From Gammaproteobacteria bacterium (GTDB taxonomy: Bacteria > Pseudomonadota > Gammaproteobacteria > Ga0077536), in NCBI GenBank assembly GCA_016209015.1, contig JACQWY010000023.1, forward strand, positions 1 to 64,000: a DNA stretch of 64,000 nucleotides, read 5' to 3'. The notes below the pieces were generated by a model that worked only from the letters and a program-made list of their open reading frames with translations, did not search any database and had not been told where the DNA came from. The translations under genes and the position numbers were made by a program. Below are positions 1 through 64,000 of the stretch, piece after piece; within the stretch, counting starts at the first letter, position 1; each line of letters starts with the position of its first letter.

Positions 1-2
1 AG

Positions 3-140
3 CGCAGTGCGGAACGGAGCGCTCGAAAGTCCGAGGTTCACTGCGCGTGCCGTGGGTCACCGACTGGGCCCTCGCCTGCGCGAGGGCGACAGGGATCAGC
101 CGAGGCGGAATGCGTCGACTGACCCCGCAGTCTGGAGAAG
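3..140. repeat. 138-bp direct repeat, copy 1
   Basis: This stretch matches 291-428 at a constant offset of 288 bases with about seven mismatches. Each copy contains a 7-bp hairpin (CCCTCGC, loop ctgc, GCGAGGG). A 31-bp core at 61-91 recurs inverted at 211-241. No convincing gene overlaps it. It lies 3' of the minus-strand exporter gene, so it may be an intergenic repeat family. The copy may extend left of the window. Confidence 0.9.
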
Positions 141-210
141 TACCATTTTCTTGGCGCTTCTCCGAACCGTGCGACTGTTCCTCGGCACACCGCGGCGCGC
201 ATTTCCCACG

Positions 211-241
211 TGTCGCCCTCGCGCAGGCGAGGGCCCAGTCG
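211..241. repeat. 31-bp inverted copy of the repeat core
   Basis: This is the exact reverse complement of 61-91 and of 349-379, so the 1-428 region reads core, inverted core, core. Pairing with either flanking core would form a long hairpin. Confidence 0.85.
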
Positions 242-290
242 TTCAGCCGCGGCGCCGAGGCCGAACCGCGGGGCCAGCGCAGAAGACGAG

Positions 291-428
291 CGCGGTCCGG
301 AACGGAGCTCGCGAAAGTCCGAGGTTCACTGTGCGTGCCGTGGGTCACCGACTGGGCCCTCGCCTGCGCGAGGGCGACAGGGATCAGCCGAGGCGGGATG
401 CGTCGACTGACCCCGCAGGCTGGAGAAG
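291..428. repeat. 138-bp direct repeat, copy 2
   Basis: Second copy of the 3-140 repeat, about 95% identical. It ends 27 bases before the stop codon side of the exporter gene. The spacer between the copies (141-290) is unrelated except for the inverted core at 211-241. Confidence 0.9.
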
Positions 429-455
429 AACCCTTCTTTCGGGGGCAGCAGGTGC

Positions 456-2891
456 TCAGGCGTGCTGGGGGGCGGCCTCGGTGAATTGCGCAGTGAACAA
501 TTTGAGATCTGCGCCTTCGCCGAGCAGGAGATCGCGTCGCGCCGCGAAACGCGGCTTCACGAGCCAGACGAGCAGCGGCAGGACGACGAGCGCGAGCACC
601 ATGTTGATGCCCATGATGACGATGAGGAGCAGGCCCATGTCGGCCACGAACTTCAGCCCCGACAGGAAATACCAGGGCGCGATGCCGACCGCCATGATGG
701 TCGCGGTGAACATGATGGCCTTGCCGGTCGTGCGCAGCGCCGCGGTGATGGCCTGACCCCAGTCGCCGTCGCGGGCGTGGAATTCCTCGCAGATCCGCGA
801 CAGCAGATAGATGCCGTAGTCGATGCCGACGCCGACGCCGATCGCCGCCACGATCAGCGAATTCGTGTCGAGACCGACGCCGAGGAGATGCATCGAGGCG
901 TTCAGCACCTGGTTCGCGAGATTCACGGGCAGCAGCAGGATGAGCCCGGCGACGAGCGAGCGGTAGGCGAGCGAGCAGGACAGCAGCACGAAGACGTTCA
1001 GGAGTCCGATCACGACCCAGTGATAGCGTTCGATGACGTGGTTCACCGCCTGCTGCAGCGCGATCGTCCCCGTCCCGAGACGCACCCTGAAGCCGGGATG
1101 ATCCTCGCCGACGGATTTCACGGCGGCACGCGCGGCGGCGAGCGCGGCATCGACAGTCTCCTGTCTGTTGTCGCGATACCAGAGCGAGACCGTGCCGTCA
1201 CGCCATTTGTCGTCGACGAGGAAATTGAAGTTCTTCGCGCTCGAGCCCATGGTGACGGCGAAGGCCGCCGCGCTCATCGCGGGCTGCGTCGCGTCGATCG
1301 GCAGCCATTTCGGATTGCCGCCGTTGTAGAGCCGGTTGCCCTCCCCGGCGTAGTCCATGAAGGAGAGCGTCGCGCGCGGCGGCTCGGATCCGCTCTCCAT
1401 GTGCCGCTGCAGGGCCTCGAGCGTCTGCATCGCGTCGACCTTCTTGATCGGGAACTCGAGGCTCTTGCGGTCCTTCGCCTCGAGCACGATCTCGAGCGTG
1501 TTCACGCCGGGAAAGTGCGCATTGATGGCGCGCACGGCCGTATTGAAATCGGAATCGTGCCAGAGCAGGTTCGTGCCCTCGACGGGATTGCCGATCTTGA
1601 TCTGCAGCGCGGTGTAGACGAAGTAGACCGAGGCGAGCGCGACCACGAGCGTCGTGACGCGGGCTCGCCGTCCGTGCGCGAAGCTCGCGATCCAGGCGAG
1701 CGTGTCCTGAAACTTGTGGTGAATGCCGGATTTCCGGCCATGGCCGATGAGCTGCTCGACGTTGTGCGGCGCCGGCAGCGAGGCGAGCAGGAGCGAAATC
1801 ATCACCACGCCCGTCGGAATGAGCCACACCGCCCACATGCCGCAGAAGATCGCGTGGCGCACCATCGCCGGGATCGGGGCGGCGACGACGATGAAGATGC
1901 CGAGAATGTCCGTGATGATTCCGAGCACGCTCGGCGCCATCATCACGCTCATGGTGATCTCGGCGGCTTTCAGGCGATCGCCGACCTGCGAGTACACCTC
2001 GTAGAAGCGCTCGGTGAACTGCACGCAGTGCGAGAACGAGCGCGCGGTGAGGAGCAGCGGCACGATCATGAGCAGCGGCTCGATCGAGATGTCGAGCCAG
2101 CCGACGAGACCGAACGCCCAGATCGCCGCCGTCGCGCTCGTGACAATCGGCGTGACGACACCGACGAGATTGCGCATGTAGAGCGCGAGCGCGAGGATGA
2201 GCAGCCCGAGCGTCACGGCGAAGATGCCGATCATCTCGCGCTCGTACTGGTAGACCCAGCCGATCAGTACCGGCTCGCCGGCGAGGAACACGTCGTGATC
2301 GGCGTCGCGCGCTTTCTCCACGAGGTCGCGGACGTAGCGGAAGGCGACGCCGTAATCGAGCTTCTTCTCGATGAACTGCGCCGTGACGATGGTCGCGGTC
2401 TCGTCGTGCGAGATGAGGAACTGGCGCGTGCTCGGCGACTTGTCGACGAGGTTTCTGAAGCGCGCGAGCTCCGCGGCGGTCTGCGGCGGTTTGTCCTCCA
2501 TCAGCGGCCGCATGTCGATGCCTTCCGGCGTCGATTCGCTGTAGCGCGCTTTCGTGCTCGCGATCGAGAGGATGGTGTCGTGGTCGACGGCGGGCGCGAG
2601 GTCGATGTCGCGCGTCAGCCTGAAGACCTTCGCGAGCGTCGCGGCGTCGTAGATCTCGCCGTGCTTGCGCTTGACCATCACGACCATGGTCAGCGGATTG
2701 CCGAAGTTCGGATGGTCCTGGAAGACCTGCACGAAGGGATCGTCCTTCGGCAGGAGGTCCGAGAATATCGTGCGCAACTGCACGCGCGGCAGGCCGGCGG
2801 CGAAGAAGGCGGTGAGGAGGATGAACACGGCCCACGACAGCTTGCGGTACTCGAGCACCCAGCGGGCGAGGCGGAAACGGAGCGCGTACAT
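456..2891 (-). CDS. RND superfamily exporter (MMPL domain)
   Basis: An 811-residue inner-membrane transporter of the MMPL/RND class that would use the proton gradient to export hydrophobic molecules. The layout is the typical duplicated one: one N-terminal transmembrane segment (about residues 17-35), a large periplasmic loop, a cluster of segments (about 215-390) with a conserved MMPL stretch, a second periplasmic loop and a second cluster (about 625-775) containing GVGVGIDYGIYLLSR. The ATG at 2891 starts a basic N-terminus followed directly by the first membrane segment. No membrane-fusion or outer-membrane partner is adjacent, as is common for this subfamily. The substrate is unknown; lipids, sterols or hopanoids are plausible by family analogy only. 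Confidence 0.88.
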   Translation of the reverse strand: MYALRFRLARWVLEYRKLSWAVFILLTAFFAAGLPRVQLRTIFSDLLPKDDPFVQVFQDHPNFGNPLTMVVMVKRKHGEIYDAATLAKVFRLTRDIDLAPAVDHDTILSIASTKARYSESTPEGIDMRPLMEDKPPQTAAELARFRNLVDKSPSTRQFLISHDETATIVTAQFIEKKLDYGVAFRYVRDLVEKARDADHDVFLAGEPVLIGWVYQYEREMIGIFAVTLGLLILALALYMRNLVGVVTPIVTSATAAIWAFGLVGWLDISIEPLLMIVPLLLTARSFSHCVQFTERFYEVYSQVGDRLKAAEITMSVMMAPSVLGIITDILGIFIVVAAPIPAMVRHAIFCGMWAVWLIPTGVVMISLLLASLPAPHNVEQLIGHGRKSGIHHKFQDTLAWIASFAHGRRARVTTLVVALASVYFVYTALQIKIGNPVEGTNLLWHDSDFNTAVRAINAHFPGVNTLEIVLEAKDRKSLEFPIKKVDAMQTLEALQRHMESGSEPPRATLSFMDYAGEGNRLYNGGNPKWLPIDATQPAMSAAAFAVTMGSSAKNFNFLVDDKWRDGTVSLWYRDNRQETVDAALAAARAAVKSVGEDHPGFRVRLGTGTIALQQAVNHVIERYHWVVIGLLNVFVLLSCSLAYRSLVAGLILLLPVNLANQVLNASMHLLGVGLDTNSLIVAAIGVGVGIDYGIYLLSRICEEFHARDGDWGQAITAALRTTGKAIMFTATIMAVGIAPWYFLSGLKFVADMGLLLIVIMGINMVLALVVLPLLVWLVKPRFAARRDLLLGEGADLKLFTAQFTEAAPQHA

Positions 2892-2987
2892 GGAGGATGT
2901 CCCGGAGGGCCGAAGGCCTGTCGTTTCGCGCGACGTTAACCTATCCCGTCGAAAAAGGCGACGGTGCGGCGCGTCACGACGCCGGGC

Positions 2988-3404
2988 TCAAGGCGGCAGC
3001 GTATACGTGAGCGAGCTGCCGCCCGGGTCGCGATGATGCGCGAGCAGTGCGGAGCCGTCGTCGAACTCGATGACGAGCTCGGCCAGATCGCCGCGGGTCC
3101 GCGCGTCGATCCGGAGGAGCCGCTTGCCGTCCGTGGCGAATTCGGCGCCCACGTCGTGCAGCGGATGTCGTTTCTCGGCATCGTCGCCGGGCACGTGGCC
3201 GGGCGGCGCCGTCGCGAGCGGTTCGTGACACCAGCGTCGCGTCGGCGCATCGAGGTGGAATTCGTGCCATTGGCCATCGTCCGTTTCGAGCAGGAGTGCG
3301 ACGGCCGCGCTCTCCCGCCAGCCCTGCCACCACGCCTCGCGCGCGAGCAGCCGCAGACAGCGGCGGCCCGCAAAGTCCCCGGTGCTTCCGGCCGCGTCGC
3401 TCAT
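2988..3404 (-). CDS. hypothetical protein, Trp/His/Asp-rich, 138 aa
   Basis: A 138-residue acidic soluble protein without a signal peptide or membrane segment. Tryptophans near residues 25-30 and paired acidic and histidine residues (for example DDGSALLAHH near the C-terminus) are visible, but I recognise no family. It lies upstream of the exporter gene on the same strand, about 100 bases away, so the two may be cotranscribed. Codon use and GC match the neighbours, which supports it being real. The plus-strand frames over it look like shadows. Confidence 0.55.
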   Translation of the reverse strand: MSDAAGSTGDFAGRRCLRLLAREAWWQGWRESAAVALLLETDDGQWHEFHLDAPTRRWCHEPLATAPPGHVPGDDAEKRHPLHDVGAEFATDGKRLLRIDARTRGDLAELVIEFDDGSALLAHHRDPGGSSLTYTLPP

Positions 3405-3643
3405 GGCAGCGCGCCGGCCGCGGGCCGCGTCATCGTGTTCGTCGGAACGAGGAAGCCTGTCATGAGGAGATGCTCTCGTGCTGGGCGTGGAGACCGGCGC
3501 CGCGAACGATGCTTCCGGTCGGGATCGGCCGGCATGCTAGTGCGATCGAAGCGCGCGTTCAAATGCTCCGATGGAGCGGGCCGGCCGCGTGCAGTAGAGT
3601 AGCGCGACCCCTGGTCGCAGTCGCGCCACCGAAAGGAGAGCCC

Positions 3644-4669
3644 ATGAATTTCGGTCTCATGTACAGTTTCATCGTGCCGCCCGGCTCGAGCATGACCCAT
3701 CTCGATACGTTCCGCGAAATGGACCGGCTCGTGCCGCTCGCCGAGGATGTCGGCTTCCATTCCTTCCAGACCACGGAACACCACCTGCAGTCGAACGGCT
3801 GGACCCCGAGCCCGCTGCTCGTCCTCGCGCAGGCCGCGGGACTCACGCGCCGCATGCGCCTCGTGACGAACGTGCTCCTGCTGCCGCTCTACGATCCGCT
3901 GCGCCTCGTCGAGGACGTCGCGACGCTCGACAACCTCTCGAACGGACGCCTCACGCTCGGCGTCTCGCCAGGCTATGTCTCGGAGGAATGCGTGGCCTAC
4001 GGCATCCCCTATACCGAACGCTTTGCGCGCTCGGAGGAGATCCTCGACATCCTGCAAGCTTCCTGGCGCGACGCCGAATTCGAATACCGCGGCAAGTACT
4101 ACGACGTGCCGCGCGTGCGCGTCATGCCGCGCCCCGTGCAGCAGGAGATCCCGATCTGGTACGGCGTCTCGGGCCCGAAGCTGCTCGAACGCGCGGCGCG
4201 CCGCGGTTGCCCGGTGACCGCCTCACCGCGCCACACGAACGGCGAGCTCGCCGAGCACTACGCACGTTACGACGCAGCCGCCGCGAAGGTCGGCTTCGCG
4301 ACGCGGGAGCGGCCGATCATCCGCGAGGTCTTCGTCGCGCCGACGACGGCAGAAGCCGAACGCCTCGCCGGTCCGGCGATCGTCCACCTGTTCGGTCTCT
4401 ACGGCCGCAAGAGCGCGGAGGGCGAGCGCGTGCTCCGCAACGACGCGGGCGAGGTGATCAAGGACGTCGCGGAGGTCGATTACCGCACGTTCGCCTCGCG
4501 CTACATCGTGGGCGATCCGGCGAGCGTGCGCGAGTCGATCGCAAAGCTCGTCGCGGAGCTCGCGCCGAGCGAGGTCATCTGCCGCATGCAGTTGCCGGGT
4601 ATCCCGACGGCGCATCTCGAGCGCTCGATCAAATTGTTCGGCGAAGAGGTGATCCCCGCATTCCGCTGA
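3644..4669 (+). CDS. LLM class flavin-dependent oxidoreductase
   Basis: A 341-residue bacterial-luciferase-like (LLM) FMN- or F420-dependent oxidoreductase. The TIM-barrel features typical of the family are visible: TTEHH after the second strand, a segment with TNVLLLPLYDPLRLVEDVATLD, then LGVSPGYV, a long central insertion, and the C-terminal IVGDP motif that precedes the last helices. The ATG at 3644 is preceded by a good Shine-Dalgarno (AAAGGAGAG), which decides against longer in-frame versions. An NTF2/SnoaL-like gene follows 26 bases downstream and is probably cotranscribed. The substrate is unknown; such pairs occur in catabolic and tailoring pathways. Confidence 0.9.
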   Translation: MNFGLMYSFIVPPGSSMTHLDTFREMDRLVPLAEDVGFHSFQTTEHHLQSNGWTPSPLLVLAQAAGLTRRMRLVTNVLLLPLYDPLRLVEDVATLDNLSNGRLTLGVSPGYVSEECVAYGIPYTERFARSEEILDILQASWRDAEFEYRGKYYDVPRVRVMPRPVQQEIPIWYGVSGPKLLERAARRGCPVTASPRHTNGELAEHYARYDAAAAKVGFATRERPIIREVFVAPTTAEAERLAGPAIVHLFGLYGRKSAEGERVLRNDAGEVIKDVAEVDYRTFASRYIVGDPASVRESIAKLVAELAPSEVICRMQLPGIPTAHLERSIKLFGEEVIPAFR

Positions 4670-4695
4670 AGACATCGAAAGAGGCGCTGAACGCG

Positions 4696-5157
4696 ATGAA
4701 CGACGCACAGAAACTGCAATGGCTCTACGACATCGAATGCATCAAGCAGCTCAAGGCGCGCTACTGCGCATTCGCCGATCAGGACTACGACCCGGACGGC
4801 ATCGCGAGCCTGTTCGTCGAGGACGGCGTGTGGGACGGCGGCCCTTTCGGCCGGCACGAGGGCCGCGAGGCGATCCGTGAATTCTTTCGCGGCGTGAGCA
4901 AGGTCATCAGCTTCGTCGATCATTACGCGACGAATCCGCTCATCGAAGTGAACGGCGATACGGCGACCGGCCGCTGGGATCTGTGGGCGCCCATCGTCAA
5001 GGAGCCGGAGCCGATCGCGGTGTGGATCATGGGCAAGTACGAGGAGGAGTACGTGCGGGTCGGCGGGCGCTGGATGTTCAAGCTGCTCGCACTCGACGTG
5101 CGCGCGTTCTCGCCTTACGACAAGGGCTTCGCGAAGGAGCGGATTGGGGCGTTGTAG
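4696..5157 (+). CDS. SnoaL/NTF2-like domain protein
   Basis: A 153-residue protein of the cone-shaped alpha+beta NTF2/SnoaL fold. It opens with the family signature helix (IKQLKARYCAFADQDYD), followed by LFVEDGVWDG, a GREAIREFF helix, then HYATNPLIEVNGDTATGRW and a final strand block GGRWMFKLLALDVRAFSP. Members are small cyclases, isomerases, dehydratases or non-enzymatic binding proteins. Position directly after the LLM oxidoreductase suggests a role in the same pathway. The exact activity cannot be told from sequence. Confidence 0.85.
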   Translation: MNDAQKLQWLYDIECIKQLKARYCAFADQDYDPDGIASLFVEDGVWDGGPFGRHEGREAIREFFRGVSKVISFVDHYATNPLIEVNGDTATGRWDLWAPIVKEPEPIAVWIMGKYEEEYVRVGGRWMFKLLALDVRAFSPYDKGFAKERIGAL

Positions 5158-5171
5158 GGAGTCCGCCCATC

Positions 5172-5210
5172 GGATGTGCCGACGAAGGAGGCGCATCGAT
5201 CGCGTCTTCG
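5172..5210. repeat. 39-bp dispersed repeat, copy A
   Basis: This segment recurs at 29509-29547 with two or three differences. It lies just after the stop of the NTF2-like gene and includes an imperfect hairpin (GATGTGCC with GGCGCATC). Both copies sit in short intergenic gaps, which suggests a repeat family spread through this genome. Confidence 0.8.
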
Positions 5211-5297
5211 ATTTCTGCGTTCAAGATCCCTCCGGCGCGCTCTGGCAGCCGGGGTATGGCCCACGCGGATGACTCGCAAGCGAGTTACCCACATGCG

Positions 5298-6065
5298 TCA
5301 GACGCCGGCGCCGCGCGCCGCCTCTTCCCTGGCCTTGCGCACCTTCTCGCTCGTCTGGTTGAACAGCAGCTCGCGGCGCGCCTGCTCCTGCTCGGGCGTG
5401 AGCTGCCGCTCGCCCCACTCCTTGTGGACTGCGCGGCCCTTCTGCACGGCCGGTCGCGCGCCGACCTCGTCGAGCCAGCGCTTGAAATGCGAGTACTTCT
5501 TCCCGGCCTCTTCGTCGACGAGGCGTTCGGTGAGGATCGCCCACGGCCAGGTGACCATGTCCGCGATCGAGTAGTCGTCGCCGGCGAGATACGCATGCGC
5601 CGAGAGCTGCGCGTCCATCACGCCGCACAGGCGATCGACTTCGCCGACGAAGCGTTTGCGGCCGTACTCGAGCTGCGCCGGATCGTCGACGAGGTTTTTC
5701 GCGTAGTTCTTGAAATGGTTCGCGTTGCCCATCATCGGACCGAAATTCGCCATCTGCCAGTACACCCATTGCAGGACCCGGAAGCGCTCGCGCGGTGCGG
5801 TGGGCAGGAACTGGCCGGTCTTGTCGGCGAGGTATTCGAGGATCGCGCCGGATTCGAAGATCGCGAGCGGCGCACCGCCGCCGGCCGGCTCGTCGTCGAC
5901 GATCGCGGGCATGCGGTTGTTCGGACTGATGCGCAGGAACTCGGACTTGAACTGATCACCCGCGCCGATGTCGACGGCGTGCACGCGATACGGCAGGGCG
6001 CACTCCTCGAGCATGATGGTGACTTTCCAGCCGTTCGGCGTGGGCCAGTAGTAGACGTCGATCAT
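5298..6065 (-). CDS. glutathione S-transferase family protein (YfcG/YghU-like)
   Basis: A 255-residue cytosolic GST. The thioredoxin-like N-terminal domain starts with MIDVYYWPTPNGWKVTIMLEE, typical of the YfcG/Ure2p-like group, where an asparagine rather than a Ser, Tyr or Cys often engages glutathione. PAIVDDE and ESGAILEYL follow, and then an all-helical C-terminal domain with the DYSIADMVTWPW motif. Family members act as glutathione transferases or disulfide-bond oxidoreductases. The start at 6065 has a strong upstream GGAGGG, so the longer in-frame ORF is rejected. It converges with the LLM/NTF2 pair. Confidence 0.9.
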   Translation of the reverse strand: MIDVYYWPTPNGWKVTIMLEECALPYRVHAVDIGAGDQFKSEFLRISPNNRMPAIVDDEPAGGGAPLAIFESGAILEYLADKTGQFLPTAPRERFRVLQWVYWQMANFGPMMGNANHFKNYAKNLVDDPAQLEYGRKRFVGEVDRLCGVMDAQLSAHAYLAGDDYSIADMVTWPWAILTERLVDEEAGKKYSHFKRWLDEVGARPAVQKGRAVHKEWGERQLTPEQEQARRELLFNQTSEKVRKAREEAARGAGV

Positions 6066-6185
6066 CGGGACACCCTCCGTCGTAAGCTCATCGCATCTTA
6101 GCATCGCGATCCGGGACGGGCGGGTCAGCCGCGCGGTCGATCGCGCGGGAGCGGTGGCCGCGGTGCGCCCGCGGCCGCCGTGAGA

Positions 6186-6227
6186 GAAAAACGGGAAACT
6201 TCGGGAGCCCGGAGCGGACTCCCGAAG
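6186..6227 (-). terminator. Rho-independent terminator of the secreted-protein gene
   Basis: A perfect 9-bp stem (CTTCGGGAG at 6199-6207 with CTCCCGAAG at 6219-6227) lies eight bases past the stop codon at 6235. On the minus strand it is followed by a T-rich tract (TTTCCCGTTTTTC). Confidence 0.75.
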
Positions 6228-6234
6228 CGGACGC

Positions 6235-8379
6235 TCAATGGAGCCGGAGCAGGAACGCGTTCTTCGTGACGTCCGTGACGACCGCGAACACGCCGAGACC
6301 GGGGAAGTAGCGGAAGCGGCCGTACATGCCGTTCGGTGTGGCTTCTCCCGGGCCGCCCGCGAACGTCTTCGTCGCGCAGGTGTTCGTCGCCGGGTCGTAC
6401 TCGTAGACCGTGCCACCGCCGATCCAGCCGACGATCTTCCCGGTCACCGGATCGTAGGCGAGACCCGGCGCACCCTTCGTCACGAGCGCGGAGCAGCCGG
6501 CGCCGGGCGTCACCGGCTGCAGCGTCGTCGCGCCGCCGGTCGCGATGTTCGCACGGAACATCCTGCCGCCGCCGATGAACCAGAAGTACTTCCGGCCCTC
6601 GTCGACGACCGCCGTACCGGGCACGTCGGAGCCGTAGACCACCGGTGCGATCTTCGTCCACGCATTCGTGCCGTCGTCGTAGCGGAACGTCGCGCCCGAG
6701 TAGTCGTGCATGTAGATCGCATCCGTGTTCGGATCGTAGGCCATGAAGTTCTGGTGCGCGCAGCAGCCGAGCGCCGGCGGCGTGCCGCGCGCCGGATCGA
6801 GTCGCGTCCAGGTCTTCGTCGGCACGTCCATCAGCCAGTTCGCGACGCTCTGATCGCCCGGCCCCGGGCCGTAGAACGAGCCGCCGTGCAGGAACACGCG
6901 ATCGCGCGTCGGCACGTAAGCGAGGCCGCCGTAATTGTGGCGCGCGGCGGGCCGTCCGTCGGGATTCGATTCGTAGCCGTAGGCGAGCACCGGGCTCGGA
7001 TCGAGCAGGCGCGTCATGGTCTGGTTCGAGAGATTGAGCGAATACCACTCGTTGCCGCCGTAGTCGTTGTGACCCCCGCCGGTGATCAGCAGACGATTGC
7101 GGTTCGTGTCGGCGACGCCGCCGGCCCAGGCCGAGACGACGGCCGAGCAACTGCCGGGCGGCGCCGGACTGCGCGGGCAGACGTCGGCGATGCGCGTATT
7201 CGGCAGCTCGTGCCAGCCGAGCCCGGTCGGCAGCGCCTTCGTGGTCGTCGTGCTCGACGTCGAGGAGGACGTGGCGCCGCCGCTCGTCGTCGTGGTGGTC
7301 GGCGGGTTTGCGATCGGCGTCGCGATCGGCTGCTGGCTCACGATGAGCTCGTCGAACCACATCGCCGCCGCCGGCGTCGTGGTGGAGGCGATCGCGCCCG
7401 AGAAGTAGGGCTGCAGGATCATCGCCATCATGCCGACGGAATGATTCGCGGCCGAGCCGAACTTGAAGTTCGAGACATTGATGACCTTCTTGAGCGGCTG
7501 ACCCTCGTTGCCCGCATAGACGGTGAACGAGGAGTTCGCCACACCATACGTCCCGATGCGGACGACCCAGTATTCCGTGATCCAGGTGTTCGGCGTATAG
7601 CGGAAGCAGCCGGGATCCGTCGCGTAGTTCGTGCCGTAGGCACAGTTGTAATCGCCCTGCTGGAACGTGTAGGGCGGCAGGCCGTTGTTCGTGACGAGGC
7701 CCGGCGCACCGCAGGACGTGTAGCCGCTGAGGATGTTGCGCTGGTAGCTGTTCTCCTGCACGAACTGATCACCCGTGCACGAGGGTCCCGGCACGGGACC
7801 GTAGACGATGAACGCCTTCCAGCCTTCGTTGCTCGCCTTCGTCCAGTCGTAGTTCAGCATGTTCGAATCGACGCGCATTCGCACCTGCAGATAGAGCGTC
7901 GAGTTCTCGCCGAAGGTTTTCGCCGCGCCGTCCGTTCCGAACTGCTGCATCCAGTAGCCGGCGGGATTCGTCGAGAACGGCAGCGTGCTGCCGGGGCGGA
8001 TGTTGAACTTCAGCGAGCCGGCGCCGGAGGCCATGGTCGTCGTGTCGCGCACGCCCTGGTAGGTGCGATCGCTGCCCGTCGGATAGAGGCCGCTCGCATA
8101 ACCGCCGCCGCCCGCAGCCGGCGTGAAATCCGTCGTGCTGTCGAAGCCCTTGCAGACGAGCACGCCGGTCGCGGCGCAACGGGTCTGGAAGTCCGTGAGC
8201 TTCTGCGTCGCGGTGGGCGCAGTGCTGGTGGTGGTCGTCGTATTCGTCGTCGTGGTCACGGTGGTCGTCGTCGTGCCACCGGTGCCGAACGTTGTAAAGG
8301 TCAGCGTCGCGCCGTGCGAGATCGGCATGATCCCGAGCAGACCGCTCAGCAGGGCGCAGCTCTTGCGTTGGAAGCGCAT
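6235..8379 (-). CDS. secreted two-domain protein with Thr-rich linkers and a C-terminal kelch-like propeller
   Basis: A 714-residue exported protein of unknown function. A signal peptide (about residues 1-23, ending SHGA) is followed by a threonine-rich stretch (34-58). Next comes an N-terminal domain (about 60-350) with lectin/laminin-G-like features, including a closing FDELIVSQQP strand and several cysteines. A second Thr/Ser linker (about 358-385) leads to a C-terminal domain with repeated GGG, W and D motifs that looks like a kelch/galactose-oxidase-type beta-propeller. AGGAG lies just before the ATG at 8379. The layout suggests a surface-binding or carbohydrate-active protein, but no catalytic motif was identified. 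Confidence 0.8.
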   Translation of the reverse strand: MRFQRKSCALLSGLLGIMPISHGATLTFTTFGTGGTTTTTVTTTTNTTTTTSTAPTATQKLTDFQTRCAATGVLVCKGFDSTTDFTPAAGGGGYASGLYPTGSDRTYQGVRDTTTMASGAGSLKFNIRPGSTLPFSTNPAGYWMQQFGTDGAAKTFGENSTLYLQVRMRVDSNMLNYDWTKASNEGWKAFIVYGPVPGPSCTGDQFVQENSYQRNILSGYTSCGAPGLVTNNGLPPYTFQQGDYNCAYGTNYATDPGCFRYTPNTWITEYWVVRIGTYGVANSSFTVYAGNEGQPLKKVINVSNFKFGSAANHSVGMMAMILQPYFSGAIASTTTPAAAMWFDELIVSQQPIATPIANPPTTTTTSGGATSSSTSSTTTTKALPTGLGWHELPNTRIADVCPRSPAPPGSCSAVVSAWAGGVADTNRNRLLITGGGHNDYGGNEWYSLNLSNQTMTRLLDPSPVLAYGYESNPDGRPAARHNYGGLAYVPTRDRVFLHGGSFYGPGPGDQSVANWLMDVPTKTWTRLDPARGTPPALGCCAHQNFMAYDPNTDAIYMHDYSGATFRYDDGTNAWTKIAPVVYGSDVPGTAVVDEGRKYFWFIGGGRMFRANIATGGATTLQPVTPGAGCSALVTKGAPGLAYDPVTGKIVGWIGGGTVYEYDPATNTCATKTFAGGPGEATPNGMYGRFRYFPGLGVFAVVTDVTKNAFLLRLH

Positions 8380-9176
8380 GTGAACTCCTAATCAGTATCA
8401 GTCACCTGAGGTGTCAGAGCCGGCGCACACGAGCGCGCCGGTGCCTGGTGGTAATCCGGGAGCGCGCGGCAAAAGAAGCGCGTCCCGAGTGAATGGCCCG
8501 TGGGTGCGCCCGTCGCGGCCCGGCACGATCCCCTGCGCAGCGCCCCGCGCCGCGAGGCGGGGGCAAGGGTGCCGGCGCGCGCGGCGCCGTTCAGACTTGG
8601 CCGTGTGGCCCTTTCCTGGCGTCGGCGCATGCTCCGGCATGCGCGCATCTGCGGGCGTCCGCGCGCTTCACGGGCGCATCGGCGCGGTGTGGCAGCGTCC
8701 CGCGGCACGGACGTTCAGCCCTGCTTCGGGCGCGCATCGCGCCGGCCGCGACCGCGCTCCGCCATTCTGAGCTGCAGTCCCTGCAGACGCTCGCCGAGGG
8801 CGTGGAAACGCGCCTCGTCTGCGCCCGCCGCGCCCTTTCGGGCGAAAAAATCCCCCTTGCGCGCAGGCCTGCACCGCGCGGCGTCCAATGCATTCATGTC
8901 GATCATCCCGTAGTTATGCGTACCGTGCGCTGTCCCGCGCACGGCGCGTGGTCATCGAGTCCGCCATTCCCCGAGGCATCGATGCGAACTCGCCGCAGCT
9001 CCATGGCTCCTCTTCGTCGCGCGCGCTGCCGAGCATTCACTTCGAGCACGCGTACGAATTCCGAAACCGGGCTTAGTTTCGACGTGCCTCGAGTGAGTCT
9101 TTACACTCTTTTGCATTGTTTGAGATGCAGTTCCCAAACACGCAAATTGCAGGTGGAGCAGCCGTTTTGCTCGCGT
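8380..9176. other. 797-bp region without a convincing gene
   Basis: Short ORFs exist on both strands (for example minus-strand 8715-8942), but none has a clear ribosome binding site plus protein-like composition. The part nearest 8400 should hold the promoter of the secreted-protein gene. The 9080-9180 end is AT-richer and lies 3' of the MFS gene. It may hide a decayed gene or a small RNA. Confidence 0.5.
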
Positions 9177-10607
9177 TCAACGCACCGTGCGCGAGCGCAA
9201 TGGCGGCGCGATCGCTTCGAGCGATAGCCGCTCCGCATCGATGCCCCAGCGCCATGCGACGAAGGCGGCGAGGATAACTGCGCACGCGCCGAACGCATAG
9301 CCCGCGAAGACGTGCAGGCGATCCCCGCTCGCGATCAGCGCACCGAACAACGCGGGCGCGAGGAAGCCGCCTGCGCCCGTGCCGAGCGCATAGAAGACGG
9401 CAATGGCGAGTGCGCGCATCTCGAGCGGAAAGACTTCGCTCGCCGTCAGATAGGCGGAGCTTGCAGCGGGCGAGGCGAGGAAGAACACCGCAGACCACGC
9501 GAGCGTCTGATTGACCGCATCGAAGCGCCCGCTCAGGAACGCCACGCCGGCGGCGAGCAAGGCGACGCCGGAGCCGGCATACGTCGCCGCAATCATGGTG
9601 CGCCGGCCGAGGCGATCGAAGAGCGGACCGAGCAGCAGCGGGCCGAGCACGTTCGCCGCCGCGAACGGCAGCACGTAGAGCCCGACGCGCGCCTCGGCCA
9701 CGCCGTAGAAGCGCGTGAGCACGAGCGCGTAGGTGAAGAAGATCGCGTTGTAGAAGAACGCCTGCGAGATCATGAGCGCGAGTACGACGAGGCTGCGGCG
9801 GCGATAGCGCCGCACGAGCACGTCGAGGACTTCGCGCAGGTCCGGCAGCGCATCGCGCACCGCGGCGGCTGCCGTGTCCGCCCCGCGCGGCGCCTCGGGT
9901 CGCGACTCGATCGCCGCCACGATGCGCGCCGCTTCTTCCGCACGACCCTGCGCGATCAACCAGCGCGGACTCTCCGGCACGTCGCGCCGGACACGCAGGA
10001 TCGCCATCGCGAGCACCGCCCCGAGCAGGAACGCGGCGCGCCAGCCGAGCACGGGGCCGAGCACGCGCTCGTCGAGCAGCACGAGGGAGAGCAGCGCGCC
10101 GAGCGCCGCGCCGAGCCAGAAGCTGCCGTTGATCGCGAGGTTCACGCGGCCGCGCACGCGCGCCGGCACGAGCTCGTCGATCGCGGAATTGATCGCCGCG
10201 TATTCGCCGCCGATACCGAGGCCGGTGCAGAAGCGGCAGATCGCGAAGCTCACATAACCGATTGCGCAGCCGCTCGCGACCGTCGCGCCGAGATAGACGG
10301 CGAGCGTGACCAGGAAGAGCCGTTTGCGGCCGAGCACGTCCGCGAGCCGGCCGAAGACGAGCGCGCCGAGCACGGCGCCGCCGACGTAGAGCGAACCCGA
10401 CCAGCCGATTTCGGCGGTCGTGAGCGCGAGCGTGTCGGGCCGCTGCAGCACGCCGCCGAGCGCGCCGACGAGCGTGACCTCGAGACCGTCGAGCACCCAG
10501 GCGATGCCGAGCGCGACGACGATCCGCCCGTGCCAGCGCGACCAGGGCAGGCGATCGAGGCGGGTGGGGATATCGGGTGCGTCGGGTGTAGGGGAGTCGA
10601 CCGCCAT
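9177..10607 (-). CDS. MFS transporter (sugar/aromatic-acid porter type)
   Basis: A 476-residue twelve-helix major facilitator. The family loop motif between helices 2 and 3 is clear (GRLADVLGRKRLF). The sugar-porter-like motif PESPRWLIAQGR follows helix 6, and a second GRR-type loop (FDRLGRRTM) sits between helices 8 and 9. EYAAINSAIDELVP in helix 5 resembles aromatic-acid:H+ symporters (AAHS) and sialate/sugar porters. It would sit in the inner membrane and import an organic acid or sugar. It is divergent from the monooxygenase gene at 10917 across a 309-bp gap, so it may feed that pathway. Confidence 0.88.
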   Translation of the reverse strand: MAVDSPTPDAPDIPTRLDRLPWSRWHGRIVVALGIAWVLDGLEVTLVGALGGVLQRPDTLALTTAEIGWSGSLYVGGAVLGALVFGRLADVLGRKRLFLVTLAVYLGATVASGCAIGYVSFAICRFCTGLGIGGEYAAINSAIDELVPARVRGRVNLAINGSFWLGAALGALLSLVLLDERVLGPVLGWRAAFLLGAVLAMAILRVRRDVPESPRWLIAQGRAEEAARIVAAIESRPEAPRGADTAAAAVRDALPDLREVLDVLVRRYRRRSLVVLALMISQAFFYNAIFFTYALVLTRFYGVAEARVGLYVLPFAAANVLGPLLLGPLFDRLGRRTMIAATYAGSGVALLAAGVAFLSGRFDAVNQTLAWSAVFFLASPAASSAYLTASEVFPLEMRALAIAVFYALGTGAGGFLAPALFGALIASGDRLHVFAGYAFGACAVILAAFVAWRWGIDAERLSLEAIAPPLRSRTVR

Positions 10608-10916
10608 CGCGTCCTCGCTCGGACGCGAGCTACGCGCCCGGGAGTATCGACAGCGTGCGGGACGAAGCGTGCGAGGCGCGGGCAGCGGTCACACGCCGCG
10701 CTGCGTCGGGGCGCTGCGGAGCGGGTCTGCGGCACGGCGAACGTCCCCGACGCCCGACTGGGACGCTGGCGTCACCAGGGACGTACGAGGAACGCGGGCC
10801 CGACGCACGACCGCAGCGTTCGTTCGGACCCCCGGGCCGCCCGAAACCGGGTACGATGAGCGCGCCGATCTCCGGAGGCAGGACGCCGCAGGCCGCCACT
10901 TCGCCCGAGGTTCCCG
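10608..10916. other. divergent intergenic region
   Basis: This gap separates the divergent MFS and monooxygenase genes and should hold both promoters. A GAGG Shine-Dalgarno lies 6 bases before the ATG at 10917. I see no strong -35/-10 pair and no clear operator palindrome. Confidence 0.5.
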
Positions 10917-12302
10917 ATGAAGAAGATTCATCTGAATGCCTTCACCCAGTGCTGCATCAACCATCATTCCGAGGGCCAGTGGAAACATCCGCTCGACGGC
11001 TCCGCGCGCGGCTATCGCGACATCGACTACTGGGTCGATCTGGCACGCCTGCTCGAGCAGGGCGGCTTCACCTGTCTCTTCCTCGCCGACGTGCACGGCA
11101 CCTACAGCGTCTATCGCGGCTCGCGCGAGACGGCGGTCCGGCATGCCGTGCAGTTCCCGAGCAATGAGCCGACGGTGATCATCCCGGCGATGGCGCACGC
11201 GACGCGCACGCTCGGCTTCGCGGCGACCTACAGCACGACCTACTTTCCGCCCTACCAGACCGCGAAGCTCTTCTCGACGCTCGATCATCTCGCACGCGGC
11301 CGCGTCGGCTGGAACATCGTCACGTCCTATCTCGCGGACGCGAACGCGAACTTCGGGATCCGCGAGGAGCTCGGTCACGACGAGCGCTACGATCGCGCCG
11401 ACGAGTACATGGACGTCGTCTACAAGCTGTGGGAGCACTCGTGGGAAGAGGACGCGGTCGTGCGCGACGTCGGGCACGACGTCTACTCCGATCCCGGGCG
11501 CGTGCACACCATCGATCACGTCGGGCGCTGGTACGAGGTGCCCGGCCCGCACATGTGCGAGCCCTCGCCACAGCGCACGCCGTTCCTGTTCCAGGCCGGA
11601 CAATCGGGCCGCGGCACGGACTTCGCGGCGAAACACGCCGAGGCCATCTTCTGCGTGCACGCGAATCTCGAAGTCTGCGCGCGTGGTGTCGCGAAGCTTC
11701 GCGCGGCGATCGCGAAGGCAGGCCGCGCGCCGGACGAAGTGAAGGTCTGCCAGGGTATCTCCGTCGTCGTCGCGCCGACGGATGCCGAGGCGCGATTGAA
11801 GCTCGAGACCTGCCGCAGTTACGCGAGCCCCGAGGGCAGCCTCGCGCTCTTCAGCGGCTGGGCCGGGATCGATCTCTCGACCGTCGAGCCGGATCGACCG
11901 CTCGACACGCTGGATTCGAATGCGATCCAGGGCGTGCTGTCCTACTTCAAGGACGTGGACCCCGACAGGCGCTGGACGGTGCGCGAGATGGGCGAATGGA
12001 TCTCCGTCGCGAGCATCATGCCGAAGATCGTCGGCAGCCCGGCGACGGTCGCTGACGAGCTCGAACGCTGGATCGACGAGACCGGCATCGACGGCATCAA
12101 CCTCGTCCCGATCACCCAGCCCGGCGGCTTCCGCGATTTCGCGGAGCTCGTGGTGCCGGAGCTCAGGCGTCGGGGCCGGCTGCATGCGCTCACGCCGGGT
12201 GCGACGCTGCGCGAGCAGTTCTTCGGCCCGGGGCGGGCGCGGCTGCCGCGGCATCATGCGGCGTTCAGCGCGCTGCCGCCCTGGAAGACCGCGCCGCGCT
12301 GA
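10917..12302 (+). CDS. NtaA/SnaA/DszA family FMN-dependent monooxygenase
   Basis: A 461-residue flavin monooxygenase of the NtaA/SnaA/SoxA(DszA) group, which uses reduced FMN from a separate reductase to oxidise substrates such as nitrilotriacetate, dibenzothiophene sulfone or alkyl polyamines. Family marks are the N-terminal ADVHGTYSVYRGS, the AATYSTTYFPPY segment, GRVGWNIVTSYL, HDERYDRADEY(M)DVVYKLWEHSWEEDA in the middle, and FLFQAGQSGRG. The length is usual for the family. An EamA permease gene follows closely and an MFS gene lies upstream in the other direction, consistent with a transport-plus-oxidation unit. The substrate cannot be inferred. Confidence 0.9.
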   Translation: MKKIHLNAFTQCCINHHSEGQWKHPLDGSARGYRDIDYWVDLARLLEQGGFTCLFLADVHGTYSVYRGSRETAVRHAVQFPSNEPTVIIPAMAHATRTLGFAATYSTTYFPPYQTAKLFSTLDHLARGRVGWNIVTSYLADANANFGIREELGHDERYDRADEYMDVVYKLWEHSWEEDAVVRDVGHDVYSDPGRVHTIDHVGRWYEVPGPHMCEPSPQRTPFLFQAGQSGRGTDFAAKHAEAIFCVHANLEVCARGVAKLRAAIAKAGRAPDEVKVCQGISVVVAPTDAEARLKLETCRSYASPEGSLALFSGWAGIDLSTVEPDRPLDTLDSNAIQGVLSYFKDVDPDRRWTVREMGEWISVASIMPKIVGSPATVADELERWIDETGIDGINLVPITQPGGFRDFAELVVPELRRRGRLHALTPGATLREQFFGPGRARLPRHHAAFSALPPWKTAPR

Positions 12303-12323
12303 CGCCGCCGCAGCGCACCTCGC

Positions 12324-13172
12324 GTGAACCGGCTCTCGGCGCTGATCGCACCCCTGTGTCTCGTGCTGACGGCATTCGCGGCGAACTCGCTGACCTGCCG
12401 TATCGCACTGCGCGGCGGCGCGGCGGATCCGCTGTCCTTCACCGCGATCCGGATTTCGAGCGGCGCGGTCGTGCTGATGGTGATCCTCGCGCTGCGCGGC
12501 ACGCTGAATCGCGTGCCGGTCGACCCGCGGGCCGTGCTCGCGCTGAACGCTTATGCCGTCCTGTTCTCGTTTGCCTATCTCGGGCTCGACGCGGCGACTG
12601 GCGCACTGCTGCTGTTCGCCGCGGTCCAGATCACCATGGTCGGCGCGGCGCTGTGGCGCGGCGAGCGGCCGACCGCGCTCGCCTGGGCCGGTTTCGCGAT
12701 CGCGAGCGGCGGGCTCGTGTGGTTGTTGTCGCCCGGCGTCACGGCGCCGCCGTTGTTGCCGGCGGTCGAAATGCTGCTCGCCGGCGTCGGCTGGGGCGTC
12801 TACTCGCTCGTCGGCGCGAAAGTGCGCGAGCCCCTGACCGCGACGGCCTGGAACTTCGTGTTCGCGACGCCGATCGCCGTGCTCGCGCTCGCCTTCGATC
12901 CCTCACGCCTGCATCTCGATCGCCAGGGGCTCGCCATGGCGGTGCTGTCGGGGGCGGTCGCCTCGGGGCTCGGCTATGCGCTCTGGTATCTCGTGCTGCC
13001 GCGCCTGACGGCCCTGCTCGCGGCGTCGGCGCAGCTCGCGGTGCCGGTGCTCGCCGCCTGCGGCGGGGTGCTGATCCTCGGCGAGCCGTTCACGCCGCGG
13101 CTCGCGCTCAGCGTGCCGATCATCCTCGGCGGGATCGGTCTCGTGCTGATCGCGCGGCACCGGCGGGTGTGA
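12324..13172 (+). CDS. DMT superfamily (EamA) permease
   Basis: A 282-residue ten-helix drug/metabolite transporter with two EamA repeats (about residues 5-125 and 145-278). The start is GTG at 12324, 22 bases after the monooxygenase stop, followed immediately by the first hydrophobic helix. The second repeat ends with LGEPFTPRLALSVPIILGGIGLVL, the typical EamA ending. Such proteins export metabolites or amino acids. The close spacing suggests cotranscription with the NtaA-like gene. Confidence 0.85.
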   Translation: MNRLSALIAPLCLVLTAFAANSLTCRIALRGGAADPLSFTAIRISSGAVVLMVILALRGTLNRVPVDPRAVLALNAYAVLFSFAYLGLDAATGALLLFAAVQITMVGAALWRGERPTALAWAGFAIASGGLVWLLSPGVTAPPLLPAVEMLLAGVGWGVYSLVGAKVREPLTATAWNFVFATPIAVLALAFDPSRLHLDRQGLAMAVLSGAVASGLGYALWYLVLPRLTALLAASAQLAVPVLAACGGVLILGEPFTPRLALSVPIILGGIGLVLIARHRRV

Positions 13173-13182
13173 TCGAGCCGCG

Positions 13183-13929
13183 TCAGAACTCCTGCCGCGT
13201 CGGCCGGTAGAGGATCTCGTTCACGTCGAGCTCGGGCGGCTGCTCGATCGCAAAAGCCACGGCGCGCGCGAAGGAGTCCGCCGGCAGCGCGAACTGGGCG
13301 TAGAACTTCTTCATGTTCGCGGCGATGTCCTGCTCGGTGATGCTGTCGGGAAGCTCGGTGGCGACGGCACCGGGCGAGATCACGGTCGTGCGGATGTCGA
13401 AGGGCTTCACTTCTTCGCGCAGCCCCTCCGAGATCACGCGCACCGCGTGCTTCGTCGCCGCGTAAACCGCGCCGCCGGCCCGCACCTTGTGCCCCGCGAC
13501 GGAGGAGACGTTGATGATGTGGCCGGACTTCTGGCTCTGCATGTGGGGCAGCGCGGCGCCGATGCCGTAGAGCACGCCCTTGATGTTGACGTCGATCGTG
13601 CGATTCCAGTCCTCGACCTTGCAGCGGGCGAGCGGCGAGTGCGGCATGAGGCCCGCGTTGTTGATGATGACGTCGAGGCGCCCGAACGTCGCGACCGCCG
13701 CGTCGACGAGCTGCTTCACCTGTTCGAACACCGTCACGTCCGTCCCGACGGCGAGGGCCTGGCCGCCGTGCGCCGCGAGCTCCTTCGCGAGGGCCTCGAT
13801 GCGATCGAGCCGCCGCGCGCCGAGCACGACCGTCGCGCCGCGTGCGGACAGATGCCGCGCGGCCGCTTCGCCGAGGCCGCTGCTCGCGCCGGTGATGACG
13901 ATGACTTTGCCTGCGATGTTGTCGCTCAT
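13183..13929 (-). CDS. SDR family NAD(P)-dependent oxidoreductase
   Basis: A 248-residue classical short-chain dehydrogenase. It has the cofactor motif TGASSGLG (about residues 13-20), NNAG (about 90), a catalytic serine in NVSSVAGHK, the YAATK catalytic Tyr-Lys pair, and a PGAV loop. ARR after the second strand suggests NADP preference. It is closest in look to the YdfG/serine-dehydrogenase-like group ([15 protein letters not shown] near the C-terminus). It is convergent with the EamA gene, only 10 bases apart. The substrate is unknown. Confidence 0.9.
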
Positions 13930-14138
13930 GTCCGGGCTCCTCCCGGCTCGACGTCGTGGTTCGGATACTACGGGATCCCGGCCCGGCGGCGCGACCGGAC
14001 GCGGGGGGCGTTTCCCCGCGGCGCCCGCGGCAACGTCCGAATCTTTTCCGCCGCGATCGCGGCGTGGCATCATGGCCGCGAAATCCGACACATCGGCTGA
14101 AGACTGAGATGTGCCTGGGACCCTTCCTACTTCACAAC

Positions 14139-14502
14139 ATGGCGAACATTCTCGAGCGCTGGGAGGCCTTCGCGGCCACCCGTCTGCCCGCTGCCGCCTC
14201 CATGACTGCCGTGCAGCTCCGGGATCACGGACAGCAGATCCTGGAAGCGATCGCCGCCGACCTCGGAGGGTCCCAGGCAGCCGAGCAGCAGGTCGCGAAG
14301 TCGCAAGGACTCGCGCCGGCTCCCCTTCCGGCACGCGAAACCGCGGCGCAGACTCATGGCGTCCTGCGCCAACAGAGCGGCTACGACATCAACCAGCTCG
14401 CGTCCGAGTATCGCGCACTGCGCGCGAGCGTCCTCTCCCTGTGGTTGGAAGCGTGCCAGCCGGAGCCGCCACACCTGGACGACATGATCCGTTTCGACGG
14501 GA
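14139..14502 (+). pseudogene. truncated sensor-kinase N-terminal region (RsbRD-like)
   Basis: About 120 residues match the N-terminal RsbRD-like sensing region found in many proteobacterial histidine kinases: ILERWEAF, a [17 protein letters not shown] stretch, NQLASEYRALR, and VLSLWLEA ending at DDMIRF. In intact homologues this leads into the kinase core. Here the reading frame runs straight into a palindromic element at 14501 and then into the antisense of an EAL fragment. The ATG at 14139 or an upstream one at 14109 could start it. It is therefore a 5' remnant without dimerisation or ATPase domains. Confidence 0.7.
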
Positions 14503-14588
14503 AACGGGGGTCAGGTTCCATTTCGCAGGCGACCGACCGGACAAGGGTCGCCCGCGTCGTGCGCGAAATGGAACCTGACCCCATTTCG
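14501..14588. repeat. REP-like palindromic element
   Basis: Two inverted arms of about 27 bases (14501-14527 and 14561-14588) carry GGGGTCAGGTTCCATTTCGC and its complement. A smaller hairpin (GGCGACC with GGTCGCC) lies between them. This sequence family is often seen beside Y1/REP-associated tyrosine transposases, from general knowledge. No transposase gene is present here. It lies exactly where two unrelated truncated genes meet. Confidence 0.75.
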
Positions 14589-14641
14589 CTCTACGCATCT
14601 TTCGTCATTGGGGCGTTGATGAGGCTGGTGCGAAGCATCGC

Positions 14642-15061
14642 TCACGCGTTCCCCTCGGTGACCTCGAACATGAGGATCTCGGAGGGAAAGCCGAACGCGG
14701 TGCAGGCCGCGAGCGTCGAGCGAATGCAGGTTTCCGGGCGGTAGACTGCGTTCAGCAGGAAATTGATGCTCAGGTGGCAACCCGGGATGGCGTGGAGCCG
14801 CAGACTCGCGGCGAGCTCGATCGCCTTCACGCGGCACGCCTGGTCGAAGCGATAGCGATTGTCGTCGTTGACCTTCGCGAGGACCGCGCCGGCGCCTTCG
14901 CCGTTCAGGCCGCGAACGAGCGCTTCGTAGGCGAACGGCGCGTTCGTGTCGAGATTCACGATCGGCTGGAACGCCATCGTGAAATCGAAGCCGAGCACTT
15001 CGGGATTGCGGCACTGTTCACATCCTGCCGGCGAGAACGGGGTGTCGAAGCACGTCGTCAT
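14642..15061 (-). pseudogene. truncated EAL-domain protein (c-di-GMP phosphodiesterase family)
   Basis: The encoded 139 residues show a CEQC pair followed by the start of an EAL domain: FDFTMAFQPIVNL, then YEALVRG, which is the diagnostic EAL-type motif with the metal/substrate region, then CHLSINFLLNAVY and FEVTEG. It stops just after FEVTEGNA, about halfway through the domain, so the later catalytic residues (the DDFG- and KID-type motifs) are missing. The cut lies about 50 bases from the REP-like palindrome. An upstream in-frame ATG at 15130 is possible, but the family resemblance starts near 15061. It should be inactive as a phosphodiesterase. Confidence 0.7.
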
Positions 15062-15205
15062 GGATTCATCGTCCGGTGCGGTCGCGGGCGATCCGACCAG
15101 CGCCGCCGCGATCGGCATCGCCCCTGCCACGGTCGCGAGGCATCGGAAAATCCCGACGGGTGGGGCGTGCGCGACAGCAGTCGCCGTCCACGCGTCGTCA
15201 CGCGC

Positions 15206-16363
15206 TCAAGCCCCGAGCCGCTCCCGGTAAGGGGCCAGCAATGCCCGGCTGATCACGACGTTCTGAATGTCCGTCGTGCCGTCCAGGCTGTGTGCAATCT
15301 TCACGTGCTCGAACAGGCGCGGTAGTCCGCAGTCCCGCTTCAGGCCGTTCGCTCCCATTTGACTCATGCAGACGTCGAGACCTCTGAGCGCCGCGCGCGT
15401 CGCGAATTTCTTGGCGTGCGCCGCTTCGACGCTCGCGCGGCCGCTCTGGTCCAGCGCGTCGGCGGCGTCGTAGGTCATGAGCCGTGAGGCGTGCAGATCC
15501 GTCGCTACTTCCGCGAGCTGCCACTGCAAGCCCTGGAATTGCGCGATGGGCCGGCCGAACGCGTGACGCTGCGTGGTGTAGTCGAGGGCGACGGCGAGAC
15601 CCGTCGCGAGCGCGCCGCAGCACATCGCCGCGACGTTGATGCGGGCGAGATCGATGGCCGAGAGCGCCGCGCGCAGGCCCATGCCGGGCGGCACGACGAG
15701 GCGCTCCGGCGCGATCCGCACGTCGTCCAAATGCAGGTCGCAGATATTGCCGATGTGGCCGCCGAGCAGTTCGTACGGCGCGCTCACGGTGAGACCCGGT
15801 GCGTCCCGCGGCACGAGGAAGCCGGCGATGCCGGCCGCGCCGCTGCCGGCTTCGGTCTGCACGAACACGAAGTACTCGTCGATGTACGGTGCGTTCGTCA
15901 CCCACGCCTTCACGCCGTCGATCCGCCAGCCCTCCGAAGTGCGGCTCGCGAGCGTCGTGATCCGTGCGGCATCGGAGCCCGCACCGGGCTCGGTCAGCAC
16001 GAAGCCCGTCGTCTTCGCGCCGGCGAGCAGCGTCGCGCGGATTTCGTCGTGCCAGGCGTGCTGGCCGAACTGCGCAATGGCGGCGATGCAATACTCCTGA
16101 GGCAGGAATGTGATCGCGCCTATCGGGTCGACCGCGCCCAGCGCCTCGGACATCCGGGTCATGACGGCGGCGCGCGCCGCATGCCCACCCTTGTCCTTAG
16201 GCGTGAGAAGTCCTTTCAGACCTGCGGCGACATAGGCCGTCCAGGCTTCGCGCGGCGGGCATCGGTCGCGATCGCATTCCGCCGCGACCCCGGCGAGAGC
16301 CGCGACCACGCAATCGTTCGCTTCGAGCAGGCGCTGCTCGTCCTGGGAAAATGACATGGACAT
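15206..16363 (-). CDS. acyl-CoA dehydrogenase family protein
   Basis: A 385-residue flavoprotein of the acyl-CoA dehydrogenase fold, catalysing FAD-dependent alpha,beta-desaturation of an acyl-CoA or a related reaction. Visible marks are FVLTEPGAGSDAARI (FAD/substrate motif), KAWVTNA, RHAFGRPIAQFQGLQWQLAE, and the C-terminal IAHSLDGTTDIQNVVISRALL, where family members have a Glu/Gly-rich GGT region contacting FAD. The catalytic glutamate usually found near EG(T) reads Asp-Gly-Thr here, so catalysis may differ. The start at 16363 is preceded by GGGGAG at suitable spacing, favouring it over an ATG 15 bases upstream. Confidence 0.85.
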   Translation of the reverse strand: MSMSFSQDEQRLLEANDCVVAALAGVAAECDRDRCPPREAWTAYVAAGLKGLLTPKDKGGHAARAAVMTRMSEALGAVDPIGAITFLPQEYCIAAIAQFGQHAWHDEIRATLLAGAKTTGFVLTEPGAGSDAARITTLASRTSEGWRIDGVKAWVTNAPYIDEYFVFVQTEAGSGAAGIAGFLVPRDAPGLTVSAPYELLGGHIGNICDLHLDDVRIAPERLVVPPGMGLRAALSAIDLARINVAAMCCGALATGLAVALDYTTQRHAFGRPIAQFQGLQWQLAEVATDLHASRLMTYDAADALDQSGRASVEAAHAKKFATRAALRGLDVCMSQMGANGLKRDCGLPRLFEHVKIAHSLDGTTDIQNVVISRALLAPYRERLGA

Positions 16364-16481
16364 GATGGCTCCCCGCACGATGGCTGTGCCGGAACTATAG
16401 CCGCAACGGCGGTGCGGCGAAGCGAGCTGCGCTTGCGGGCGGGAGCGCGCAGCGGGAGCGATCAGCGACGGAAGGAAAGGA

Positions 16482-16523
16482 TGGCCAGGGACGGAATCGA
16501 ACCATCGACACGCGGATTTTCAA
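16482..16523 (-). repeat. attachment-site repeat: 3' fragment of tRNA-Phe
   Basis: These 42 bases are identical to 19913-19954, the part of tRNA-Phe(GAA) from the anticodon loop to the discriminator base, in the same orientation. The 5' half of the tRNA is absent and the CCA end is not preserved. This is the classic footprint of site-specific integration into a tRNA 3' end. Confidence 0.88.
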
Positions 16524-16954
16524 AAATGGCTGTCTGTTTATGCAGGAGCGGTCCCTGCAACTGAATCAAGCCAGTTACGCGGACATTATCATCGTTTGGA
16601 TCACGGTGAATAACCGTGCTGCTGTTGGAATGGAAACATTTCTGGCAACGGCGGGTGCTGAAGGGATGCACGAAGAAGCTATGCCGGTCGGTCTGAGTAG
16701 GTCCTCCATTTTGACGGCCATCGGCAGCGCCATGTAACGTGACCTATCCCGGGTAGCGGGGTCAACTTGTTCGCAATTCGTCGCTGCTGGAGGCGGGTGT
16801 CGTCGTCGCGCCTGCAGAGGTAAATTTTTCCCGAGCGGAGGCTGCCATCGAATGACAGCAGGTCGGCCCGGGCCTGCCGGCTCTGACGCCGGGGGCCGGC
16901 GCTCCGGATTACCGGTACGAAGCTAGAAAAATTACTGTGTAAGGAAAGATGTGA
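16524..16954. other. left island segment without a convincing gene
   Basis: About 430 bases between the left attachment repeat and the first island gene. Short ORFs on both strands (for example plus 16540-16737) lack ribosome binding sites and family resemblance. GC-rich imperfect hairpins occur around 16870-16915. No integrase remnant was recognised. Confidence 0.5.
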
Positions 16955-17803
16955 ATGAGCGCAATGGACGGGCATGTCTACATACTGACATCACCGAACA
17001 GCCAGTACGTGAAAATAGGCGGAACTGGCTCCGCGCCGATGAAGCGGATAAAAGAAATAAACGTCTGCACTCCATATCGCGAATTAGGGCCGTGGACGCT
17101 GTATGACTTCCGTCACGTGAGCAACTGGCGCAAAGTCGAATATGACGTCCAGTACGCTTTTCGAGCCCACCTTGTAAAAACAGTGCAAATGCAAAAGGAG
17201 CTGTTCGCTATTTCTCCCCGAGCCGCTTCTCAACAGCTCGTGTCAAGTTCAAGTCAGTCGACAATAAAGCAATATAAAATCGACCGTATGTTCCAAGATG
17301 CAGAGTTTTTCGAATACGTTCAAAAGCTCTTTCGACTCACCGGCCTTCTGAACTGGCTCGACCTGCAGGGCGCGTGGACATTCAACTTGTTCCCGGCGAC
17401 CGGAAATGGGCGATATTTCACGATGAACATCGGTCGGCACGAAGTCGCATACGCGACAATCCCGCGAGCAGACGAATTGCCGATTCATATGATTTACATG
17501 GACCGGCTTATCCATGATTTCAAGAAAGTGCAATCTTGGATCAGCAAGAGAGACGGCGCTTTCTACAACGGCACGTATCCAAGCGCCTTGCCTCGTTCTA
17601 CGGCGGTAGTATTCACAGGAAATTTCGATACTGCTATGGAGTTTATTGCTCTAGAAGGGGTGCGTCGTGCCGTCGTGGCGTACTGGACAGAGGCGCTCAT
17701 TGGATTGCAGGAGAGGGGAAGCGCAAGTGTTCATTCGAGGAGTCACAATTGGAACGCAGTGGCCACCATAAAAGGGAGGATTGCAGACCCTGGCGGCACG
17801 TAA
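16955..17803 (+). CDS. GIY-YIG/T5orf172 domain protein
   Basis: A 282-residue island protein. The N-terminal 90 residues carry the T5orf172 variant of the GIY-YIG nuclease fold: HVYILTSPNSQYVKIGGT as the GIY-YIG-like strand pair, RIKEIN, LGPW, an EYDVQYAF helix with the conserved acidic position, and ELFAI. The remaining 190 residues match nothing I recognise. T5orf172 domains occur in phage and defence-associated proteins as putative nucleases. An AAGGAAAG ribosome site precedes the ATG at 16955; a second ATG three codons later is possible. The stop overlaps a downstream ATG (TAATG), suggesting translational coupling to the TcmP gene. Base composition is lower in GC than the chromosome. Confidence 0.75.
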   Translation: MSAMDGHVYILTSPNSQYVKIGGTGSAPMKRIKEINVCTPYRELGPWTLYDFRHVSNWRKVEYDVQYAFRAHLVKTVQMQKELFAISPRAASQQLVSSSSQSTIKQYKIDRMFQDAEFFEYVQKLFRLTGLLNWLDLQGAWTFNLFPATGNGRYFTMNIGRHEVAYATIPRADELPIHMIYMDRLIHDFKKVQSWISKRDGAFYNGTYPSALPRSTAVVFTGNFDTAMEFIALEGVRRAVVAYWTEALIGLQERGSASVHSRSHNWNAVATIKGRIADPGGT

Positions 17804-18502
17804 TGCTTCGAACGTTCAGCAACTCATTCACAAGCGAAGGGAGCGCCATGGGAAAGCCAACCAATGGGGGAGGTGACTTGCTCGACCAGGAAGGCGCCGC
17901 CAACGGTCCGGACGACCAGCACTTGTTCGGGGGCGTCTGGACGCGCGTCAAGCTTGAAGCACTTGAGAAGTATCTTGTCGCGTTCAACACTGCCCTGAGC
18001 AAGCAGCAGTTCACCCGCATCTATATCGATGCCTTTGCAGGCACGGGCAGATGCGACATCTCGGTGAACGGTGCGAAGACCAGCATCGACGGGTCGGCCC
18101 GGCGCGCGTTGGCCGCCGATCCCGGGTTCCACAAGTACTGCTTCATCGAGCTCCTTCCCAAGAAGCTTGTCGCACTCCGAGCGCTTGGAGCGGAGCATCC
18201 GGGCAAGACCATCGAAGTTATTCCGAGCGACGCCAATGCTGCCTTGAAAGCACCTCTTCCCCTACGCTGGGCTTTACCGGCAGGCGGCGGACAACGCCGA
18301 TGCTCTGGATGCCGACAAAGAGGCATCGTTGACTCGTGTGTTGGGCACCGACGAATGGCGGCAGGCGTTCTACGTGCAGAAGCGCCAGACGGACCTGTTC
18401 GGCGGTGATGATGGCGATGAGAGCAGCGCCGATCACCGCGAGATGCTCGACTTCGTCTCCAAGCGCCTAGTTCCACGTCTGCTCGGTCCATTCAATAGTT
18501 GA
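17803..18502 (+). pseudogene. tcmP: three-Cys-motif partner protein TcmP, broken
   Basis: The first 150 codons match TcmP well: DQHLFGGVWTRVKLEALEKY, then FTRIYIDAFAGTGRCD (a methyltransferase-like glycine loop), IDGSARRALA, YCFIELLPKK and IEVIPSDANAALKA. At about 18250 the frame breaks. The next frame (+1) continues the family with FPYAGLYRQAADNADALDAD, VLGTDEWRQAFY and HREMLDFVSKRL, ending at 18502. The segment that normally joins these parts (containing the FLDPYG-type motif) is missing, so a short internal deletion with frameshift has occurred; the C-terminus also looks shortened. Starts are 17803 (overlapping the upstream stop) or 17848 with GAAGGGAGC before it. TcmP normally partners a Gp37/Gp68-like three-Cys protein, which is absent here. 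Confidence 0.75.
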
Positions 18503-18824
18503 CTGAGTGGTCACGTCGGTCTCCTTCTATTCGAGCGCAGGGCTTGCGGCTGAGTCTGCACAAATTTTTCCACAAACGTATTGAAGAGATCAGGCAGCGT
18601 AAAGCGCGTGTGGTTCTGTCTCTGCTTTGCGAAGGGTCCTGCAATCGGTACCGCGTCAGAGCCGTCGTATCGATCTGGGTCATACAGACAACACGCCGAG
18701 GTAGGTTTCAGCGTTATGGCGACGGCAGTTCGGTCATAGAGCTTGCAGAGCAGGTGGAACAGCACCGCGCAATCGGCATCGATGATCTTGAGATTACGCC
18801 CGCTCGCGCGCCAAGCGGCCGGAA
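18503..18824. other. island segment with possible gene debris
   Basis: About 320 bases between the broken TcmP gene and the UPF0149 gene. The only recognisable stretch is a short IstB-like piece on the minus strand (see 18700-18800). The rest gives no family match by eye. Confidence 0.5.
18700..18800 (-). pseudogene. possible IS21 IstB helper relic
   Basis: The minus-strand translation includes NLKIIDADCAVLFHLLCKLY followed by DRTAVAITL. This resembles the IstB segment in which a hydrophobic LLFHL helix and KLYERTS precede the sensor strand. Only about 30 residues remain, fused to unrelated sequence, so it can only be a fragment of an IS21-family ATPase. The match is short and uncertain. Confidence 0.35.
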
Positions 18825-19562
18825 TTAGTGCAAGTGGCTGCTCTTGCCGTGGCAGTGCTTGTGCTTCTTGCCTGAGCCGCAGGGGCATGGTGCATTTCTG
18901 CCCACCTTCTCCGGATTGCGGATCGGCTCCCGGCGCACGATACCGGGCGACCGCCCTTCGGCCAACGCTTTCTTGCGTTGTTCCAGAACAAGCGTGTGGA
19001 CCTTTCGAACGGTATCCCCCAAGCCGTCCGCGAGCGCCCGATGTTCGTCCAATGACAAGTCCTTCGTCTTCAGCGCGTCCCAACCTGCTTCGGTCCCGTA
19101 AAGCATGATTGTCGAAAGCCAGTCAGGATGGCCTGCGACGACGGACAGCCAGCCTTGCGAATCGAGCGCCACCCCTTTCATGAAGCCGCAGCACCACTTG
19201 TCGATGACGGGAACCGGATCCCCGTCGTTCGGGCTCTCCATGAGCAGCGGTTCGTAGTGCTCCGGTGTCTCCGGCAGCGTGCGCGCTATGTCGTTCATGT
19301 GACGCATCACGAGTTCCAGGATGCGCTGCGCCTGCGGCTCGTTCTCGAACTCCGGATCGTCCTCTCCACGCTCCATGTCCCACACCCAGCGCAGCCACTC
19401 GCTCGGCATGATCAAGTTGGGGCCGCAGACGATAGCGGTCAGAAATCCGTCCAGCGACGACACGTCCATCGACTCGTCGATGCCCTCGGCATCGAGCAGG
19501 AAGTTGTCGAGTTCTTCGACTTCCGCATCGGACAACGGTCCTTGGTCCAATGGGTTCTTCAC
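18825..19562 (-). CDS. UPF0149 (YecA) family protein with C-terminal SEC-C zinc motif
   Basis: A 245-residue protein. The UPF0149/YecA domain runs from about residue 10 to 170 (LSDAEVEELDNFLL, MDVSSLDGFLTAIVCGP, EWLRWVWD). A SEC-C metal-binding tail follows, with VGRNAPCPCGSGKKHKHCHG ligands like those at the end of SecA. The GTG at 19562 is chosen because the family begins with a short leader followed by NPLDQGPLSD. The longer in-frame ORF to 19670 would translate through a cluster of perfect hairpins and is unlikely. It lies inside the tRNA-Phe island. Function is unknown; SEC-C tails bind zinc and often mediate protein or ribosome contacts. Confidence 0.85.
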   Translation of the reverse strand: MKNPLDQGPLSDAEVEELDNFLLDAEGIDESMDVSSLDGFLTAIVCGPNLIMPSEWLRWVWDMERGEDDPEFENEPQAQRILELVMRHMNDIARTLPETPEHYEPLLMESPNDGDPVPVIDKWCCGFMKGVALDSQGWLSVVAGHPDWLSTIMLYGTEAGWDALKTKDLSLDEHRALADGLGDTVRKVHTLVLEQRKKALAEGRSPGIVRREPIRNPEKVGRNAPCPCGSGKKHKHCHGKSSHLH

Positions 19563-19579
19563 CGGCAATTCCCGACTAA

Positions 19580-19691
19580 GGAAGCTCTGAACAAGTTCAG
19601 AGCTTCCGGCGGCACAGGGATGTGCCGCCGTGAACAGTGGCGTAAGCCATTGTTCACGTAAGGTCGGCAAGAACCACGCTTCTTGCCGACC
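19580..19691. repeat. four tandem hairpins
   Basis: Four inverted repeats of different sequence stand almost end to end. They are 19580-19607 (13-bp stem, 2-base centre), 19608-19629 (9-bp stem, loop ggga), 19630-19657 (12-bp stem with one G-T pair, loop gtaa) and 19662-19691 (12-bp stem, 6-base loop). Stems are perfect apart from that wobble. The first lies 17 bases upstream of the GTG of the UPF0149 gene. It could be a structured leader RNA, a single-stranded recombination site or a transposon end. Confidence 0.85.
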
Positions 19692-19909
19692 GTGCTCTGA
19701 AAAGTCCAGGACCTACGGATGTTGAAGCGAGATTACACGGCCCGCATGGCGGACGCATCGCGACTCACGAATGCCTGTCGCGCCACGAGCGCGGGCAAAG
19801 GCTGACCGCCGGCCGAAGTGAAATGGCAACAATTTGGAAACACGAGCCGCACGACTTGTTCCGTAGCGCGTGAGAGCTTCAGTAACCGCTTGAAATAGAG
19901 GATGGGAAA

Positions 19910-19985
19910 TGGTGGCCAGGGACGGAATCGAACCATCGACACGCGGATTTTCAATCCGCTGCTCTACCAACTGAGCTACCTGGCC
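19910..19985 (-). tRNA. tRNA-Phe (GAA)
   Basis: A complete 76-base cloverleaf with encoded CCA. The acceptor stem is GGCCAGG/CCTGGCC, the D arm GCTC...GAGC, and the anticodon stem GCGGA/TCCGC with loop TTGAAAA (anticodon GAA). The T arm contains GGTTCGATTCC. Its 3' end faces the island and serves as the integration site (repeat 19913-19954). Confidence 0.97.
19913..19954 (-). repeat. attachment-site repeat inside tRNA-Phe
   Basis: Right-hand copy of the 42-bp repeat found at 16482-16523. It covers the tRNA from the anticodon loop to the discriminator base, the usual crossover region for tyrosine integrases. Confidence 0.88.
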
Positions 19986-20172
19986 AGGGAGTGGGCGCGC
20001 CGTGATGCGGGGGCGTGCCCCGCGCGGCGAGGGCGCTATTAGACAGGCGCCGCCCCGTCGAGTCAACCTGATGTCCGGTTCGGCGGACGACGGGCATAAT
20101 GGTGCCAGGCGCGTGGCCGGGAGGGCCGCGACGGCCCGAGCTCCGACGGAAGCGGTGTGAACGAGGTGCGAC

Positions 20173-20802
20173 ATGAGCATACCGTGGTCGATGGAAGGCG
20201 AGTACGCGCACGCGTGCAGTTGCCATTCCGAAGTCGTGAATTCTTCGCCCGGCACGACGCCGGCGGCGCTGTCCTGCAAGCTCGCGCTGACGTTCCGCAT
20301 CGAGATGGGTCACTTCGGCGCCGTGCCGCTCGACGCGCTCGCGTTCGCGGTCGTCGCGGCGACGCCGGGCGCGCTCGCGCGCGGCGGCTGGCGACTCGGC
20401 GTCATCGTCGAGGAGCGGGCGAACCTCGCCCAACTGCAGGCGCTCACGCGCGTCGCGAGCGGGCAGGCCGGGGGCCCGCCAGCGCGCCTCGGCCAGCTCA
20501 CCGGGCAGTTCGCGGGCGTCGAGCGCGCGCCGATCTTCTTCGTCACCGACGGCGCGCGCTGTCGCGTTCACGTTCCGGGCATGCTCGATCAAATCGTCGA
20601 AGGTCTGGCGAGCCGCGAACGGCCGGGCGAGTTCCTCGCCATCGATTGCACCGTGCCCACCGCGGATCCGCCGCTCGCTCTCGCCCACGCAGTGCGCAAC
20701 GTCATCCACTGCTTCGGCATCGACTGGGGCGACGACCCGGCCGCCGCGCCGCGGCGCGACGGACACTTCGCCCGCTTCTCCTGGCAGGGCGAGGCGATCT
20801 GA
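20173..20802 (+). CDS. DUF1326 domain-containing protein
   Basis: A 209-residue protein of the DUF1326 family, with the early CSC motif (EYAHACSCH) typical of the group. The family usually has a length near 200 residues and is often encoded beside a DUF2182 membrane protein, as here. Its role is unestablished; a metal-related function is often proposed because of the conserved cysteines and the partner. No signal peptide is seen. The ATG at 20173 is chosen because the family motif starts within ten residues. The DUF2182 gene begins 8 bases after its stop. Confidence 0.8.
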   Translation: MSIPWSMEGEYAHACSCHSEVVNSSPGTTPAALSCKLALTFRIEMGHFGAVPLDALAFAVVAATPGALARGGWRLGVIVEERANLAQLQALTRVASGQAGGPPARLGQLTGQFAGVERAPIFFVTDGARCRVHVPGMLDQIVEGLASRERPGEFLAIDCTVPTADPPLALAHAVRNVIHCFGIDWGDDPAAAPRRDGHFARFSWQGEAI

Positions 20803-20810
20803 GCGGCGCG

Positions 20811-21566
20811 GTGCACGATCGTCTCGCACGCCTCCTCGCCGCGGGGGCGCTCGTCGTCGTCGCCGCGGGCTGCTGGTGGGCGCTTGCGGAGACGGCCTCG
20901 CTCATGACGAGCATGCGCGGCGAAGGCCTGCTGATGACGCTCATGATGCTGATGATGAGCCCGGCCGCCGCCGGCCCTTATCTCGCGGCCGCGGGCGTGA
21001 TGTGGATCGCGATGATGATCGCCATGATGACGCCCGCGATCCTGCCGACACTGCTCGTCTTCGCGCGTCTCGAGGGCCGGCAGCGCGCGGGCACGGCGCA
21101 GCTCGCGGCATTCGCGGCGGGTTATCTCGTGCTGTGGTCCGGCTTCGGGCTTCTCGCCGCGGGACTGCAGTGGTGGCTGCACGGGGCGAACGCCTTGCAC
21201 ACCGCCGCGCTCGCGACCTCACCGCGCGCCGCGGGCACGATCCTGATCGCGGCCGGCCTCTATCAGTTCACGCCGTTCAAGAGCGCCTGCCTCTCGCACT
21301 GCCAGTCGCCGCTCGGCTTCCTGTTGGGGCACTGGCGCGACGGCACGGCCGGCGCGTTCCGCATGGGCCTCGCGCACGGCCGTTACTGTCTCGGCTGCTG
21401 CGCGGCGCTGATGGCGGTGATGTTCGCCGGCGGTGTAATGAGCCTCGGCACGATGGCCGCGGTGAGCGCCATCATCCTGCTCGAACGTCTGCTGCCGTCG
21501 GGGCGTGTCGCGAGCTGGGGACCGGGGCTCGCGCTGCTCGGTTGGGGCGTGGCGCTCGTCGTCTGA
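20811..21566 (+). CDS. DUF2182 integral membrane protein
   Basis: A 251-residue polytopic membrane protein with a GTG start at 20811. Family hallmarks are the methionine-rich helix WIAMMIAMMTPAILP, then GLYQFTPFKSACLSHCQSPL, and HGRYCLGCCAALMAVMFAGG. The conserved Cys, His and Met residues lie at membrane ends and have led to the description of predicted metal-binding membrane protein. It follows the DUF1326 gene by 8 bases, a pairing seen in many bacteria, so the two probably act together. The transported or bound species is unknown. Confidence 0.85.
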   Translation: MHDRLARLLAAGALVVVAAGCWWALAETASLMTSMRGEGLLMTLMMLMMSPAAAGPYLAAAGVMWIAMMIAMMTPAILPTLLVFARLEGRQRAGTAQLAAFAAGYLVLWSGFGLLAAGLQWWLHGANALHTAALATSPRAAGTILIAAGLYQFTPFKSACLSHCQSPLGFLLGHWRDGTAGAFRMGLAHGRYCLGCCAALMAVMFAGGVMSLGTMAAVSAIILLERLLPSGRVASWGPGLALLGWGVALVV

Positions 21567-21579
21567 CGGCGCCGCGCGC

Positions 21580-21849
21580 TCAGGTCTGCGGCTTGTACTG
21601 ATCGGGCGCGGCCGAGCCGTCGCCGAAGAAATATTTTTCCATTTCGGCTTCGAGGAATTTGCGATCCTTCGGCTCGATCGGCGTGAGGCGATACTCGTTG
21701 ATGAGCATCGTCTGGTGCTTGAGCCAGCCGGCCCACGCTTCCTTCGACACCTGATCGAAGATGCGCTTGCCGAGCGCGCCGGGATAAGGCGGCATCGCGA
21801 GCCCCTCTGCTTCGCGTCCGAGTTTGATGCAATTGACCGTGCGTGCCAT
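21580..21849 (-). CDS. yggX: YggX, Fe(II)-trafficking / oxidative damage protection protein
   Basis: An 89-residue protein matching YggX throughout: [15 protein letters not shown] with the single conserved Cys near residue 7, then [34 protein letters not shown] and a short charged tail. YggX protects iron-sulfur proteins against oxidative damage and may move iron. Its gene follows mutY (an Fe-S enzyme) by nine bases, the usual gammaproteobacterial arrangement, and the two are probably translated from one transcript with asmA. Confidence 0.95.
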
Positions 21850-21858
21850 GTCCGTCCT

Positions 21859-22941
21859 CTAAGCCGATGTGACCTTCGTGCCGCGACGCTGCGTCGCGTC
21901 GCGCAGACTCTCGATGAGCCGCGCCACCGGCGCGGCGAGGCCTATCGCCCGCGGCGTCGTGACCTTATACCAAACGCGGTCCGCCGAATCCATGAGCGTC
22001 GCGGACGTGCCGTCGACGCTCACGTGCACGGGGGCGATCTCGAGGCGGAAGTGCGTGAAGGTGTGGGAGATCGGGGCGAGCTCGCGGGTGACGAGCGCCG
22101 CGCCGAGGCCGAGCTTCGCGAGACTCGCCGCGGCGTCGTTCTCGAATTCCGGAAAGCTCCACAGGCCGCCCCAGATCCCGGCCGGTGGCCGCCGCTCGAG
22201 CAGAAGCGCGCCGTCGGGACGTTCGGCGACGAGGAAGCGCGTGCGCTTCACCGGCACCGCGCGCTTCGGGCGCGGCGCGGGAATTTCGTGCTGCCGGTGC
22301 TCGATGCGCGCGACGCAAGCGGCGGCGACGGGACAGCGCCCGCATTCGGGATTGCGGCGCACGCACAGCGTCGCGCCGAGATCCATGATCGCCTGCGTAT
22401 AGTCGCCGGGGCGCGCAGCCGGCATCAGCGCATCGGCGAGCGTCCACAACGCACGCTGCACGGCCGCGTTCCCGACCCAGCCCGCGAGGCCGCGATGGCG
22501 CGTCAGCACGCGTTTCACGTTGCCGTCGAGGATCGGCACGCGCTGCCCGAACGCGAGCGAGAGGATCGCGCCCGCCGTCGAGCGGCCGATGCCGGGCAGC
22601 GCGGCGAGCGCTTCGAGCGTCCCGGGCAATGCCCCGGCGTGCGCGGCGGCGATGCGCTCCGCGGCGCGCTTGAGATTGCGCGCGCGGGCGTAATAGCCGA
22701 GGCCGGACCAGTGGTGGAGCACCTCGTCGAGCGGCGCGGCGGCGAGCGCCGCGACGTCCGGAAAGCGCGCCATGAAGCGCGCGTAGTAGGGGATGACGGT
22801 CGCGACCTGGGTCTGCTGCAGCATGATCTCCGAGACCCACACGTGATAGGCCGTCGGGTCCCGTTGCCAGGGCAGATCGTGGCGGCCGTGCACGTCGAAC
22901 CAGGCAAGCAGCGCGCCCGCGAAATCGGAATTCTTCGCCAT
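21859..22941 (-). CDS. mutY: A/G-specific adenine glycosylase MutY
   Basis: A 360-residue DNA repair enzyme that removes adenine mispaired with 8-oxoguanine. It has the EIMLQQTQV motif (catalytic Glu38), the helix-hairpin-helix LPGIGRSTAGAI (about residues 115-127) with catalytic Asp139 in PILDGN, and the 4Fe-4S loop Cys193, Cys200, Cys203, Cys209 (C-X6-C-X2-C-X5-C). A C-terminal NUDIX-like domain recognises 8-oxoG. All key residues are present and the length is usual. It sits between asmA (18 bases upstream) and yggX. Confidence 0.97.
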   Translation of the reverse strand: MAKNSDFAGALLAWFDVHGRHDLPWQRDPTAYHVWVSEIMLQQTQVATVIPYYARFMARFPDVAALAAAPLDEVLHHWSGLGYYARARNLKRAAERIAAAHAGALPGTLEALAALPGIGRSTAGAILSLAFGQRVPILDGNVKRVLTRHRGLAGWVGNAAVQRALWTLADALMPAARPGDYTQAIMDLGATLCVRRNPECGRCPVAAACVARIEHRQHEIPAPRPKRAVPVKRTRFLVAERPDGALLLERRPPAGIWGGLWSFPEFENDAAASLAKLGLGAALVTRELAPISHTFTHFRLEIAPVHVSVDGTSATLMDSADRVWYKVTTPRAIGLAAPVARLIESLRDATQRRGTKVTSA

Positions 22942-22959
22942 GCGCCGGGCGTGCTTTCC

Positions 22960-25900
22960 TCAGAATCCGTTGAAGAGCTTCTTCAGCACGTCGCCGCCCT
23001 TCTTCTCGATCTGCTTCTTGATCGCCTGCGTCGCGGCCGCTTTCGCGATGTCGCCGAAATCGGGCAGACAGCTCTTGCCTGAAATCTCGCCGCGGCAGCG
23101 CAGCGGGATCGTGTAGCCGCCGAGCTTGTAGGTCTTCGCGCCCTGCGTCGTGCTCGCCTGGTCGACGGAGATCTGGGGATCGTGCTTCCAGCTCATGTCG
23201 TTCAGATTCGCGAGCATGCCGCTGTCCGTGATCTTGAAGCCGGCGCCGTTCATCAGGAGATCCTTCGTCGTGATCGTGCCCTGCCGCAGATCGAGCGTGC
23301 CGGTCAGCGACTGGAACTGCGTCTGGCCGCCGGTCGGCAGCGGCGGCACGTTCTTGCTCTCGATCGCGACCTCGGCCGCGTGCAGGATCGCCGGCACGTC
23401 GACGCCCCGGAAGATGCCGTTCTGCACGTTGACCTTGATCTGCCCGCCGAGCGTGTTCTCGAGTCGCGCCGAAGTCCCGCCGAGCGCGGAGAGGCGCACG
23501 TCGAGGTTCGCCGTGCCGGACAGCACGTCCTTGTCCGCGAGATCCTTCAGCAGCGGTTCGAGCGCGACGTTCGTGAGCTTCGTGTCGATGTCGAGCTTCG
23601 CCTCCGCGCCGGTCGCGTCGATCGCGGCGTGACCGTCGTACCTGCCCTGGTAGAGATCGGCGGCGATCGGGCTCATCGCGAGCTTGCCGCCGCTGCCGGT
23701 CGCGCCGAGCTTCACGTTCGCGAGCCTGAGTCCCGACACCTGCAGCGCGCCCGCGTCGAAGTGCCCGTCGAGCTTCACCTTGCGCAAGGTCTCGACGGGC
23801 AGCAGCGCCGCACCCGCGGCGGCGGCCTCGGGTGTCGCGGCGCGCGTCTCCTTCCCGCGCTTCGGCGGCAGATAGCGATCGGCGTCGAGCGTGTCGAGCG
23901 TGAGCTTGAAGGCGACGTCGGGGCCTGCGAAATCCCTTACCGCGACGTTGCCGTTCAGCGTGCTGCCGTCGAGCTTCACGCTCAGCGGATCGAGCGCGAC
24001 GCTCCGCGCCGTGCCCTTGAACTTCGTCGACAGCGCGACGGCCGAGAGCGCGTTCGGATCCGCCATCGGGCCGAGCTTCACGCCGAGATCGACGAGCGCC
24101 TTGCGCAGATTCGCCGCCGGCAGATCGAGCGTGCCGCTGAATTCCGGCGCGCTCGAAATCTTCGTCGCCTCGAGCGCGCCCTCGAGATTCAGCCCGAGGC
24201 CCGTGAGGCTCAGATCCTGCACGTTCGCCGTCTCGTTCGCGAGGCTCAGCTTCACGTTGCCCGCGCCGAGCACGAGATCGCCCACGCCGTTCACCGCGGC
24301 GGTGAGCTTCAGCGGGCTGATGGCGAGATTGGCGCGCGTGCCCTTGACGGCCGCGTCGAGCGCGAGCGATTTCACGGACTTCGCCATGTCGGCCTGGCCG
24401 AGCGCGGCGAGCACGGCGCCCGGCTGTTCGTCGCGGAGCGTGAACTGGCCGTCGAGCGCGTCCTTGTTCGCTTCGAAGTGGCCCGACGCGGTCGCGGCGA
24501 GCGCTTTCGCTTCGAGCTTCGGCACGCTGATGCGCCCGGCTTTCGGCGTCGCGTCGAAACCGATCGCGAGCGTGAACGACTTGTCGGCGACGCCGGCGAG
24601 ATTCTTCGCGAATTCCGCGAGGCCCGCGCCGCCGCCGAAGCCTGCGGCGACCGCGAGCAGTGCCGGCAGATCCTTGCCGCGCGCATCGAGCGTGCCTTTC
24701 ACGCTCATCTTCTCGCCCTTGCCGTCCGCCGCGAACTGGCCGCCGAGCTCGTTGCCGAGTACGCGGATCTGCAGTTGATCGAGCTTCATCTCGCCCTTCG
24801 CGAGATCGCCGTCGAGTGCGGTCGCGACGTCGAAGGACTTGTCGCCGGCTTTCGCGAGCGCCTGTTGCAGCGCCTCGCTCTGCTTCGCGTCGAGGCCCTG
24901 CAACTGGCTCGCGACGAGCACGACGGCGGGCAGATCCGCGCCCGCGGCATGCAGCCTGCCGTGCACGGCAGGCTCGTCCGTGTTCGCGCGTTCCGCATCG
25001 ATGTTTCCGGTGAGCGTCGCGCCGACGAGCTTCGCTTCGAGCGCGGGCACTTTCACGATGCCGCTCTCCATGTTCGCGTCGAAGTCCGTCTTCAGGCCGA
25101 AACTGCGATCCCCGAGCTGTGCGAGCCGGCCGGCGGCGGGCAGACCGAGCGCCTTGAACAGCACGGCGATGTCCGTCCCTTCGAGCGCGAGCCGGCCCTT
25201 GCCGCCCGGATGCGCGGCGTTCAGATGATCGGCGTGCACTTCGCCTGCGAGCTTGACGCCCGGACCGTCGAGCGTGAGGCCGGTGAGCTCGAGCGTGCCC
25301 TCGTCCGCATTCGCGTCGAGCGCGAAGGCCGCTTTCACGTCCGCCTTGCCGCCCGGCAGATCCGGGCCCTGGGCCGCGAAATCGAGCGCGAAGGGTTTGA
25401 TGGTGTAGCGGCCGTCACCGGGGTCGTAGCTCGCCGTGCCCGCGATCGTGAGCGGGCCCGAGAGCGTCGGCTGTTTCGCCGCGACGTCGCCCGTCAGCTT
25501 GAACTCGACCGGTGCGCCGACGGCGTACGGGCCGGTCGTCACGTTCAACTTCGTGAGTGAGAACTGGCGCCCGCTCTGCTCGTCGCGGAACGTGAACGCG
25601 GCATCACGCACGTCCACACCGCCGAGCGCGAGCCCGGCCGCGCTGCCGCCGCCGTTCGCGGTCTTGTCGCCGGCCGTGCCGGACTTCGAGAGATCCGTCC
25701 AGTTCGTCGTGCCGTCCTCGTGCCGGACGAGGTGCACCTCGGCGCCGTAGAGCTTGAACGTGTCCATCTCGATCCGGCTCGACAGCAGCGGCAGCGTCGC
25801 GACGGACACCGCGATCTTCTTCGCGGCGACGAAGGGCTCGGGCCCGAAGCCTTCGGCGTTGCCGAACGTGACGGGGCCGGCCTCGAGCCGCACTTTCGGG

Positions 25901-26082
25901 AAGAAGCCCCATTCGATCGGACCCTCGATGGTGAGGGCGCGGCCCGTGCTCGCCGCGACCTTCGCCGCAAGCTCCGATTTATAGCGGTTCGGATCCGCGA
26001 GCACGGCGACGGCCGCGAGAGCCGCGAGGAAGAGGACGACGAGCACGCCGCCGACGATCGCGAGGACTTTCACTGCTTTCAT
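22960..26082 (-). CDS. AsmA family protein
   Basis: A 1040-residue envelope protein of the AsmA/TamB-like superfamily, implicated in outer-membrane lipid homeostasis. One N-terminal membrane anchor (about residues 5-29) is followed by the family start DPNRYKSELAAKVAASTGRA and LTIEGPIEWGFFPKVRLEAG. A very long periplasmic body of repeating beta-rich segments (many SLDPLSVKLDGSTLNG-like units) follows, and then a conserved AsmA C-terminal region with FKITDSGM. It is longer than the usual 600-750 residues because the repetitive central part is extended. The mutY-yggX linkage matches other gammaproteobacteria. Confidence 0.92.
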   Translation of the reverse strand: MKAVKVLAIVGGVLVVLFLAALAAVAVLADPNRYKSELAAKVAASTGRALTIEGPIEWGFFPKVRLEAGPVTFGNAEGFGPEPFVAAKKIAVSVATLPLLSSRIEMDTFKLYGAEVHLVRHEDGTTNWTDLSKSGTAGDKTANGGGSAAGLALGGVDVRDAAFTFRDEQSGRQFSLTKLNVTTGPYAVGAPVEFKLTGDVAAKQPTLSGPLTIAGTASYDPGDGRYTIKPFALDFAAQGPDLPGGKADVKAAFALDANADEGTLELTGLTLDGPGVKLAGEVHADHLNAAHPGGKGRLALEGTDIAVLFKALGLPAAGRLAQLGDRSFGLKTDFDANMESGIVKVPALEAKLVGATLTGNIDAERANTDEPAVHGRLHAAGADLPAVVLVASQLQGLDAKQSEALQQALAKAGDKSFDVATALDGDLAKGEMKLDQLQIRVLGNELGGQFAADGKGEKMSVKGTLDARGKDLPALLAVAAGFGGGAGLAEFAKNLAGVADKSFTLAIGFDATPKAGRISVPKLEAKALAATASGHFEANKDALDGQFTLRDEQPGAVLAALGQADMAKSVKSLALDAAVKGTRANLAISPLKLTAAVNGVGDLVLGAGNVKLSLANETANVQDLSLTGLGLNLEGALEATKISSAPEFSGTLDLPAANLRKALVDLGVKLGPMADPNALSAVALSTKFKGTARSVALDPLSVKLDGSTLNGNVAVRDFAGPDVAFKLTLDTLDADRYLPPKRGKETRAATPEAAAAGAALLPVETLRKVKLDGHFDAGALQVSGLRLANVKLGATGSGGKLAMSPIAADLYQGRYDGHAAIDATGAEAKLDIDTKLTNVALEPLLKDLADKDVLSGTANLDVRLSALGGTSARLENTLGGQIKVNVQNGIFRGVDVPAILHAAEVAIESKNVPPLPTGGQTQFQSLTGTLDLRQGTITTKDLLMNGAGFKITDSGMLANLNDMSWKHDPQISVDQASTTQGAKTYKLGGYTIPLRCRGEISGKSCLPDFGDIAKAAATQAIKKQIEKKGGDVLKKLFNGF

Positions 26083-26136
26083 GGCCGTACTCCTTGGGAA
26101 TGTCGTGCGGCGCGCCTCACGCCGCGGATGCGGTTG

Positions 26137-27534
26137 TCAGGCGCTCGCGAGCCTCGTCCGGGCCCGCGCCGCCGCGGCGCGGACCTGCGCCGGCGCCGTG
26201 CCGCCGCGATGATTGCGCGCGTTCAACGAGGCGCCGACGTCGAGCGCGGCGAAGACTTCATTATCGATCTGCGGCGCGAGCGCCTGGTAGTCGGCGAGCG
26301 TGAGATCCTGCAGATCACAGCCGCGCTCGACCGCGAGCTTCACGGCCTGGCCGACGACGGCGTGGGCGTCGCGAAACGGAATGCCGCGGCGGACGAGATA
26401 GTCCGCGAAGTCCGTCGCGGTCGTGAAGCCGGCGCGCGCCGCCTGGCGCATGCGTTCGCGGCGCACTTTCAGCGTCGGCACGAGATCGCCGAACGCCTTG
26501 AGGCAGTCGCGGACCGTGTCGACGGTGTCGAACAAGGGTTCCTTGTCCTCCTGGTTGTCCTTGTTGTACGCGAGCGGCTGCGACTTCATGAGCACGATGA
26601 GGCTCATGAGATGGCCGACCACGCGCCCCGACTTGCCGCGCACGAGCTCGGGCACGTCGGGGTTCTTCTTCTGCGGCATCATCGAGGAGCCGGTGCAGAA
26701 CGCGTCGTCGAGATCGACGAACGCGAACTGCTGCGAGTTCCAGAGGACGAGCTCCTCGGCCATGCGCGAGAAGTGAACCATGAGCAGCGACGCGCACGCC
26801 GCGAACTCGATCGCGAAATCGCGATCGCTCACCGCGTCGAGCGAGTTGTCGGCGACGCCGTCGAAGTCGAGCAGGCGCGCCGTCAGCTCGCGGTCGATCG
26901 GGAACGTCGTGCCGGCGAGCGCGCCCGCGCCGAGCGGCAGCACGTTCACGCGCTTGCGGCAGTCGCGCAGGCGCTCGCGATCGCGCTCGAGCATCTCGAA
27001 CCAGGCGAGCATGTGATGGCCGAACGAGACGGGCTGGGCGGCCTGGAGGTGCGTGAAGCCGGGCAACACGGTCTCGGCCTCGCGTTCGGCAAGCTCGACG
27101 AGCGCGGTCTCGAGCCGCACGAGCTGAGCGAGGATGCCGTCGATCTGATCGCGCAGATAAAGCCGGATGTCGGTCGCGACCTGGTCATTGCGCGAACGCG
27201 CCGTGTGCAGCTTCTTGCCGACCTCGCCGATGCGCTCGACGAGCGCGGCCTCGACGTTCATGTGCACGTCCTCGCGCGCGATCGACCACGTGAAGCGGCC
27301 GGCGTCGATGTCGGCCTCGATCGCGGTCAGGCCCGCGACGATGCGATCGCGCTCCTCGCCGGTGAGAATGCCGACCGCGGCGAGCATCGTGGCGTGCGCG
27401 ATCGAGCCACGGATGTCCTGGGCATAGAGCCGCTGGTCGAAGGCGACGGAAGCGGTGAACGCTTCCACGAAAGCGTCGGTCGGACCGGTGAAACGGCCGC
27501 CCCACAGTTTCTCCGGAGGAGAGGAGTCTGACAT
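26137..27534 (-). CDS. argH: argininosuccinate lyase
   Basis: A 465-residue enzyme of the fumarase/aspartase superfamily that cleaves argininosuccinate to arginine and fumarate, the last step of arginine synthesis. The N-terminal LWGGRF motif, [10 protein letters not shown] (about residues 113-122), [14 protein letters not shown] with a catalytic His (about 162), and the signature [10 protein letters not shown] (282-291) with the catalytic Ser loop are all intact. The length is normal. It stands 54 bases upstream of asmA and is divergent from algZ. No other arg genes are in the window. Confidence 0.97.
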
Positions 27535-27592
27535 GCGAGAGTTCCGCGCTGGATGAGAGCGGCAGTATATCGCAAGGCCGCGCGCCGGGCGG

Positions 27593-27622
27593 TTGACGGG
27601 GCTCGGCGCGAGCCACTATAAG
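27593..27622 (+). promoter_or_regulatory. sigma-70 promoter for algZ
   Basis: TTGACG (27593-27598) and TATAAG (27617-27622) are separated by 18 bases. This places the transcription start about 20 bases before the ATG at 27650. It lies in the gap divergent to argH. Confidence 0.65.
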
Positions 27623-27649
27623 ACTGTCAGCATTCGCAGGGGGGCCGGC

Positions 27650-28738
27650 ATGAAGGAGGACCGCAGCGGCGGGCGCGCGCGCGGCACGGCCGAACCGGCG
27701 CGGCCCGGCATGTTCATCCCCGATCTCTGCGGCATCCGTGCGCTGTTCGCCGTGGTGATCGTCGGCGAGCTCGTCGCCTTCATCCTGACGCTCGCGCGCG
27801 GCAACTTCGACGACGCGGCGAGCGATCTCGCGCTCGTCTCGCTCTTCGTGCAATGGATCGGACTCTCGGCCGCGGCCGTGCTGTGTTTCTCGCGACGCTG
27901 GCTGCAGCGCCTGCCCGAAGCGGGCGTCGCCGTCGTGTCGTATGGACTGATCCTCGCCGTCGTCGTGCTCGTCTGCGAGATCGCCTGGTGGATCGCCCAT
28001 CCCGAGGGCGCGGGGAGCCCGCTCATCGCCGGCACGCATGCGAGCTTCCTGTTCAGGACCTCGACCGTCGGCGCGATCGTCGGCGCGCTCGTGCTGCGCT
28101 ATTTCTACGTGCAGCATCACTGGCAGCTCCGCGTCGCCTCCGAGGCGCGGGCCCGGATGCAGGCGCTGCAGGCGCGCATCCGCCCGCACTTCCTCTTCAA
28201 TTGCATGAACGCGATCGCGAGCCTGACGCGCAGCGATCCGGCGCGTGCCGAGCAGGCGATCGAGGACCTCGCGGATCTGTTCCGCGCGACGCTCGATGAG
28301 GAGCGCGCGCTCGTGCCGCTGGCCGGGGAGCTCGCGCTCGTGCGGCGCTATCTCGACATCGAGGCGCTGCGACTGCAGTCGCGGCTGGTCGTCGCCTGGG
28401 AGCTCGCGCCGCCGCCGGACGACGTTTTCATTCCGCAACTGAGCCTGCAACCGCTGGTCGAAAACGCGATTTACCACGGCATAGAGCCTGCCCCGGCCGG
28501 AGGGACGATCCGGATCGGCGGCGCGCTACACGGGGACCACATGCAGATTTCGATCAGCAATCCGCTCGCCGCGGGCGGCAGCACGCATGCCGCGGGCAAC
28601 CGGCTCGCGCAGGACAACGTGCGCCAGCGTCTCGCGGCCCACTACGGCGACGCCGGCCGCCTCGACATCACCGCCGGGGACGGCGAGTACCGGGTGACGG
28701 TCACGCTGCCGCGCGCACCGCGGACGGGAGGGGCGTGA
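27650..28738 (+). CDS. algZ: AlgZ/LytS-type sensor histidine kinase
   Basis: A 362-residue membrane sensor kinase of the LytS/AlgZ (FimS) class. About four membrane helices occupy residues 25-150. Then comes the His_kinase domain with RPHFLFNCMNAI (phospho-acceptor-region His180), an ERALVPLAGELALVRRYLDIE stretch, an N-box-like LVENAIYHGIEP, and a weak C-terminal ATPase end typical of this class. The ATG at 27650 with a G-rich site upstream is preferred over an earlier in-frame start inside the promoter. It is followed after one base by the LytTR regulator AlgR, forming a two-component pair that in pseudomonads controls alginate and twitching; targets here are unknown. Confidence 0.88.
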   Translation: MKEDRSGGRARGTAEPARPGMFIPDLCGIRALFAVVIVGELVAFILTLARGNFDDAASDLALVSLFVQWIGLSAAAVLCFSRRWLQRLPEAGVAVVSYGLILAVVVLVCEIAWWIAHPEGAGSPLIAGTHASFLFRTSTVGAIVGALVLRYFYVQHHWQLRVASEARARMQALQARIRPHFLFNCMNAIASLTRSDPARAEQAIEDLADLFRATLDEERALVPLAGELALVRRYLDIEALRLQSRLVVAWELAPPPDDVFIPQLSLQPLVENAIYHGIEPAPAGGTIRIGGALHGDHMQISISNPLAAGGSTHAAGNRLAQDNVRQRLAAHYGDAGRLDITAGDGEYRVTVTLPRAPRTGGA

Positions 28739-28739
28739 G

Positions 28740-29471
28740 GTGCTGAAGGTCGCGATCGTCGACGACGAACCACTGGCCCGCGATCGCCTGCGCGCGCAGC
28801 TCGCGGAAATCGGCGAGACGATGGTGGTGGGTGAGGGCGCGACGGGGCTCGCGGCGATCGATCTCGCGGAGCGTCTCGCGCCCGACGTGCTGCTGCTCGA
28901 CATCCGCATGCCCGGCATGGACGGCATCGAGGCGGCGCGCCATCTCTGTCGCCTCGCCGCGCCGCCGGCCGTGATCTTCACGACGGCTTACGACGAGCAC
29001 GCGCTCGCCGCGTTCGAGGCGCACGCGGTCGATTATCTCCTGAAGCCGATACGCGTCGACCGGCTGCGCCAGGCGCTCGGCCGCGCGCAGATCCTCTCGG
29101 GCGCACGCGCCGCCGGCGTGCAGCAGGCGGCGCAGTCCGCGCGCACGCATTTGAGCGCGCTCGTCAAGGGCGATCTGCGGGTCGTGCCGGTGAGCGAGGT
29201 GCGCTGCCTGCAGGCGGATCAGGGTTACGTCTCGGTGTTCCATCCGGGCGGCGTGCTGCTCATCGAGGAATCGCTGCGCGCGCTCGAAGAGGAGTTCGCG
29301 CCGCGCTTCCTGCGCATCCATCGCAACGCGCTCGCCGCGGTCGACTACGTCGTCGCGCTCGAACGCGACCGTCTCGGCAACGTGAGCGTCCGGCTGCGCG
29401 ATCTCGACATCGCGCTGCCGGTCAGCCGGCGGCTGTTGGGGCAGGTCCGCAAGCGCCTGCGCAGTCCGTAA
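28740..29471 (+). CDS. algR: AlgR-like LytTR response regulator
   Basis: A 243-residue response regulator with a GTG start at 28740, one base after the algZ stop. The receiver domain shows the acidic pair in AIVDDEPLARDRLR, the phospho-acceptor Asp54 in LLLDIRMPGMDG, a conserved Thr in FTTAYDEHAL and Lys in YLLKPI. A LytTR DNA-binding domain (about residues 140-240) follows, with ADQGYVSVFHPGG, FLRIHRNALAAVDYV and LPVSRR. Length and arrangement match AlgR. Confidence 0.92.
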   Translation: MLKVAIVDDEPLARDRLRAQLAEIGETMVVGEGATGLAAIDLAERLAPDVLLLDIRMPGMDGIEAARHLCRLAAPPAVIFTTAYDEHALAAFEAHAVDYLLKPIRVDRLRQALGRAQILSGARAAGVQQAAQSARTHLSALVKGDLRVVPVSEVRCLQADQGYVSVFHPGGVLLIEESLRALEEEFAPRFLRIHRNALAAVDYVVALERDRLGNVSVRLRDLDIALPVSRRLLGQVRKRLRSP

Positions 29472-29508
29472 CGGCCGGAGGCAGGCCCGGTCCGTAGAGG
29501 TTCCTATG

Positions 29509-29547
29509 GGATGTGCCGACGCAGGAGACGCATCGATCGCGTCTTCG
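29509..29547. repeat. 39-bp dispersed repeat, copy B
   Basis: Matches 5172-5210 with two or three differences. It lies between the convergent algR and rsmE genes, ending 16 bases before the rsmE stop. Confidence 0.8.
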
Positions 29548-29562
29548 CGGGGCGGCCGATCC

Positions 29563-30291
29563 TCACACCAGATCCCCGGCCCGCGCCTGCAGCACCGCGA
29601 GCGCGACGAGCGCGGCGGTCTCCGTGCGCAGGATGCGCGGTCCGAGGCGTACTGCCGTGAAGCCCGCCGCCGCGAGCCGCGCGATCTCCTCCGCCTCGAG
29701 CCCGCCCTCGGGGCCCGCGACGAGGGTCGCGGCCGAGGAGGACAGCCCGGCCGTCGCGAGCGAGTGCGCGGCGTCCGGGTCGAGACAGAAGGCGGCACCC
29801 TGCGGCCCGGCCGCGGTGAACTCCTCGAGCGTCGCGATCGGTGCCAGACGCGGCACGCGCGTGCGGCCGCACTGCTCGCAGGCGTGGACGATGACGCCGC
29901 GCCAGTGTTCGAGGCGCTTCGCGGCACGCTCGTCCTCGAGCTGCACCGTGCAGCGCCGCGTATGCAGCGGCACGATCGCCGCGACGCCGAGCTCGACCGC
30001 TTTCTGCAGCGTGTAGTCCATGCGCTCGCCGCGCGAGATGCCTTGCGCGAGCACGAGCTCGAGCGGCGATTCGCGTGCCGGCTCGGCGTAGGCCGTGAGC
30101 TCGACGCTCGCCGCGCGCGCCGACACCGCGGCGAGGCGGCCGGCATATTCGCCGCCTGCGCCGTTGAACAGCACGACCGGCTCGCCCGCGCGCAGACGCA
30201 GCACTTTCGCCGCGTGATGCGCGGCGGCGGCCGGCAACTCGATCCGGGCACCGACCGCGAGCGGCAGCTCGACGTAGAGACGCGTCGTCAT
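29563..30291 (-). CDS. rsmE: 16S rRNA (uracil(1498)-N(3))-methyltransferase RsmE
   Basis: A 242-residue SPOUT-class methyltransferase that modifies U1498 of 16S rRNA in the ribosomal decoding region. An N-terminal PUA-like domain (HHAAKVLRLRAGEPVVLFNG) is followed by the knot: QGISRGERMDYTLQKAVELGV, PLHTRRC, the VAGPEGGLEAEEIA SAM-binding loop and LGPRILRTETAALVAL, which is diagnostic. It is convergent with algR and divergent from the TerB-like gene. Confidence 0.95.
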   Translation of the reverse strand: MTTRLYVELPLAVGARIELPAAAAHHAAKVLRLRAGEPVVLFNGAGGEYAGRLAAVSARAASVELTAYAEPARESPLELVLAQGISRGERMDYTLQKAVELGVAAIVPLHTRRCTVQLEDERAAKRLEHWRGVIVHACEQCGRTRVPRLAPIATLEEFTAAGPQGAAFCLDPDAAHSLATAGLSSSAATLVAGPEGGLEAEEIARLAAAGFTAVRLGPRILRTETAALVALAVLQARAGDLV

Positions 30292-30342
30292 CCGTACCCC
30301 GCATGACGGGAACCCACGGCGCGCGGCATACTCCGTGTAGTC

Positions 30343-30792
30343 ATGTTCTCTTCAATCAAGGAATTTCTCCGCGAGCAGTTTACGGGCGGCGGGGCGGCGG
30401 CGTCACCGCTGAGCCTGGCGCTCGCGGCCGCCGCGCTGCTCGTCGAAGTCGCGCGCGCCGACGAGCGTATCGAGCCCGCGGAGCGTACCGCGATGGCGCG
30501 CGCGCTCGGGCCGGCGCTCGGTCTTCCGGAGGACGCCGTCGCCCGGCTCGTCGCCGAAGCCGAGAGCGCCGTCGAGCGCTCCGTCTCGCTGTTCGAATTC
30601 ACCTCGGTGCTGAATGCCGGCCTAGAGCCCGCGCGCAAGCTCGAGCTCGTGGCGAACCTGTGGCGCGTCGCGGCGGCGGACGGGCGGGTCGATCACTACG
30701 AGGAGTACTACATCCGCAAGATCGCCGATCTGCTGCACGTCTCGCACGGAGATCTCATCCGCTGCAAACTGCGCGCGCTCGACGGGGCGTGA
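30343..30792 (+). CDS. TerB-family (DUF533-like) protein
   Basis: A 149-residue small helical protein with the TerB fold: an ADERIEPAERTAMARALG helix with acidic residues that can bind a metal, and WRVAAADGRVDHYEEYYIRKIADLLHV, the repeated half-site. These cytosolic or membrane-associated proteins are widespread. Only some take part in tellurite or stress systems, and no other ter genes are near. The Shine-Dalgarno is weak. It stands alone, convergent with rsd. Confidence 0.85.
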   Translation: MFSSIKEFLREQFTGGGAAASPLSLALAAAALLVEVARADERIEPAERTAMARALGPALGLPEDAVARLVAEAESAVERSVSLFEFTSVLNAGLEPARKLELVANLWRVAAADGRVDHYEEYYIRKIADLLHVSHGDLIRCKLRALDGA

Positions 30793-30813
30793 CGCCGGTC
30801 GGGCCGGCGGCGT

Positions 30814-31287
30814 TCAGGCGACGCTCGGGATGGCGTAGTCCTGGCCGAGCATGGCGAGGATCAACTGGTCCTCGAGCTCGATGCGGGTCGTGATGCGCTC
30901 GGCGAGCTTGGAGAGATCGCCCGCGAGGCGGCGGTTCAGGGTCTCGGTGTCCGCGCTCTCGTAGCGTTCGCTGAATTCGACGGCGAGGTCGGTCGAGTCC
31001 TGGATCTGCTCGTAGATCTCCGCGGCGGTCTTCAGCACCGAGGTGCGGCGCTCGTTGCCTTCGACGATGCGCTGGTAGAGGCCGAAGTGGCCGGCGGCGA
31101 TGTAGTCGACGAGGATTTCGAGGAAGTCCTCGAGCATCTCCTTCGTCTGGTCGTCGATGTGGTGCAGATCGAGCTTGGCGAGCTCCCACAAGAGCACCAG
31201 CATCCGCTTGCGCTCCTCGAGCATGCCTTCGATGAGGTGCCGGGTCTTGGTGCGGGGATGGTGGGCGGCTTCCGATTTCTTGGTCAT
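30814..31287 (-). CDS. rsd: Rsd/AlgQ anti-sigma-70 family regulator
   Basis: A 157-residue helical protein resembling Rsd/AlgQ, which binds the housekeeping sigma factor and shifts RNA polymerase to alternative sigmas in stationary phase. Conserved features are the LIEGMLEERKRMLVLLWELA helix (here with a Trp in place of the usual aromatic), EILVDYIAAGHFGLYQRIV, and the C-terminal RIELEDQLI. The length fits the family. The gene is divergent from the Ser/Thr kinase. The linkage of algZ-algR with an algQ-like gene echoes alginate regulation in pseudomonads, although no alginate genes are seen here. Confidence 0.82.
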   Translation of the reverse strand: MTKKSEAAHHPRTKTRHLIEGMLEERKRMLVLLWELAKLDLHHIDDQTKEMLEDFLEILVDYIAAGHFGLYQRIVEGNERRTSVLKTAAEIYEQIQDSTDLAVEFSERYESADTETLNRRLAGDLSKLAERITTRIELEDQLILAMLGQDYAIPSVA

Positions 31288-31436
31288 GTCCTGGGATACT
31301 CACGATGTCAGCCCGGATCTTGGCACGAACCGGGCCTCCGGCACTAGCCGCCCGCGCGCCGATCGCGCCAGGGGCCCCCGCGGTAACGAGTCGTAAAATC
31401 CGCCGCGGGCTGTCCGATTCCGCCGTCACGGCCCGG

Positions 31437-31442
31437 TATAAT
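31437..31442 (+). promoter_or_regulatory. consensus -10 box just before the kinase ATG
   Basis: TATAAT ends only six bases before the ATG at 31449, so transcription would begin at or next to the start codon. No ribosome binding site lies before the ATG. The -35 region is poor. Confidence 0.45.
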
Positions 31443-31448
31443 CGCCCG

Positions 31449-32882
31449 ATGGAAATCCAGGGCTACAAGATCACGCGCTGCATCGGTCAGGGCGGCATGG
31501 CCGCTGCGTTCCTCGCCGAACAGACCTCGCTCGGCCGCAAGGTCGTCCTGAAGATCCTCGACACCTCGATCCACGATTCACCGCAGACCGTCGAGCGCTT
31601 CCTGAACGAGGGGCGGATCGTCGCGGGTCTCCAGCATCCGCACATCATCACGATCTACGACGTCGGCCGCGCCGGCAACCAGATCTACATCTCGATGGAA
31701 TACGTCGACGGCGGCGATCTGAAATCGCGCCTGCAGCAGCAGAAGACGCTCAATCCCGCCGAGGCGCTCGAGATCGTCCGCAAGATCGCCTCCGGTCTCG
31801 CGGTCGCGCACGCGAACGGCATCGTCCATCGCGACGTGAAGCCGGGCAACGTGCTGTTCCGCAAGGACGGTACGCCGCTGCTCAGCGACTTCGGGATCGC
31901 GAAGCGTCTGCAAACGGACGGCGATCTGACCGCGACGGGCGTGTTCGTCGGCAGCCCGAACTACATGGCGCCGGAGCAGGCGGACTTCGCGCCGATCGAC
32001 GCGCGCGCCGACATCTATTCGCTCGGCGTCATCCTCTACGAAATGCTGACCGGCATGAAGCCGTACCAGTCGAGCTCGGTCGTGGACGTCATCTACCAGC
32101 ATCGCGAGGCGCCGATCCCGCGCCTGCCGGCGCCGCTCGCGCCGTTCCAGGAGATGATCGACGTGATGCTCGCGAAGGATCGCGAGCGGCGCTTCCCGAA
32201 TTGCGAGGCGCTGATGCGCTACATCGCGGACCTGAAGCGCACGAAGGGCTACAAGGATCTCGCGAAGACCGCCGCCGTGCCCGAGTTCACGACGACCGGC
32301 ACGTTCGAGGCGACGGACACCACGATCAGCAGCGTGAGCCTCGACCGGCTACCGAAGCCGCCGCGCGTGCGGCGTGCGGTGTGGATCGCGCTCGCCGGCG
32401 CGGCGCTCGCTTACGGCGCGGTCTATCTCGCGGATCGGCACATCAACGCGCCGCCCGCGCCGCCGCGCCCGGCGACGGCGGCGGAGCTCGAAGCCCCGCC
32501 GCCGGCGCAGACGGGCCAGGCGGCTGGTCCGCAGGAGCGCGAGGTCGTCTCGGCGCTGCTCTGGCTCGGTCAGCACAGCCTGAACGAGAACCGGCTGACG
32601 GCACCGCCGAAGGACAATGCCCACTACTATTTCTCGCGCCTGTTGCAGCTCGAGCCCGACAACGCCGAGGCGAAGCGCGGCCTGGTCCGGATCGCGAGGG
32701 GCTATGCGATGCTCGCCGAGCGCGAAGTCGCCCAGGACCACTACGAGCTCGCGCGGCGCTACATCAGCATCGGACTGCAGATCGATCCCGGCAACGAGGC
32801 CCTGCTCGTGCTGCGCGATCTCGCCACGCCCACGTCGCACGGATTTCTCGACACCGTGCGCGGCCTGTTCAAGAAGAGCTGA
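31449..32882 (+). CDS. membrane-anchored Ser/Thr protein kinase
   Basis: A 477-residue Hanks-type kinase. The glycine loop GQGGMA (13-18), Lys35, catalytic HRDVKPGN (127-134), DFG (147-149) and APEQ (174-177) are all present, so it should be active. The kinase domain ends near residue 275. A Pro-rich juxtamembrane part, one membrane segment (about 306-322), a Pro/Ala linker and a C-terminal periplasmic TPR-like region (about 375-460, with repeated LLQLEPDNAEAKRGL and IGLQIDPGNEALL) follow. The ATG chosen matches the start of the kinase fold and stands directly after a -10 box, possibly leaderless. Targets are unknown. Confidence 0.92.
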   Translation: MEIQGYKITRCIGQGGMAAAFLAEQTSLGRKVVLKILDTSIHDSPQTVERFLNEGRIVAGLQHPHIITIYDVGRAGNQIYISMEYVDGGDLKSRLQQQKTLNPAEALEIVRKIASGLAVAHANGIVHRDVKPGNVLFRKDGTPLLSDFGIAKRLQTDGDLTATGVFVGSPNYMAPEQADFAPIDARADIYSLGVILYEMLTGMKPYQSSSVVDVIYQHREAPIPRLPAPLAPFQEMIDVMLAKDRERRFPNCEALMRYIADLKRTKGYKDLAKTAAVPEFTTTGTFEATDTTISSVSLDRLPKPPRVRRAVWIALAGAALAYGAVYLADRHINAPPAPPRPATAAELEAPPPAQTGQAAGPQEREVVSALLWLGQHSLNENRLTAPPKDNAHYYFSRLLQLEPDNAEAKRGLVRIARGYAMLAEREVAQDHYELARRYISIGLQIDPGNEALLVLRDLATPTSHGFLDTVRGLFKKS

Positions 32883-32890
32883 GCGCCGGA

Positions 32891-33373
32891 TCAGCGCGGC
32901 GCGCCGTCCGCCGGCGGTGGCGGCGGGCTCGTCTCCCGCAGCACGGAGCGCGCCCGCGCTTCGCGATCGCGATCCCAGGCTTCGATGAGCGCTTTCATGT
33001 CGGCCGCGTTCGCGCCGGGCGCGGCCGTGGCCGGAGGCGGTGGGGGCGGCGGCAGGACGACCGTGGATTCCGGCGGGGCGGTCTCCGCGGTGGTGGGGCG
33101 AGCCTCGCTGGCGGCCGGCGTGCCGAACGCGCGGGCGCGCAGCGTGGCCGCCTCGTCGGTGCTGACGGCGATCGCCGTGTCGTCCATGAGCTGGCCGTGC
33201 GCGAACACCCGCACCCGCGGGCCGGGCGCTTCGCCGCGATACCACGCGGGCGGTCTCCCGGAGAGCTGGCGGACGCGCGTCGCGGGGTCGGTCCACTGAT
33301 AGAGATCCGCGGTCGCGGCGGCGCTCGCGAGGACGAGCGCGAGGCCGGCACTTGCGGTGATCGCATACTTCAC
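32891..33373 (-). CDS. secreted DUF4124-like protein
   Basis: A 160-residue periplasmic protein with a GTG start at 33373. A signal peptide (about 1-22, cleavage near ATA-DLY) is followed by a DUF4124-type motif: DLYQWTDPATRVRQLSG and PPAWYR, where the family has YRWVDADG. Ala/Pro-rich and Glu/Arg-rich tails follow, including a run of prolines. The function of the family is unknown. It is convergent with the kinase gene and divergent from the AddB-like gene. Confidence 0.75.
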   Translation of the reverse strand: MKYAITASAGLALVLASAAATADLYQWTDPATRVRQLSGRPPAWYRGEAPGPRVRVFAHGQLMDDTAIAVSTDEAATLRARAFGTPAASEARPTTAETAPPESTVVLPPPPPPPATAAPGANAADMKALIEAWDRDREARARSVLRETSPPPPPADGAPR

Positions 33374-33443
33374 GGGCGTCCGATCCTGCCGTATAAACGG
33401 GGGCAGTATATCAACTGTCGATCAGCCGGCTGAGGGCCCGAAC

Positions 33444-35926
33444 ATGCGGCGCTATGCCGATCTCCGCGCGGCGCTCGAGGCCGGCGTGACCGTGGTCATG
33501 CCCTCGCGTCGTGCCACACTCGCTCTGCGCGCGCGCCACGCCCGCGCCATGGCCGCGGCCGGCGCGGCGGTGTGGGCCGCGCCGGATGTCCTGCCCTGGG
33601 AAGCCTGGCTGCGCCGCCTGCACGAGACACTCACGCTCACGGGGCGCGCCGCGGAGGCCGGTTTCCTGCTGAGCGCTGAACAGGAAAGGCTCCTGTGGAT
33701 GCGGGCGATCGACGAAGGCGTCGTCTCGCCCCTGCAGCGTGAACGGCTCGCCCGTCTCGCCATGCAGGCGCGCGCCACCGCGCTCGCCTACGACCTCGAT
33801 GTCGCCCGCCTCGTCGCGGACTCGGCGAGCCCGGAGCTCGAGGCGTTCGCCGAGTGGTCGCGCCGCTTCGTCACCCGCTGCCGCGAGCTCGGCGCGATCG
33901 ATCGCGCGGCCTGGCTCGCGCGCGCGGGCCAGGCCGCGCTGCCGCCGCAGCGGGGCACCCTGCTCGTGCCCCACGCCGCCGGGCTGCCGCCCGCCGCCCG
34001 CCGCCTGCTCGCCCAACTCGAGGCTGCCGGTCTCGCACTCGCCGCGCTCGAGACGCCGTCGGGCGCGGAGCCCGGGCGCTCGGTGCATGCCCATGCCGGC
34101 GCCGAGTGCGCCGCGGCCGTGGCCTGGGCCGCGGCCCGTCGCGCTGCCGATCCGGCGGCCTCCGTCGTCCTCGCGCTCGCCGATCCACGCGCCGACCGCG
34201 ACGTGTTGGAACGCGCGCTCCGCGACCTCGCGCCCGCGACACCGCTCGACGGGCTGCGCGCACCCCGGCCTTATGCGCTCGAGGGCGCGACGGCTTTGCA
34301 TGACGTGCCCGTGCTGCGCACGGCGCTCGCCTGGCTGCGCCTCGGTCATCGGCTGCGGGCGGCCGAGGCCGGCCCGCTCGTGATGAGCCCCTACCTCGGC
34401 GGCGGCGCTGCCGAGCGGCTCCTGCGCGCGCGCATTGACGCCGATCTGAAATCCACGGTCGTCGAGACGCACACGGCGGGCTCGCTGCTCCAGCGCTGCC
34501 AGGGCGAAGGCCACGCCTGTCCCGACCTCGCCACACGCCTCGGGCAGTGGCGCGAGCGCGCCGCGCGGGCGCCGCGCCGCCAGCCGCTCCAGGCCTGGAT
34601 GGCACTCTGCGAGGAGGCGCTCGCGCTCGCGGGCTGGCCTGGTGAGAGTGCGCTCACCGAAGCGGACGAGCAGGCGCTCAAACACTGGCGCCAGGCGCTG
34701 GAGACGACGGCCGCGCTCGACGCCGTGACCGCCCCGTGTACGTTCGGCGACGCTTTGTCCCATGTGCGCAGCGCTTTGACCGGGCGCGCCGACCTCGAGC
34801 CCGTGACCGCGGATGCGATCGAGGTATTGAGCGTCGACGATGCCGCGGCGCTGCGTCCGGAATACGTCTGGGTGCTCGGTCTGCACGATGCCGCTTGGCC
34901 GCGCCGCGCGGATCCGAATCCCTTCTTGCCGTTCGGCCCGCAACGCGCGGCCGGCGTGCCCGGCACGCGGCCGGGCGAAGACGTCGCCGCGGCCGCCTCG
35001 AAGCTCGGTGACGTGAGGATTTCCGGGATCCGACGCGCGTCCCGCCGCTGCCGGCGGAGCGGCTCGGCGGCGGCTCGGGCCTGCTCAAGGACCAGGCCGC
35101 CTGCCCGTTCCGGGCGTACGCGAGACACCGGCTCCGCGCCGTCGAAGTGGAGGAGGCGGGCCCCGGACTCGACGCCCGCGCCCGGGGCGAGCTCGTGCAC
35201 GGCGTGCTCGCGAAATTCTGGGCGCGGGTCGGTGACCAGGAAGGCTTGCGTGCGCTCGACGACGCCGGCCGGCAGAGTCTCGTCGCGGCGGCCGTCGCTG
35301 CGGAAATCGAGGCCCATCCGCACCGCGCGCTGTTCGGCGCCGAGTTCTGGCGCCTCGAGCAGACGCGCGTCACGGCGCTCGCCTGCGAATGGCTCGCCGG
35401 CGAGCTCGAACGGCCGCCCTTCACGGTCGTCGCGCTCGAGGAGGCATTCAAACTCGACCTCGCAGGTCTGCCGCTCCGCCTCCGCGCGGATCGCATCGAT
35501 CGCCTCGCGCACGGCGGTGAGCTGCTCGTCGACTACAAGACCGGCCGCGCGAAGCGCGCGAGCTGGGAGCCGCCGCGTCCCGATGAACCGCAGCTCCCGC
35601 TGTATGCGCTCGCCCGCGAGGCCGCGCTCCGCGGCATCGCGTTCGGCGCGGTCCGCAAGGGCGAATGCGCGTTCGAGGACTTTCCGAAGGGCATCGTCTG
35701 CGGCGGCGAGAGCGTCGAGCGCGAAGCCGAGTGGCGGACGGCGCTGCCCATGTGGCGGGCGGAGCTCGAGACGCTCGCCCGCGAGTACCTGGCGGGTCAC
35801 GCGGTAGTGCAGCCGAAGGACGGTGCGACGACATGTCGCTACTGCGAGCTCGCGCTGTTCTGCCGCGTCAACGAGGCCGGTCCACTCGCGGCGGAAGACG
35901 AGGAGGTCGCCGATGACGCGAGCTGA
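33444..35926 (+). pseudogene. AddB-like PD-(D/E)XK nuclease/helicase, frameshifted
   Basis: A homologue of the AddB-like DNA repair nuclease that normally pairs with an UvrD/AddA-like protein. Codons from 33444 to about 35010 encode the helicase-like part (TVVMPSRRATLALRARHA, then a WVLGLHDAAWPRRADPNPFLPFG motif). From about 35027, in another frame, the nuclease half continues: GLLKDQAACPFRAYARHRL, RARGELVHGVL, RIDRLAHGGELLVDYKTGRA (the PD-(D/E)XK lysine) and CRYCELALFCR with Fe-S-type cysteines. The junction lacks part of the usual linker, so a deletion with frameshift (or a sequencing error) split the gene. Downstream addA-like gene overlaps its 3' end by 14 bases. Confidence 0.75.
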
Positions 35927-38900
35927 GGGACCCGCGGATGCCGTCGCCCGGGCCACGGCGCGCGATCCGACGCGCTCGTTTCTCGTCGAGGCGCCTGCGG
36001 GCTCCGGCAAGACCTCGTTGCTCACGGCGCGTTTCCTGACCGTGCTCGCCGCCGTCGACGAGCCCGAGTCGGTGCTCGCGATCACGTTCACGCGCAAGGC
36101 CGCGGAGGAGATGCGCGGTCGCATCCTCGCCGCGCTCAGGCTCGCCGCGGGCGAGCCGCCGGCCGAGGCGCACCAGCGCACGCTCTACGAGCTCGGCACG
36201 CGGGTGCTCGCGCGCGATCGGGCGCGGGGCTGGGGCCTGCTCGACAACCCGGGGCGGCTCGGCATCCAGACGATCGACGCACTGTCGGCACGCCTCGCGC
36301 GCCAGCTCCCGCTGCTCGCCGGCGCGACGGGTGCGCTCGAGGTCGTCGACGACGCGGCCGAGCTCTATCTCGAAGCCGCGCGCCTGACCGTCGCGGAGCT
36401 CGTCGACGAGAGCCAGTGGTCGGCGCACGTGGCGCGGCTCCTCGGTCATCTCGACAACGACTGGGCTCATCTGGAAACGCTGATCGCAGCAATGCTGCCG
36501 CAGCGCGAGCAGTGGCTGCGCTTCGCGAGCGACACGCCCGATCGCGCCGCCCTCGAGGCCGGTCTGCGCGCGATAGTCACGGCTGAGCTCAGGGCCCTGG
36601 AAGCGGCGGCGCCGCGGCCGGCGCTGACGGCGCTCGCAGCGCTCGGACGCCGCGCGGCGATCACGATGATCGAGCGCGGCATCGACAAATCCATCGCCCG
36701 TCTGGCGGCGCTCGACGGCCCGCCGCGCGCGATTCCCGAGGATCAGCCGCTGTGGGCGGGCCTCGCCGAGCTGCTGCTGACGGCGAACGGGACGGTGCGG
36801 AAGAAGGTCGACAAGAATTGTGGCTTGCCGGAAAACAGGCAGGAGGCGGCGGCATTCAAGGCCGACTTCGAGGACCTCGCAGCCCGTCTCGCCGCCGCCC
36901 CGCGCTTCGTTCGCCTGCTGCACGCGACGCGCGCGCTGCCGCCCGCGCGCTATACGGACGCGCAGTGGTCCGTGCTCGAAGCGCTCTACGCGGTACTGAA
37001 GCTCGCCGCCGCGGCGCTCGATCTCGTGATCGCGGACCACGGCAAGGCGGACTTCGTCGCGATCGCGCTCGCCGCGCTCGACGCGCTGGGCTCGCCCGAG
37101 CAGCCGAGCGAGCTCGTGCTTGCGCTCGACCGCCGGCTGGAGCATCTGCTCGTCGACGAATTCCAGGATACGTCCGTCGTGCAGTACGGCCTCATCGAGC
37201 GGCTGACCGCGGGCTGGACCGGCGCGGATGGTCGAACGCTGTTCCTCGTCGGCGATCCGCTGCAGTCGATCTACGGTTTCCGCCAGGCGGACGTGCGTCA
37301 GTTCCTGGCGATTGCCGAGGCCGGGCGGCTCGGCTCGGTGGCGCTCGAGCGCCTGCGCCTGACCGCTAATTTCCGCAGCGATCCTGCGCTCATCGCCTGG
37401 TTCAATGCCACGCTGCCCGCGTGCTTCGCGGCGGCGGCGGTCGATCTGCCGGCGTTCGTGGACCTCAGCGCGGCCTGCGAGGCGAAGCCCGAGGCGGGCG
37501 CGCTGCTCCACGCGCTCGCGCCGGATGCCGACGAAGCGCGGGCCGTGCTCGCGATCGTCGAGGCGGAATTCGCGGCGCGTTCGGACGCGCGCATCGCGGT
37601 GCTCGTACGCAGCCGCACGCACCTCGCCGCCATCCCCGCCATGCTCGCGCAGGCGGGCTTCGCGGTCGCAGCCGCGGACATCGACCCGCTCAGCCGCCTG
37701 CCGGTCGTCGGCGATCTGCTGGCGCTGACGCGCGCGCTGCTGCAGCCGGGCGATCGCGTCGCCTGGCTCGCATTGCTGCGCGCCCCGTTCGTCGGTCTCG
37801 CGCTCGAGGACGTGCACGTGCTCGCGCTGCCCGACGAGACGCCCCGCACGCCGGCCGAGCTCTGGACGCGGCTCGCAGCTCCCGACGCCGCGGCCGGGCT
37901 CGGGGCCGACGCGCGCCGCCGACTCGAACACCTCGGCGCGGTGCTGGGGCGCGCCTTCGCACTCGTGGGTCGCGTCCCGCTCGCCGCGCTCGTCGAAGCG
38001 GCCTGGGTCGAGCTCGGCGGCGCGCGTGCCGTCACGGACGAGGCCCTCGACCATGCGCTCCGCTACTTCGACGTGCTCGGGCGCCTCCAGCGCGGCCGCC
38101 GGGACCTGTCCGCCGCAACGCTCATGGAGGCCGTCGCGCGCCACTACGCGCCGCCCGCGCCGCGTCCCGGTCGCGTCGTCGAGATCATGACCATCCACCG
38201 CGCGAAGGGCCTCGAGTTCGACGTCGTGATCGTGCCCGGCCTCGGGCGTCCGCCGCAAAACGACAGCAGTTCGTTGTTGCTCTGGCAGGAGCGGCTCGAG
38301 ACGGCGGGGCGCTCGCGGCTCCTCGTCGCGCCGCATCCGGAGCGCGGCGGTGCGAAGGATCCGCTCTACACCTACCTGCGTGCGCTCGGCAGCGAGGCGC
38401 GTGCTGCCGAGGCGTATCGCCTGCTGTACGTCGGCGTGACGCGGGCGAAGCATCGGCTCCATCTGCTCTCGGGCGGTTGCGGCGCGGACGAGCGCAAACC
38501 GCGGAGCGGCAGTCTCGCCGCCCTGCTGTGGCCGGTGCTCGGCGCCGCGTTCGAAGCCGCTGCCGCCGCGCCGCAGGCGGCAACGACGCTCGCGCGCCCC
38601 ATCCGCACGCGGCTCGCGAGCGCCGCGCTGCCACCGCCGGCGCCGGCGTTTCCCGTCACGGCCCGGCCGCCGGCGACAGTGGAGTTCGAGTGGGCGAGCC
38701 CGGTCGCGAAACACGTCGGCACGGTTACGCACCGCCTGCTGCAGGCCATCGCGGAGGAAGGGCTGCAGCACTGGGACGCCGCTCGTGTGGGTTCGGCGCG
38801 TGCCGGCATCGCGCTCGCGCTGCGCAGCCTGGGCGTCACGCCGTCCGGCTTGGAGGAGGCCGTCAGCCGTGTCGCCGACGCGCTCGCCGCGACGCTCACC

Positions 38901-39242
38901 AGCGCGCGCGGGCGTTGGGTGCTCGCCGCCGACCACGCCGAGACGCGGAGCGAATACCAGCTCTCGGGCCTGCTCGACGGCGAGCGCCTCGAAGCGGTGA
39001 TCGACCGCACGTTCGTCGACGCGGAGGGCGTGCGATGGATCGTCGACTTCAAGACCGGCGTCCACCGCGGCGGCGCACTCGCGGATTTCCTGGACGCGGA
39101 AGTCGAGCGGTATCGCGGGCAGCTCGCGCGTTATGGCCGGCTCATGGCCGCGCTCGACCCGCGTCCGATTGCGCTCGGCCTCTACTTCCCGCTGCTCGAC
39201 GCCTGGCGTGAGTGGCGTTACGAGCCGGCCGCCGGAACCTGA
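35913..39242 (+). CDS. UvrD/AddA-like exonuclease-helicase
   Basis: An 1109-residue superfamily 1 helicase with a C-terminal nuclease, resembling AddA (RecB-like) of the AddAB recombination machine that processes double-strand breaks. Motif I GSGKT (30-34), Ia ITFTRKAAEEMRGRI, II LLVDEFQDTSVVQYG, III LVGDPLQSIYGFRQADV, IV NFRSDPALI, V MTIHRAKGLEFDVVIVPGLG and VI LYVGVTRAKHRLHLL are all intact. The C-terminal PD-(D/E)XK site reads RWIVDFKTGVHRGG. AGGAGG lies upstream of the ATG at 35913, which overlaps the AddB-like 3' end. The partner is broken, so this enzyme may act alone or be losing function. Confidence 0.92.
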   Translation: MTRAEGPADAVARATARDPTRSFLVEAPAGSGKTSLLTARFLTVLAAVDEPESVLAITFTRKAAEEMRGRILAALRLAAGEPPAEAHQRTLYELGTRVLARDRARGWGLLDNPGRLGIQTIDALSARLARQLPLLAGATGALEVVDDAAELYLEAARLTVAELVDESQWSAHVARLLGHLDNDWAHLETLIAAMLPQREQWLRFASDTPDRAALEAGLRAIVTAELRALEAAAPRPALTALAALGRRAAITMIERGIDKSIARLAALDGPPRAIPEDQPLWAGLAELLLTANGTVRKKVDKNCGLPENRQEAAAFKADFEDLAARLAAAPRFVRLLHATRALPPARYTDAQWSVLEALYAVLKLAAAALDLVIADHGKADFVAIALAALDALGSPEQPSELVLALDRRLEHLLVDEFQDTSVVQYGLIERLTAGWTGADGRTLFLVGDPLQSIYGFRQADVRQFLAIAEAGRLGSVALERLRLTANFRSDPALIAWFNATLPACFAAAAVDLPAFVDLSAACEAKPEAGALLHALAPDADEARAVLAIVEAEFAARSDARIAVLVRSRTHLAAIPAMLAQAGFAVAAADIDPLSRLPVVGDLLALTRALLQPGDRVAWLALLRAPFVGLALEDVHVLALPDETPRTPAELWTRLAAPDAAAGLGADARRRLEHLGAVLGRAFALVGRVPLAALVEAAWVELGGARAVTDEALDHALRYFDVLGRLQRGRRDLSAATLMEAVARHYAPPAPRPGRVVEIMTIHRAKGLEFDVVIVPGLGRPPQNDSSSLLLWQERLETAGRSRLLVAPHPERGGAKDPLYTYLRALGSEARAAEAYRLLYVGVTRAKHRLHLLSGGCGADERKPRSGSLAALLWPVLGAAFEAAAAAPQAATTLARPIRTRLASAALPPPAPAFPVTARPPATVEFEWASPVAKHVGTVTHRLLQAIAEEGLQHWDAARVGSARAGIALALRSLGVTPSGLEEAVSRVADALAATLTSARGRWVLAADHAETRSEYQLSGLLDGERLEAVIDRTFVDAEGVRWIVDFKTGVHRGGALADFLDAEVERYRGQLARYGRLMAALDPRPIALGLYFPLLDAWREWRYEPAAGT

Positions 39243-39284
39243 CCGCCGGCCGGCTTCATTGCCTGTGCCGCGAGCGCGACGCGC

Positions 39285-39905
39285 TCAGCGCGAGCGTCGT
39301 CGCCTCAGCAGACTCGCGCCGGGCACCAGTGCGAGCCAGGCCGCCGCCGGCACCGGCACGGCAGCAACGCGTCCGCTGAGCGCGAAGTTGTCGACCCTGA
39401 ACGTGCCGCTCGTGGAGGTCGCGCCTTCACCGTGCAGCGCCACCTCGATCGGCCCGGTGTAGCGCCGCTCGGCGAAATTGCCGCCGTTCGACTGGAAGCT
39501 CGTCGCCGTCGTCCCGCTCGCGATTGCGTCGCCCGCGATCGCGAGCGTCCAGAGCTTCGGTCCCGACGCCGAGACCTGGGCGTCGAATCCGAAACCATCG
39601 AGATAGAGCGCCTGGCCGGGCGCGATAGTCAGGGTGAATTGCAGCGTGTTGCCGTCGTTGAACGACTTCGCGCCAAGCGCCTTCCCGGGAGTGCCGCCGA
39701 GATTCGTGAGCGTGCCGTCGAGATCGGTCCACGCCGAGGCGCCGAGGTCCGGCGCGACGAATGCGGGAGCGTTCTCGAATTGCAGCGCGGCGTCGTCGAA
39801 ATCGAAGCCGACGACCGTGGCGGCGGGGCTGATTCGCGGCGTGAGCGCGGCGGCCAGGGCGAGTGCGATGGGCGCGGCAGGGCCGCGCCGGAGAGCATGG
39901 TGCAT
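39285..39905 (-). CDS. exported protein with PEP-CTERM-like sorting tail
   Basis: A 206-residue secreted protein. A signal peptide (about residues 1-29, ending SPAA) leads to a beta-rich domain with jelly-roll character (GFDFDDAALQFENAPAF, YLDGFGFDAQVSASG, RRYTGPIEVALHGEG). The C-terminus has the VPVPAAAWL motif, a hydrophobic helix and an Arg-rich end, the PEP-CTERM arrangement that exosortases recognise. The final tract LRRRRSR is typical. No exosortase is in this window. Such proteins are tied to extracellular polysaccharide and biofilm matrix. It is convergent with the AddA-like gene. Confidence 0.8.
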   Translation of the reverse strand: MHHALRRGPAAPIALALAAALTPRISPAATVVGFDFDDAALQFENAPAFVAPDLGASAWTDLDGTLTNLGGTPGKALGAKSFNDGNTLQFTLTIAPGQALYLDGFGFDAQVSASGPKLWTLAIAGDAIASGTTATSFQSNGGNFAERRYTGPIEVALHGEGATSTSGTFRVDNFALSGRVAAVPVPAAAWLALVPGASLLRRRRSR

Positions 39906-40114
39906 GTCCGTATACCTCTTTCTTCCTTGAAAACTCTGTCGAGCTGATCCTGCTGTCGCGGACCCGGGATCCGTCCCGCGCGACATCGTGAACGTTCTAC
40001 GCTTCGGATGGCCGGGAAACAAGCGGAGGCGACGGTGGGGTGTGACGGGAAAACATCCCGGCGCGGCGCGGGTCGATGCGCCGTCGCGCAGGTCGCGAAG
40101 CGGCGCGCGTCGAG

Positions 40115-41533
40115 CTATTTCAACAGCTTCGTATCGATGCGCTGGTCGGAATCGAAACGCAGCAGCAGGGCGGCGGCGCCCGTCTCGATGCAGTGTATGA
40201 GCTCGGTCTGGCGATTAATGCCGGTCTTGTGAAAGACGTGCTTCAGGTGCGTGCGCGCGGTATTGACGGAAATCTGCAGCTCCTGCGCGGCATCGTCGAG
40301 GGTCATGCCGTTGACGAGAAGCTGCACGAGCTTCGCTTCCGCCTGCGTGAGTCCGTAGAGCTTCGTCAGCACTTCATAGGACGTCCGGCGCTGGCCGCTC
40401 GTGTCGAACACATACGTGAGGATGCAGGGCTCGTCGTCCGGAGCACTGCAGAAACCCGACACGACGACTTCCATCTGCTCCCGGGCCATCGGTGCCTTGA
40501 TGAACATGGCGCCCGTTTCGGCCGACGCACCGTGGCGGGCCTTCTCGGCAGCGCTGCGGACGAGCATCTTCAGCTTTTCGTTGAGGTGCTTGTCGACTGC
40601 GACGAGCGTTTCGTTGCGCAGGTCGATGCCACGATTGCGGGCGATGATCTCGCGCGCACACTGATTTGCGTGCAGTACCTGCAGTGTCGGGCTCAGCAGC
40701 AGCACGCCTACCGGGACGGCGTCGAGCGCGGTAGCAAGCGCCTGTTCGCGGCCGCGCGTCGGCGGAGCCTTCGTACCGGGCGCCGGCGAAGTGTCGAAAT
40801 GGAGTGCGAGCCCGAGCACCTGCCCGCGCGTGTCGTGCAGCGCGGTCAAGGTGTCGTGATGGCGCCTCGCGTCGGGCGCGCCGGCGTTCGCCGGCCGGGT
40901 GAGCGGTACGTCGCCGCCTTCCTGCAGCACGCGGCGAACGAGCGTGGCCGCTTCCGCGGGACTCGCTTCGTAGATGTCCGCGATGATGTCGGCCATGGGC
41001 CGACCGAGGAGTTGCCGGCGCGTCCAGCCCGAGTTGCGTTCCGCGATGGCGTCGACGAAGTTGACGCGGCCGTTCACGTCCGTGCTGATCACGGCATGGA
41101 ACTCCGGGCCGGGGCTCTCGGGATAACGGGCGGCCGCTTCATTCGCCGACGGCGTGTCCTTGCTCTGGCGGTGCAGGGCGAGATCGATCGCCGTCATGAG
41201 ATCCTTCGTCGTGAACGGTTTCGTGATGAAGCCTGCGGGCTGCGTCGCACGCGCGCGCTCGAGCAGCTTCAGATCGACATGCGCGGAGATGTAGATGACC
41301 GGGATGTCGTGATGGGAGCGTATGCGATGCGCCGCCTCGATGCCGTCCATGCCTTCGCCGAGACGAATGTCCATGAGGATCAGATCGGGCTGAAGCTCGC
41401 TCGCTTTCTCGATCGCCTCGACGGCGTCCTTCGCGATCGCCGTGACGTCGTATCCGAGACCGCGCAAGCGCATGCGCAGTGCGCCCGCGACGGCGCGCTG
41501 ATCTTCGACGACAAGAATCTGTTCACCCGCCAT
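40115..41533 (-). CDS. multidomain response regulator (receiver-PAS-LuxR)
   Basis: A 472-residue regulator. The N-terminal receiver domain starts ILVVEDQRAVAGAL, with phospho-acceptor Asp55 in LILMDIRLGEGMDG and Lys in FITKPFTTKDL. Two PAS-like regions occupy about 130-380 (HAVISTDVNGRVNFVDAIAERNSGW, then QALATALDAVPVGVLLLSPTLQVLHANQ). A LuxR-type helix-turn-helix ends the protein (LTQAEAKLVQLLVNGMTLDDAAQEL, then INRQTELI). In-frame ATGs at 41548 and 41569 precede the receiver motif; the start is not fixed by a clear Shine-Dalgarno. No cognate kinase is adjacent, so it may be an orphan or take input through PAS. Confidence 0.85.
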   Translation of the reverse strand: MAGEQILVVEDQRAVAGALRMRLRGLGYDVTAIAKDAVEAIEKASELQPDLILMDIRLGEGMDGIEAAHRIRSHHDIPVIYISAHVDLKLLERARATQPAGFITKPFTTKDLMTAIDLALHRQSKDTPSANEAAARYPESPGPEFHAVISTDVNGRVNFVDAIAERNSGWTRRQLLGRPMADIIADIYEASPAEAATLVRRVLQEGGDVPLTRPANAGAPDARRHHDTLTALHDTRGQVLGLALHFDTSPAPGTKAPPTRGREQALATALDAVPVGVLLLSPTLQVLHANQCAREIIARNRGIDLRNETLVAVDKHLNEKLKMLVRSAAEKARHGASAETGAMFIKAPMAREQMEVVVSGFCSAPDDEPCILTYVFDTSGQRRTSYEVLTKLYGLTQAEAKLVQLLVNGMTLDDAAQELQISVNTARTHLKHVFHKTGINRQTELIHCIETGAAALLLRFDSDQRIDTKLLK

Positions 41534-41875
41534 AAAGCATTCGCGCATCTGTTGCGGACCAGATTCCATCCCCGGGCGTGGCTTTCCCGCCGCCTGTGCG
41601 ACGTCCGGCACCCGCAACACGGGACCGGTTTCCGAAAAGCCACCCGCAACTGCCTGATGCGACGGGGGATCGTTCCGCTCTAGTTATGAGTCTTCGTTCG
41701 GCACCCGAGGTGCCGGCACACTGCGCGTCCCTGCTGATCCGCGACAGGCTCGTCCCGGCCGGCCTGCAACGCGCACACCGGAGAGCCCCTGCTTGCGGAC
41801 CGCGTCACCCGACGCCCATGCAAGCCAGGGCGTCGGGGCATCGGCGGAGCGTTGTCTGCGTTCCGCGCCGGTCTG

Positions 41876-42787
41876 CTAGTGGTCGTCCCGAAACTGCCGC
41901 TGGAAGAGCTCCCGGCGTTCCTGGGCGTCCACGGTCAGCGTCGCAATCGGTCGTGCCTCGAGGCGTCCGAGCCCGATTTCTTCGCCGGTTTCCTCGCAAT
42001 AGCCGTAAGCACCTTCTTCGATACGCTTCAATGCTTCTGAGATCTTATGGAGGAGCTTGCGGTATCGGTCGCGCGTGCGCAGCTCGAGGATATTGTCGCT
42101 CTCGCGGCTCGCACGCTCGGCCTCGTCACCGACGTCCCGTGTTTCGGTGCGCAGATGCTCCAGAGTTTCCTGGGACTCGAGAATCAATTCCTGCCGCCAG
42201 TTCTCGAGCTTCCGTTTGAAGTAAGCGAGATGCTGGGGGCACATGTATTCTTCGCCCGCGGCAGGACGGTAGTTGGGCGGAAGCTTTATTTCGTCCAGGT
42301 TGATGACCTTTCGTGGCATGGGCGGCTCGGACGGGCCCTTGGCCGGCTTTGCCGGAGCCGCGGGCGCGGCGTCAATTTTCTTCGGTATTTCGGGTTTCGG
42401 GGCCGGCTTCGCAACCGCCGGAGCCGTCGCCTTCGCGGGCGCCGCCTTCGGTGCGGGCGCTGCTTTCGCTACCCGTTGTTTCACTGCCGGCGCGGGCACC
42501 TTCGGCACGGCCGGTTTCGCAGCGGCGACAGGTGCTTTCGCTGCGGGCTTCTTCGCCGGGGCTTTGACGACCGGCTTTGGCGCGGGCTTCGCGGGCGCCT
42601 TGGCTTTCGCGGGCGCTGCTGCCGGCTTCTTCGCGGCTGCTGTGGGTTTCGCCGCCACCTTCTTCTTGGCGACCGGCTTCGCTGCGGCCTTCTTCGCGGG
42701 CGCGGCACGCTTTTTCACCGGCGCCTTTTTCTTGGCGGGCGCACGCTTCGGAGTCGCCTTCTTGTTGGACGCTTTGGCTTTGGCCAC
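41876..42787 (-). CDS. dksA: DksA/TraR-family RNA polymerase regulator with histone-H1-like Lys/Ala/Pro tail
   Basis: A 303-residue protein with a GTG start at 42787 and GGGAGGGG upstream. Residues 1-155 are a Lys/Ala/Pro-rich tail full of AKKPAAK-like repeats, resembling histone H1 or pseudomonad AlgP and predicted to be disordered and DNA-binding. Residues about 170-303 are a DksA domain: LPPNYRPAAGEEYMCPQHLAYF, a coiled coil and YGYCEETGEEIGLGRLEARP. Canonical DksA has a four-cysteine zinc site (CxxC...CxxC). Here only the first Cys remains and the C-terminal pair is VDAQERR, as in zinc-free DksA2 or alphaproteobacterial DksA. It should still reach the polymerase secondary channel and work with ppGpp. 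Confidence 0.88.
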   Translation of the reverse strand: MAKAKASNKKATPKRAPAKKKAPVKKRAAPAKKAAAKPVAKKKVAAKPTAAAKKPAAAPAKAKAPAKPAPKPVVKAPAKKPAAKAPVAAAKPAVPKVPAPAVKQRVAKAAPAPKAAPAKATAPAVAKPAPKPEIPKKIDAAPAAPAKPAKGPSEPPMPRKVINLDEIKLPPNYRPAAGEEYMCPQHLAYFKRKLENWRQELILESQETLEHLRTETRDVGDEAERASRESDNILELRTRDRYRKLLHKISEALKRIEEGAYGYCEETGEEIGLGRLEARPIATLTVDAQERRELFQRQFRDDH

Positions 42788-42969
42788 GGCCGTTCCCCTC
42801 CCGTCGAATTAGCCTGTCAGCGCAGTCGATTACCCGCGAAACTTTGAATCGATCTCATGAAATCCAACCGGCACATTAATCATTTTCGCCGCGCAACGCA
42901 ATGTTTGTACGGGCACTTGCGCAGCGCGCGCCGGGCCTCGGCAACGACACGGATTCGGGGCCGTGCGCG

Positions 42970-44313
42970 TCATGGTTTGGAGGACGCAGCGGGGGCCTCG
43001 AGCGCGCCTCCGAGCGCACGGCGCAGCTCGGCTTCGGCGATCCAGTAGGCGGTCAGCGCGTCGATGTACTCGGACTGCGTGACGAGCAGATCCTTGCGTG
43101 CCGCGGCGAGCTCGAACGTGCCGGCGAGCATGAGCTCGATCTGCTGACGCGTGAGCGCCTCGATCCGGTGCTCGAGCGGGAGGACGCGCGCCTGGTAGCG
43201 CGTGGCGATCGCATGCTGTTGTCTGACGTGTCGAGCGGCGAGCTCGGCGCCATTCTCGATGTCGAGCGCGAGCGCCGCGAGCTCCTGCTGCTTCTGACGG
43301 AGTTCGGCTTCCGTTCGCGCTGCTTCACCCTGGTGGCGCCTGAAGAACGGCAGCTCGACGTCGGCGCCCGGGCCCACGGTGAGCTGACGATCGGCGGAGC
43401 GCTCGCCGATCATCCCGAGCTGCACGCCATTGAGCCAGCGCCAGTCGAGCGTAATCCGGTGCGCGGCCGCGCGCGCCTCGACAGCCGCCCGCGCCGCCTG
43501 GAGGTCCAGCCTCTGCGCGCGGGCGAGCGCCGCGGGCGTCTCCGGGAGCGGCGGCGTGGCCGGAGGCTCGGGAAGTCCGGCCGGCATGTGTAGCGTCGCC
43601 TCCGCCGCCCCCAGACCGAGGAGGCGGGCGAGCCGGGCCCGGGTGGTGGCGACGTCGACCTCGCTGCGCAGCGCGGCGAGGGTCGCCTGTTCGGCTAGTG
43701 CATCCTCGCGGGCCGCGGCGAGTATGGAGAGGTTGCCCGCGTCCTGGAGGCGATGCGCGGCCGCCGCGGAATTCGCGGACGAGGTCGCGAGCTCGCGCAG
43801 CGCGGTCTGCTTGTGGAGTGTGCCCAGATGTTCGAAATACGCGACCTCGACGTCGCCGGCGAAGCGCAATACTTCAGCGCTCACGTCCAGCACCGCGGCA
43901 TCGACGCCCAACGCACTCATGCGCGTCCGGTCCGGTCGCATCAGCAGATCCACGAGATTGCCGAGGATGCTGAACTCGATCGTGGTGGCTGACGGCGGGC
44001 GATCGGGGAGGCGCGCCGCGAGGTGGACGACCGGGTTCGGCAGGAGCGTCGCGTCCAGGTAATCGGCTTGAGCGAGCCCGACCCGCTCGTAGACCGCCTG
44101 CAACGCGGGATTGTTCGCGAGCGCGATCTGCACCGCGCGACCCGGTGTGAGCTCCGTGTCCAGCAGTGCGCGGACATCCGGACGCGCCTCTGCACCCCGC
44201 CACGTGACCTCGGCATGCAGGCGCTCGGCCGCGATAGTCCGTACCGCATCGAAATCGCGGGCCGGTCGTTCTGCCGCGCAACCCGCGAGCAGCGCGGCGA
44301 GCGCGAGAGGCAC
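42970..44313 (-). CDS. TolC-family outer-membrane efflux lipoprotein
   Basis: A protein of about 447 residues with two TolC/OEP repeats. It opens with a hydrophobic run ending in the lipobox LAGC, so the mature protein is a lipoprotein, as in CusC/NodT/OprM channels. The first repeat has LTPGRAVQIALANNPALQAVYERVGLAQADYLDATLLPNPV, and a second follows. The GTG at 44313 is the only usual start near the signal, but the n-region is short and lacks basic residues, so the start is uncertain. It lies 47 bases after the dienelactone hydrolase stop on the same strand. No pump genes are adjacent, so its partner is unknown. Confidence 0.82.
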   Translation of the reverse strand: MPLALAALLAGCAAERPARDFDAVRTIAAERLHAEVTWRGAEARPDVRALLDTELTPGRAVQIALANNPALQAVYERVGLAQADYLDATLLPNPVVHLAARLPDRPPSATTIEFSILGNLVDLLMRPDRTRMSALGVDAAVLDVSAEVLRFAGDVEVAYFEHLGTLHKQTALRELATSSANSAAAAHRLQDAGNLSILAAAREDALAEQATLAALRSEVDVATTRARLARLLGLGAAEATLHMPAGLPEPPATPPLPETPAALARAQRLDLQAARAAVEARAAAHRITLDWRWLNGVQLGMIGERSADRQLTVGPGADVELPFFRRHQGEAARTEAELRQKQQELAALALDIENGAELAARHVRQQHAIATRYQARVLPLEHRIEALTRQQIELMLAGTFELAAARKDLLVTQSEYIDALTAYWIAEAELRRALGGALEAPAASSKP

Positions 44314-44360
44314 GACGCGCCCGCGATTGGCGCGCTGCTCCGATGCGGGACGATTGGCGA

Positions 44361-45074
44361 TCAGGCGAGCACTTCCCCGAGGAAGTCGACGAGACTCGCC
44401 CAGGACCGGCGGTCGGCATTCGCGTTGTAGACGGTGCCGAATTCCGGATTGTCGGCCTCGGGGTTCGTGAACGAATGCATGGTTCCGCCGTAAGCGTGGA
44501 GCTGCCAGTCGCTGCCCGCCTCGCTGAACTCCCTCGCGAACTCCAGCACGCGGTCGGGCGGGCACATCGGGTCGTCATAGCCGTGGAGCACGAGGGCCTT
44601 GGCTTTGATCTGCGTGCCCGTGGTGTTGCCCGGCGCACCGAGGAGGCCATGGAAGCTCGCGACGCCGCGCACGTCGGCGCCCGTCCGCGCGAGGTCGAGG
44701 ACGCACAGGCCGCCGAAGCAGAAGCCCATGGCGGCGATGCGGGCGGGATCCACCTCGGGCTGCGCGCGCAGGCAGGCGAGCGCCGCGGCGAGGCGGGCCT
44801 GCAGCAGCCGCCGGTCCTCGAGCAGCGGTTTCATGAGCGCGCCGTTCTCTTCGGGACTGCGGCCCAGGATGCCCTTGCCGTACAAATCGTGAGCAAAACC
44901 GACGTAACCGAGCGCGGCGAGCTTGCGAGCCTTGTCGCACTCGAAGTCCGACCGACCTGCCCAGGCGTGGCTCACCATCACGCCGGGTCTGGGTCCGGTT
45001 CGTCGATCGTCCAGGCACATGAAGGCTTCGAACCCTTTGCCCTGATGACGATATTCGATGAAGCGCTCGATCAT
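44361..45074 (-). CDS. dienelactone hydrolase family protein
   Basis: A 237-residue alpha/beta hydrolase of the dienelactone hydrolase type, with a Cys nucleophile in GFCFGGLCVLDLAR (about residue 118), an Asp in LHGYDDPMCPP and a His in GGTMHSFTNPEAD. In catabolism such enzymes open dienelactones from chlorocatechols, but many members have other esterase roles. The start at 45074 is preceded by AAGGAAGG at good spacing. It forms a probable two-gene unit with the TolC gene downstream and is divergent from the HD-domain gene. No catechol dioxygenase is in the window, so a housekeeping or detoxifying role is possible. Confidence 0.88.
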   Translation of the reverse strand: MIERFIEYRHQGKGFEAFMCLDDRRTGPRPGVMVSHAWAGRSDFECDKARKLAALGYVGFAHDLYGKGILGRSPEENGALMKPLLEDRRLLQARLAAALACLRAQPEVDPARIAAMGFCFGGLCVLDLARTGADVRGVASFHGLLGAPGNTTGTQIKAKALVLHGYDDPMCPPDRVLEFAREFSEAGSDWQLHAYGGTMHSFTNPEADNPEFGTVYNANADRRSWASLVDFLGEVLA

Positions 45075-45450
45075 GATGGGCCTTCCTTTCGCGTCCGGAG
45101 TGGGGCTGCGGGTCCCGGCCGGGGACTCGCGCGAGGCGCAATCAGAGCACGCCCGCCGTGCGGGATTCAACCTCGCCACGCGCATGAGCGTCGTGCCGAT
45201 TGGTTGCGTCGTGCCGACATGGAAACCCGCGTGTGCGCGACGAGGGCGTCCGCGCCACGCCGCCTCGCGCAGGCCGGTTGACGGATCTCAAGTCGGTCAC
45301 ATTTTCGGTCTTCGGCGGGGAAGTGCGCCCTGGGCCGGAGCCTATACTTTGCCTCAAGACCGCCGCTACCTAGTCGCAACGGGGTCGCAGTACCCGATGC
45401 GTGGATCCGGAGTGCGACGGCCAGGCGGAGACTGACTGTGGGAGCGAGGC
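45075..45450. other. divergent intergenic region
   Basis: A 376-bp gap between the dienelactone hydrolase gene (minus) and the HD gene (plus). A TTGACG near 45280 and a TATACT near 45350 look like promoter elements but are too far apart to form one promoter. A second minus-strand promoter should lie in the same gap. No gene is evident. Confidence 0.5.
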
Positions 45451-46308
45451 ATGCTTAATGTCACTGAATTGTTGGCCACGCAGGTTGCCGAGCGATTACG
45501 CGCGAATTACGCGGATTTGTTCGGCGGCGCCGAGCCCGAGCGCCTGCACGCGGCCATCCAGATGGCGCATGACGTCCTCACCCGCATCGGCAAGAGCGAT
45601 GCGCTGTATCACAACGTCGAACATACCGTCCACGTCACCCTGGTCGGCATCGAGATCCTGCGTGGGCGCCACGCCCATCTCCACGACCTCACGCCCCGCG
45701 ATTGGCTGAACGTGGTCGTCGGCCTGCTGTGCCACGACGTCGGCTACGTGCGCGGCATCTGCAGTTCGGATGGCCTCGATCGCTTCGCGACGGGGGTCAA
45801 CAATCACATGACCTGGATTGCCTCGGGCACCAGCGATGCGGCGCTCATGCCCTTCCACGTCGACCGGGGCAAGCGCTTCGTGAGCGAGCATTTCGGCGTG
45901 ACCAGCAAGCTCATCGATGAGGATGTCGTGCTCGCCTGCATCGAGCGCACTCGCTTCCCCGTGCCCACCGATCCGTGGTACCACCAGACCGGGGATTATC
46001 CGGGGCTGGTGCGCGGCGCCGATCTAATCGGGCAGCTGAGCGATCCCCGTTACCTGAACAAGCTCGCCGCGGTCTTCTTCGAATTCGAGGAGATCGGCTT
46101 CAACCAGAGCACCGGCTATCGTCGCCCCGGCGACCTGCTCTACTCCTATCCTGCTTTCTTCGACTCGAACGTCGCGCCCTACATCGGCGATGCGGAGTTC
46201 TTCCTGCGGCAGACCGCGGGGGGGCGCGATGTGATCGCGAGCCTCTACGGCAATCTCGAAGAAGCGCGCCGGCCCCATACCGCTCTCGCCGCCGCGAACA
46301 ACGGCTGA
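45451..46308 (+). CDS. HD-domain metal-dependent phosphohydrolase
   Basis: A 285-residue soluble HD-superfamily protein. Metal ligands are visible as HNVEHTVH (His54, His58, His61), the HD pair at 95-96 within GLLCHDVGYVRG, and later His and Asp residues. The layout resembles phosphodiesterase-like HD proteins rather than GGDEF-linked HD-GYP regulators, since the GYP loop is missing. The ATG at 45451 is the natural start of the domain. A hydrolase of nucleotides or signalling molecules is expected; the substrate is unknown. It is upstream of a metallo-beta-lactamase-like gene but separated by 56 bases. Confidence 0.85.
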   Translation: MLNVTELLATQVAERLRANYADLFGGAEPERLHAAIQMAHDVLTRIGKSDALYHNVEHTVHVTLVGIEILRGRHAHLHDLTPRDWLNVVVGLLCHDVGYVRGICSSDGLDRFATGVNNHMTWIASGTSDAALMPFHVDRGKRFVSEHFGVTSKLIDEDVVLACIERTRFPVPTDPWYHQTGDYPGLVRGADLIGQLSDPRYLNKLAAVFFEFEEIGFNQSTGYRRPGDLLYSYPAFFDSNVAPYIGDAEFFLRQTAGGRDVIASLYGNLEEARRPHTALAAANNG

Positions 46309-46364
46309 GCCTTTTCCCGACGCGCTGCTAAACTGCGGCCTCGTTGCATGCGAGGTATCCGCGT

Positions 46365-47285
46365 ATGTCCATCCGCTGTCGTCTCAGGCACGTCGCCATC
46401 CTGTTGAGCCTCGTTCCGGGGGCCGTTCCCGCCGACGATTTCGCGATGACGGAAGTCGCGCCGGGGATTTTCGTCCACGAGGGACGCGAGGTCGGCATCC
46501 AGGATCCGGCACGCGGTGACAGCGCGAATATCGGTTTCATAGTCGGCACGAAGTGTGCTGCGGTGATCGACCCGGGCGGTTCGATCGCCACCGGTCGTCG
46601 CCTGCGCGACGCGCTTCGGGCACGCACGACGCTTCCCGTCTGCTACGTCATCGATACGCACGTGCATTTCGATCACCTGCTCGGCAACGCGGCGTTCAGC
46701 GTCGACCGTCCGAGCTTCGTCGGTCATGCCGAGCTGCCGGCGGCGCTCGCCGGCAGTCGCGATTATTTCCTCGAGGAATTCGCGAAAGAGCTGGAGGGCG
46801 TTCCGACCGACGCCGCGATCGTCGTGCCGGAGCGCACGGTGCAAGGCGAGCAGCGGCTCGATCTCGGCGAACGCGAGATCGTGCTCGTCGCCAATCCGAC
46901 TGCGCACACGAACTGCGATCTGACCGTATACGATGCCAAGACCCAGACGTTGTGGGCGAGCGATCTCGTGTTCTCCGGCCGCCTGCCCGTGCTCGACGGC
47001 AGCCTCAGGGGCTGGTTGCGGTGGATGGATGAGAACGAAGCCCGGCCCTACCAGCGCGTCGTACCCGGGCATGGGCCCGCGACGCTGCCGTGGCCGGCGG
47101 GCGCGCGGCCGCAGCACGACTATCTGGCGAAGCTTCTCGGCGACACGCAGGCCGCGGTCAAGGCCGGCACGTTCCTCGAAGATGCCGTGCAGGCCGCGGC
47201 AGCGGCGCCACCGCCGGGCTGGCGACTGACCGAGCCGCATGCACGCAACACCAGCCGCGCGTATCGCGAGCTCGAATGGCAGTGA
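46365..47285 (+). CDS. exported MBL-fold metallohydrolase (quinoprotein relay/SoxH-like)
   Basis: A 306-residue protein with a signal peptide (about residues 1-23, ending VPADD) and a metallo-beta-lactamase fold. The zinc motif DTHVHFDHLLGN (HxHxDH, about 99-110), NPTAHTNCDL, a DLVFSGRLPVLDGS stretch and VVPGHGPA are present. This set is characteristic of the SoxH-like and quinoprotein-relay-system zinc hydrolases, which are encoded beside PQQ-dependent dehydrogenases in some organisms. No such dehydrogenase is nearby. A GAGG site precedes the ATG at 46365. The enzyme should act in the periplasm on an unknown ester or thioester. Confidence 0.82.
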   Translation: MSIRCRLRHVAILLSLVPGAVPADDFAMTEVAPGIFVHEGREVGIQDPARGDSANIGFIVGTKCAAVIDPGGSIATGRRLRDALRARTTLPVCYVIDTHVHFDHLLGNAAFSVDRPSFVGHAELPAALAGSRDYFLEEFAKELEGVPTDAAIVVPERTVQGEQRLDLGEREIVLVANPTAHTNCDLTVYDAKTQTLWASDLVFSGRLPVLDGSLRGWLRWMDENEARPYQRVVPGHGPATLPWPAGARPQHDYLAKLLGDTQAAVKAGTFLEDAVQAAAAAPPPGWRLTEPHARNTSRAYRELEWQ

Positions 47286-47310
47286 GCGTGGAGTGGCGTC
47301 CTGACCTGCT

Positions 47311-48018
47311 TCAGAACGGCAGCTCCTGGCTTGCGCAGAGGAAGCTCACGAGCGGTGTCGCCTTCGCGAACGCTCCCGCGACGAAGCGGACGAGCGTCGG
47401 CTCGAAGAGGAGCTCGGGAGCGAACTGCATGACGGCGATGAAATCCTTGCGCTTCAGATCTTCGACGGCCGGGTGATCCGCCGGCATGCCGCGCGGCACG
47501 CGCTTGAATGACTCGCCGGAGAGCGTGAAGAGTTTCGTGAACGGCTTCCCGGTACTCGCATTCTGCCACGCCAGCGGCGATTCGACGATGCACTCGCGGA
47601 TTCTCGCCAGCGCCGGCCCGTCGGGCCGCCAGATGCCGGCCCCGAGGAAGCACTCGTCGAGACCGATGTGGAAGTAATACCCGGGCGCATGCACGTCCTT
47701 GCCCGCCTCGTGCCTGAACTGGATCCCGACGTTCGTCTTGTAGGGCCGCTTGTCCCGGCTGAAACGCACGTCGCGGTGAATTCGCATGAGTGAGCCGCCG
47801 ACGCGCTTCGGGAGCGCGACGAAGTGCTTCGAGATGCGCTGTATCGGCAGATGCATCGCATCGATGAATTCCAGTGCGGGCTCGATGATGTGCCGTTCGT
47901 AACGCTCCCTGTGGGCGCTGAACCAGTCGCGATTATTGTGCTTGGAGAGATCCTCGAGAAAGCGCAGCGTCTCCGGGGCGAAACCCCCGAAAGCCGACGC
48001 GGGGCGGGTCCTGTTCAT
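47311..48018 (-). CDS. DUF2461 domain-containing protein
   Basis: A 235-residue protein of the DUF2461 family: GFAPETLRFLEDLSKHNNRDWFSAHRERYER, RIHRDVRFSRDKRPYKTNVGIQFRH, PGYYFHIGLDECFLGAGIWRP and the late PRGMPADHPAVEDLKRKDF. The function of the family is unknown. The first base of its ATG overlaps the GDPD stop (ATGA), so it is translationally coupled as the last gene of the acyltransferase-GDPD operon. It is convergent with the metallohydrolase gene. Confidence 0.92.
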   Translation of the reverse strand: MNRTRPASAFGGFAPETLRFLEDLSKHNNRDWFSAHRERYERHIIEPALEFIDAMHLPIQRISKHFVALPKRVGGSLMRIHRDVRFSRDKRPYKTNVGIQFRHEAGKDVHAPGYYFHIGLDECFLGAGIWRPDGPALARIRECIVESPLAWQNASTGKPFTKLFTLSGESFKRVPRGMPADHPAVEDLKRKDFIAVMQFAPELLFEPTLVRFVAGAFAKATPLVSFLCASQELPF

Positions 48019-48761
48019 GGTGCTCTGGCTCCTGCGTGCGTGTTGGCATATGAATTCCTGAGGGCGAGCGCACGGTCCGGCACGTCGCTGAAGACCCCGT
48101 CGACTCCGAGCGCCAGGCAGCGAGCGAGATCCTCGGCAGTGTTGACGGTGTAGACGTAGACCGCGAGCCCGGCGCGATGGGCGGCCGCGAGCAACGCCGG
48201 ACTCAGCATCTCCCGGGATACGTGCAGCGAATCCGCACCGAGCGCGATAGCTCGCTCCATCGCGGCGTCAGCCCGCTCCTCGAACAGTATCCCCAGCTTC
48301 CAGCCGTCCCGGTCGCAGGCCGCGTGCTCCGTCTGCGCAACATCGAAGGAGGACAACAGCAGCCGTTCGCGCCAGGCGGGTCGCTGCTGCAGCAGACCGC
48401 GGACGAGCGCGACGACGGGCCCCGCGACGTCCGGACCCTTGAGCTCGATGTTGAGACCGACGCGGGCATCGATGAGATCGAGCACTTCCGAGAGCAAGGG
48501 GATGCGCTCACCGTCGCCTGCATCGAGCGAGCGCAACTCCGTCAGCGTTCGGGCGGCGAGGGGGCCCCGCCCGTTCGTCGTGCGCTCGAGCGTGTCGTCG
48601 TGGAAGACGACGAGCGTGTTCTGGACCTGCTGCACGTCGATCTCGATCCAGTCGGCGCCCATGTCGATCGCGCGACGGATTGCACGCAGCGTGTTCTCCG
48701 GTGCGGCGGCCGAAGCGCCGCGATGGGCGAAGACGAGCATCGGGGGCGTTTCAGGTGACAT
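48015..48761 (-). CDS. glycerophosphodiester phosphodiesterase
   Basis: A 248-residue GDPD-family TIM-barrel enzyme that hydrolyses glycerophosphodiesters to sn-glycerol 3-phosphate and an alcohol. Catalytic and metal residues are visible in FAHRGASAAAPENTL, GADWIEIDVQ and VVFHDDTLERTTNGRG, and later NIELKGP and a C-terminal VYVYTVNT with GVDGVFSDVPD. No signal peptide is present, so it is cytosolic (UgpQ-like). The ATG at 48761 overlaps the end of the acyltransferase gene by 11 bases, and its stop overlaps the DUF2461 start, implying one operon. This links lysophospholipid re-acylation with glycerophosphodiester recycling. Confidence 0.93.
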   Translation of the reverse strand: MSPETPPMLVFAHRGASAAAPENTLRAIRRAIDMGADWIEIDVQQVQNTLVVFHDDTLERTTNGRGPLAARTLTELRSLDAGDGERIPLLSEVLDLIDARVGLNIELKGPDVAGPVVALVRGLLQQRPAWRERLLLSSFDVAQTEHAACDRDGWKLGILFEERADAAMERAIALGADSLHVSREMLSPALLAAAHRAGLAVYVYTVNTAEDLARCLALGVDGVFSDVPDRALALRNSYANTHAGARAP

Positions 48762-51700
48762 CCGCGAGCGCCTCGGCGAGGCGCTTTGCCGCACCGAAAT
48801 CCGTCTTGCCGCTGCCGAGCTTCGGTACGTCCTTCACCGTCACGATCTGGTTCGGGAGCATCAGTCCGTTCACGCCGGAGCCGGTCAATTGGCGGCGGAG
48901 CCAGCCGGGATCCAGATTCGGATCCGCGACCAGGAGCGCGATCTGCTCGCCTTTGCGCCGGTCGGGCAGGGCGACGGCGACGAGGTCGAGCTCGGCCGTG
49001 CCGAGCGCGTGGCGCACGCGCTCCTCGACGGCTGTGAGGCTCACCATCTCACCGCCGATTTTCGCGAAGCGCGAATAGCGATCGACGATGGTCAGGAAGC
49101 CGTCTTCGTCGAGATGGCCTTTGTCGCCGGTTTTGTACCAGCGCTTGCCGTCCTGCATGACGATCGCCGCATCCGTGCGCTGCGGATCGTTCAGATAGCC
49201 GAGCATGATCTGGCTGCCGCCGATGAGGATGAGGCCGTCTTTGCCGGTCGGCAGTTCGGCGAGCGTGACGGGATCGACGATGCGAAAGCTCGTGCCCGGC
49301 AGCGGCATGCCGACGGTGCCGTGCTTCGTACCCGTCTGCACGCGCCAGCTCCCGAACTCGAGCTCGTCGGGAATGTTGCAGCTCGCGACGGGCGTCGTCT
49401 CCGTGACGCCGTAGCCTTCGAGGACCTCCTTGTTGAATTTCAGCTTGAAGGCTTCGCGCACCTGCGGCGAGAGCTTCTCGGCGCCGGCAACCACGATGCG
49501 CAGCGGCTCGAACATGAGCGGCAGCACGCGCGGGTTCTTGGTGTAGAGCCGCAGGAACGTGGATGTGCCGCAGAGGATGGTGCCGCGGAAACGCGCCACG
49601 GCCTTGGCGACGCCGAGTGCATCCGTGGGATCGGGATGCGTTACCATCGGGATGCCCTCGACGAGCGGCATGAACGTCGTCACCGTGAGTCCGAACGCAT
49701 GGAAGAGCGGCAGCGTCGCCATGACGACGTCAGTGACCTCGGTGTTCAGCACGTCCGAGATCTGCTTGACGTTCGCCATGATGTTGCGATGGGACAGCAC
49801 CACGCCCTTCGGCACGCCTTCACTGCCGCTCGAGAAGAGTATCGCGGCGGGCGCGTCGATGTCGGTACGCCTGCAATAGAGGCTGCATAGTGCACGCGTC
49901 GGCAGCAGCGTGACCGCGGCGGCGGCGAGGAGCTTCGACGTGCCGCGGATCTCGCGCCGGATCTCGTCGAGCATCACGACCTGCCGGCCGGCGAGCACGG
50001 GTGCGAGATCGATGCCGCGATCGTCGAGCCGCGTCAGAAAGCGGCGCGCCGTGACGATGGTCCGGATTTCCGCCTGCTCGATGGCGGCCACGATTGCTTC
50101 GCGCGGCGCCGTGTAGTTGAGGTTCACGACCGTACGGCCGAGCATGAGCAGCGCCATGTTGGACAACGCCCCGCCGCTCGACGTCGGCAGCAGAATGCCG
50201 ACGTTGCGGCCCTCGATGCGCCGTCTCAGCAGGCCGCGGATCAGTATGGCTGCGATGACGAACCGTCGCCGCGTGAACTCCGTGCCGTCGGAATCCGCGA
50301 CCGCGGCTTCGGAGGGGGTGTGCTTCGCCGCTTGCAGCCACGCGCGCGGCAGCGCCGGCAGGAGCGCGGTATAACCCTCCCAGGCGGTGATGGAGAGCTC
50401 GAAGATGCGCTGCTTCAACAGCGGGGCCGGCGTCGTTGCCGGCAGCGGCGGGCCGAACGCGACGATGACTTCGCGTCTCCGTCCGCTCTGACGCAGTTGC
50501 TTCAGCCCGAGGCTCGAGCGCGAGAAGCTGCTGCCCCACAGGCCGCGCAGATAGAACGGGACGATGACGGCGTGCGCGCCGGCAGCGGCCTTTTCGTAGC
50601 CGCGCTTGAACTCCCCGAGGTGCCCGGTGCGGCTGATCGCGCCTTCGGGAAACAGGCACACCAGCTCGCCGGCATTGAGCAGGCGCGAGATCGTCGCGAG
50701 CGCGGCGTTGTAATCGCCGGCCGCAATCGGTACGCAGCCGAAGAAGTCGAGAAAGCGCTGCAGATACCAGCGCTCGTAAATGCTGCGTTTCATCACGAAG
50801 CGCACCGGCCGCGGCGAGGCCATCTGTACCATCGCCCAATCGATCCAGCTGATGTGGTTGCCGAGCAGCAGCACGCCGCCGTCGCGGGGCAGGTTCTCGA
50901 AGCCGAAGACGCGCAGCTTGAAGCGCGTGCCGAAAACCTGCGCGATCATGAGCCGCACGAGAGACTGGGGCAGGCGGTAGAGCGTGTACAGCGTCCCCGC
51001 CGCGGCGATCGCGGCGAGCGCGCCAAGCAGAGGGCGCGTCCCGAATCCGCCGCGCGCGGCCGCGGCGGTCGTACCGGCGAGGAAGGCGACGATCAGCGCG
51101 TGGCGCGCGAACTGCCCGGCAGCAAGTACCCGCCCGCGACAGGCATCGTCCGCCTGCAGGACGAGGAGTGTCTGCAACGGCACGACGAAGAAGCTCGACG
51201 CCGACCCCAGCAGCAGCATTTCGAGGGCCAGCGCTCCGGCTCCGGTGAATTTCGGCAGGAGGACGAGGCCTAGTGTGATGCCCAGCGCACCGATCGGTAT
51301 GAAGCCGAGCTCGAGGTGGCGGCGCGAATTCACGGCCGTTATACGCGCGCCGATGAACGCGCCCAGTGCTGCAAGAGCGGGCAATGCCTGCATCGCGCTG
51401 CGCTGGTCGAGGCCCGCGACGTCGCGGAAGAACCAGGGCAGCAGCGCGAGCACGGTATGAGCGAGCGCCCAGTAGAGCGCCAGTCCTACCACGGCGTCAC
51501 GCACCGCGCCGGCTTGCGCGATCCGCGCCAGATTCGCCCGCAGGTACCGGGCATGCAGCCACGCGCGACGGTCGAATTCGAGACCCGCGGCGGCGGGCGG
51601 CACGGCCGGCAGTTGCCACGCCGCGATCAGGCCGCCCAGGCCTGCGGCCAGGATCGTCGCGAGCGCCGGCGCGCCGCCCGAGACGCCGTCGAAGGCCGGG

Positions 51701-52173
51701 GGCAGGAGCAGCAGCGCGGCGAGCAGCGCGAGCGCCGTGCCGGCATGCGCGGACGCACACGCTGCAGTCAGCGCTGCCTGTCCGGCAAGATCGCGCAGAT
51801 ACGCCGCACGCGCGCCGCGCGCTATGGCGCCGAGTATCCCGGCGAGCGGCACCAGAGCGCAGGCCGCCACGGGGGGAAGTCCCAGATGGATCACGCCAGC
51901 CTCGACGAGTGCGAGCAGGGCCCCCGCCGCGGCGCATCGCCGGAGCAGGGCATCGCGCGGCAGCCGGTCGACGAGGTGTCCCGCGAGTGACGGCAGGAGG
52001 AGATAGGGGAGCGCGCTCAGGGCCCCGAGCACCGCGAACTCGGTGAGCCCGGTGTCCGGCGCGGCGAACAGCGCCTCGGCGAGGGCGACGAGCGGCGCCA
52101 GCTCGACGAACGCGCCGCAGCAGACGAGGGCGAGGAACGCGTGATAGCCCTTCGCGGGCGCGACTCTTGGCAT
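48751..52173 (-). CDS. aas: fused lysophospholipid flippase-acyltransferase-acyl-ACP synthetase (LplT-PlsC-Aas)
   Basis: A 1140-residue three-domain protein. Residues about 1-415 form a twelve-helix MFS-type domain like LplT, which flips lysophospholipids inward. Then follows a PlsC acyltransferase (about 430-620) with GNHISWIDW (HX4D) and FPEGAISRTGHL. The AMP-binding synthetase (about 640-1140) has LFSSGSEGVPKGVVLSHRNI, GYGVTETTP and YKTGDKGHLDEDG. In E. coli lplT and aas are separate neighbouring genes; here the flippase is fused. The ATG at 52173 with GGAGAG upstream is used instead of the longer ORF. The role is re-acylation of lysophospholipids in the inner membrane. GDPD and DUF2461 genes follow with overlaps. 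Confidence 0.93.
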   Translation of the reverse strand: MPRVAPAKGYHAFLALVCCGAFVELAPLVALAEALFAAPDTGLTEFAVLGALSALPYLLLPSLAGHLVDRLPRDALLRRCAAAGALLALVEAGVIHLGLPPVAACALVPLAGILGAIARGARAAYLRDLAGQAALTAACASAHAGTALALLAALLLLPPAFDGVSGGAPALATILAAGLGGLIAAWQLPAVPPAAAGLEFDRRAWLHARYLRANLARIAQAGAVRDAVVGLALYWALAHTVLALLPWFFRDVAGLDQRSAMQALPALAALGAFIGARITAVNSRRHLELGFIPIGALGITLGLVLLPKFTGAGALALEMLLLGSASSFFVVPLQTLLVLQADDACRGRVLAAGQFARHALIVAFLAGTTAAAARGGFGTRPLLGALAAIAAAGTLYTLYRLPQSLVRLMIAQVFGTRFKLRVFGFENLPRDGGVLLLGNHISWIDWAMVQMASPRPVRFVMKRSIYERWYLQRFLDFFGCVPIAAGDYNAALATISRLLNAGELVCLFPEGAISRTGHLGEFKRGYEKAAAGAHAVIVPFYLRGLWGSSFSRSSLGLKQLRQSGRRREVIVAFGPPLPATTPAPLLKQRIFELSITAWEGYTALLPALPRAWLQAAKHTPSEAAVADSDGTEFTRRRFVIAAILIRGLLRRRIEGRNVGILLPTSSGGALSNMALLMLGRTVVNLNYTAPREAIVAAIEQAEIRTIVTARRFLTRLDDRGIDLAPVLAGRQVVMLDEIRREIRGTSKLLAAAAVTLLPTRALCSLYCRRTDIDAPAAILFSSGSEGVPKGVVLSHRNIMANVKQISDVLNTEVTDVVMATLPLFHAFGLTVTTFMPLVEGIPMVTHPDPTDALGVAKAVARFRGTILCGTSTFLRLYTKNPRVLPLMFEPLRIVVAGAEKLSPQVREAFKLKFNKEVLEGYGVTETTPVASCNIPDELEFGSWRVQTGTKHGTVGMPLPGTSFRIVDPVTLAELPTGKDGLILIGGSQIMLGYLNDPQRTDAAIVMQDGKRWYKTGDKGHLDEDGFLTIVDRYSRFAKIGGEMVSLTAVEERVRHALGTAELDLVAVALPDRRKGEQIALLVADPNLDPGWLRRQLTGSGVNGLMLPNQIVTVKDVPKLGSGKTDFGAAKRLAEALADVT

Positions 52174-52682
52174 GGCTCTCCGTTGCTCGGCACTGATGAT
52201 TGCGCGGATCGGGATTGTTCCGATGCGAACCCGCGATGGCAACCTTCGCGATGCGTCCGAGGGCTGAACTTCGGCAGGAATTCGGCGGGGGGCGCTGGGT
52301 GTCTGTGCTAATCAATCTGGGCGATATGGGATTCCGCTTGGTGACCTAGACTTCGAGCCGCCAAGTGAAGGGGGACTTCATTTTTTCGCCGACGATCGAT
52401 GGTGGGCTCGCCCGCAGCGGTCGCATGACCGGCCGGACATCCAATCCCGGACGGTCAGCGGTGGGGAAGCGGAGATTCGCTTGGAGATGCTCCCGCATCC
52501 GGATGCCGCAGGAAGGACCTGCACGGTCTTCATGCCCGCGTATGGTTATACAGCGCTCGTCCGACCCCTGAATACTGCCTGACCTTTGCGCCCGGCCACC
52601 CCGGGCGCGGCTTTTTGCGGCCTCTTGCGAGGCTCGATCGGCCACCGCCCGCCCGATATGCTGTCCCGGTTTCGAACCGGGG
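52174..52682. other. intergenic region with an orphan terminator
   Basis: About 510 bases divergent between the acyltransferase gene and the HerA-like gene. A 68-residue plus-strand ORF (52365-52571) has no family resemblance. A clear plus-strand terminator at 52587-52615 implies that something between about 52200 and 52586 is transcribed rightward, possibly a small RNA. The longer minus-strand ORF (52346-52759) looks spurious. Confidence 0.55.
52587..52615 (+). terminator. Rho-independent terminator without an obvious gene
   Basis: An 8-bp GC stem (GCGCCCGG with CCGGGCGC, loop ccacc) followed closely by GGCTTTTT. It lies about 70 bases before the HerA-like gene start and follows no recognised plus-strand gene, so the upstream transcript is unknown. 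Confidence 0.8.
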
Positions 52683-54230
52683 ATGGACGCGTTCATGGAA
52701 TCCTTGTTAGTCGCCAGGGCGGGAGCCGACGAAGTGGCTTTGCTTCCCGCACTCGCCAACCGTCACGGCTGCATCACCGGCGCCACCGGTACCGGCAAGA
52801 CCGTGACCTTGCAGGTGCTCGCGGAGGGCTTTGCGCGCCTCGGCGTGCCGGTCTTCATGGCCGATGTCAAAGGCGATCTCACCGGCATCAGCCAGCCCGG
52901 CGCGCCGGGTCCGAAGATCGATCGGCGCCTGGCCCAGCTCGGGCTGCCGGCGCCCGTCTGGTCCGGTTGTCCGGTGACGCTGTGGGACCTCTGGGGCGAG
53001 CAGGGCCATCCCGTACGCGCCACCGTGTCGGACCTCGGACCACTGCTGTCGGCACGGCTCCTCAATCTCAACGAAACCCAGGAGGGCGTGCTCGCGATCG
53101 TCTTCAAGATCGCGGATGACAACGGACTCCTGCTCCTGGATCTCAAGGATCTCCGGGCGATGCTGCAGTACGTCGGCGACAACGCCGCGGAATTCAAGAC
53201 GAGCTACGGCAATATCTCCGCCGCTTCGATCGGCGCAATCCAGCGCGGACTGCTGCAGCTCGAGAGTCAGGGTGGGGATCGCTTCTTCGGCGAGCCGATG
53301 TTGAACATCGACGATCTGATGCAGACCGTCGACGGGCGGGGCGTAGTGAACATCCTCGCGGCCGACAAGCTCATCGGCAGTCCGCGTCTATATTCGGGTT
53401 TCCTGTTGTGGCTGCTCTCGGAGCTCTTCGAGAACCTGCCGGAGGTCGGGGATCGGGATCGCCCGAAGTTCGTGTTCTTCTTCGACGAGGCGCATTTGCT
53501 GTTCTCCGAGGCGAACCCGGTGCTGCTCGAGCGCATAGAGCAGGTGGTACGGCTCATCCGCTCGAAGGGCGTCGGCGTGTACTTCGTGACTCAGAATCCG
53601 CTCGACATTCCGGACAAGGTTCTGGGTCAGCTCGGTAATCGCGTGCAGCACGCGCTGCGCGCCTACACGCCCCGCGATCAGAAGGTCGTCGCCGCCGCGG
53701 CCGACACGATGCGACCGAAACCCGGGCTCGACATCAAGGCCGCCATCCAGGAGCTCGAGGTCGGCGAAGCGCTCGTCTCTCTACTCGACGCCAAGGGCGC
53801 GCCGGCGGTCACCGAGCGGGCGTTCGTGGTTCCACCGGCCAGCCGCATCGGACCGATATCACTTGAAGAACGCAAGGCGCTCGTCGCGAGCTCGGTCGTC
53901 GCGGGAGTCTATGAACAGGCGGTGGATCGCGACTCCGCGTTCGAGCGTCTGAACGCGCGCGCGGGCGAGCGGCGCGATGAGGCGCCCGAAACCGCCCCAG
54001 CGGTTGCGCCGCCTGCACCGCAAGTTGCGTCGGCGGCCGGCGGTGGGCTGCTGGGCGGCTTGAGCGACGTCCTGTTCGGGTCGACGGGGCCGCGTGGTGG
54101 GCGACGCGAAGGCCTGGTCGGTGCGATGGCGAAGAGCGCGGCGCGCAGCGTCGGCTCCGCACTTGCACGCGAGATCACGCGCGGAGTTCTGGGCTCCTTG
54201 CTCGGTGGCGGCACACGGCGCCGGCGCTGA
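52683..54230 (+). CDS. HerA-like ATPase, YjgR/DUF853 family
   Basis: A 515-residue P-loop ATPase of the YjgR (DUF853) group, related to HerA/FtsK translocases. Walker A is GATGTGKT (33-40), followed by [12 protein letters not shown]. Walker B is [13 protein letters not shown], an arginine-region stretch is [20 protein letters not shown], and a Gly/Arg-rich tail ends the protein. Family members are widespread but their physiological role is not settled; NTP-driven DNA or protein translocation is plausible. An ATG at 52695 is an alternative start. It is convergent with the tRNA-Ile gene. Confidence 0.92.
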
Positions 54231-54267
54231 AAGCGGACCCGCCATGCCGGCGGGTCGCGCAGAAGAT

Positions 54268-54579
54268 GGTGGGCCCGGTAGGACTCGAACCTACGACCAA
54301 GGGATTCACTCGACCCGGTCTTTCGACCGGAAGTGGACTATCTCATCACCCGCGGCACGGGCCGGTAGGGTGCGGGATGCTCTGGCCTGTCATTAAGAGC
54401 ACTCGAGCTCTCAGGTAGTCTCTGCGCCTTCCGAAGGTGTACCTCCGGCTCGGCTCAGGATTGCCGTCAGCGTGACTGTTACGGTTTCCCTGAATTCATC
54501 CCGTTCAATTCGCGCCTTTCGAACGCGAAGGCACCATTACGATGAGTCCCCTGCTCTAACCGACTGAGCTACAGGCCCG
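54268..54579 (-). tRNA. tRNA-Ile (CAU, lysidine type) interrupted by a group I intron
   Basis: Exon 1 is 54579-54543 (37 nt) and exon 2 is 54307-54268 (40 nt, with CCA). The joined 77-nt tRNA has acceptor stem GGGCCTG/CGGGCCC, D arm GCTC...GAGC, anticodon stem GGGGA/TCCCT with loop CTCATAA (anticodon CAU), and T arm GTAGG/CCTAC. The anticodon arm and TTGGTC variable region resemble isoleucine-2 tRNA, which becomes lysidine-modified by TilS, rather than elongator methionine tRNA. It lies 50 bases downstream of rpoD on the same strand and may be read through from that operon. Confidence 0.93.
54308..54542 (-). ncRNA. group I intron (IC3-like) in the tRNA-Ile(CAU) anticodon loop
   Basis: A 235-nt self-splicing-type intron inserted right after the anticodon. 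The 5' exon ends in U, the guide sequence GUG near the intron start pairs with CAU, and the intron ends in G. Core elements are present in order: P2 stem (TTCGCG...CGCGAA), P region TTCAGGGAAACC, Q region AATCCTGAGCC (pairs to form P4), R region AGAGACTA and S region ATAGTCC (P7). A P8-like hairpin and a P9 hairpin CGGTC-GAAA-GACCG follow. No reading frame for a homing endonuclease exists inside. The site and small size match the Azoarcus tRNA-Ile intron. Confidence 0.93.
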
Positions 54580-54629
54580 GTTGGAATCTGCAATGCGGCG
54601 CCCCTGGCGGAGCGCCGGGTAGTCTCGGA

Positions 54630-56480
54630 TCAGTCGAGGAACGTGCGCAATCGCTCGGAGCGCGAGGGATGACGCAGCTTGCGCAGCGCCTTCGCCTCGA
54701 TCTGCCGGATGCGCTCGCGCGTCACGTCGAACTGTTTGCCGACTTCTTCCAGCGTGTGATCCGTGTTCATGTCGATGCCAAAGCGCATGCGCAGCACTTT
54801 CGCTTCGCGCGGCGTCAGCCCTTCGAGCACTTCGCGGGTGCTGCGGCACAGACCTTCGAACGTCGCCGAGTCGATCGGCGCCTGGATGTTCGTGTCCTCG
54901 ATGAAATCGCCGAGATGCGAATCCTCGTCGTCGCCTATCGGCGTCTCCATGGAGATCGGCTCTTTGGCGATCTTCAGCACCTTGCGGATCTTGTCCTCGG
55001 GCATATCCATGCGGATCGCCAGTTCTTCCGGCGTCGGCTCGCGGCCCTTCTCCTGGAGGATTTGGCGCGAAATGCGGTTGAGCTTGTTGATCGTCTCGAT
55101 CATGTGCACAGGAATGCGGATCGTGCGCGCCTGATCGGCGATTGAACGGGTGATCGCCTGGCGAATCCACCACGTCGCATAGGTCGAGAATTTGTAGCCG
55201 CGACGGTATTCGAACTTGTCGACCGCTTTCATCAGACCGATGTTGCCCTCCTGGATCAGATCCAGGAACAGCAGACCACGGTTCGTGTACTTCTTCGCGA
55301 TCGAGATCACGAGACGCAGGTTGGCCTCGACCATCTCCTTCTTCGCGCGACGCGCTTTCGCTTCGCCGATGGACATGCGGCGGTTGATGTCCTTGATCTC
55401 GCTGATCGTGACACCGTTCTGCTCTTCGACGAGCGCGAGCCTCGCCTGCGCGGCCTCGATCTCCCCGGCACGCTCCTTGATCGCGGGCGCATACGGCTTC
55501 TTCGATCGCGTCAGCGTCTTGAGCCAGTTCGGGTTCGTCTCGGCGTCCACGAACACGTTGAGGAAGTCCTTGCGCGGCATTTTGCACTGCTTCACGCAGA
55601 CGTCCATGATGACCTTTTCCTGCTGCCGGATTTCCTCGACCACGCGACGCACGATTTCGGCAAGCGCCTCGCTCAATTTCGGCACGAGCTTGAATTCCAG
55701 GAAGCGCTCCTGCAGCTCCTTGCGCAGCTCCATCGTGCGCGCGTGGCTGCGGCCGTTGCGCTTCGCGGCGGCCTGGATCTTCTTGTAGAGCTTGCGGAAT
55801 TCCTCGAAGCGGTTCTTCACCTCCTCGGGATCGAGCTGACTCGCGATTGGATCGCTCGTTTCCTCGCTGTTCTCCTCTTCTTCGTCGTTGCCCGCGACGA
55901 CTTCGGGCTCCGCGATCTCGATGTCCTCGCGGGGCTCCGGTGCGGCGTCCGCGCTGAAATCGACGAAGCCGCTGATGATATCGGTGATCTTCGCCTCGCC
56001 GGCCGCGGTGCGATCGTATTCACCGAGGAACATGTCGGCGACGGAGGGGAAGTCCGCGAGTGCCGACAGCACCTGATTGAGGCCGTCCTCGATGCGCTTG
56101 GCGATTTTGATTTCGCCTTCGCGCGTCAGGAGATCGACGGTGCCCATCTCGCGCATGTACATGCGCACGGGGTCGGTCGTGCGGCCGAACTCGTTGTCCA
56201 CCGCGGCGATAGCGGCGGCCGCTTCCTCGGCGGCCTCTTCGTCGACATCCGTCTCGTTCAGCAATATGGAGTCGAGATCGGGCGCGGTCTCGTGGACCGT
56301 GATCCCCATATCGTTGATCATATTGATGATGTCTTCGATCTGCTCCGGATCGACGATATCGTCGGGCAGATGATCGTTGACTTCGTGATACGTCAGGAAG
56401 CCCTGCTCTTTCCCTTTGGCGATGAGCCGCTTGAGCTGGGACTGCTCGTCGTTCGTTTCGATGTCTTCGAGAGGATCCAT
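54630..56480 (-). CDS. rpoD: RNA polymerase sigma factor RpoD (sigma-70)
   Basis: A 616-residue primary sigma factor. Region 1.1 is at the start ([24 protein letters not shown]). The 1.2 region has [20 protein letters not shown], a non-conserved insert follows (with an acidic NDEEEEN stretch), and 2.1-2.4 contains [20 protein letters not shown] and [20 protein letters not shown]. Region 3 has [15 protein letters not shown], and 4.2 has the helix-turn-helix [20 protein letters not shown]. It is the last gene of rpsU-yqeY-dnaG-rpoD. A consensus -10 lies in the 149-base dnaG-rpoD gap, so it probably has its own promoter as well. Confidence 0.98.
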
Positions 56481-56599
56481 GTGGAGAGGGTACCTTTGAT
56501 CAGTCTATACGCCAGGGCTGCGACGCGCCCTTTCGGCACAGCCACTTAGAGTCTAGTCTAGTGAGTTAGTTTCGCCAGAACGGGCGGAAATAGTCGGGC

Positions 56600-56605
56600 A
56601 TTATA
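56600..56605 (-). promoter_or_regulatory. probable rpoD promoter -10 box
   Basis: A perfect TATAAT on the minus strand within an A/T-rich patch between dnaG and rpoD. The -35 region 17 bases upstream is weak. Its position just after the dnaG stop fits an internal promoter that raises sigma-70 relative to primase. Confidence 0.55.
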
Positions 56606-56629
56606 AAATAAAAAAGTGCACGCAGGCCA

Positions 56630-58384
56630 CTACTTACTGTCCCGGACACGGCCGCGTCGAAGTGCGTCACGTACCTCCTGTGGCAGGTCTTTCGGACTCG
56701 TCACTTCACTCCCGAGCGCGCTCTGACGGAACTTCCTGTCCGCCATCTTGAGCAGGCCTTCGATCGCACCGCGGAATTCTGCTTCCCAGAGATCCTCGGG
56801 CAGCGTGAGCCGCGTGCCGAGCAGCGTCGAGAGCTCTTCCTGCGCGATCACGTCGCGCAGGCGTTCCAGCAATTCGCCCGTATTCGTCGCGGCGGATTCC
56901 CGTGCGACGGTCAGGGTTTCTGCAAGCAGGCGATTCTCGCCCTCGCTCGGAAGCTCGCTTAGCGGCAGATCGGCGACGCTCTTCACGAGCTCAGGACGAT
57001 TGATCAGCATGACCAGCGTTCGCAGCGCGCGGGAGGGCACGCCGCTCCGGCGTGAGGACCCACTCGGTCGCTGACGCGACTCGGCGGTCGCTGGCCTGTA
57101 TTCGCGGCTCAGCAGACGTTCCGGATCGCCGAGCGAAGTTTGCGCGAGCTCGGCTAGGCGCTCGGCGAGGAGGTGGCGATAGGCACCTTGCGGCAGCTTG
57201 CCGATCAACGGACGTGCCTGGGCGATGAGTCGGGCGCGGCCCTCGATGGTACTGAGATCGGTTTGCTGGCCGAGTTCCTGGAACAGGAAATCCGACAGGC
57301 TGCGTGCGCCAGCCGGGTCGCGGAATACCGCCGGACCCTCGGCGCGCACGAGGCTGTCGGGATCGTGGCCCTGCGGCATGAATCGGAAGCCGAGCTTGCG
57401 CCCTTCCGAGAGAAGCGGCAGGCCGGCTTCGAGTGCACGCCAGGCGGCTTTGCGACCGGCATTGTCGCCGTCGAAGCAGCACACGACTTCCGGCGTCACG
57501 CGAAACAGTTGCTCGAGTTGCTCCGCCGTCGTCGAGGTCCCGAGCGTCGCGACCGCGTTGTCGACACCATGCTGGATCAGACTCACGACATCCATGTAGC
57601 CCTCGACGAGCAGCAGCGAGTCAGGCTTCGCCGCTTTAGCGAAGTACAGACCATAGACCTCCTGGCGCTTGTGGAAGATCGGCGTCTCGGGCGAGTTCAG
57701 ATATTTCGGCTCACCGTTGTCGATGACGCGTCCGCCGAACCCGACGACGCGTCCGCGCCGGTCGTGGATCGGGAACATGATCCGGTCACGGAAGCGATCG
57801 TAATGTCCGCCGCCGTCCCGGCGCAGCACGAGTCCCGCCTGCTCCAGGAGCTCGATCCGGGCTGGGCTCGTACCCAGCGACGCGACGACCGTGTCCCACG
57901 CCGGGGGCGCATAGCCGATGCCGAAATGCTTGGCCGTCTTGCCGGTCAGGCCCCGCCCTTTAAGGTAAGCGACGGCGCGCTCGCGCGTGGGATGCTCCTT
58001 GAGCAGCTTCGCGAACAGTGCCTGCGCATCCACCATGATCCCGTAGAGTCCGGAGAAGTCCTCGCGCGGCGCTGTGCCGCCGCTTTCATAGACGACCTCC
58101 ATGCGCGCGACGCTCGCGAGCTCCTCGATCGCCTCGGTGAAGGCGAGTCCGCGCTGCTGCATGAGGAAGTTCACGGCCGAGCCGTGAGCGCCGCACCCGA
58201 AGCAGTGATAGAACTGTTTCTCCTGGCTGACCGTGAACGACGGCGTCTTTTCCTGGTGGAACGGGCACAGGCCCTGGAAGTCCTTGCCGGACTTCTTGAG
58301 CTTCACGACGGGATCGACGACGTCTACGATATCGACTCGTGCGAGCAGATCGGCGATGAAGGATTTCGAGATGAGGCCGGCCAT
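56630..58384 (-). CDS. dnaG: DNA primase DnaG
   Basis: A 584-residue primase that lays RNA primers during replication. The N-terminal CHC2 zinc finger has Cys40, His43, Cys61 and Cys64 (CPFHQEKTPSF, HCFGCGAHG). The catalytic core includes GRVVGFGGRVID and the TOPRIM motif LLVEGYMDVVSL with the DGDNAG acidic motif. A C-terminal DnaB-binding region ends with DRKFRQSALG. It is the third gene of the macromolecular synthesis operon, after yqeY. Confidence 0.98.
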   Translation of the reverse strand: MAGLISKSFIADLLARVDIVDVVDPVVKLKKSGKDFQGLCPFHQEKTPSFTVSQEKQFYHCFGCGAHGSAVNFLMQQRGLAFTEAIEELASVARMEVVYESGGTAPREDFSGLYGIMVDAQALFAKLLKEHPTRERAVAYLKGRGLTGKTAKHFGIGYAPPAWDTVVASLGTSPARIELLEQAGLVLRRDGGGHYDRFRDRIMFPIHDRRGRVVGFGGRVIDNGEPKYLNSPETPIFHKRQEVYGLYFAKAAKPDSLLLVEGYMDVVSLIQHGVDNAVATLGTSTTAEQLEQLFRVTPEVVCCFDGDNAGRKAAWRALEAGLPLLSEGRKLGFRFMPQGHDPDSLVRAEGPAVFRDPAGARSLSDFLFQELGQQTDLSTIEGRARLIAQARPLIGKLPQGAYRHLLAERLAELAQTSLGDPERLLSREYRPATAESRQRPSGSSRRSGVPSRALRTLVMLINRPELVKSVADLPLSELPSEGENRLLAETLTVARESAATNTGELLERLRDVIAQEELSTLLGTRLTLPEDLWEAEFRGAIEGLLKMADRKFRQSALGSEVTSPKDLPQEVRDALRRGRVRDSK

Positions 58385-58474
58385 CGCGATGGATTCCGCC
58401 TCCGGACGGAGTTGGCAGGAACCGGATTCTACGCCATCACTCCCGTCGCCGTGATGCCGGCGGGGGCGAGGGAT

Positions 58475-58927
58475 TCAACCCGCGAGGCGTTGTTTGACCT
58501 TGGCGCTCACGGCGGCGAGGTCGGCCCGGCCGACGAGCTGCGGTCGGAGCGCGGTCATCACTTTACCCATGTCCTTCGCGGAGGATGCGCCGGTTGCGGT
58601 CAGAGCCTCGGCGATCAGCGCGTCGATTTCCGCCTCGCCGAGCGGCTGCGGCAAATACGTCTGCAGGATTCCGAGCTCGTAGCGCTCTTTCGCCGCGAGG
58701 TCTTCCCGTCCCGCCTGTTCGAACTGCGAGAGCGATTCCTTGCGCTGGTTCGCGAGCTTCGTCAGGATCGCGACGACCGCGGTGTCGTCGAGCTCGGTGC
58801 GGGTGTCGACTTCCTGCTGCTTGACGGCGGCCAGCGTAAAGCGCAGCGCGGCCACGCGCTCCTTGTCGCCGCCTTTCAGCGCGGTCTTGACGTCCTGACT
58901 GAGTTGCTCTTTGAGCGGGGAGGCCAT
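58475..58927 (-). CDS. yqeY: GatB/YqeY domain protein
   Basis: A 150-residue protein matching YqeY, related to the C-terminal tRNA-binding domain of GatB: LKEQLSQDVKTALKGGDKERVAALR, QRKESLSQFEQAGREDLAAKE, ELGILQTYLPQPL and GKVMTALRPQLVGRADLAAVSAKV. It probably binds tRNA, but its function is not settled. It sits between rpsU and dnaG, a common variant of the classic rpsU-dnaG-rpoD operon. Confidence 0.93.
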   Translation of the reverse strand: MASPLKEQLSQDVKTALKGGDKERVAALRFTLAAVKQQEVDTRTELDDTAVVAILTKLANQRKESLSQFEQAGREDLAAKERYELGILQTYLPQPLGEAEIDALIAEALTATGASSAKDMGKVMTALRPQLVGRADLAAVSAKVKQRLAG

Positions 58928-58958
58928 AGGCGATCGGCGCTCGGCGCCGACGGATCCT

Positions 58959-59174
58959 TCAGTGGGGGCGGGGACGACGGGCCAGTTGGCGCGCGGCTTT
59001 CTTCTGCCAGCGCTTCACGGCTGCGGCGGCTTTGCGCTTCCGCTCCTGCGTGGGCTTCTCGTAGTATTCACGCTTGTGCACTTCGGCCAGCACACCCGCT
59101 TTTTCGCAGGCGCGCTTGAAGCGGCGCATCGCGATGTCAAACGGCTCGTTGTCGCGAACTTTCACTGAGGGCAT
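58959..59174 (-). CDS. rpsU: 30S ribosomal protein S21
   Basis: A 71-residue very basic protein with all S21 marks: [48 protein letters not shown] and an Arg/Lys-rich tail. S21 lies on the 30S platform near the anti-Shine-Dalgarno and aids initiation. It heads the rpsU-yqeY-dnaG-rpoD operon and is divergent from tsaD. Confidence 0.97.
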
Positions 59175-59223
59175 AGGTATTCTTGATGTCCTGTCTGGGG
59201 TTGAGGTCGTCCGGAGCCGCGAA

Positions 59224-59252
59224 ATACTAAAGAGATCGAATCCCGATGTCCA
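59224..59252 (-). promoter_or_regulatory. sigma-70 promoter of the rpsU operon
   Basis: On the minus strand TGGACA (59252-59247) and TAGTAT (59229-59224) are separated by exactly 17 bases. This is the best -35/-10 pair I saw upstream of rpsU and should drive the whole macromolecular synthesis operon. Confidence 0.7.
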
Positions 59253-59283
59253 CCAGATCGATTGCCGCTCCGCGGCCCGTCCG

Positions 59284-60303
59284 ATGATCGTCCTGGGCCT
59301 CGAAACGTCCTGTGACGAGACCGGCGTCGCGCTCTATGCGGGCGACCGCGGACTGCTCGCCCACCGGGTCTACAGCCAGACCGAGATCCACGCCGAATAC
59401 GGCGGGGTCGTGCCCGAGCTCGCCTCGCGCGATCACATCCGCAAGCTCGTGCCCCTGCTCCGCGAGACCTGTGCCGCCGCGGGGATCGGCCTCAAGGCCT
59501 TGAACGGACTCGCGTATACCGCGGGCCCCGGGCTGGTCGGGGCGCTCCTGGTCGGCAGCGGTTTCGCCGCCGGGCTCGCGTACGCGCTCGGCGTGCCGGC
59601 GATCCCGGTGCACCATCTCGAAGCCCATCTGCTCGCTCCGCTGCTCGAGCCGGACCCGCCCGAATTCCCGTTCCTGGCCCTGCTCGTCTCGGGCGGGCAC
59701 ACGATGCTGGTCGACGTGCACGCGGTCGGCGCCTACCGGATCCTCGGCGAGTCGCTGGACGATGCCGCGGGCGAGGCTTTCGACAAGACCGCGAAGCTCC
59801 TTGGCCTCGGCTATCCCGGCGGACCGGCAATCGAGCGTCTCGCCGGGCAGGGCAGGCCGGGGCGTTTTCGGTTTCCGCGACCCATGGTCGACAGGCCCGG
59901 CCTCGACTTCAGCTTCAGTGGGTTGAAAACCTATGCACTGACGACGGTGCGCGCGAACCAGGGCGATGCGGAAGCTCCCGCCGACATCGCACGCGCCTTC
60001 ACGGAAGCCGTCGTCGACACCTTCGTCATCAAATGCCGGCGGGCGTTGCGGGCCACGGGCCATCGGACACTCGTCGTCGCGGGCGGCGTGAGCGCGAACC
60101 GCCAGTTGCGGGCCGGCTTGACGGCGCTCGGCGCGGAGCTCGGGGTGCGGGTCTGTTATGCGGCCTTCGAATTCTGCACGGACAACGGCGCGATGATCGC
60201 GTTCGCGGGCTATCTCAGGCTCGCCGCCACGGTCCGGTCCGACGGCGCATTCGACGTGCGTGCGCGCTGGCCGCTCGCCGAGCTCGCGGCGCCCGGGGCT
60301 TAA
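59284..60303 (+). CDS. tsaD: tRNA N6-threonylcarbamoyladenosine transferase TsaD
   Basis: A 339-residue ASKHA-fold enzyme that, with TsaB and TsaE, transfers threonylcarbamoyl to A37 of ANN-decoding tRNAs, including the tRNA-Ile encoded nearby. It has [22 protein letters not shown], metal ligands in HHLEAH (about 108-113), LVSGGHTML, the [19 protein letters not shown] motif and a late CTDNGAMIA. The ATG at 59284 gives the usual N-terminus. It is divergent from rpsU, the usual gammaproteobacterial arrangement, and its stop overlaps the plsY stop by three bases. Confidence 0.98.
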
Positions 60304-60899
60304 GCGGACTTCTTCCTGCTGATCCGGCTCTCGGTGCCGGCGAGCAGCTTGCGGATGTTCGACTCGTGCCGCCAGAAGACGAGCGAGGTCATGCCGAGCA
60401 GCACGAGACCCACGGCCGGCGGCTGACCGAGCCAGAGCGCGACGGCCGGCGCGAGCAGCGAGGCCACGAGCGCGGACAACGACGAATAGCGCGTGAGCGC
60501 CGCGACGGCGAGCCACGTGGCGATGAACGCGGCGCCGAGCCGCCATTCGATTCCGAACAGCACGCCGATCAGCGTCGCGACGCCCTTGCCGCCGCGGAAT
60601 CCGAAGAAGATCGGAAACAGATGTCCGAGAAAAGCCGCGACCCCGACACCCGCGACGACGAGCGGCGCGGCTCCGACGAGCTTCGCAATCAGGACCGGCA
60701 CGACACCCTTCGCCACGTCACCCGCGAGCGTCGCCGCGGCCGCGGCCTTGCCGAAGGCGCGCAGCACGTTCGTCGCACCGGGATTGCCGGAGCCGACGGT
60801 GCGCGGATCGCCGAAGCCGCAGAGGTGGCAGACGAGTATCGCGGCGGAGAGCGAGCCGAGAAGATAAGCCGCGACGAGCGCGATTAGTGCAAGCAGCAT
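60300..60899 (-). CDS. plsY: glycerol-3-phosphate acyltransferase PlsY
   Basis: A 199-residue polytopic inner-membrane enzyme that acylates glycerol 3-phosphate from acyl-phosphate, the first committed step of phospholipid synthesis. It shows the three conserved loops: [32 protein letters not shown] (acyl-phosphate binding), and RYSSLSAL followed by [14 protein letters not shown] near the end. The ATG at 60899 starts directly with the first membrane helix. It is convergent with tsaD (stops overlap) and divergent from folB. Confidence 0.96.
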
Positions 60900-61025
60900 G
60901 CCCGGTATTGGATACCAGCCGATCCGGGTAATCAACAGGCAGCACCGCGCGCCGGCCTGCAGGGCGCCGAACGCGATATACTGCGCCGCACTTTCAGCTA
61001 CTCGAGACGACGGGCGGGACGACGC

Positions 61026-61382
61026 ATGGACATCGTGTTTCTGCATGGCTTGCGGGTCGACACCGTGATTGGCGTGTGGGACTGGGAACGGCGCATCCGC
61101 CAGACGCTCGTGCTCGACATCGACATCGGTACCGACATCCGAAAGGCGGCCGCGAGCGACGCCATCGATGACACGCTCGACTACAAGGCGGTGACGAAAC
61201 GCATCGAGCGTCTCGCCGACGAGAGCCGTTTCCAGCTCGTCGAGTCGCTCGCGGAGCTGATCGCCGCTACCCTCCTCGATGAATTCGGCGCGCCGTGGGT
61301 GCGCGTGAAATTGAACAAGCAGGGCGCGGTCCGCAACGTCCGCGACGTCGGCATCGTAATCGAGCGCTCGCGCGAGGGCTGA
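61026..61382 (+). CDS. folB: dihydroneopterin aldolase FolB
   Basis: A 118-residue enzyme of folate synthesis that cleaves dihydroneopterin to hydroxymethyl-dihydropterin and glycolaldehyde. Marks are MDIVFLHGLRVDTVIGVWDWE, DDTLDYKAVTKRI and LNKQGAVRNVRDVGIVIERS with catalytic Lys (about residue 97) and the substrate Glu near residue 22. Its stop overlaps the folK ATG (TGATG), so the two are coupled. Confidence 0.95.
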   Translation: MDIVFLHGLRVDTVIGVWDWERRIRQTLVLDIDIGTDIRKAAASDAIDDTLDYKAVTKRIERLADESRFQLVESLAELIAATLLDEFGAPWVRVKLNKQGAVRNVRDVGIVIERSREG

Positions 61383-61879
61383 TGGACCAGCGGGTGAGGG
61401 TCTATCTCGGTCTCGGCAGCAACATCGACGCCGGGCGCCATCTTCGCGGTGCAGTGAGCCGGCTGGAGGCGGCATTCGGACGGCTCAGCGTCTCGCGGGT
61501 CTGCCGCACGCCGGCCGTGGGCTTCGCCGGCGCGGATTTCTACAATCTCGCCGTCGGGCTCGATACGGAGCGCGACCTCGACGAACTCACGACGATCCTC
61601 CGCGGCATCGAGGAGGCCGAAGGACGCGCGCGCGGCGGGGCGAAATTCGCGCCGCGGACGCTCGACATCGACGTGCTCACCTATGGTGCGCTCGTCCGCC
61701 AAGACAAGCCCATGCTGCCACGAGCGGACATCCTCGAGTACGCTTTCGTGCTCGGGCCGCTCGCCGACATCGCGTCCGCTGAATGCCACCCGGTACTCGG
61801 CGTGCCCTACGGCGCGCTGTGGGCGGCGTTCGAGGGAGCGCGCGAGGAATTCGAATGGATCGAGAACTTCTGGGAATGA
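61382..61879 (+). CDS. folK: 2-amino-4-hydroxy-6-hydroxymethyldihydropteridine pyrophosphokinase FolK
   Basis: A 165-residue kinase that pyrophosphorylates hydroxymethyl-dihydropterin, the next step after FolB. It has YLGLGSNID, SRVCRTPAVGF, FYNLAVGLDT, the metal-binding RTLDIDVLTYG motif and LPRADILEYAFVLGPLADIA. The start overlaps the folB stop, and its own stop overlaps the next gene (ATGA). This places the small lipoprotein in the same transcript. Confidence 0.94.
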   Translation: MDQRVRVYLGLGSNIDAGRHLRGAVSRLEAAFGRLSVSRVCRTPAVGFAGADFYNLAVGLDTERDLDELTTILRGIEEAEGRARGGAKFAPRTLDIDVLTYGALVRQDKPMLPRADILEYAFVLGPLADIASAECHPVLGVPYGALWAAFEGAREEFEWIENFWE

Positions 61880-62340
61880 CACCGTCCATGATCACCACGC
61901 ATTTCCGCCGCGCCGCCCGCGGTCTCCTCCTGATCGGCGTCGTCGTGCTCGCGGCCTGCAGCGGCACCATGCGCGTGCCGGGTCTCGGCGCGAGCGCGCG
62001 CGAGAGCGCGCTGCAGGCGAGCGTCGACACGTATCGCAAGCTGATGCGCTGGGGCAATTACGAAGAGGCCGGACAGTACGTGCGGGCGAAGGACGGCAAG
62101 ACGACGCTGCCGGATTACCGCACGCTGCACAACTACAAGATCGTCGGCTATCACGTCGGCGAGATGATCATGTCCGAGAAAGGCGAAGAGGCGCGGGTCG
62201 TGAGCTACGTCGACTACTACGACGTCGACTCGGGCTCGACCTCGACGCTGCGCGACGACCAGTACTGGTGGTACGACGCCGAGCGCAAGCACTGGTATCT
62301 CGGCTCGCCGCTCCCGAAATTCGGCCCCGCGGCGCGCTGA
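61876..62340 (+). CDS. small lipoprotein, unknown function
   Basis: A 154-residue protein with a type II signal ending in LAAC (Cys about residue 28), so it should be a membrane-anchored lipoprotein. The mature part has SVDTYRKLMRWGNYEEAGQYVR, a repeated-aromatic segment with YDVDSGSTSTLRDDQYWWYD and a charged end. An ATG at 61876 overlaps the folK stop; an alternative ATG at 61888 gives a shorter leader. I do not recognise a named family, although similar lipoproteins occur near folate genes in related bacteria. Its function is unknown. Confidence 0.75.
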   Translation: MTPSMITTHFRRAARGLLLIGVVVLAACSGTMRVPGLGASARESALQASVDTYRKLMRWGNYEEAGQYVRAKDGKTTLPDYRTLHNYKIVGYHVGEMIMSEKGEEARVVSYVDYYDVDSGSTSTLRDDQYWWYDAERKHWYLGSPLPKFGPAAR

Positions 62341-62342
62341 GC

Positions 62343-63068
62343 TCAATCGTAGATGCTGCGCCCGCCGTCCACTGCGAGGACCTGACCGGTCACGTAATGC
62401 GCGCCGGCGAGATAACACACGGCGCCTGCGACGTCTTCTACGCTGCCGCAGCGCGCGAGCGGAATGCGCGCGAGGACCGCAGCCTGTTCCCCGGCATCGC
62501 CTTGCTCCGGCCACAGTATCGCGCCGGGCGCGACCGCGTTCACGCGGACGGCGGGCGCGAGGTCGCGCGCGAGCGCCTTCGTGAGGCCCACGAGCCCCGC
62601 TTTCGAGCTGCAGTAGATGGCATGCGCGACCTTGGGGCGTTCGGCGTAGACGTCCACGAGATTCACGATCGCACCGCCCGCGGCCCGCAATGCGGCGGCG
62701 GCTGCGCGGGCGAGCAGATAGGGTGCGCGGAGATTGATGTCGATGATGCGATCGAAAGCCAAGGCGTCGGCCGCGGCGAGCGGCGTCTCTTCGAACGTCG
62801 CGGCATTGTTCACGAGCAGATCGAGTCGTCCCCAGTGCGCGATCACCTCCGTGACGAGCGTCGCGGCGGCCGCCGGCTCGGCGAGATCGGCGACGTGCAC
62901 GCTGCTGCTCCCGGTCCTTGCGTCCTCGAACGCGGCCGCGAGCGCGACCGCCTCGGACGTGGAGCGCCGGCAATGCAGCGCGATCGCATAGCCGCCGGCG
63001 TGGAGTTGGCGCGCGATCCCGGCGCCGACCCGGCGCGACGCGCCGGTGACGAGTGCGATTCTCTGCAT
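62343..63068 (-). CDS. folM: pteridine reductase (FolM-like SDR)
   Basis: A 241-residue short-chain dehydrogenase of the pteridine reductase type, reducing dihydropterins and possibly dihydrofolate with NADPH. Marks are IALVTGASRRVGAGIARQLH (TGXXXRXG with the Arg typical of NADP-dependent pteridine reductases), NNAATFEETPL, a catalytic Tyr in AIYCSSKAGL and PGAILWPE. The ATG at 63068 is the start of the fold; a longer in-frame ORF lacks homology. Its convergence with folB-folK suggests a folate-pathway role. FolM can replace or supplement FolA. Confidence 0.85.
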   Translation of the reverse strand: MQRIALVTGASRRVGAGIARQLHAGGYAIALHCRRSTSEAVALAAAFEDARTGSSSVHVADLAEPAAAATLVTEVIAHWGRLDLLVNNAATFEETPLAAADALAFDRIIDINLRAPYLLARAAAAALRAAGGAIVNLVDVYAERPKVAHAIYCSSKAGLVGLTKALARDLAPAVRVNAVAPGAILWPEQGDAGEQAAVLARIPLARCGSVEDVAGAVCYLAGAHYVTGQVLAVDGGRSIYD

Positions 63069-63139
63069 GCTTGGGCCCGACCCGGAACGAATTCGACTAT
63101 GATGCGGACACGGCGCCCGCATCGCGCGCCGAACGATCT

Positions 63140-64000
63140 ATGGAACACCACGCGAGATTACCCGATCCCGGTGCCGACGAGATAGCGGCCTCGGAAAGCC
63201 TGCGAGCCGCCATTTGCGCGGCGATCGATGCGCACGACGGTTTCCTGTGCTTCGATGAGTTCATGGCCCGCGCACTCTACACGCCAGGTCTAGGCTATTA
63301 CGTCGGCGGCGCCCCGAAGTTCGGCGCAGGCGGCGATTTCGTCACTGCGCCCGAGATCTCGCCGCTCTACGGTGCCTGCATCGCATTGCAGTGCCGGCAG
63401 GTCTTCGAACGCACCGGCGGTTGCGAGATCCTCGAATTCGGCGGCGGCACGGGACGCCTGTGCGCGAGCATCCTCGGCACGCTCGCGGAGACGGGCAGTC
63501 CGCCGGAGCGCTATTCCATCCTCGAACTGAGTCCCGAACTGCGCGAGCGCCAGCGTGCACTGCTCGAGCGCGATCAGCCGGCGCTGCTGCCGCGTGTCGT
63601 GTGGTTGTCCGAACCGCCGGCGAGTCCCATCTGCGGCGTCGTGCTCGCGAATGAAATCCTCGATGCGCTGCCGGTGCGTATTTTCCATCTCGCGCACGGC
63701 GCTGTGCTCGAGCGCGGCGTGGGATACGAAGGCAGCAGGCTGGTCTGGCGCGAACGCTCCGCCGCCGCGGAGTTTTCCGCCATCGTGCTCGGGCGTCTGG
63801 AATGCGCGGGCACGGCAGCCGCCGGACCGTATGTTTCGGAGATCAACGCAGGACTCGAGCCCTGGGTCGCGGATCTCGCACGCTTTCTCGATCGCGGCGT
63901 CGCGTTGCTCGCCGACTACGGTTATCCGCGCCGCGAGTACTACCATCCGGGCCGCAGCGCCGGCACGCTCATGTGCCACTACCGTCATCACGCGCACGAC
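63140..64000 (+). CDS. MidA-family SAM-dependent methyltransferase, partial (cut by window end)
   Basis: The open frame runs from ATG 63140 to the end of the window (287 codons seen). It matches the MidA/NDUFAF7 (DUF185) family: FMARALYTPGLGYYVGGAP, GDFVTAPEISPLYGACIA, the SAM-binding EFGGGTGRLCASIL (normally EXGXGXG), YSILELSPELRERQ, VVLANEILDALPV and ALLADYGYPRREYYHP. Family members methylate an arginine of a complex I subunit in mitochondria; the bacterial role is less clear. The C-terminal quarter lies outside the window. Confidence 0.9.
   Translation, partial: MEHHARLPDPGADEIAASESLRAAICAAIDAHDGFLCFDEFMARALYTPGLGYYVGGAPKFGAGGDFVTAPEISPLYGACIALQCRQVFERTGGCEILEFGGGTGRLCASILGTLAETGSPPERYSILELSPELRERQRALLERDQPALLPRVVWLSEPPASPICGVVLANEILDALPVRIFHLAHGAVLERGVGYEGSRLVWRERSAAAEFSAIVLGRLECAGTAAAGPYVSEINAGLEPWVADLARFLDRGVALLADYGYPRREYYHPGRSAGTLMCHYRHHAHD

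Follow-up and report, generated by a model that had tools for sequence, protein, structure and literature searches.

The closest described counterpart of the intron considered here is the subgroup IC3 intron in the tRNA-Ile(CAU) gene of Azoarcus sp. BH72, which we take to be inserted after U36, the same site as in the gene described below. In Acidovorax and Burkholderia, too, tRNAscan-SE 2.0 has reported group I introns in tRNA-Ile2 genes; 36 genomes lack fMet or Ile2 owing to such introns, whose subgroup is not stated in that report (PMC8450103). Like the present intron, the Acidovorax and Burkholderia examples are group I, occupy the same tRNA gene and are missed by standard tRNA finders. 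For phages, a 2014 review stated that all introns observed to date were in protein-coding genes (PMC3984707), and the open-access literature searched yielded no later description of introns in phage tRNAs. The kind of intron is known already; its breadth, its subgroup and its link to phages are new.

The window, the whole 64,000 nucleotide stretch of gammaproteobacterial DNA analysed here, carries on its minus strand a tRNA-Ile2(CAU) gene (54578-54267) split by an intron and overlooked by a default tRNA scan. In gene order, a 5’ exon GGGCCTGTAGCTCAGTCGGTTAGAGCAGGGGACTCAT (54542..54578, from the 5’ strand of the acceptor stem to anticodon base U36) is followed by a 235 nt insert that begins with C and ends with G (54307..54541) and a 3’ exon AATCCCTTGGTCGTAGGTTCGAGTCCTACCGGGCCCACCA in which the CCA is encoded (54267..54306). 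The exons were delimited by sequence reading and the tRNA fold, and the intron by the Rfam Intron_gpI model RF00028, the tRNA fold and homologues. The 5’ exon ends in CTCAT, placing the intron after U36, and the spliced exons form a 77-nt tRNA with anticodon CAU that ARAGORN folds. The initial annotation had recognized a split tRNA with a 235-nt insert in the anticodon loop, in agreement with both the RF00028 match and the ARAGORN fold; its span of 54308-54542 identifies the right intron but is one base off, because it assigns the last anticodon base to the intron and leaves the terminal G on the exon side. The boundaries are 54541-54307 (minus), because these leave the anticodon loop CU-CAU-AA intact. 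All 103 loci with both exons readable among the GTDB matches listed show the same CTCAT / C...G / AATC boundaries. Their introns are 226–334 nt long, and since the longest open stretch in any of them is at most 101 codons, no homing endonuclease gene fits, as had been proposed for the window intron.

The tRNA bears the marks of a lysidine-type tRNA-Ile2, with CAU, C4-G69 and C5-G68, and is neither Met nor fMet; the C4-G69 and C5-G68 pairs are TilS determinants. Immediately upstream on the same strand lies rpoD (54630..56480, minus; 616 aa), which corresponds to the sigma-70 context noted initially, and dnaG (56630-58384) lies upstream of rpoD. No promoter or terminator match was found in the interval between rpoD and tRNA-Ile2. 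A separate ARAGORN call in the window, a tRNA-Ala(GGC) at 50637-50728 (+), lies antisense in a long coding frame without an Rfam tRNA match, and is probably false because the real tRNA-Ala(GGC) is elsewhere.

A covariance search, proposed at the outset as the check on this locus, matches the insert to RF00028 at 64.6 bits (E 9e-16; model positions 1-253 of 253), above the gathering threshold of 50 bits. It is the sole RF00028 match in the 5.7-Mb genome, and its score is lower than those of most tRNA-Ile2 relatives. The intron has the P3-P8 core, the P4-P6 domain, the guanosine-binding helix P7, a U.G wobble at the splice site, an internal guide and a terminal G. The guide GUG (intron nt 8-10; 54532..54534, minus) pairs with the CAU of the 5’ exon, and in P1 the CAU plus the first intron C face GGUG, with U36.G8 at the splice site. 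Every structural element named in the initial annotation can be located: in addition to this guide, the P4 pair is UUCAGG/CCUGAG, the R/S pair corresponds to the P7 halves GACUA/UAGUC, the P9 hairpin (54315..54330, minus) has a GAAA cap, and the final G recurs in 103/103 readable homologues among the matches listed. A 34-nt region between the 5’ strand of P7 and the 3’ strand of P3 (54382..54415, minus) appears as an insert relative to RF00028 and forms two hairpins, P7.1 (CCUG/CAGG) and P7.2 (AGAGC/GCUCU). All core helices are intact.

The variable intron helices are backed by covariation across 119 homologues. In counts of pairs per cell in a MAFFT alignment of the 119 pre-tRNAs, P1, P3, P4, P6, P7 and P7.1 are paired in 99–100% of cells with little variation (100% for P1, 99.6% for P7.1). 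P2, P6a, P7.2, P8 and P9 are paired in 92–100% of cells, with 238, 157, 90, 29 and 282 double-change cells, respectively; P7.2 reaches 100%, and P9, at 92%, has compensatory changes in 6/6 pairs. P5 is paired in 79% of cells, also with double changes, and the anticodon stem in 99%. As a control, sliding the helix partners reduced pairing in all intron helices.

Introns of this type are widespread in the Gammaproteobacteria. The window intron finds a BLAST match in 32/369 genomes of the class, and 23/369, the window’s included, carry an intron in tRNA-Ile2 after U36 with readable exons. One further genome (G046) has a relative of the P7.1/P7.2 type in tRNA-Lys(CUU) (L006), which suggests a jump between tRNA genes. 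The expectation that bacterial tRNA introns of this kind are few does not hold, as a pattern scan of GTDB contigs recovers at least 119 stretches with the intron. Carriers among the GTDB matches listed include Dyella, Luteimonas, Lysobacter, Rhodanobacter, Rudaea, Dokdonella, Steroidobacter, Woeseiaceae, Granulosicoccus, Acidiferrobacterales, Chromatiales and Salinisphaerales. Most of the listed intron loci with enough flank have rpoD directly upstream and often dnaG too, and the intact tRNA-Ile2 genes of the window’s family likewise adjoin rpoD; the order dnaG-rpoD-tRNA-Ile2 is kept in intron loci and rpoD-tRNA-Ile2 in intronless ones. A phylum-wide draw, in which the share of other classes is not visible, gave nothing convincing outside the class, and a plasmid search gave no intron match. 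At one locus (L209:3400-4113), a tRNA-Ile2 gene that contains the intron but whose 3’ exon is disrupted sits beside an intact copy, possibly a stage of intron loss through gene replacement.

The initial annotation had asked whether the intron was inherited vertically or had moved, and suggested a survey of related genomes. About 28 of the 36 genomes of the window’s family have a full 77-nt tRNA-Ile2 with 94–99% identity to the window exons, one base separates those exons from the intact family tRNA-Ile2, and a split copy was seen in one of the 36, the window’s own. On the RpoD tree, the window lies inside this intronless family, which requires either a single gain or two or more losses. Acquisition in the window’s lineage is therefore favoured over loss elsewhere, by one step, because the family is otherwise empty at the tRNA-Ile2 locus. 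An ancestral gammaproteobacterial intron, inherited vertically and lost in most lineages, is a less likely alternative that fits part of the data: most carriers share the same orthologous, rpoD-linked locus, and intron and RpoD distances correlate across 79 carriers (Spearman 0.43, permutation p 0.0005; L118, L135 and L200 excluded as long-branch outliers), with the RpoD-nearest carrier among the five nearest introns in 54/79. This correlation indicates that the intron is commonly inherited within genera and families. Three observations fit an ancestral intron poorly. First, it occurs in just 1/36 genomes of the family and 23/369 of the class. Second, when carriers are ordered by intron distance from the window, the introns of its three closest hosts come 29th, 28th and 41st. 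Third, in some pairs of carriers, such as Rhodanobacter (L167) and Luteimonas (L188), the introns are closer to each other than the hosts are. The intron tree places the window without strong support. The distribution is broadly congruent with the hosts within genera and families, yet patchy, and the window’s intron was probably gained in its own lineage.

The shared site raises the alternative that the window intron belongs to the IC3 lineage of Azoarcus and cyanobacterial tRNA introns, by inheritance or by transfer. The insertion site after U36, as the initial annotation had pointed out, and the GUG guide are those of the Azoarcus intron, and both introns have GAAA-capped P2 and P9 and a terminal G. 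The 34-nt insert, however, marks a different core: P7.1/P7.2 between P7 and P3 is the hallmark of subgroup IA, and the Azoarcus ribozyme sequence has 3 nt in its place (PMC8890501; the sequence used here is that published one except at the positions randomised there). A core tree of 58 rows, built on a short alignment, splits the introns at 100/100. On one side are the IC3 introns, comprising those of Azoarcus, tRNA-Leu, tRNA-Arg and tRNA-Ile2 after U33; on the other are all tRNA-Ile2 introns after U36 of the window’s type, the tRNA-Lys intron and phage introns. As a BLAST query, the Azoarcus intron matched mostly tRNA-Leu(UAA) introns and nothing in the window’s genome. Membership of the IC3 lineage is accordingly very improbable, and the suggestion that the window adds another lineage to the Azoarcus intron is not borne out. 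Judged by P7.1/P7.2 and the short-alignment tree, the window intron is probably of group IA type, which is consistent with the IA2 assignment of a bacterial intron that has homologues in Staphylococcus phages (PMC4853749). Since separate clades meet at one site, the same bond of tRNA-Ile2 appears to have been occupied twice, by two group I lineages that would be related only through their common group I core.

Two tRNA-Ile2(CAU) genes (L015 and L016) carry an IC3-type intron elsewhere in this loop, after U33, and the L016 genome additionally has a tRNA-Leu(UAA) intron (L011). Many Gammaproteobacteria have IC3 introns in tRNA-Leu(UAA), tRNA-Leu(CAA) and tRNA-Ser(UGA) (L280-L292), including one genome of the window’s family (G015, L286), where the intron was overlooked by a strictly filtered RF00028 survey.

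The P7.1/P7.2 motif is common to 47 viral stretches. IA2-type phage introns in terminase, DNA polymerase and psbA genes of Staphylococcus, Vibrio and Synechococcus phages have a similar core and, sharing P7.1/P7.2, fall on the window intron’s side of the 100/100 split; they differ in residing mostly in protein genes, some near homing endonuclease genes. The Klebsiella jumbo phages Muenster, KP13-7 and RCIP0023 contain an unannotated split CAU tRNA with the intron at the same site, as do phiKp_21, a shorter record, and OU509535. In Muenster the intron lies within a tRNA array at 302866-303096 (L277:4042-4272) and scores 104 bits against Rfam, next to 90–101 bits for four viral-contig introns. 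The spliced Muenster tRNA is not called by ARAGORN, although the acceptor stem, the anticodon stem and the T stem are all paired; in one of the four other Klebsiella phage records, the tRNA backbone differs from that of Muenster. These phage introns share the site, the CAU exon, the GUG guide and P7.1/P7.2 with the window intron, at 72–73% identity across roughly half the query, and differ in being AT-rich, in a phage tRNA array and accompanied by an HNH endonuclease gene a few hundred bases downstream. Among the BLAST matches to the phage tRNA introns are Staphylococcus phage introns; two Vibrio phage matches and one Synechococcus phage match were rejected as tRNA introns, the former sitting among terminase fragments and the latter adjoining psbA.

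Viral contigs from IMG/VR widen this picture. Two of them (L230 and L231) start inside the intron, and a third has its own split tRNA-Ile2. A phage-type integrase gene lies directly downstream of the intron-bearing tRNA-Ile2 on L230, which indicates that the tRNA, although split, is still used for integration. On other viral contigs, a group I intron splits tRNA-Asn(GUU) after U35 (L253) and another apparently interrupts tRNA-Ala(UGC) in its T loop (L233, ~9080-9385), and both spliced forms fold; a further intron (L262) has coding-like sequence within it. It is plausible that the tRNA arrays of Klebsiella jumbo phages act as a vehicle for the intron. An AU test of a clade that joins the Ile2 introns with one phage Ile intron gives p 0.06. 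We tentatively propose, at somewhat below an even chance, that a phage-linked IA-type lineage, unrelated to the Azoarcus IC3 intron save for the core, settled independently at the tRNA-Ile2 bond in hosts across the Gammaproteobacteria and that split tRNA-Ile2 genes of phages carry it between hosts.

In five genomes (G002, G005, G006, G016 and G019), additional pieces of the tRNA-Ile2 3’ portion, covering positions 20-77, 26-77 or 33-77, are likely copies of the attachment sites of integrated elements. In one of these genomes, a member of the window’s family (G016), a weaker group I-like match splits the T loop of the tmRNA (L014, ~1501-1782).

The split gene is the genome’s only tRNA-Ile2 found. 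An Rfam tRNA search identified 45 intact tRNA genes, two of which have a CAU anticodon; by comparison with E. coli sequences, we take these to be one elongator tRNA-Met and one initiator (fMet). Neither a second tRNA-Ile2 nor a tRNA-Ile(UAU) is among the 45; the initial annotation had tied the importance of splicing to this being the only tRNA-Ile2 gene. The assembly comprises 65 contigs and is rated 100% complete, making a missed tRNA-Ile2 gene possible but unlikely. The genome encodes tilS (166 bits), and ATA accounts for 10/162 Ile codons in six window genes, with two of the 10 in rpoD. Lysidine modification of the tRNA is predicted from the CAU anticodon, the TilS determinants and the presence of tilS.

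Splicing may proceed as follows. The pre-tRNA is probably transcribed downstream of rpoD, perhaps jointly with it. The intron would then fold, with the GUG guide pairing to the CAU anticodon, and guanosine would attack at the U36.G wobble. U36, once released, would attack after the terminal G, joining the exons at A37. Splicing would restore the anticodon loop, in which TilS has to introduce lysidine at C34 for AUA to be decoded, and should therefore be essential. From the anatomy of the intron we infer self-splicing, as the initial annotation did, and a protein cofactor could be required. That the insertion has instead decayed and no longer splices, with AUA read some other way, is the least probable reading, extremely unlikely even though the 64.6 bits fall below the scores of most tRNA-Ile2 relatives, as all core helices are intact, neither another tRNA-Ile2 nor a tRNA-Ile(UAU) gene was found, tilS is retained and AUA codons are in use. 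The intron was probably acquired in the window’s lineage from a pool circulating in Gammaproteobacteria and phages. We have high confidence in this explanation as a whole: the anatomy, covariation, sole gene, distribution and clade are demonstrated here, and the splicing, its essentiality and the route of transfer are proposed.

These introns provide a natural experiment in intron site choice, in which one bond of an essential tRNA appears to have been taken by two group I subgroups. Carriers span many gammaproteobacterial families in which empty orthologous sites are also present, and gain, loss and transfer are thus directly testable. The split tRNA genes of isolated jumbo phages run counter to the 2014 statement on phage introns and protein-coding genes (PMC3984707). 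Finally, the intron explains tRNA-Ile2 genes that seem to be absent.
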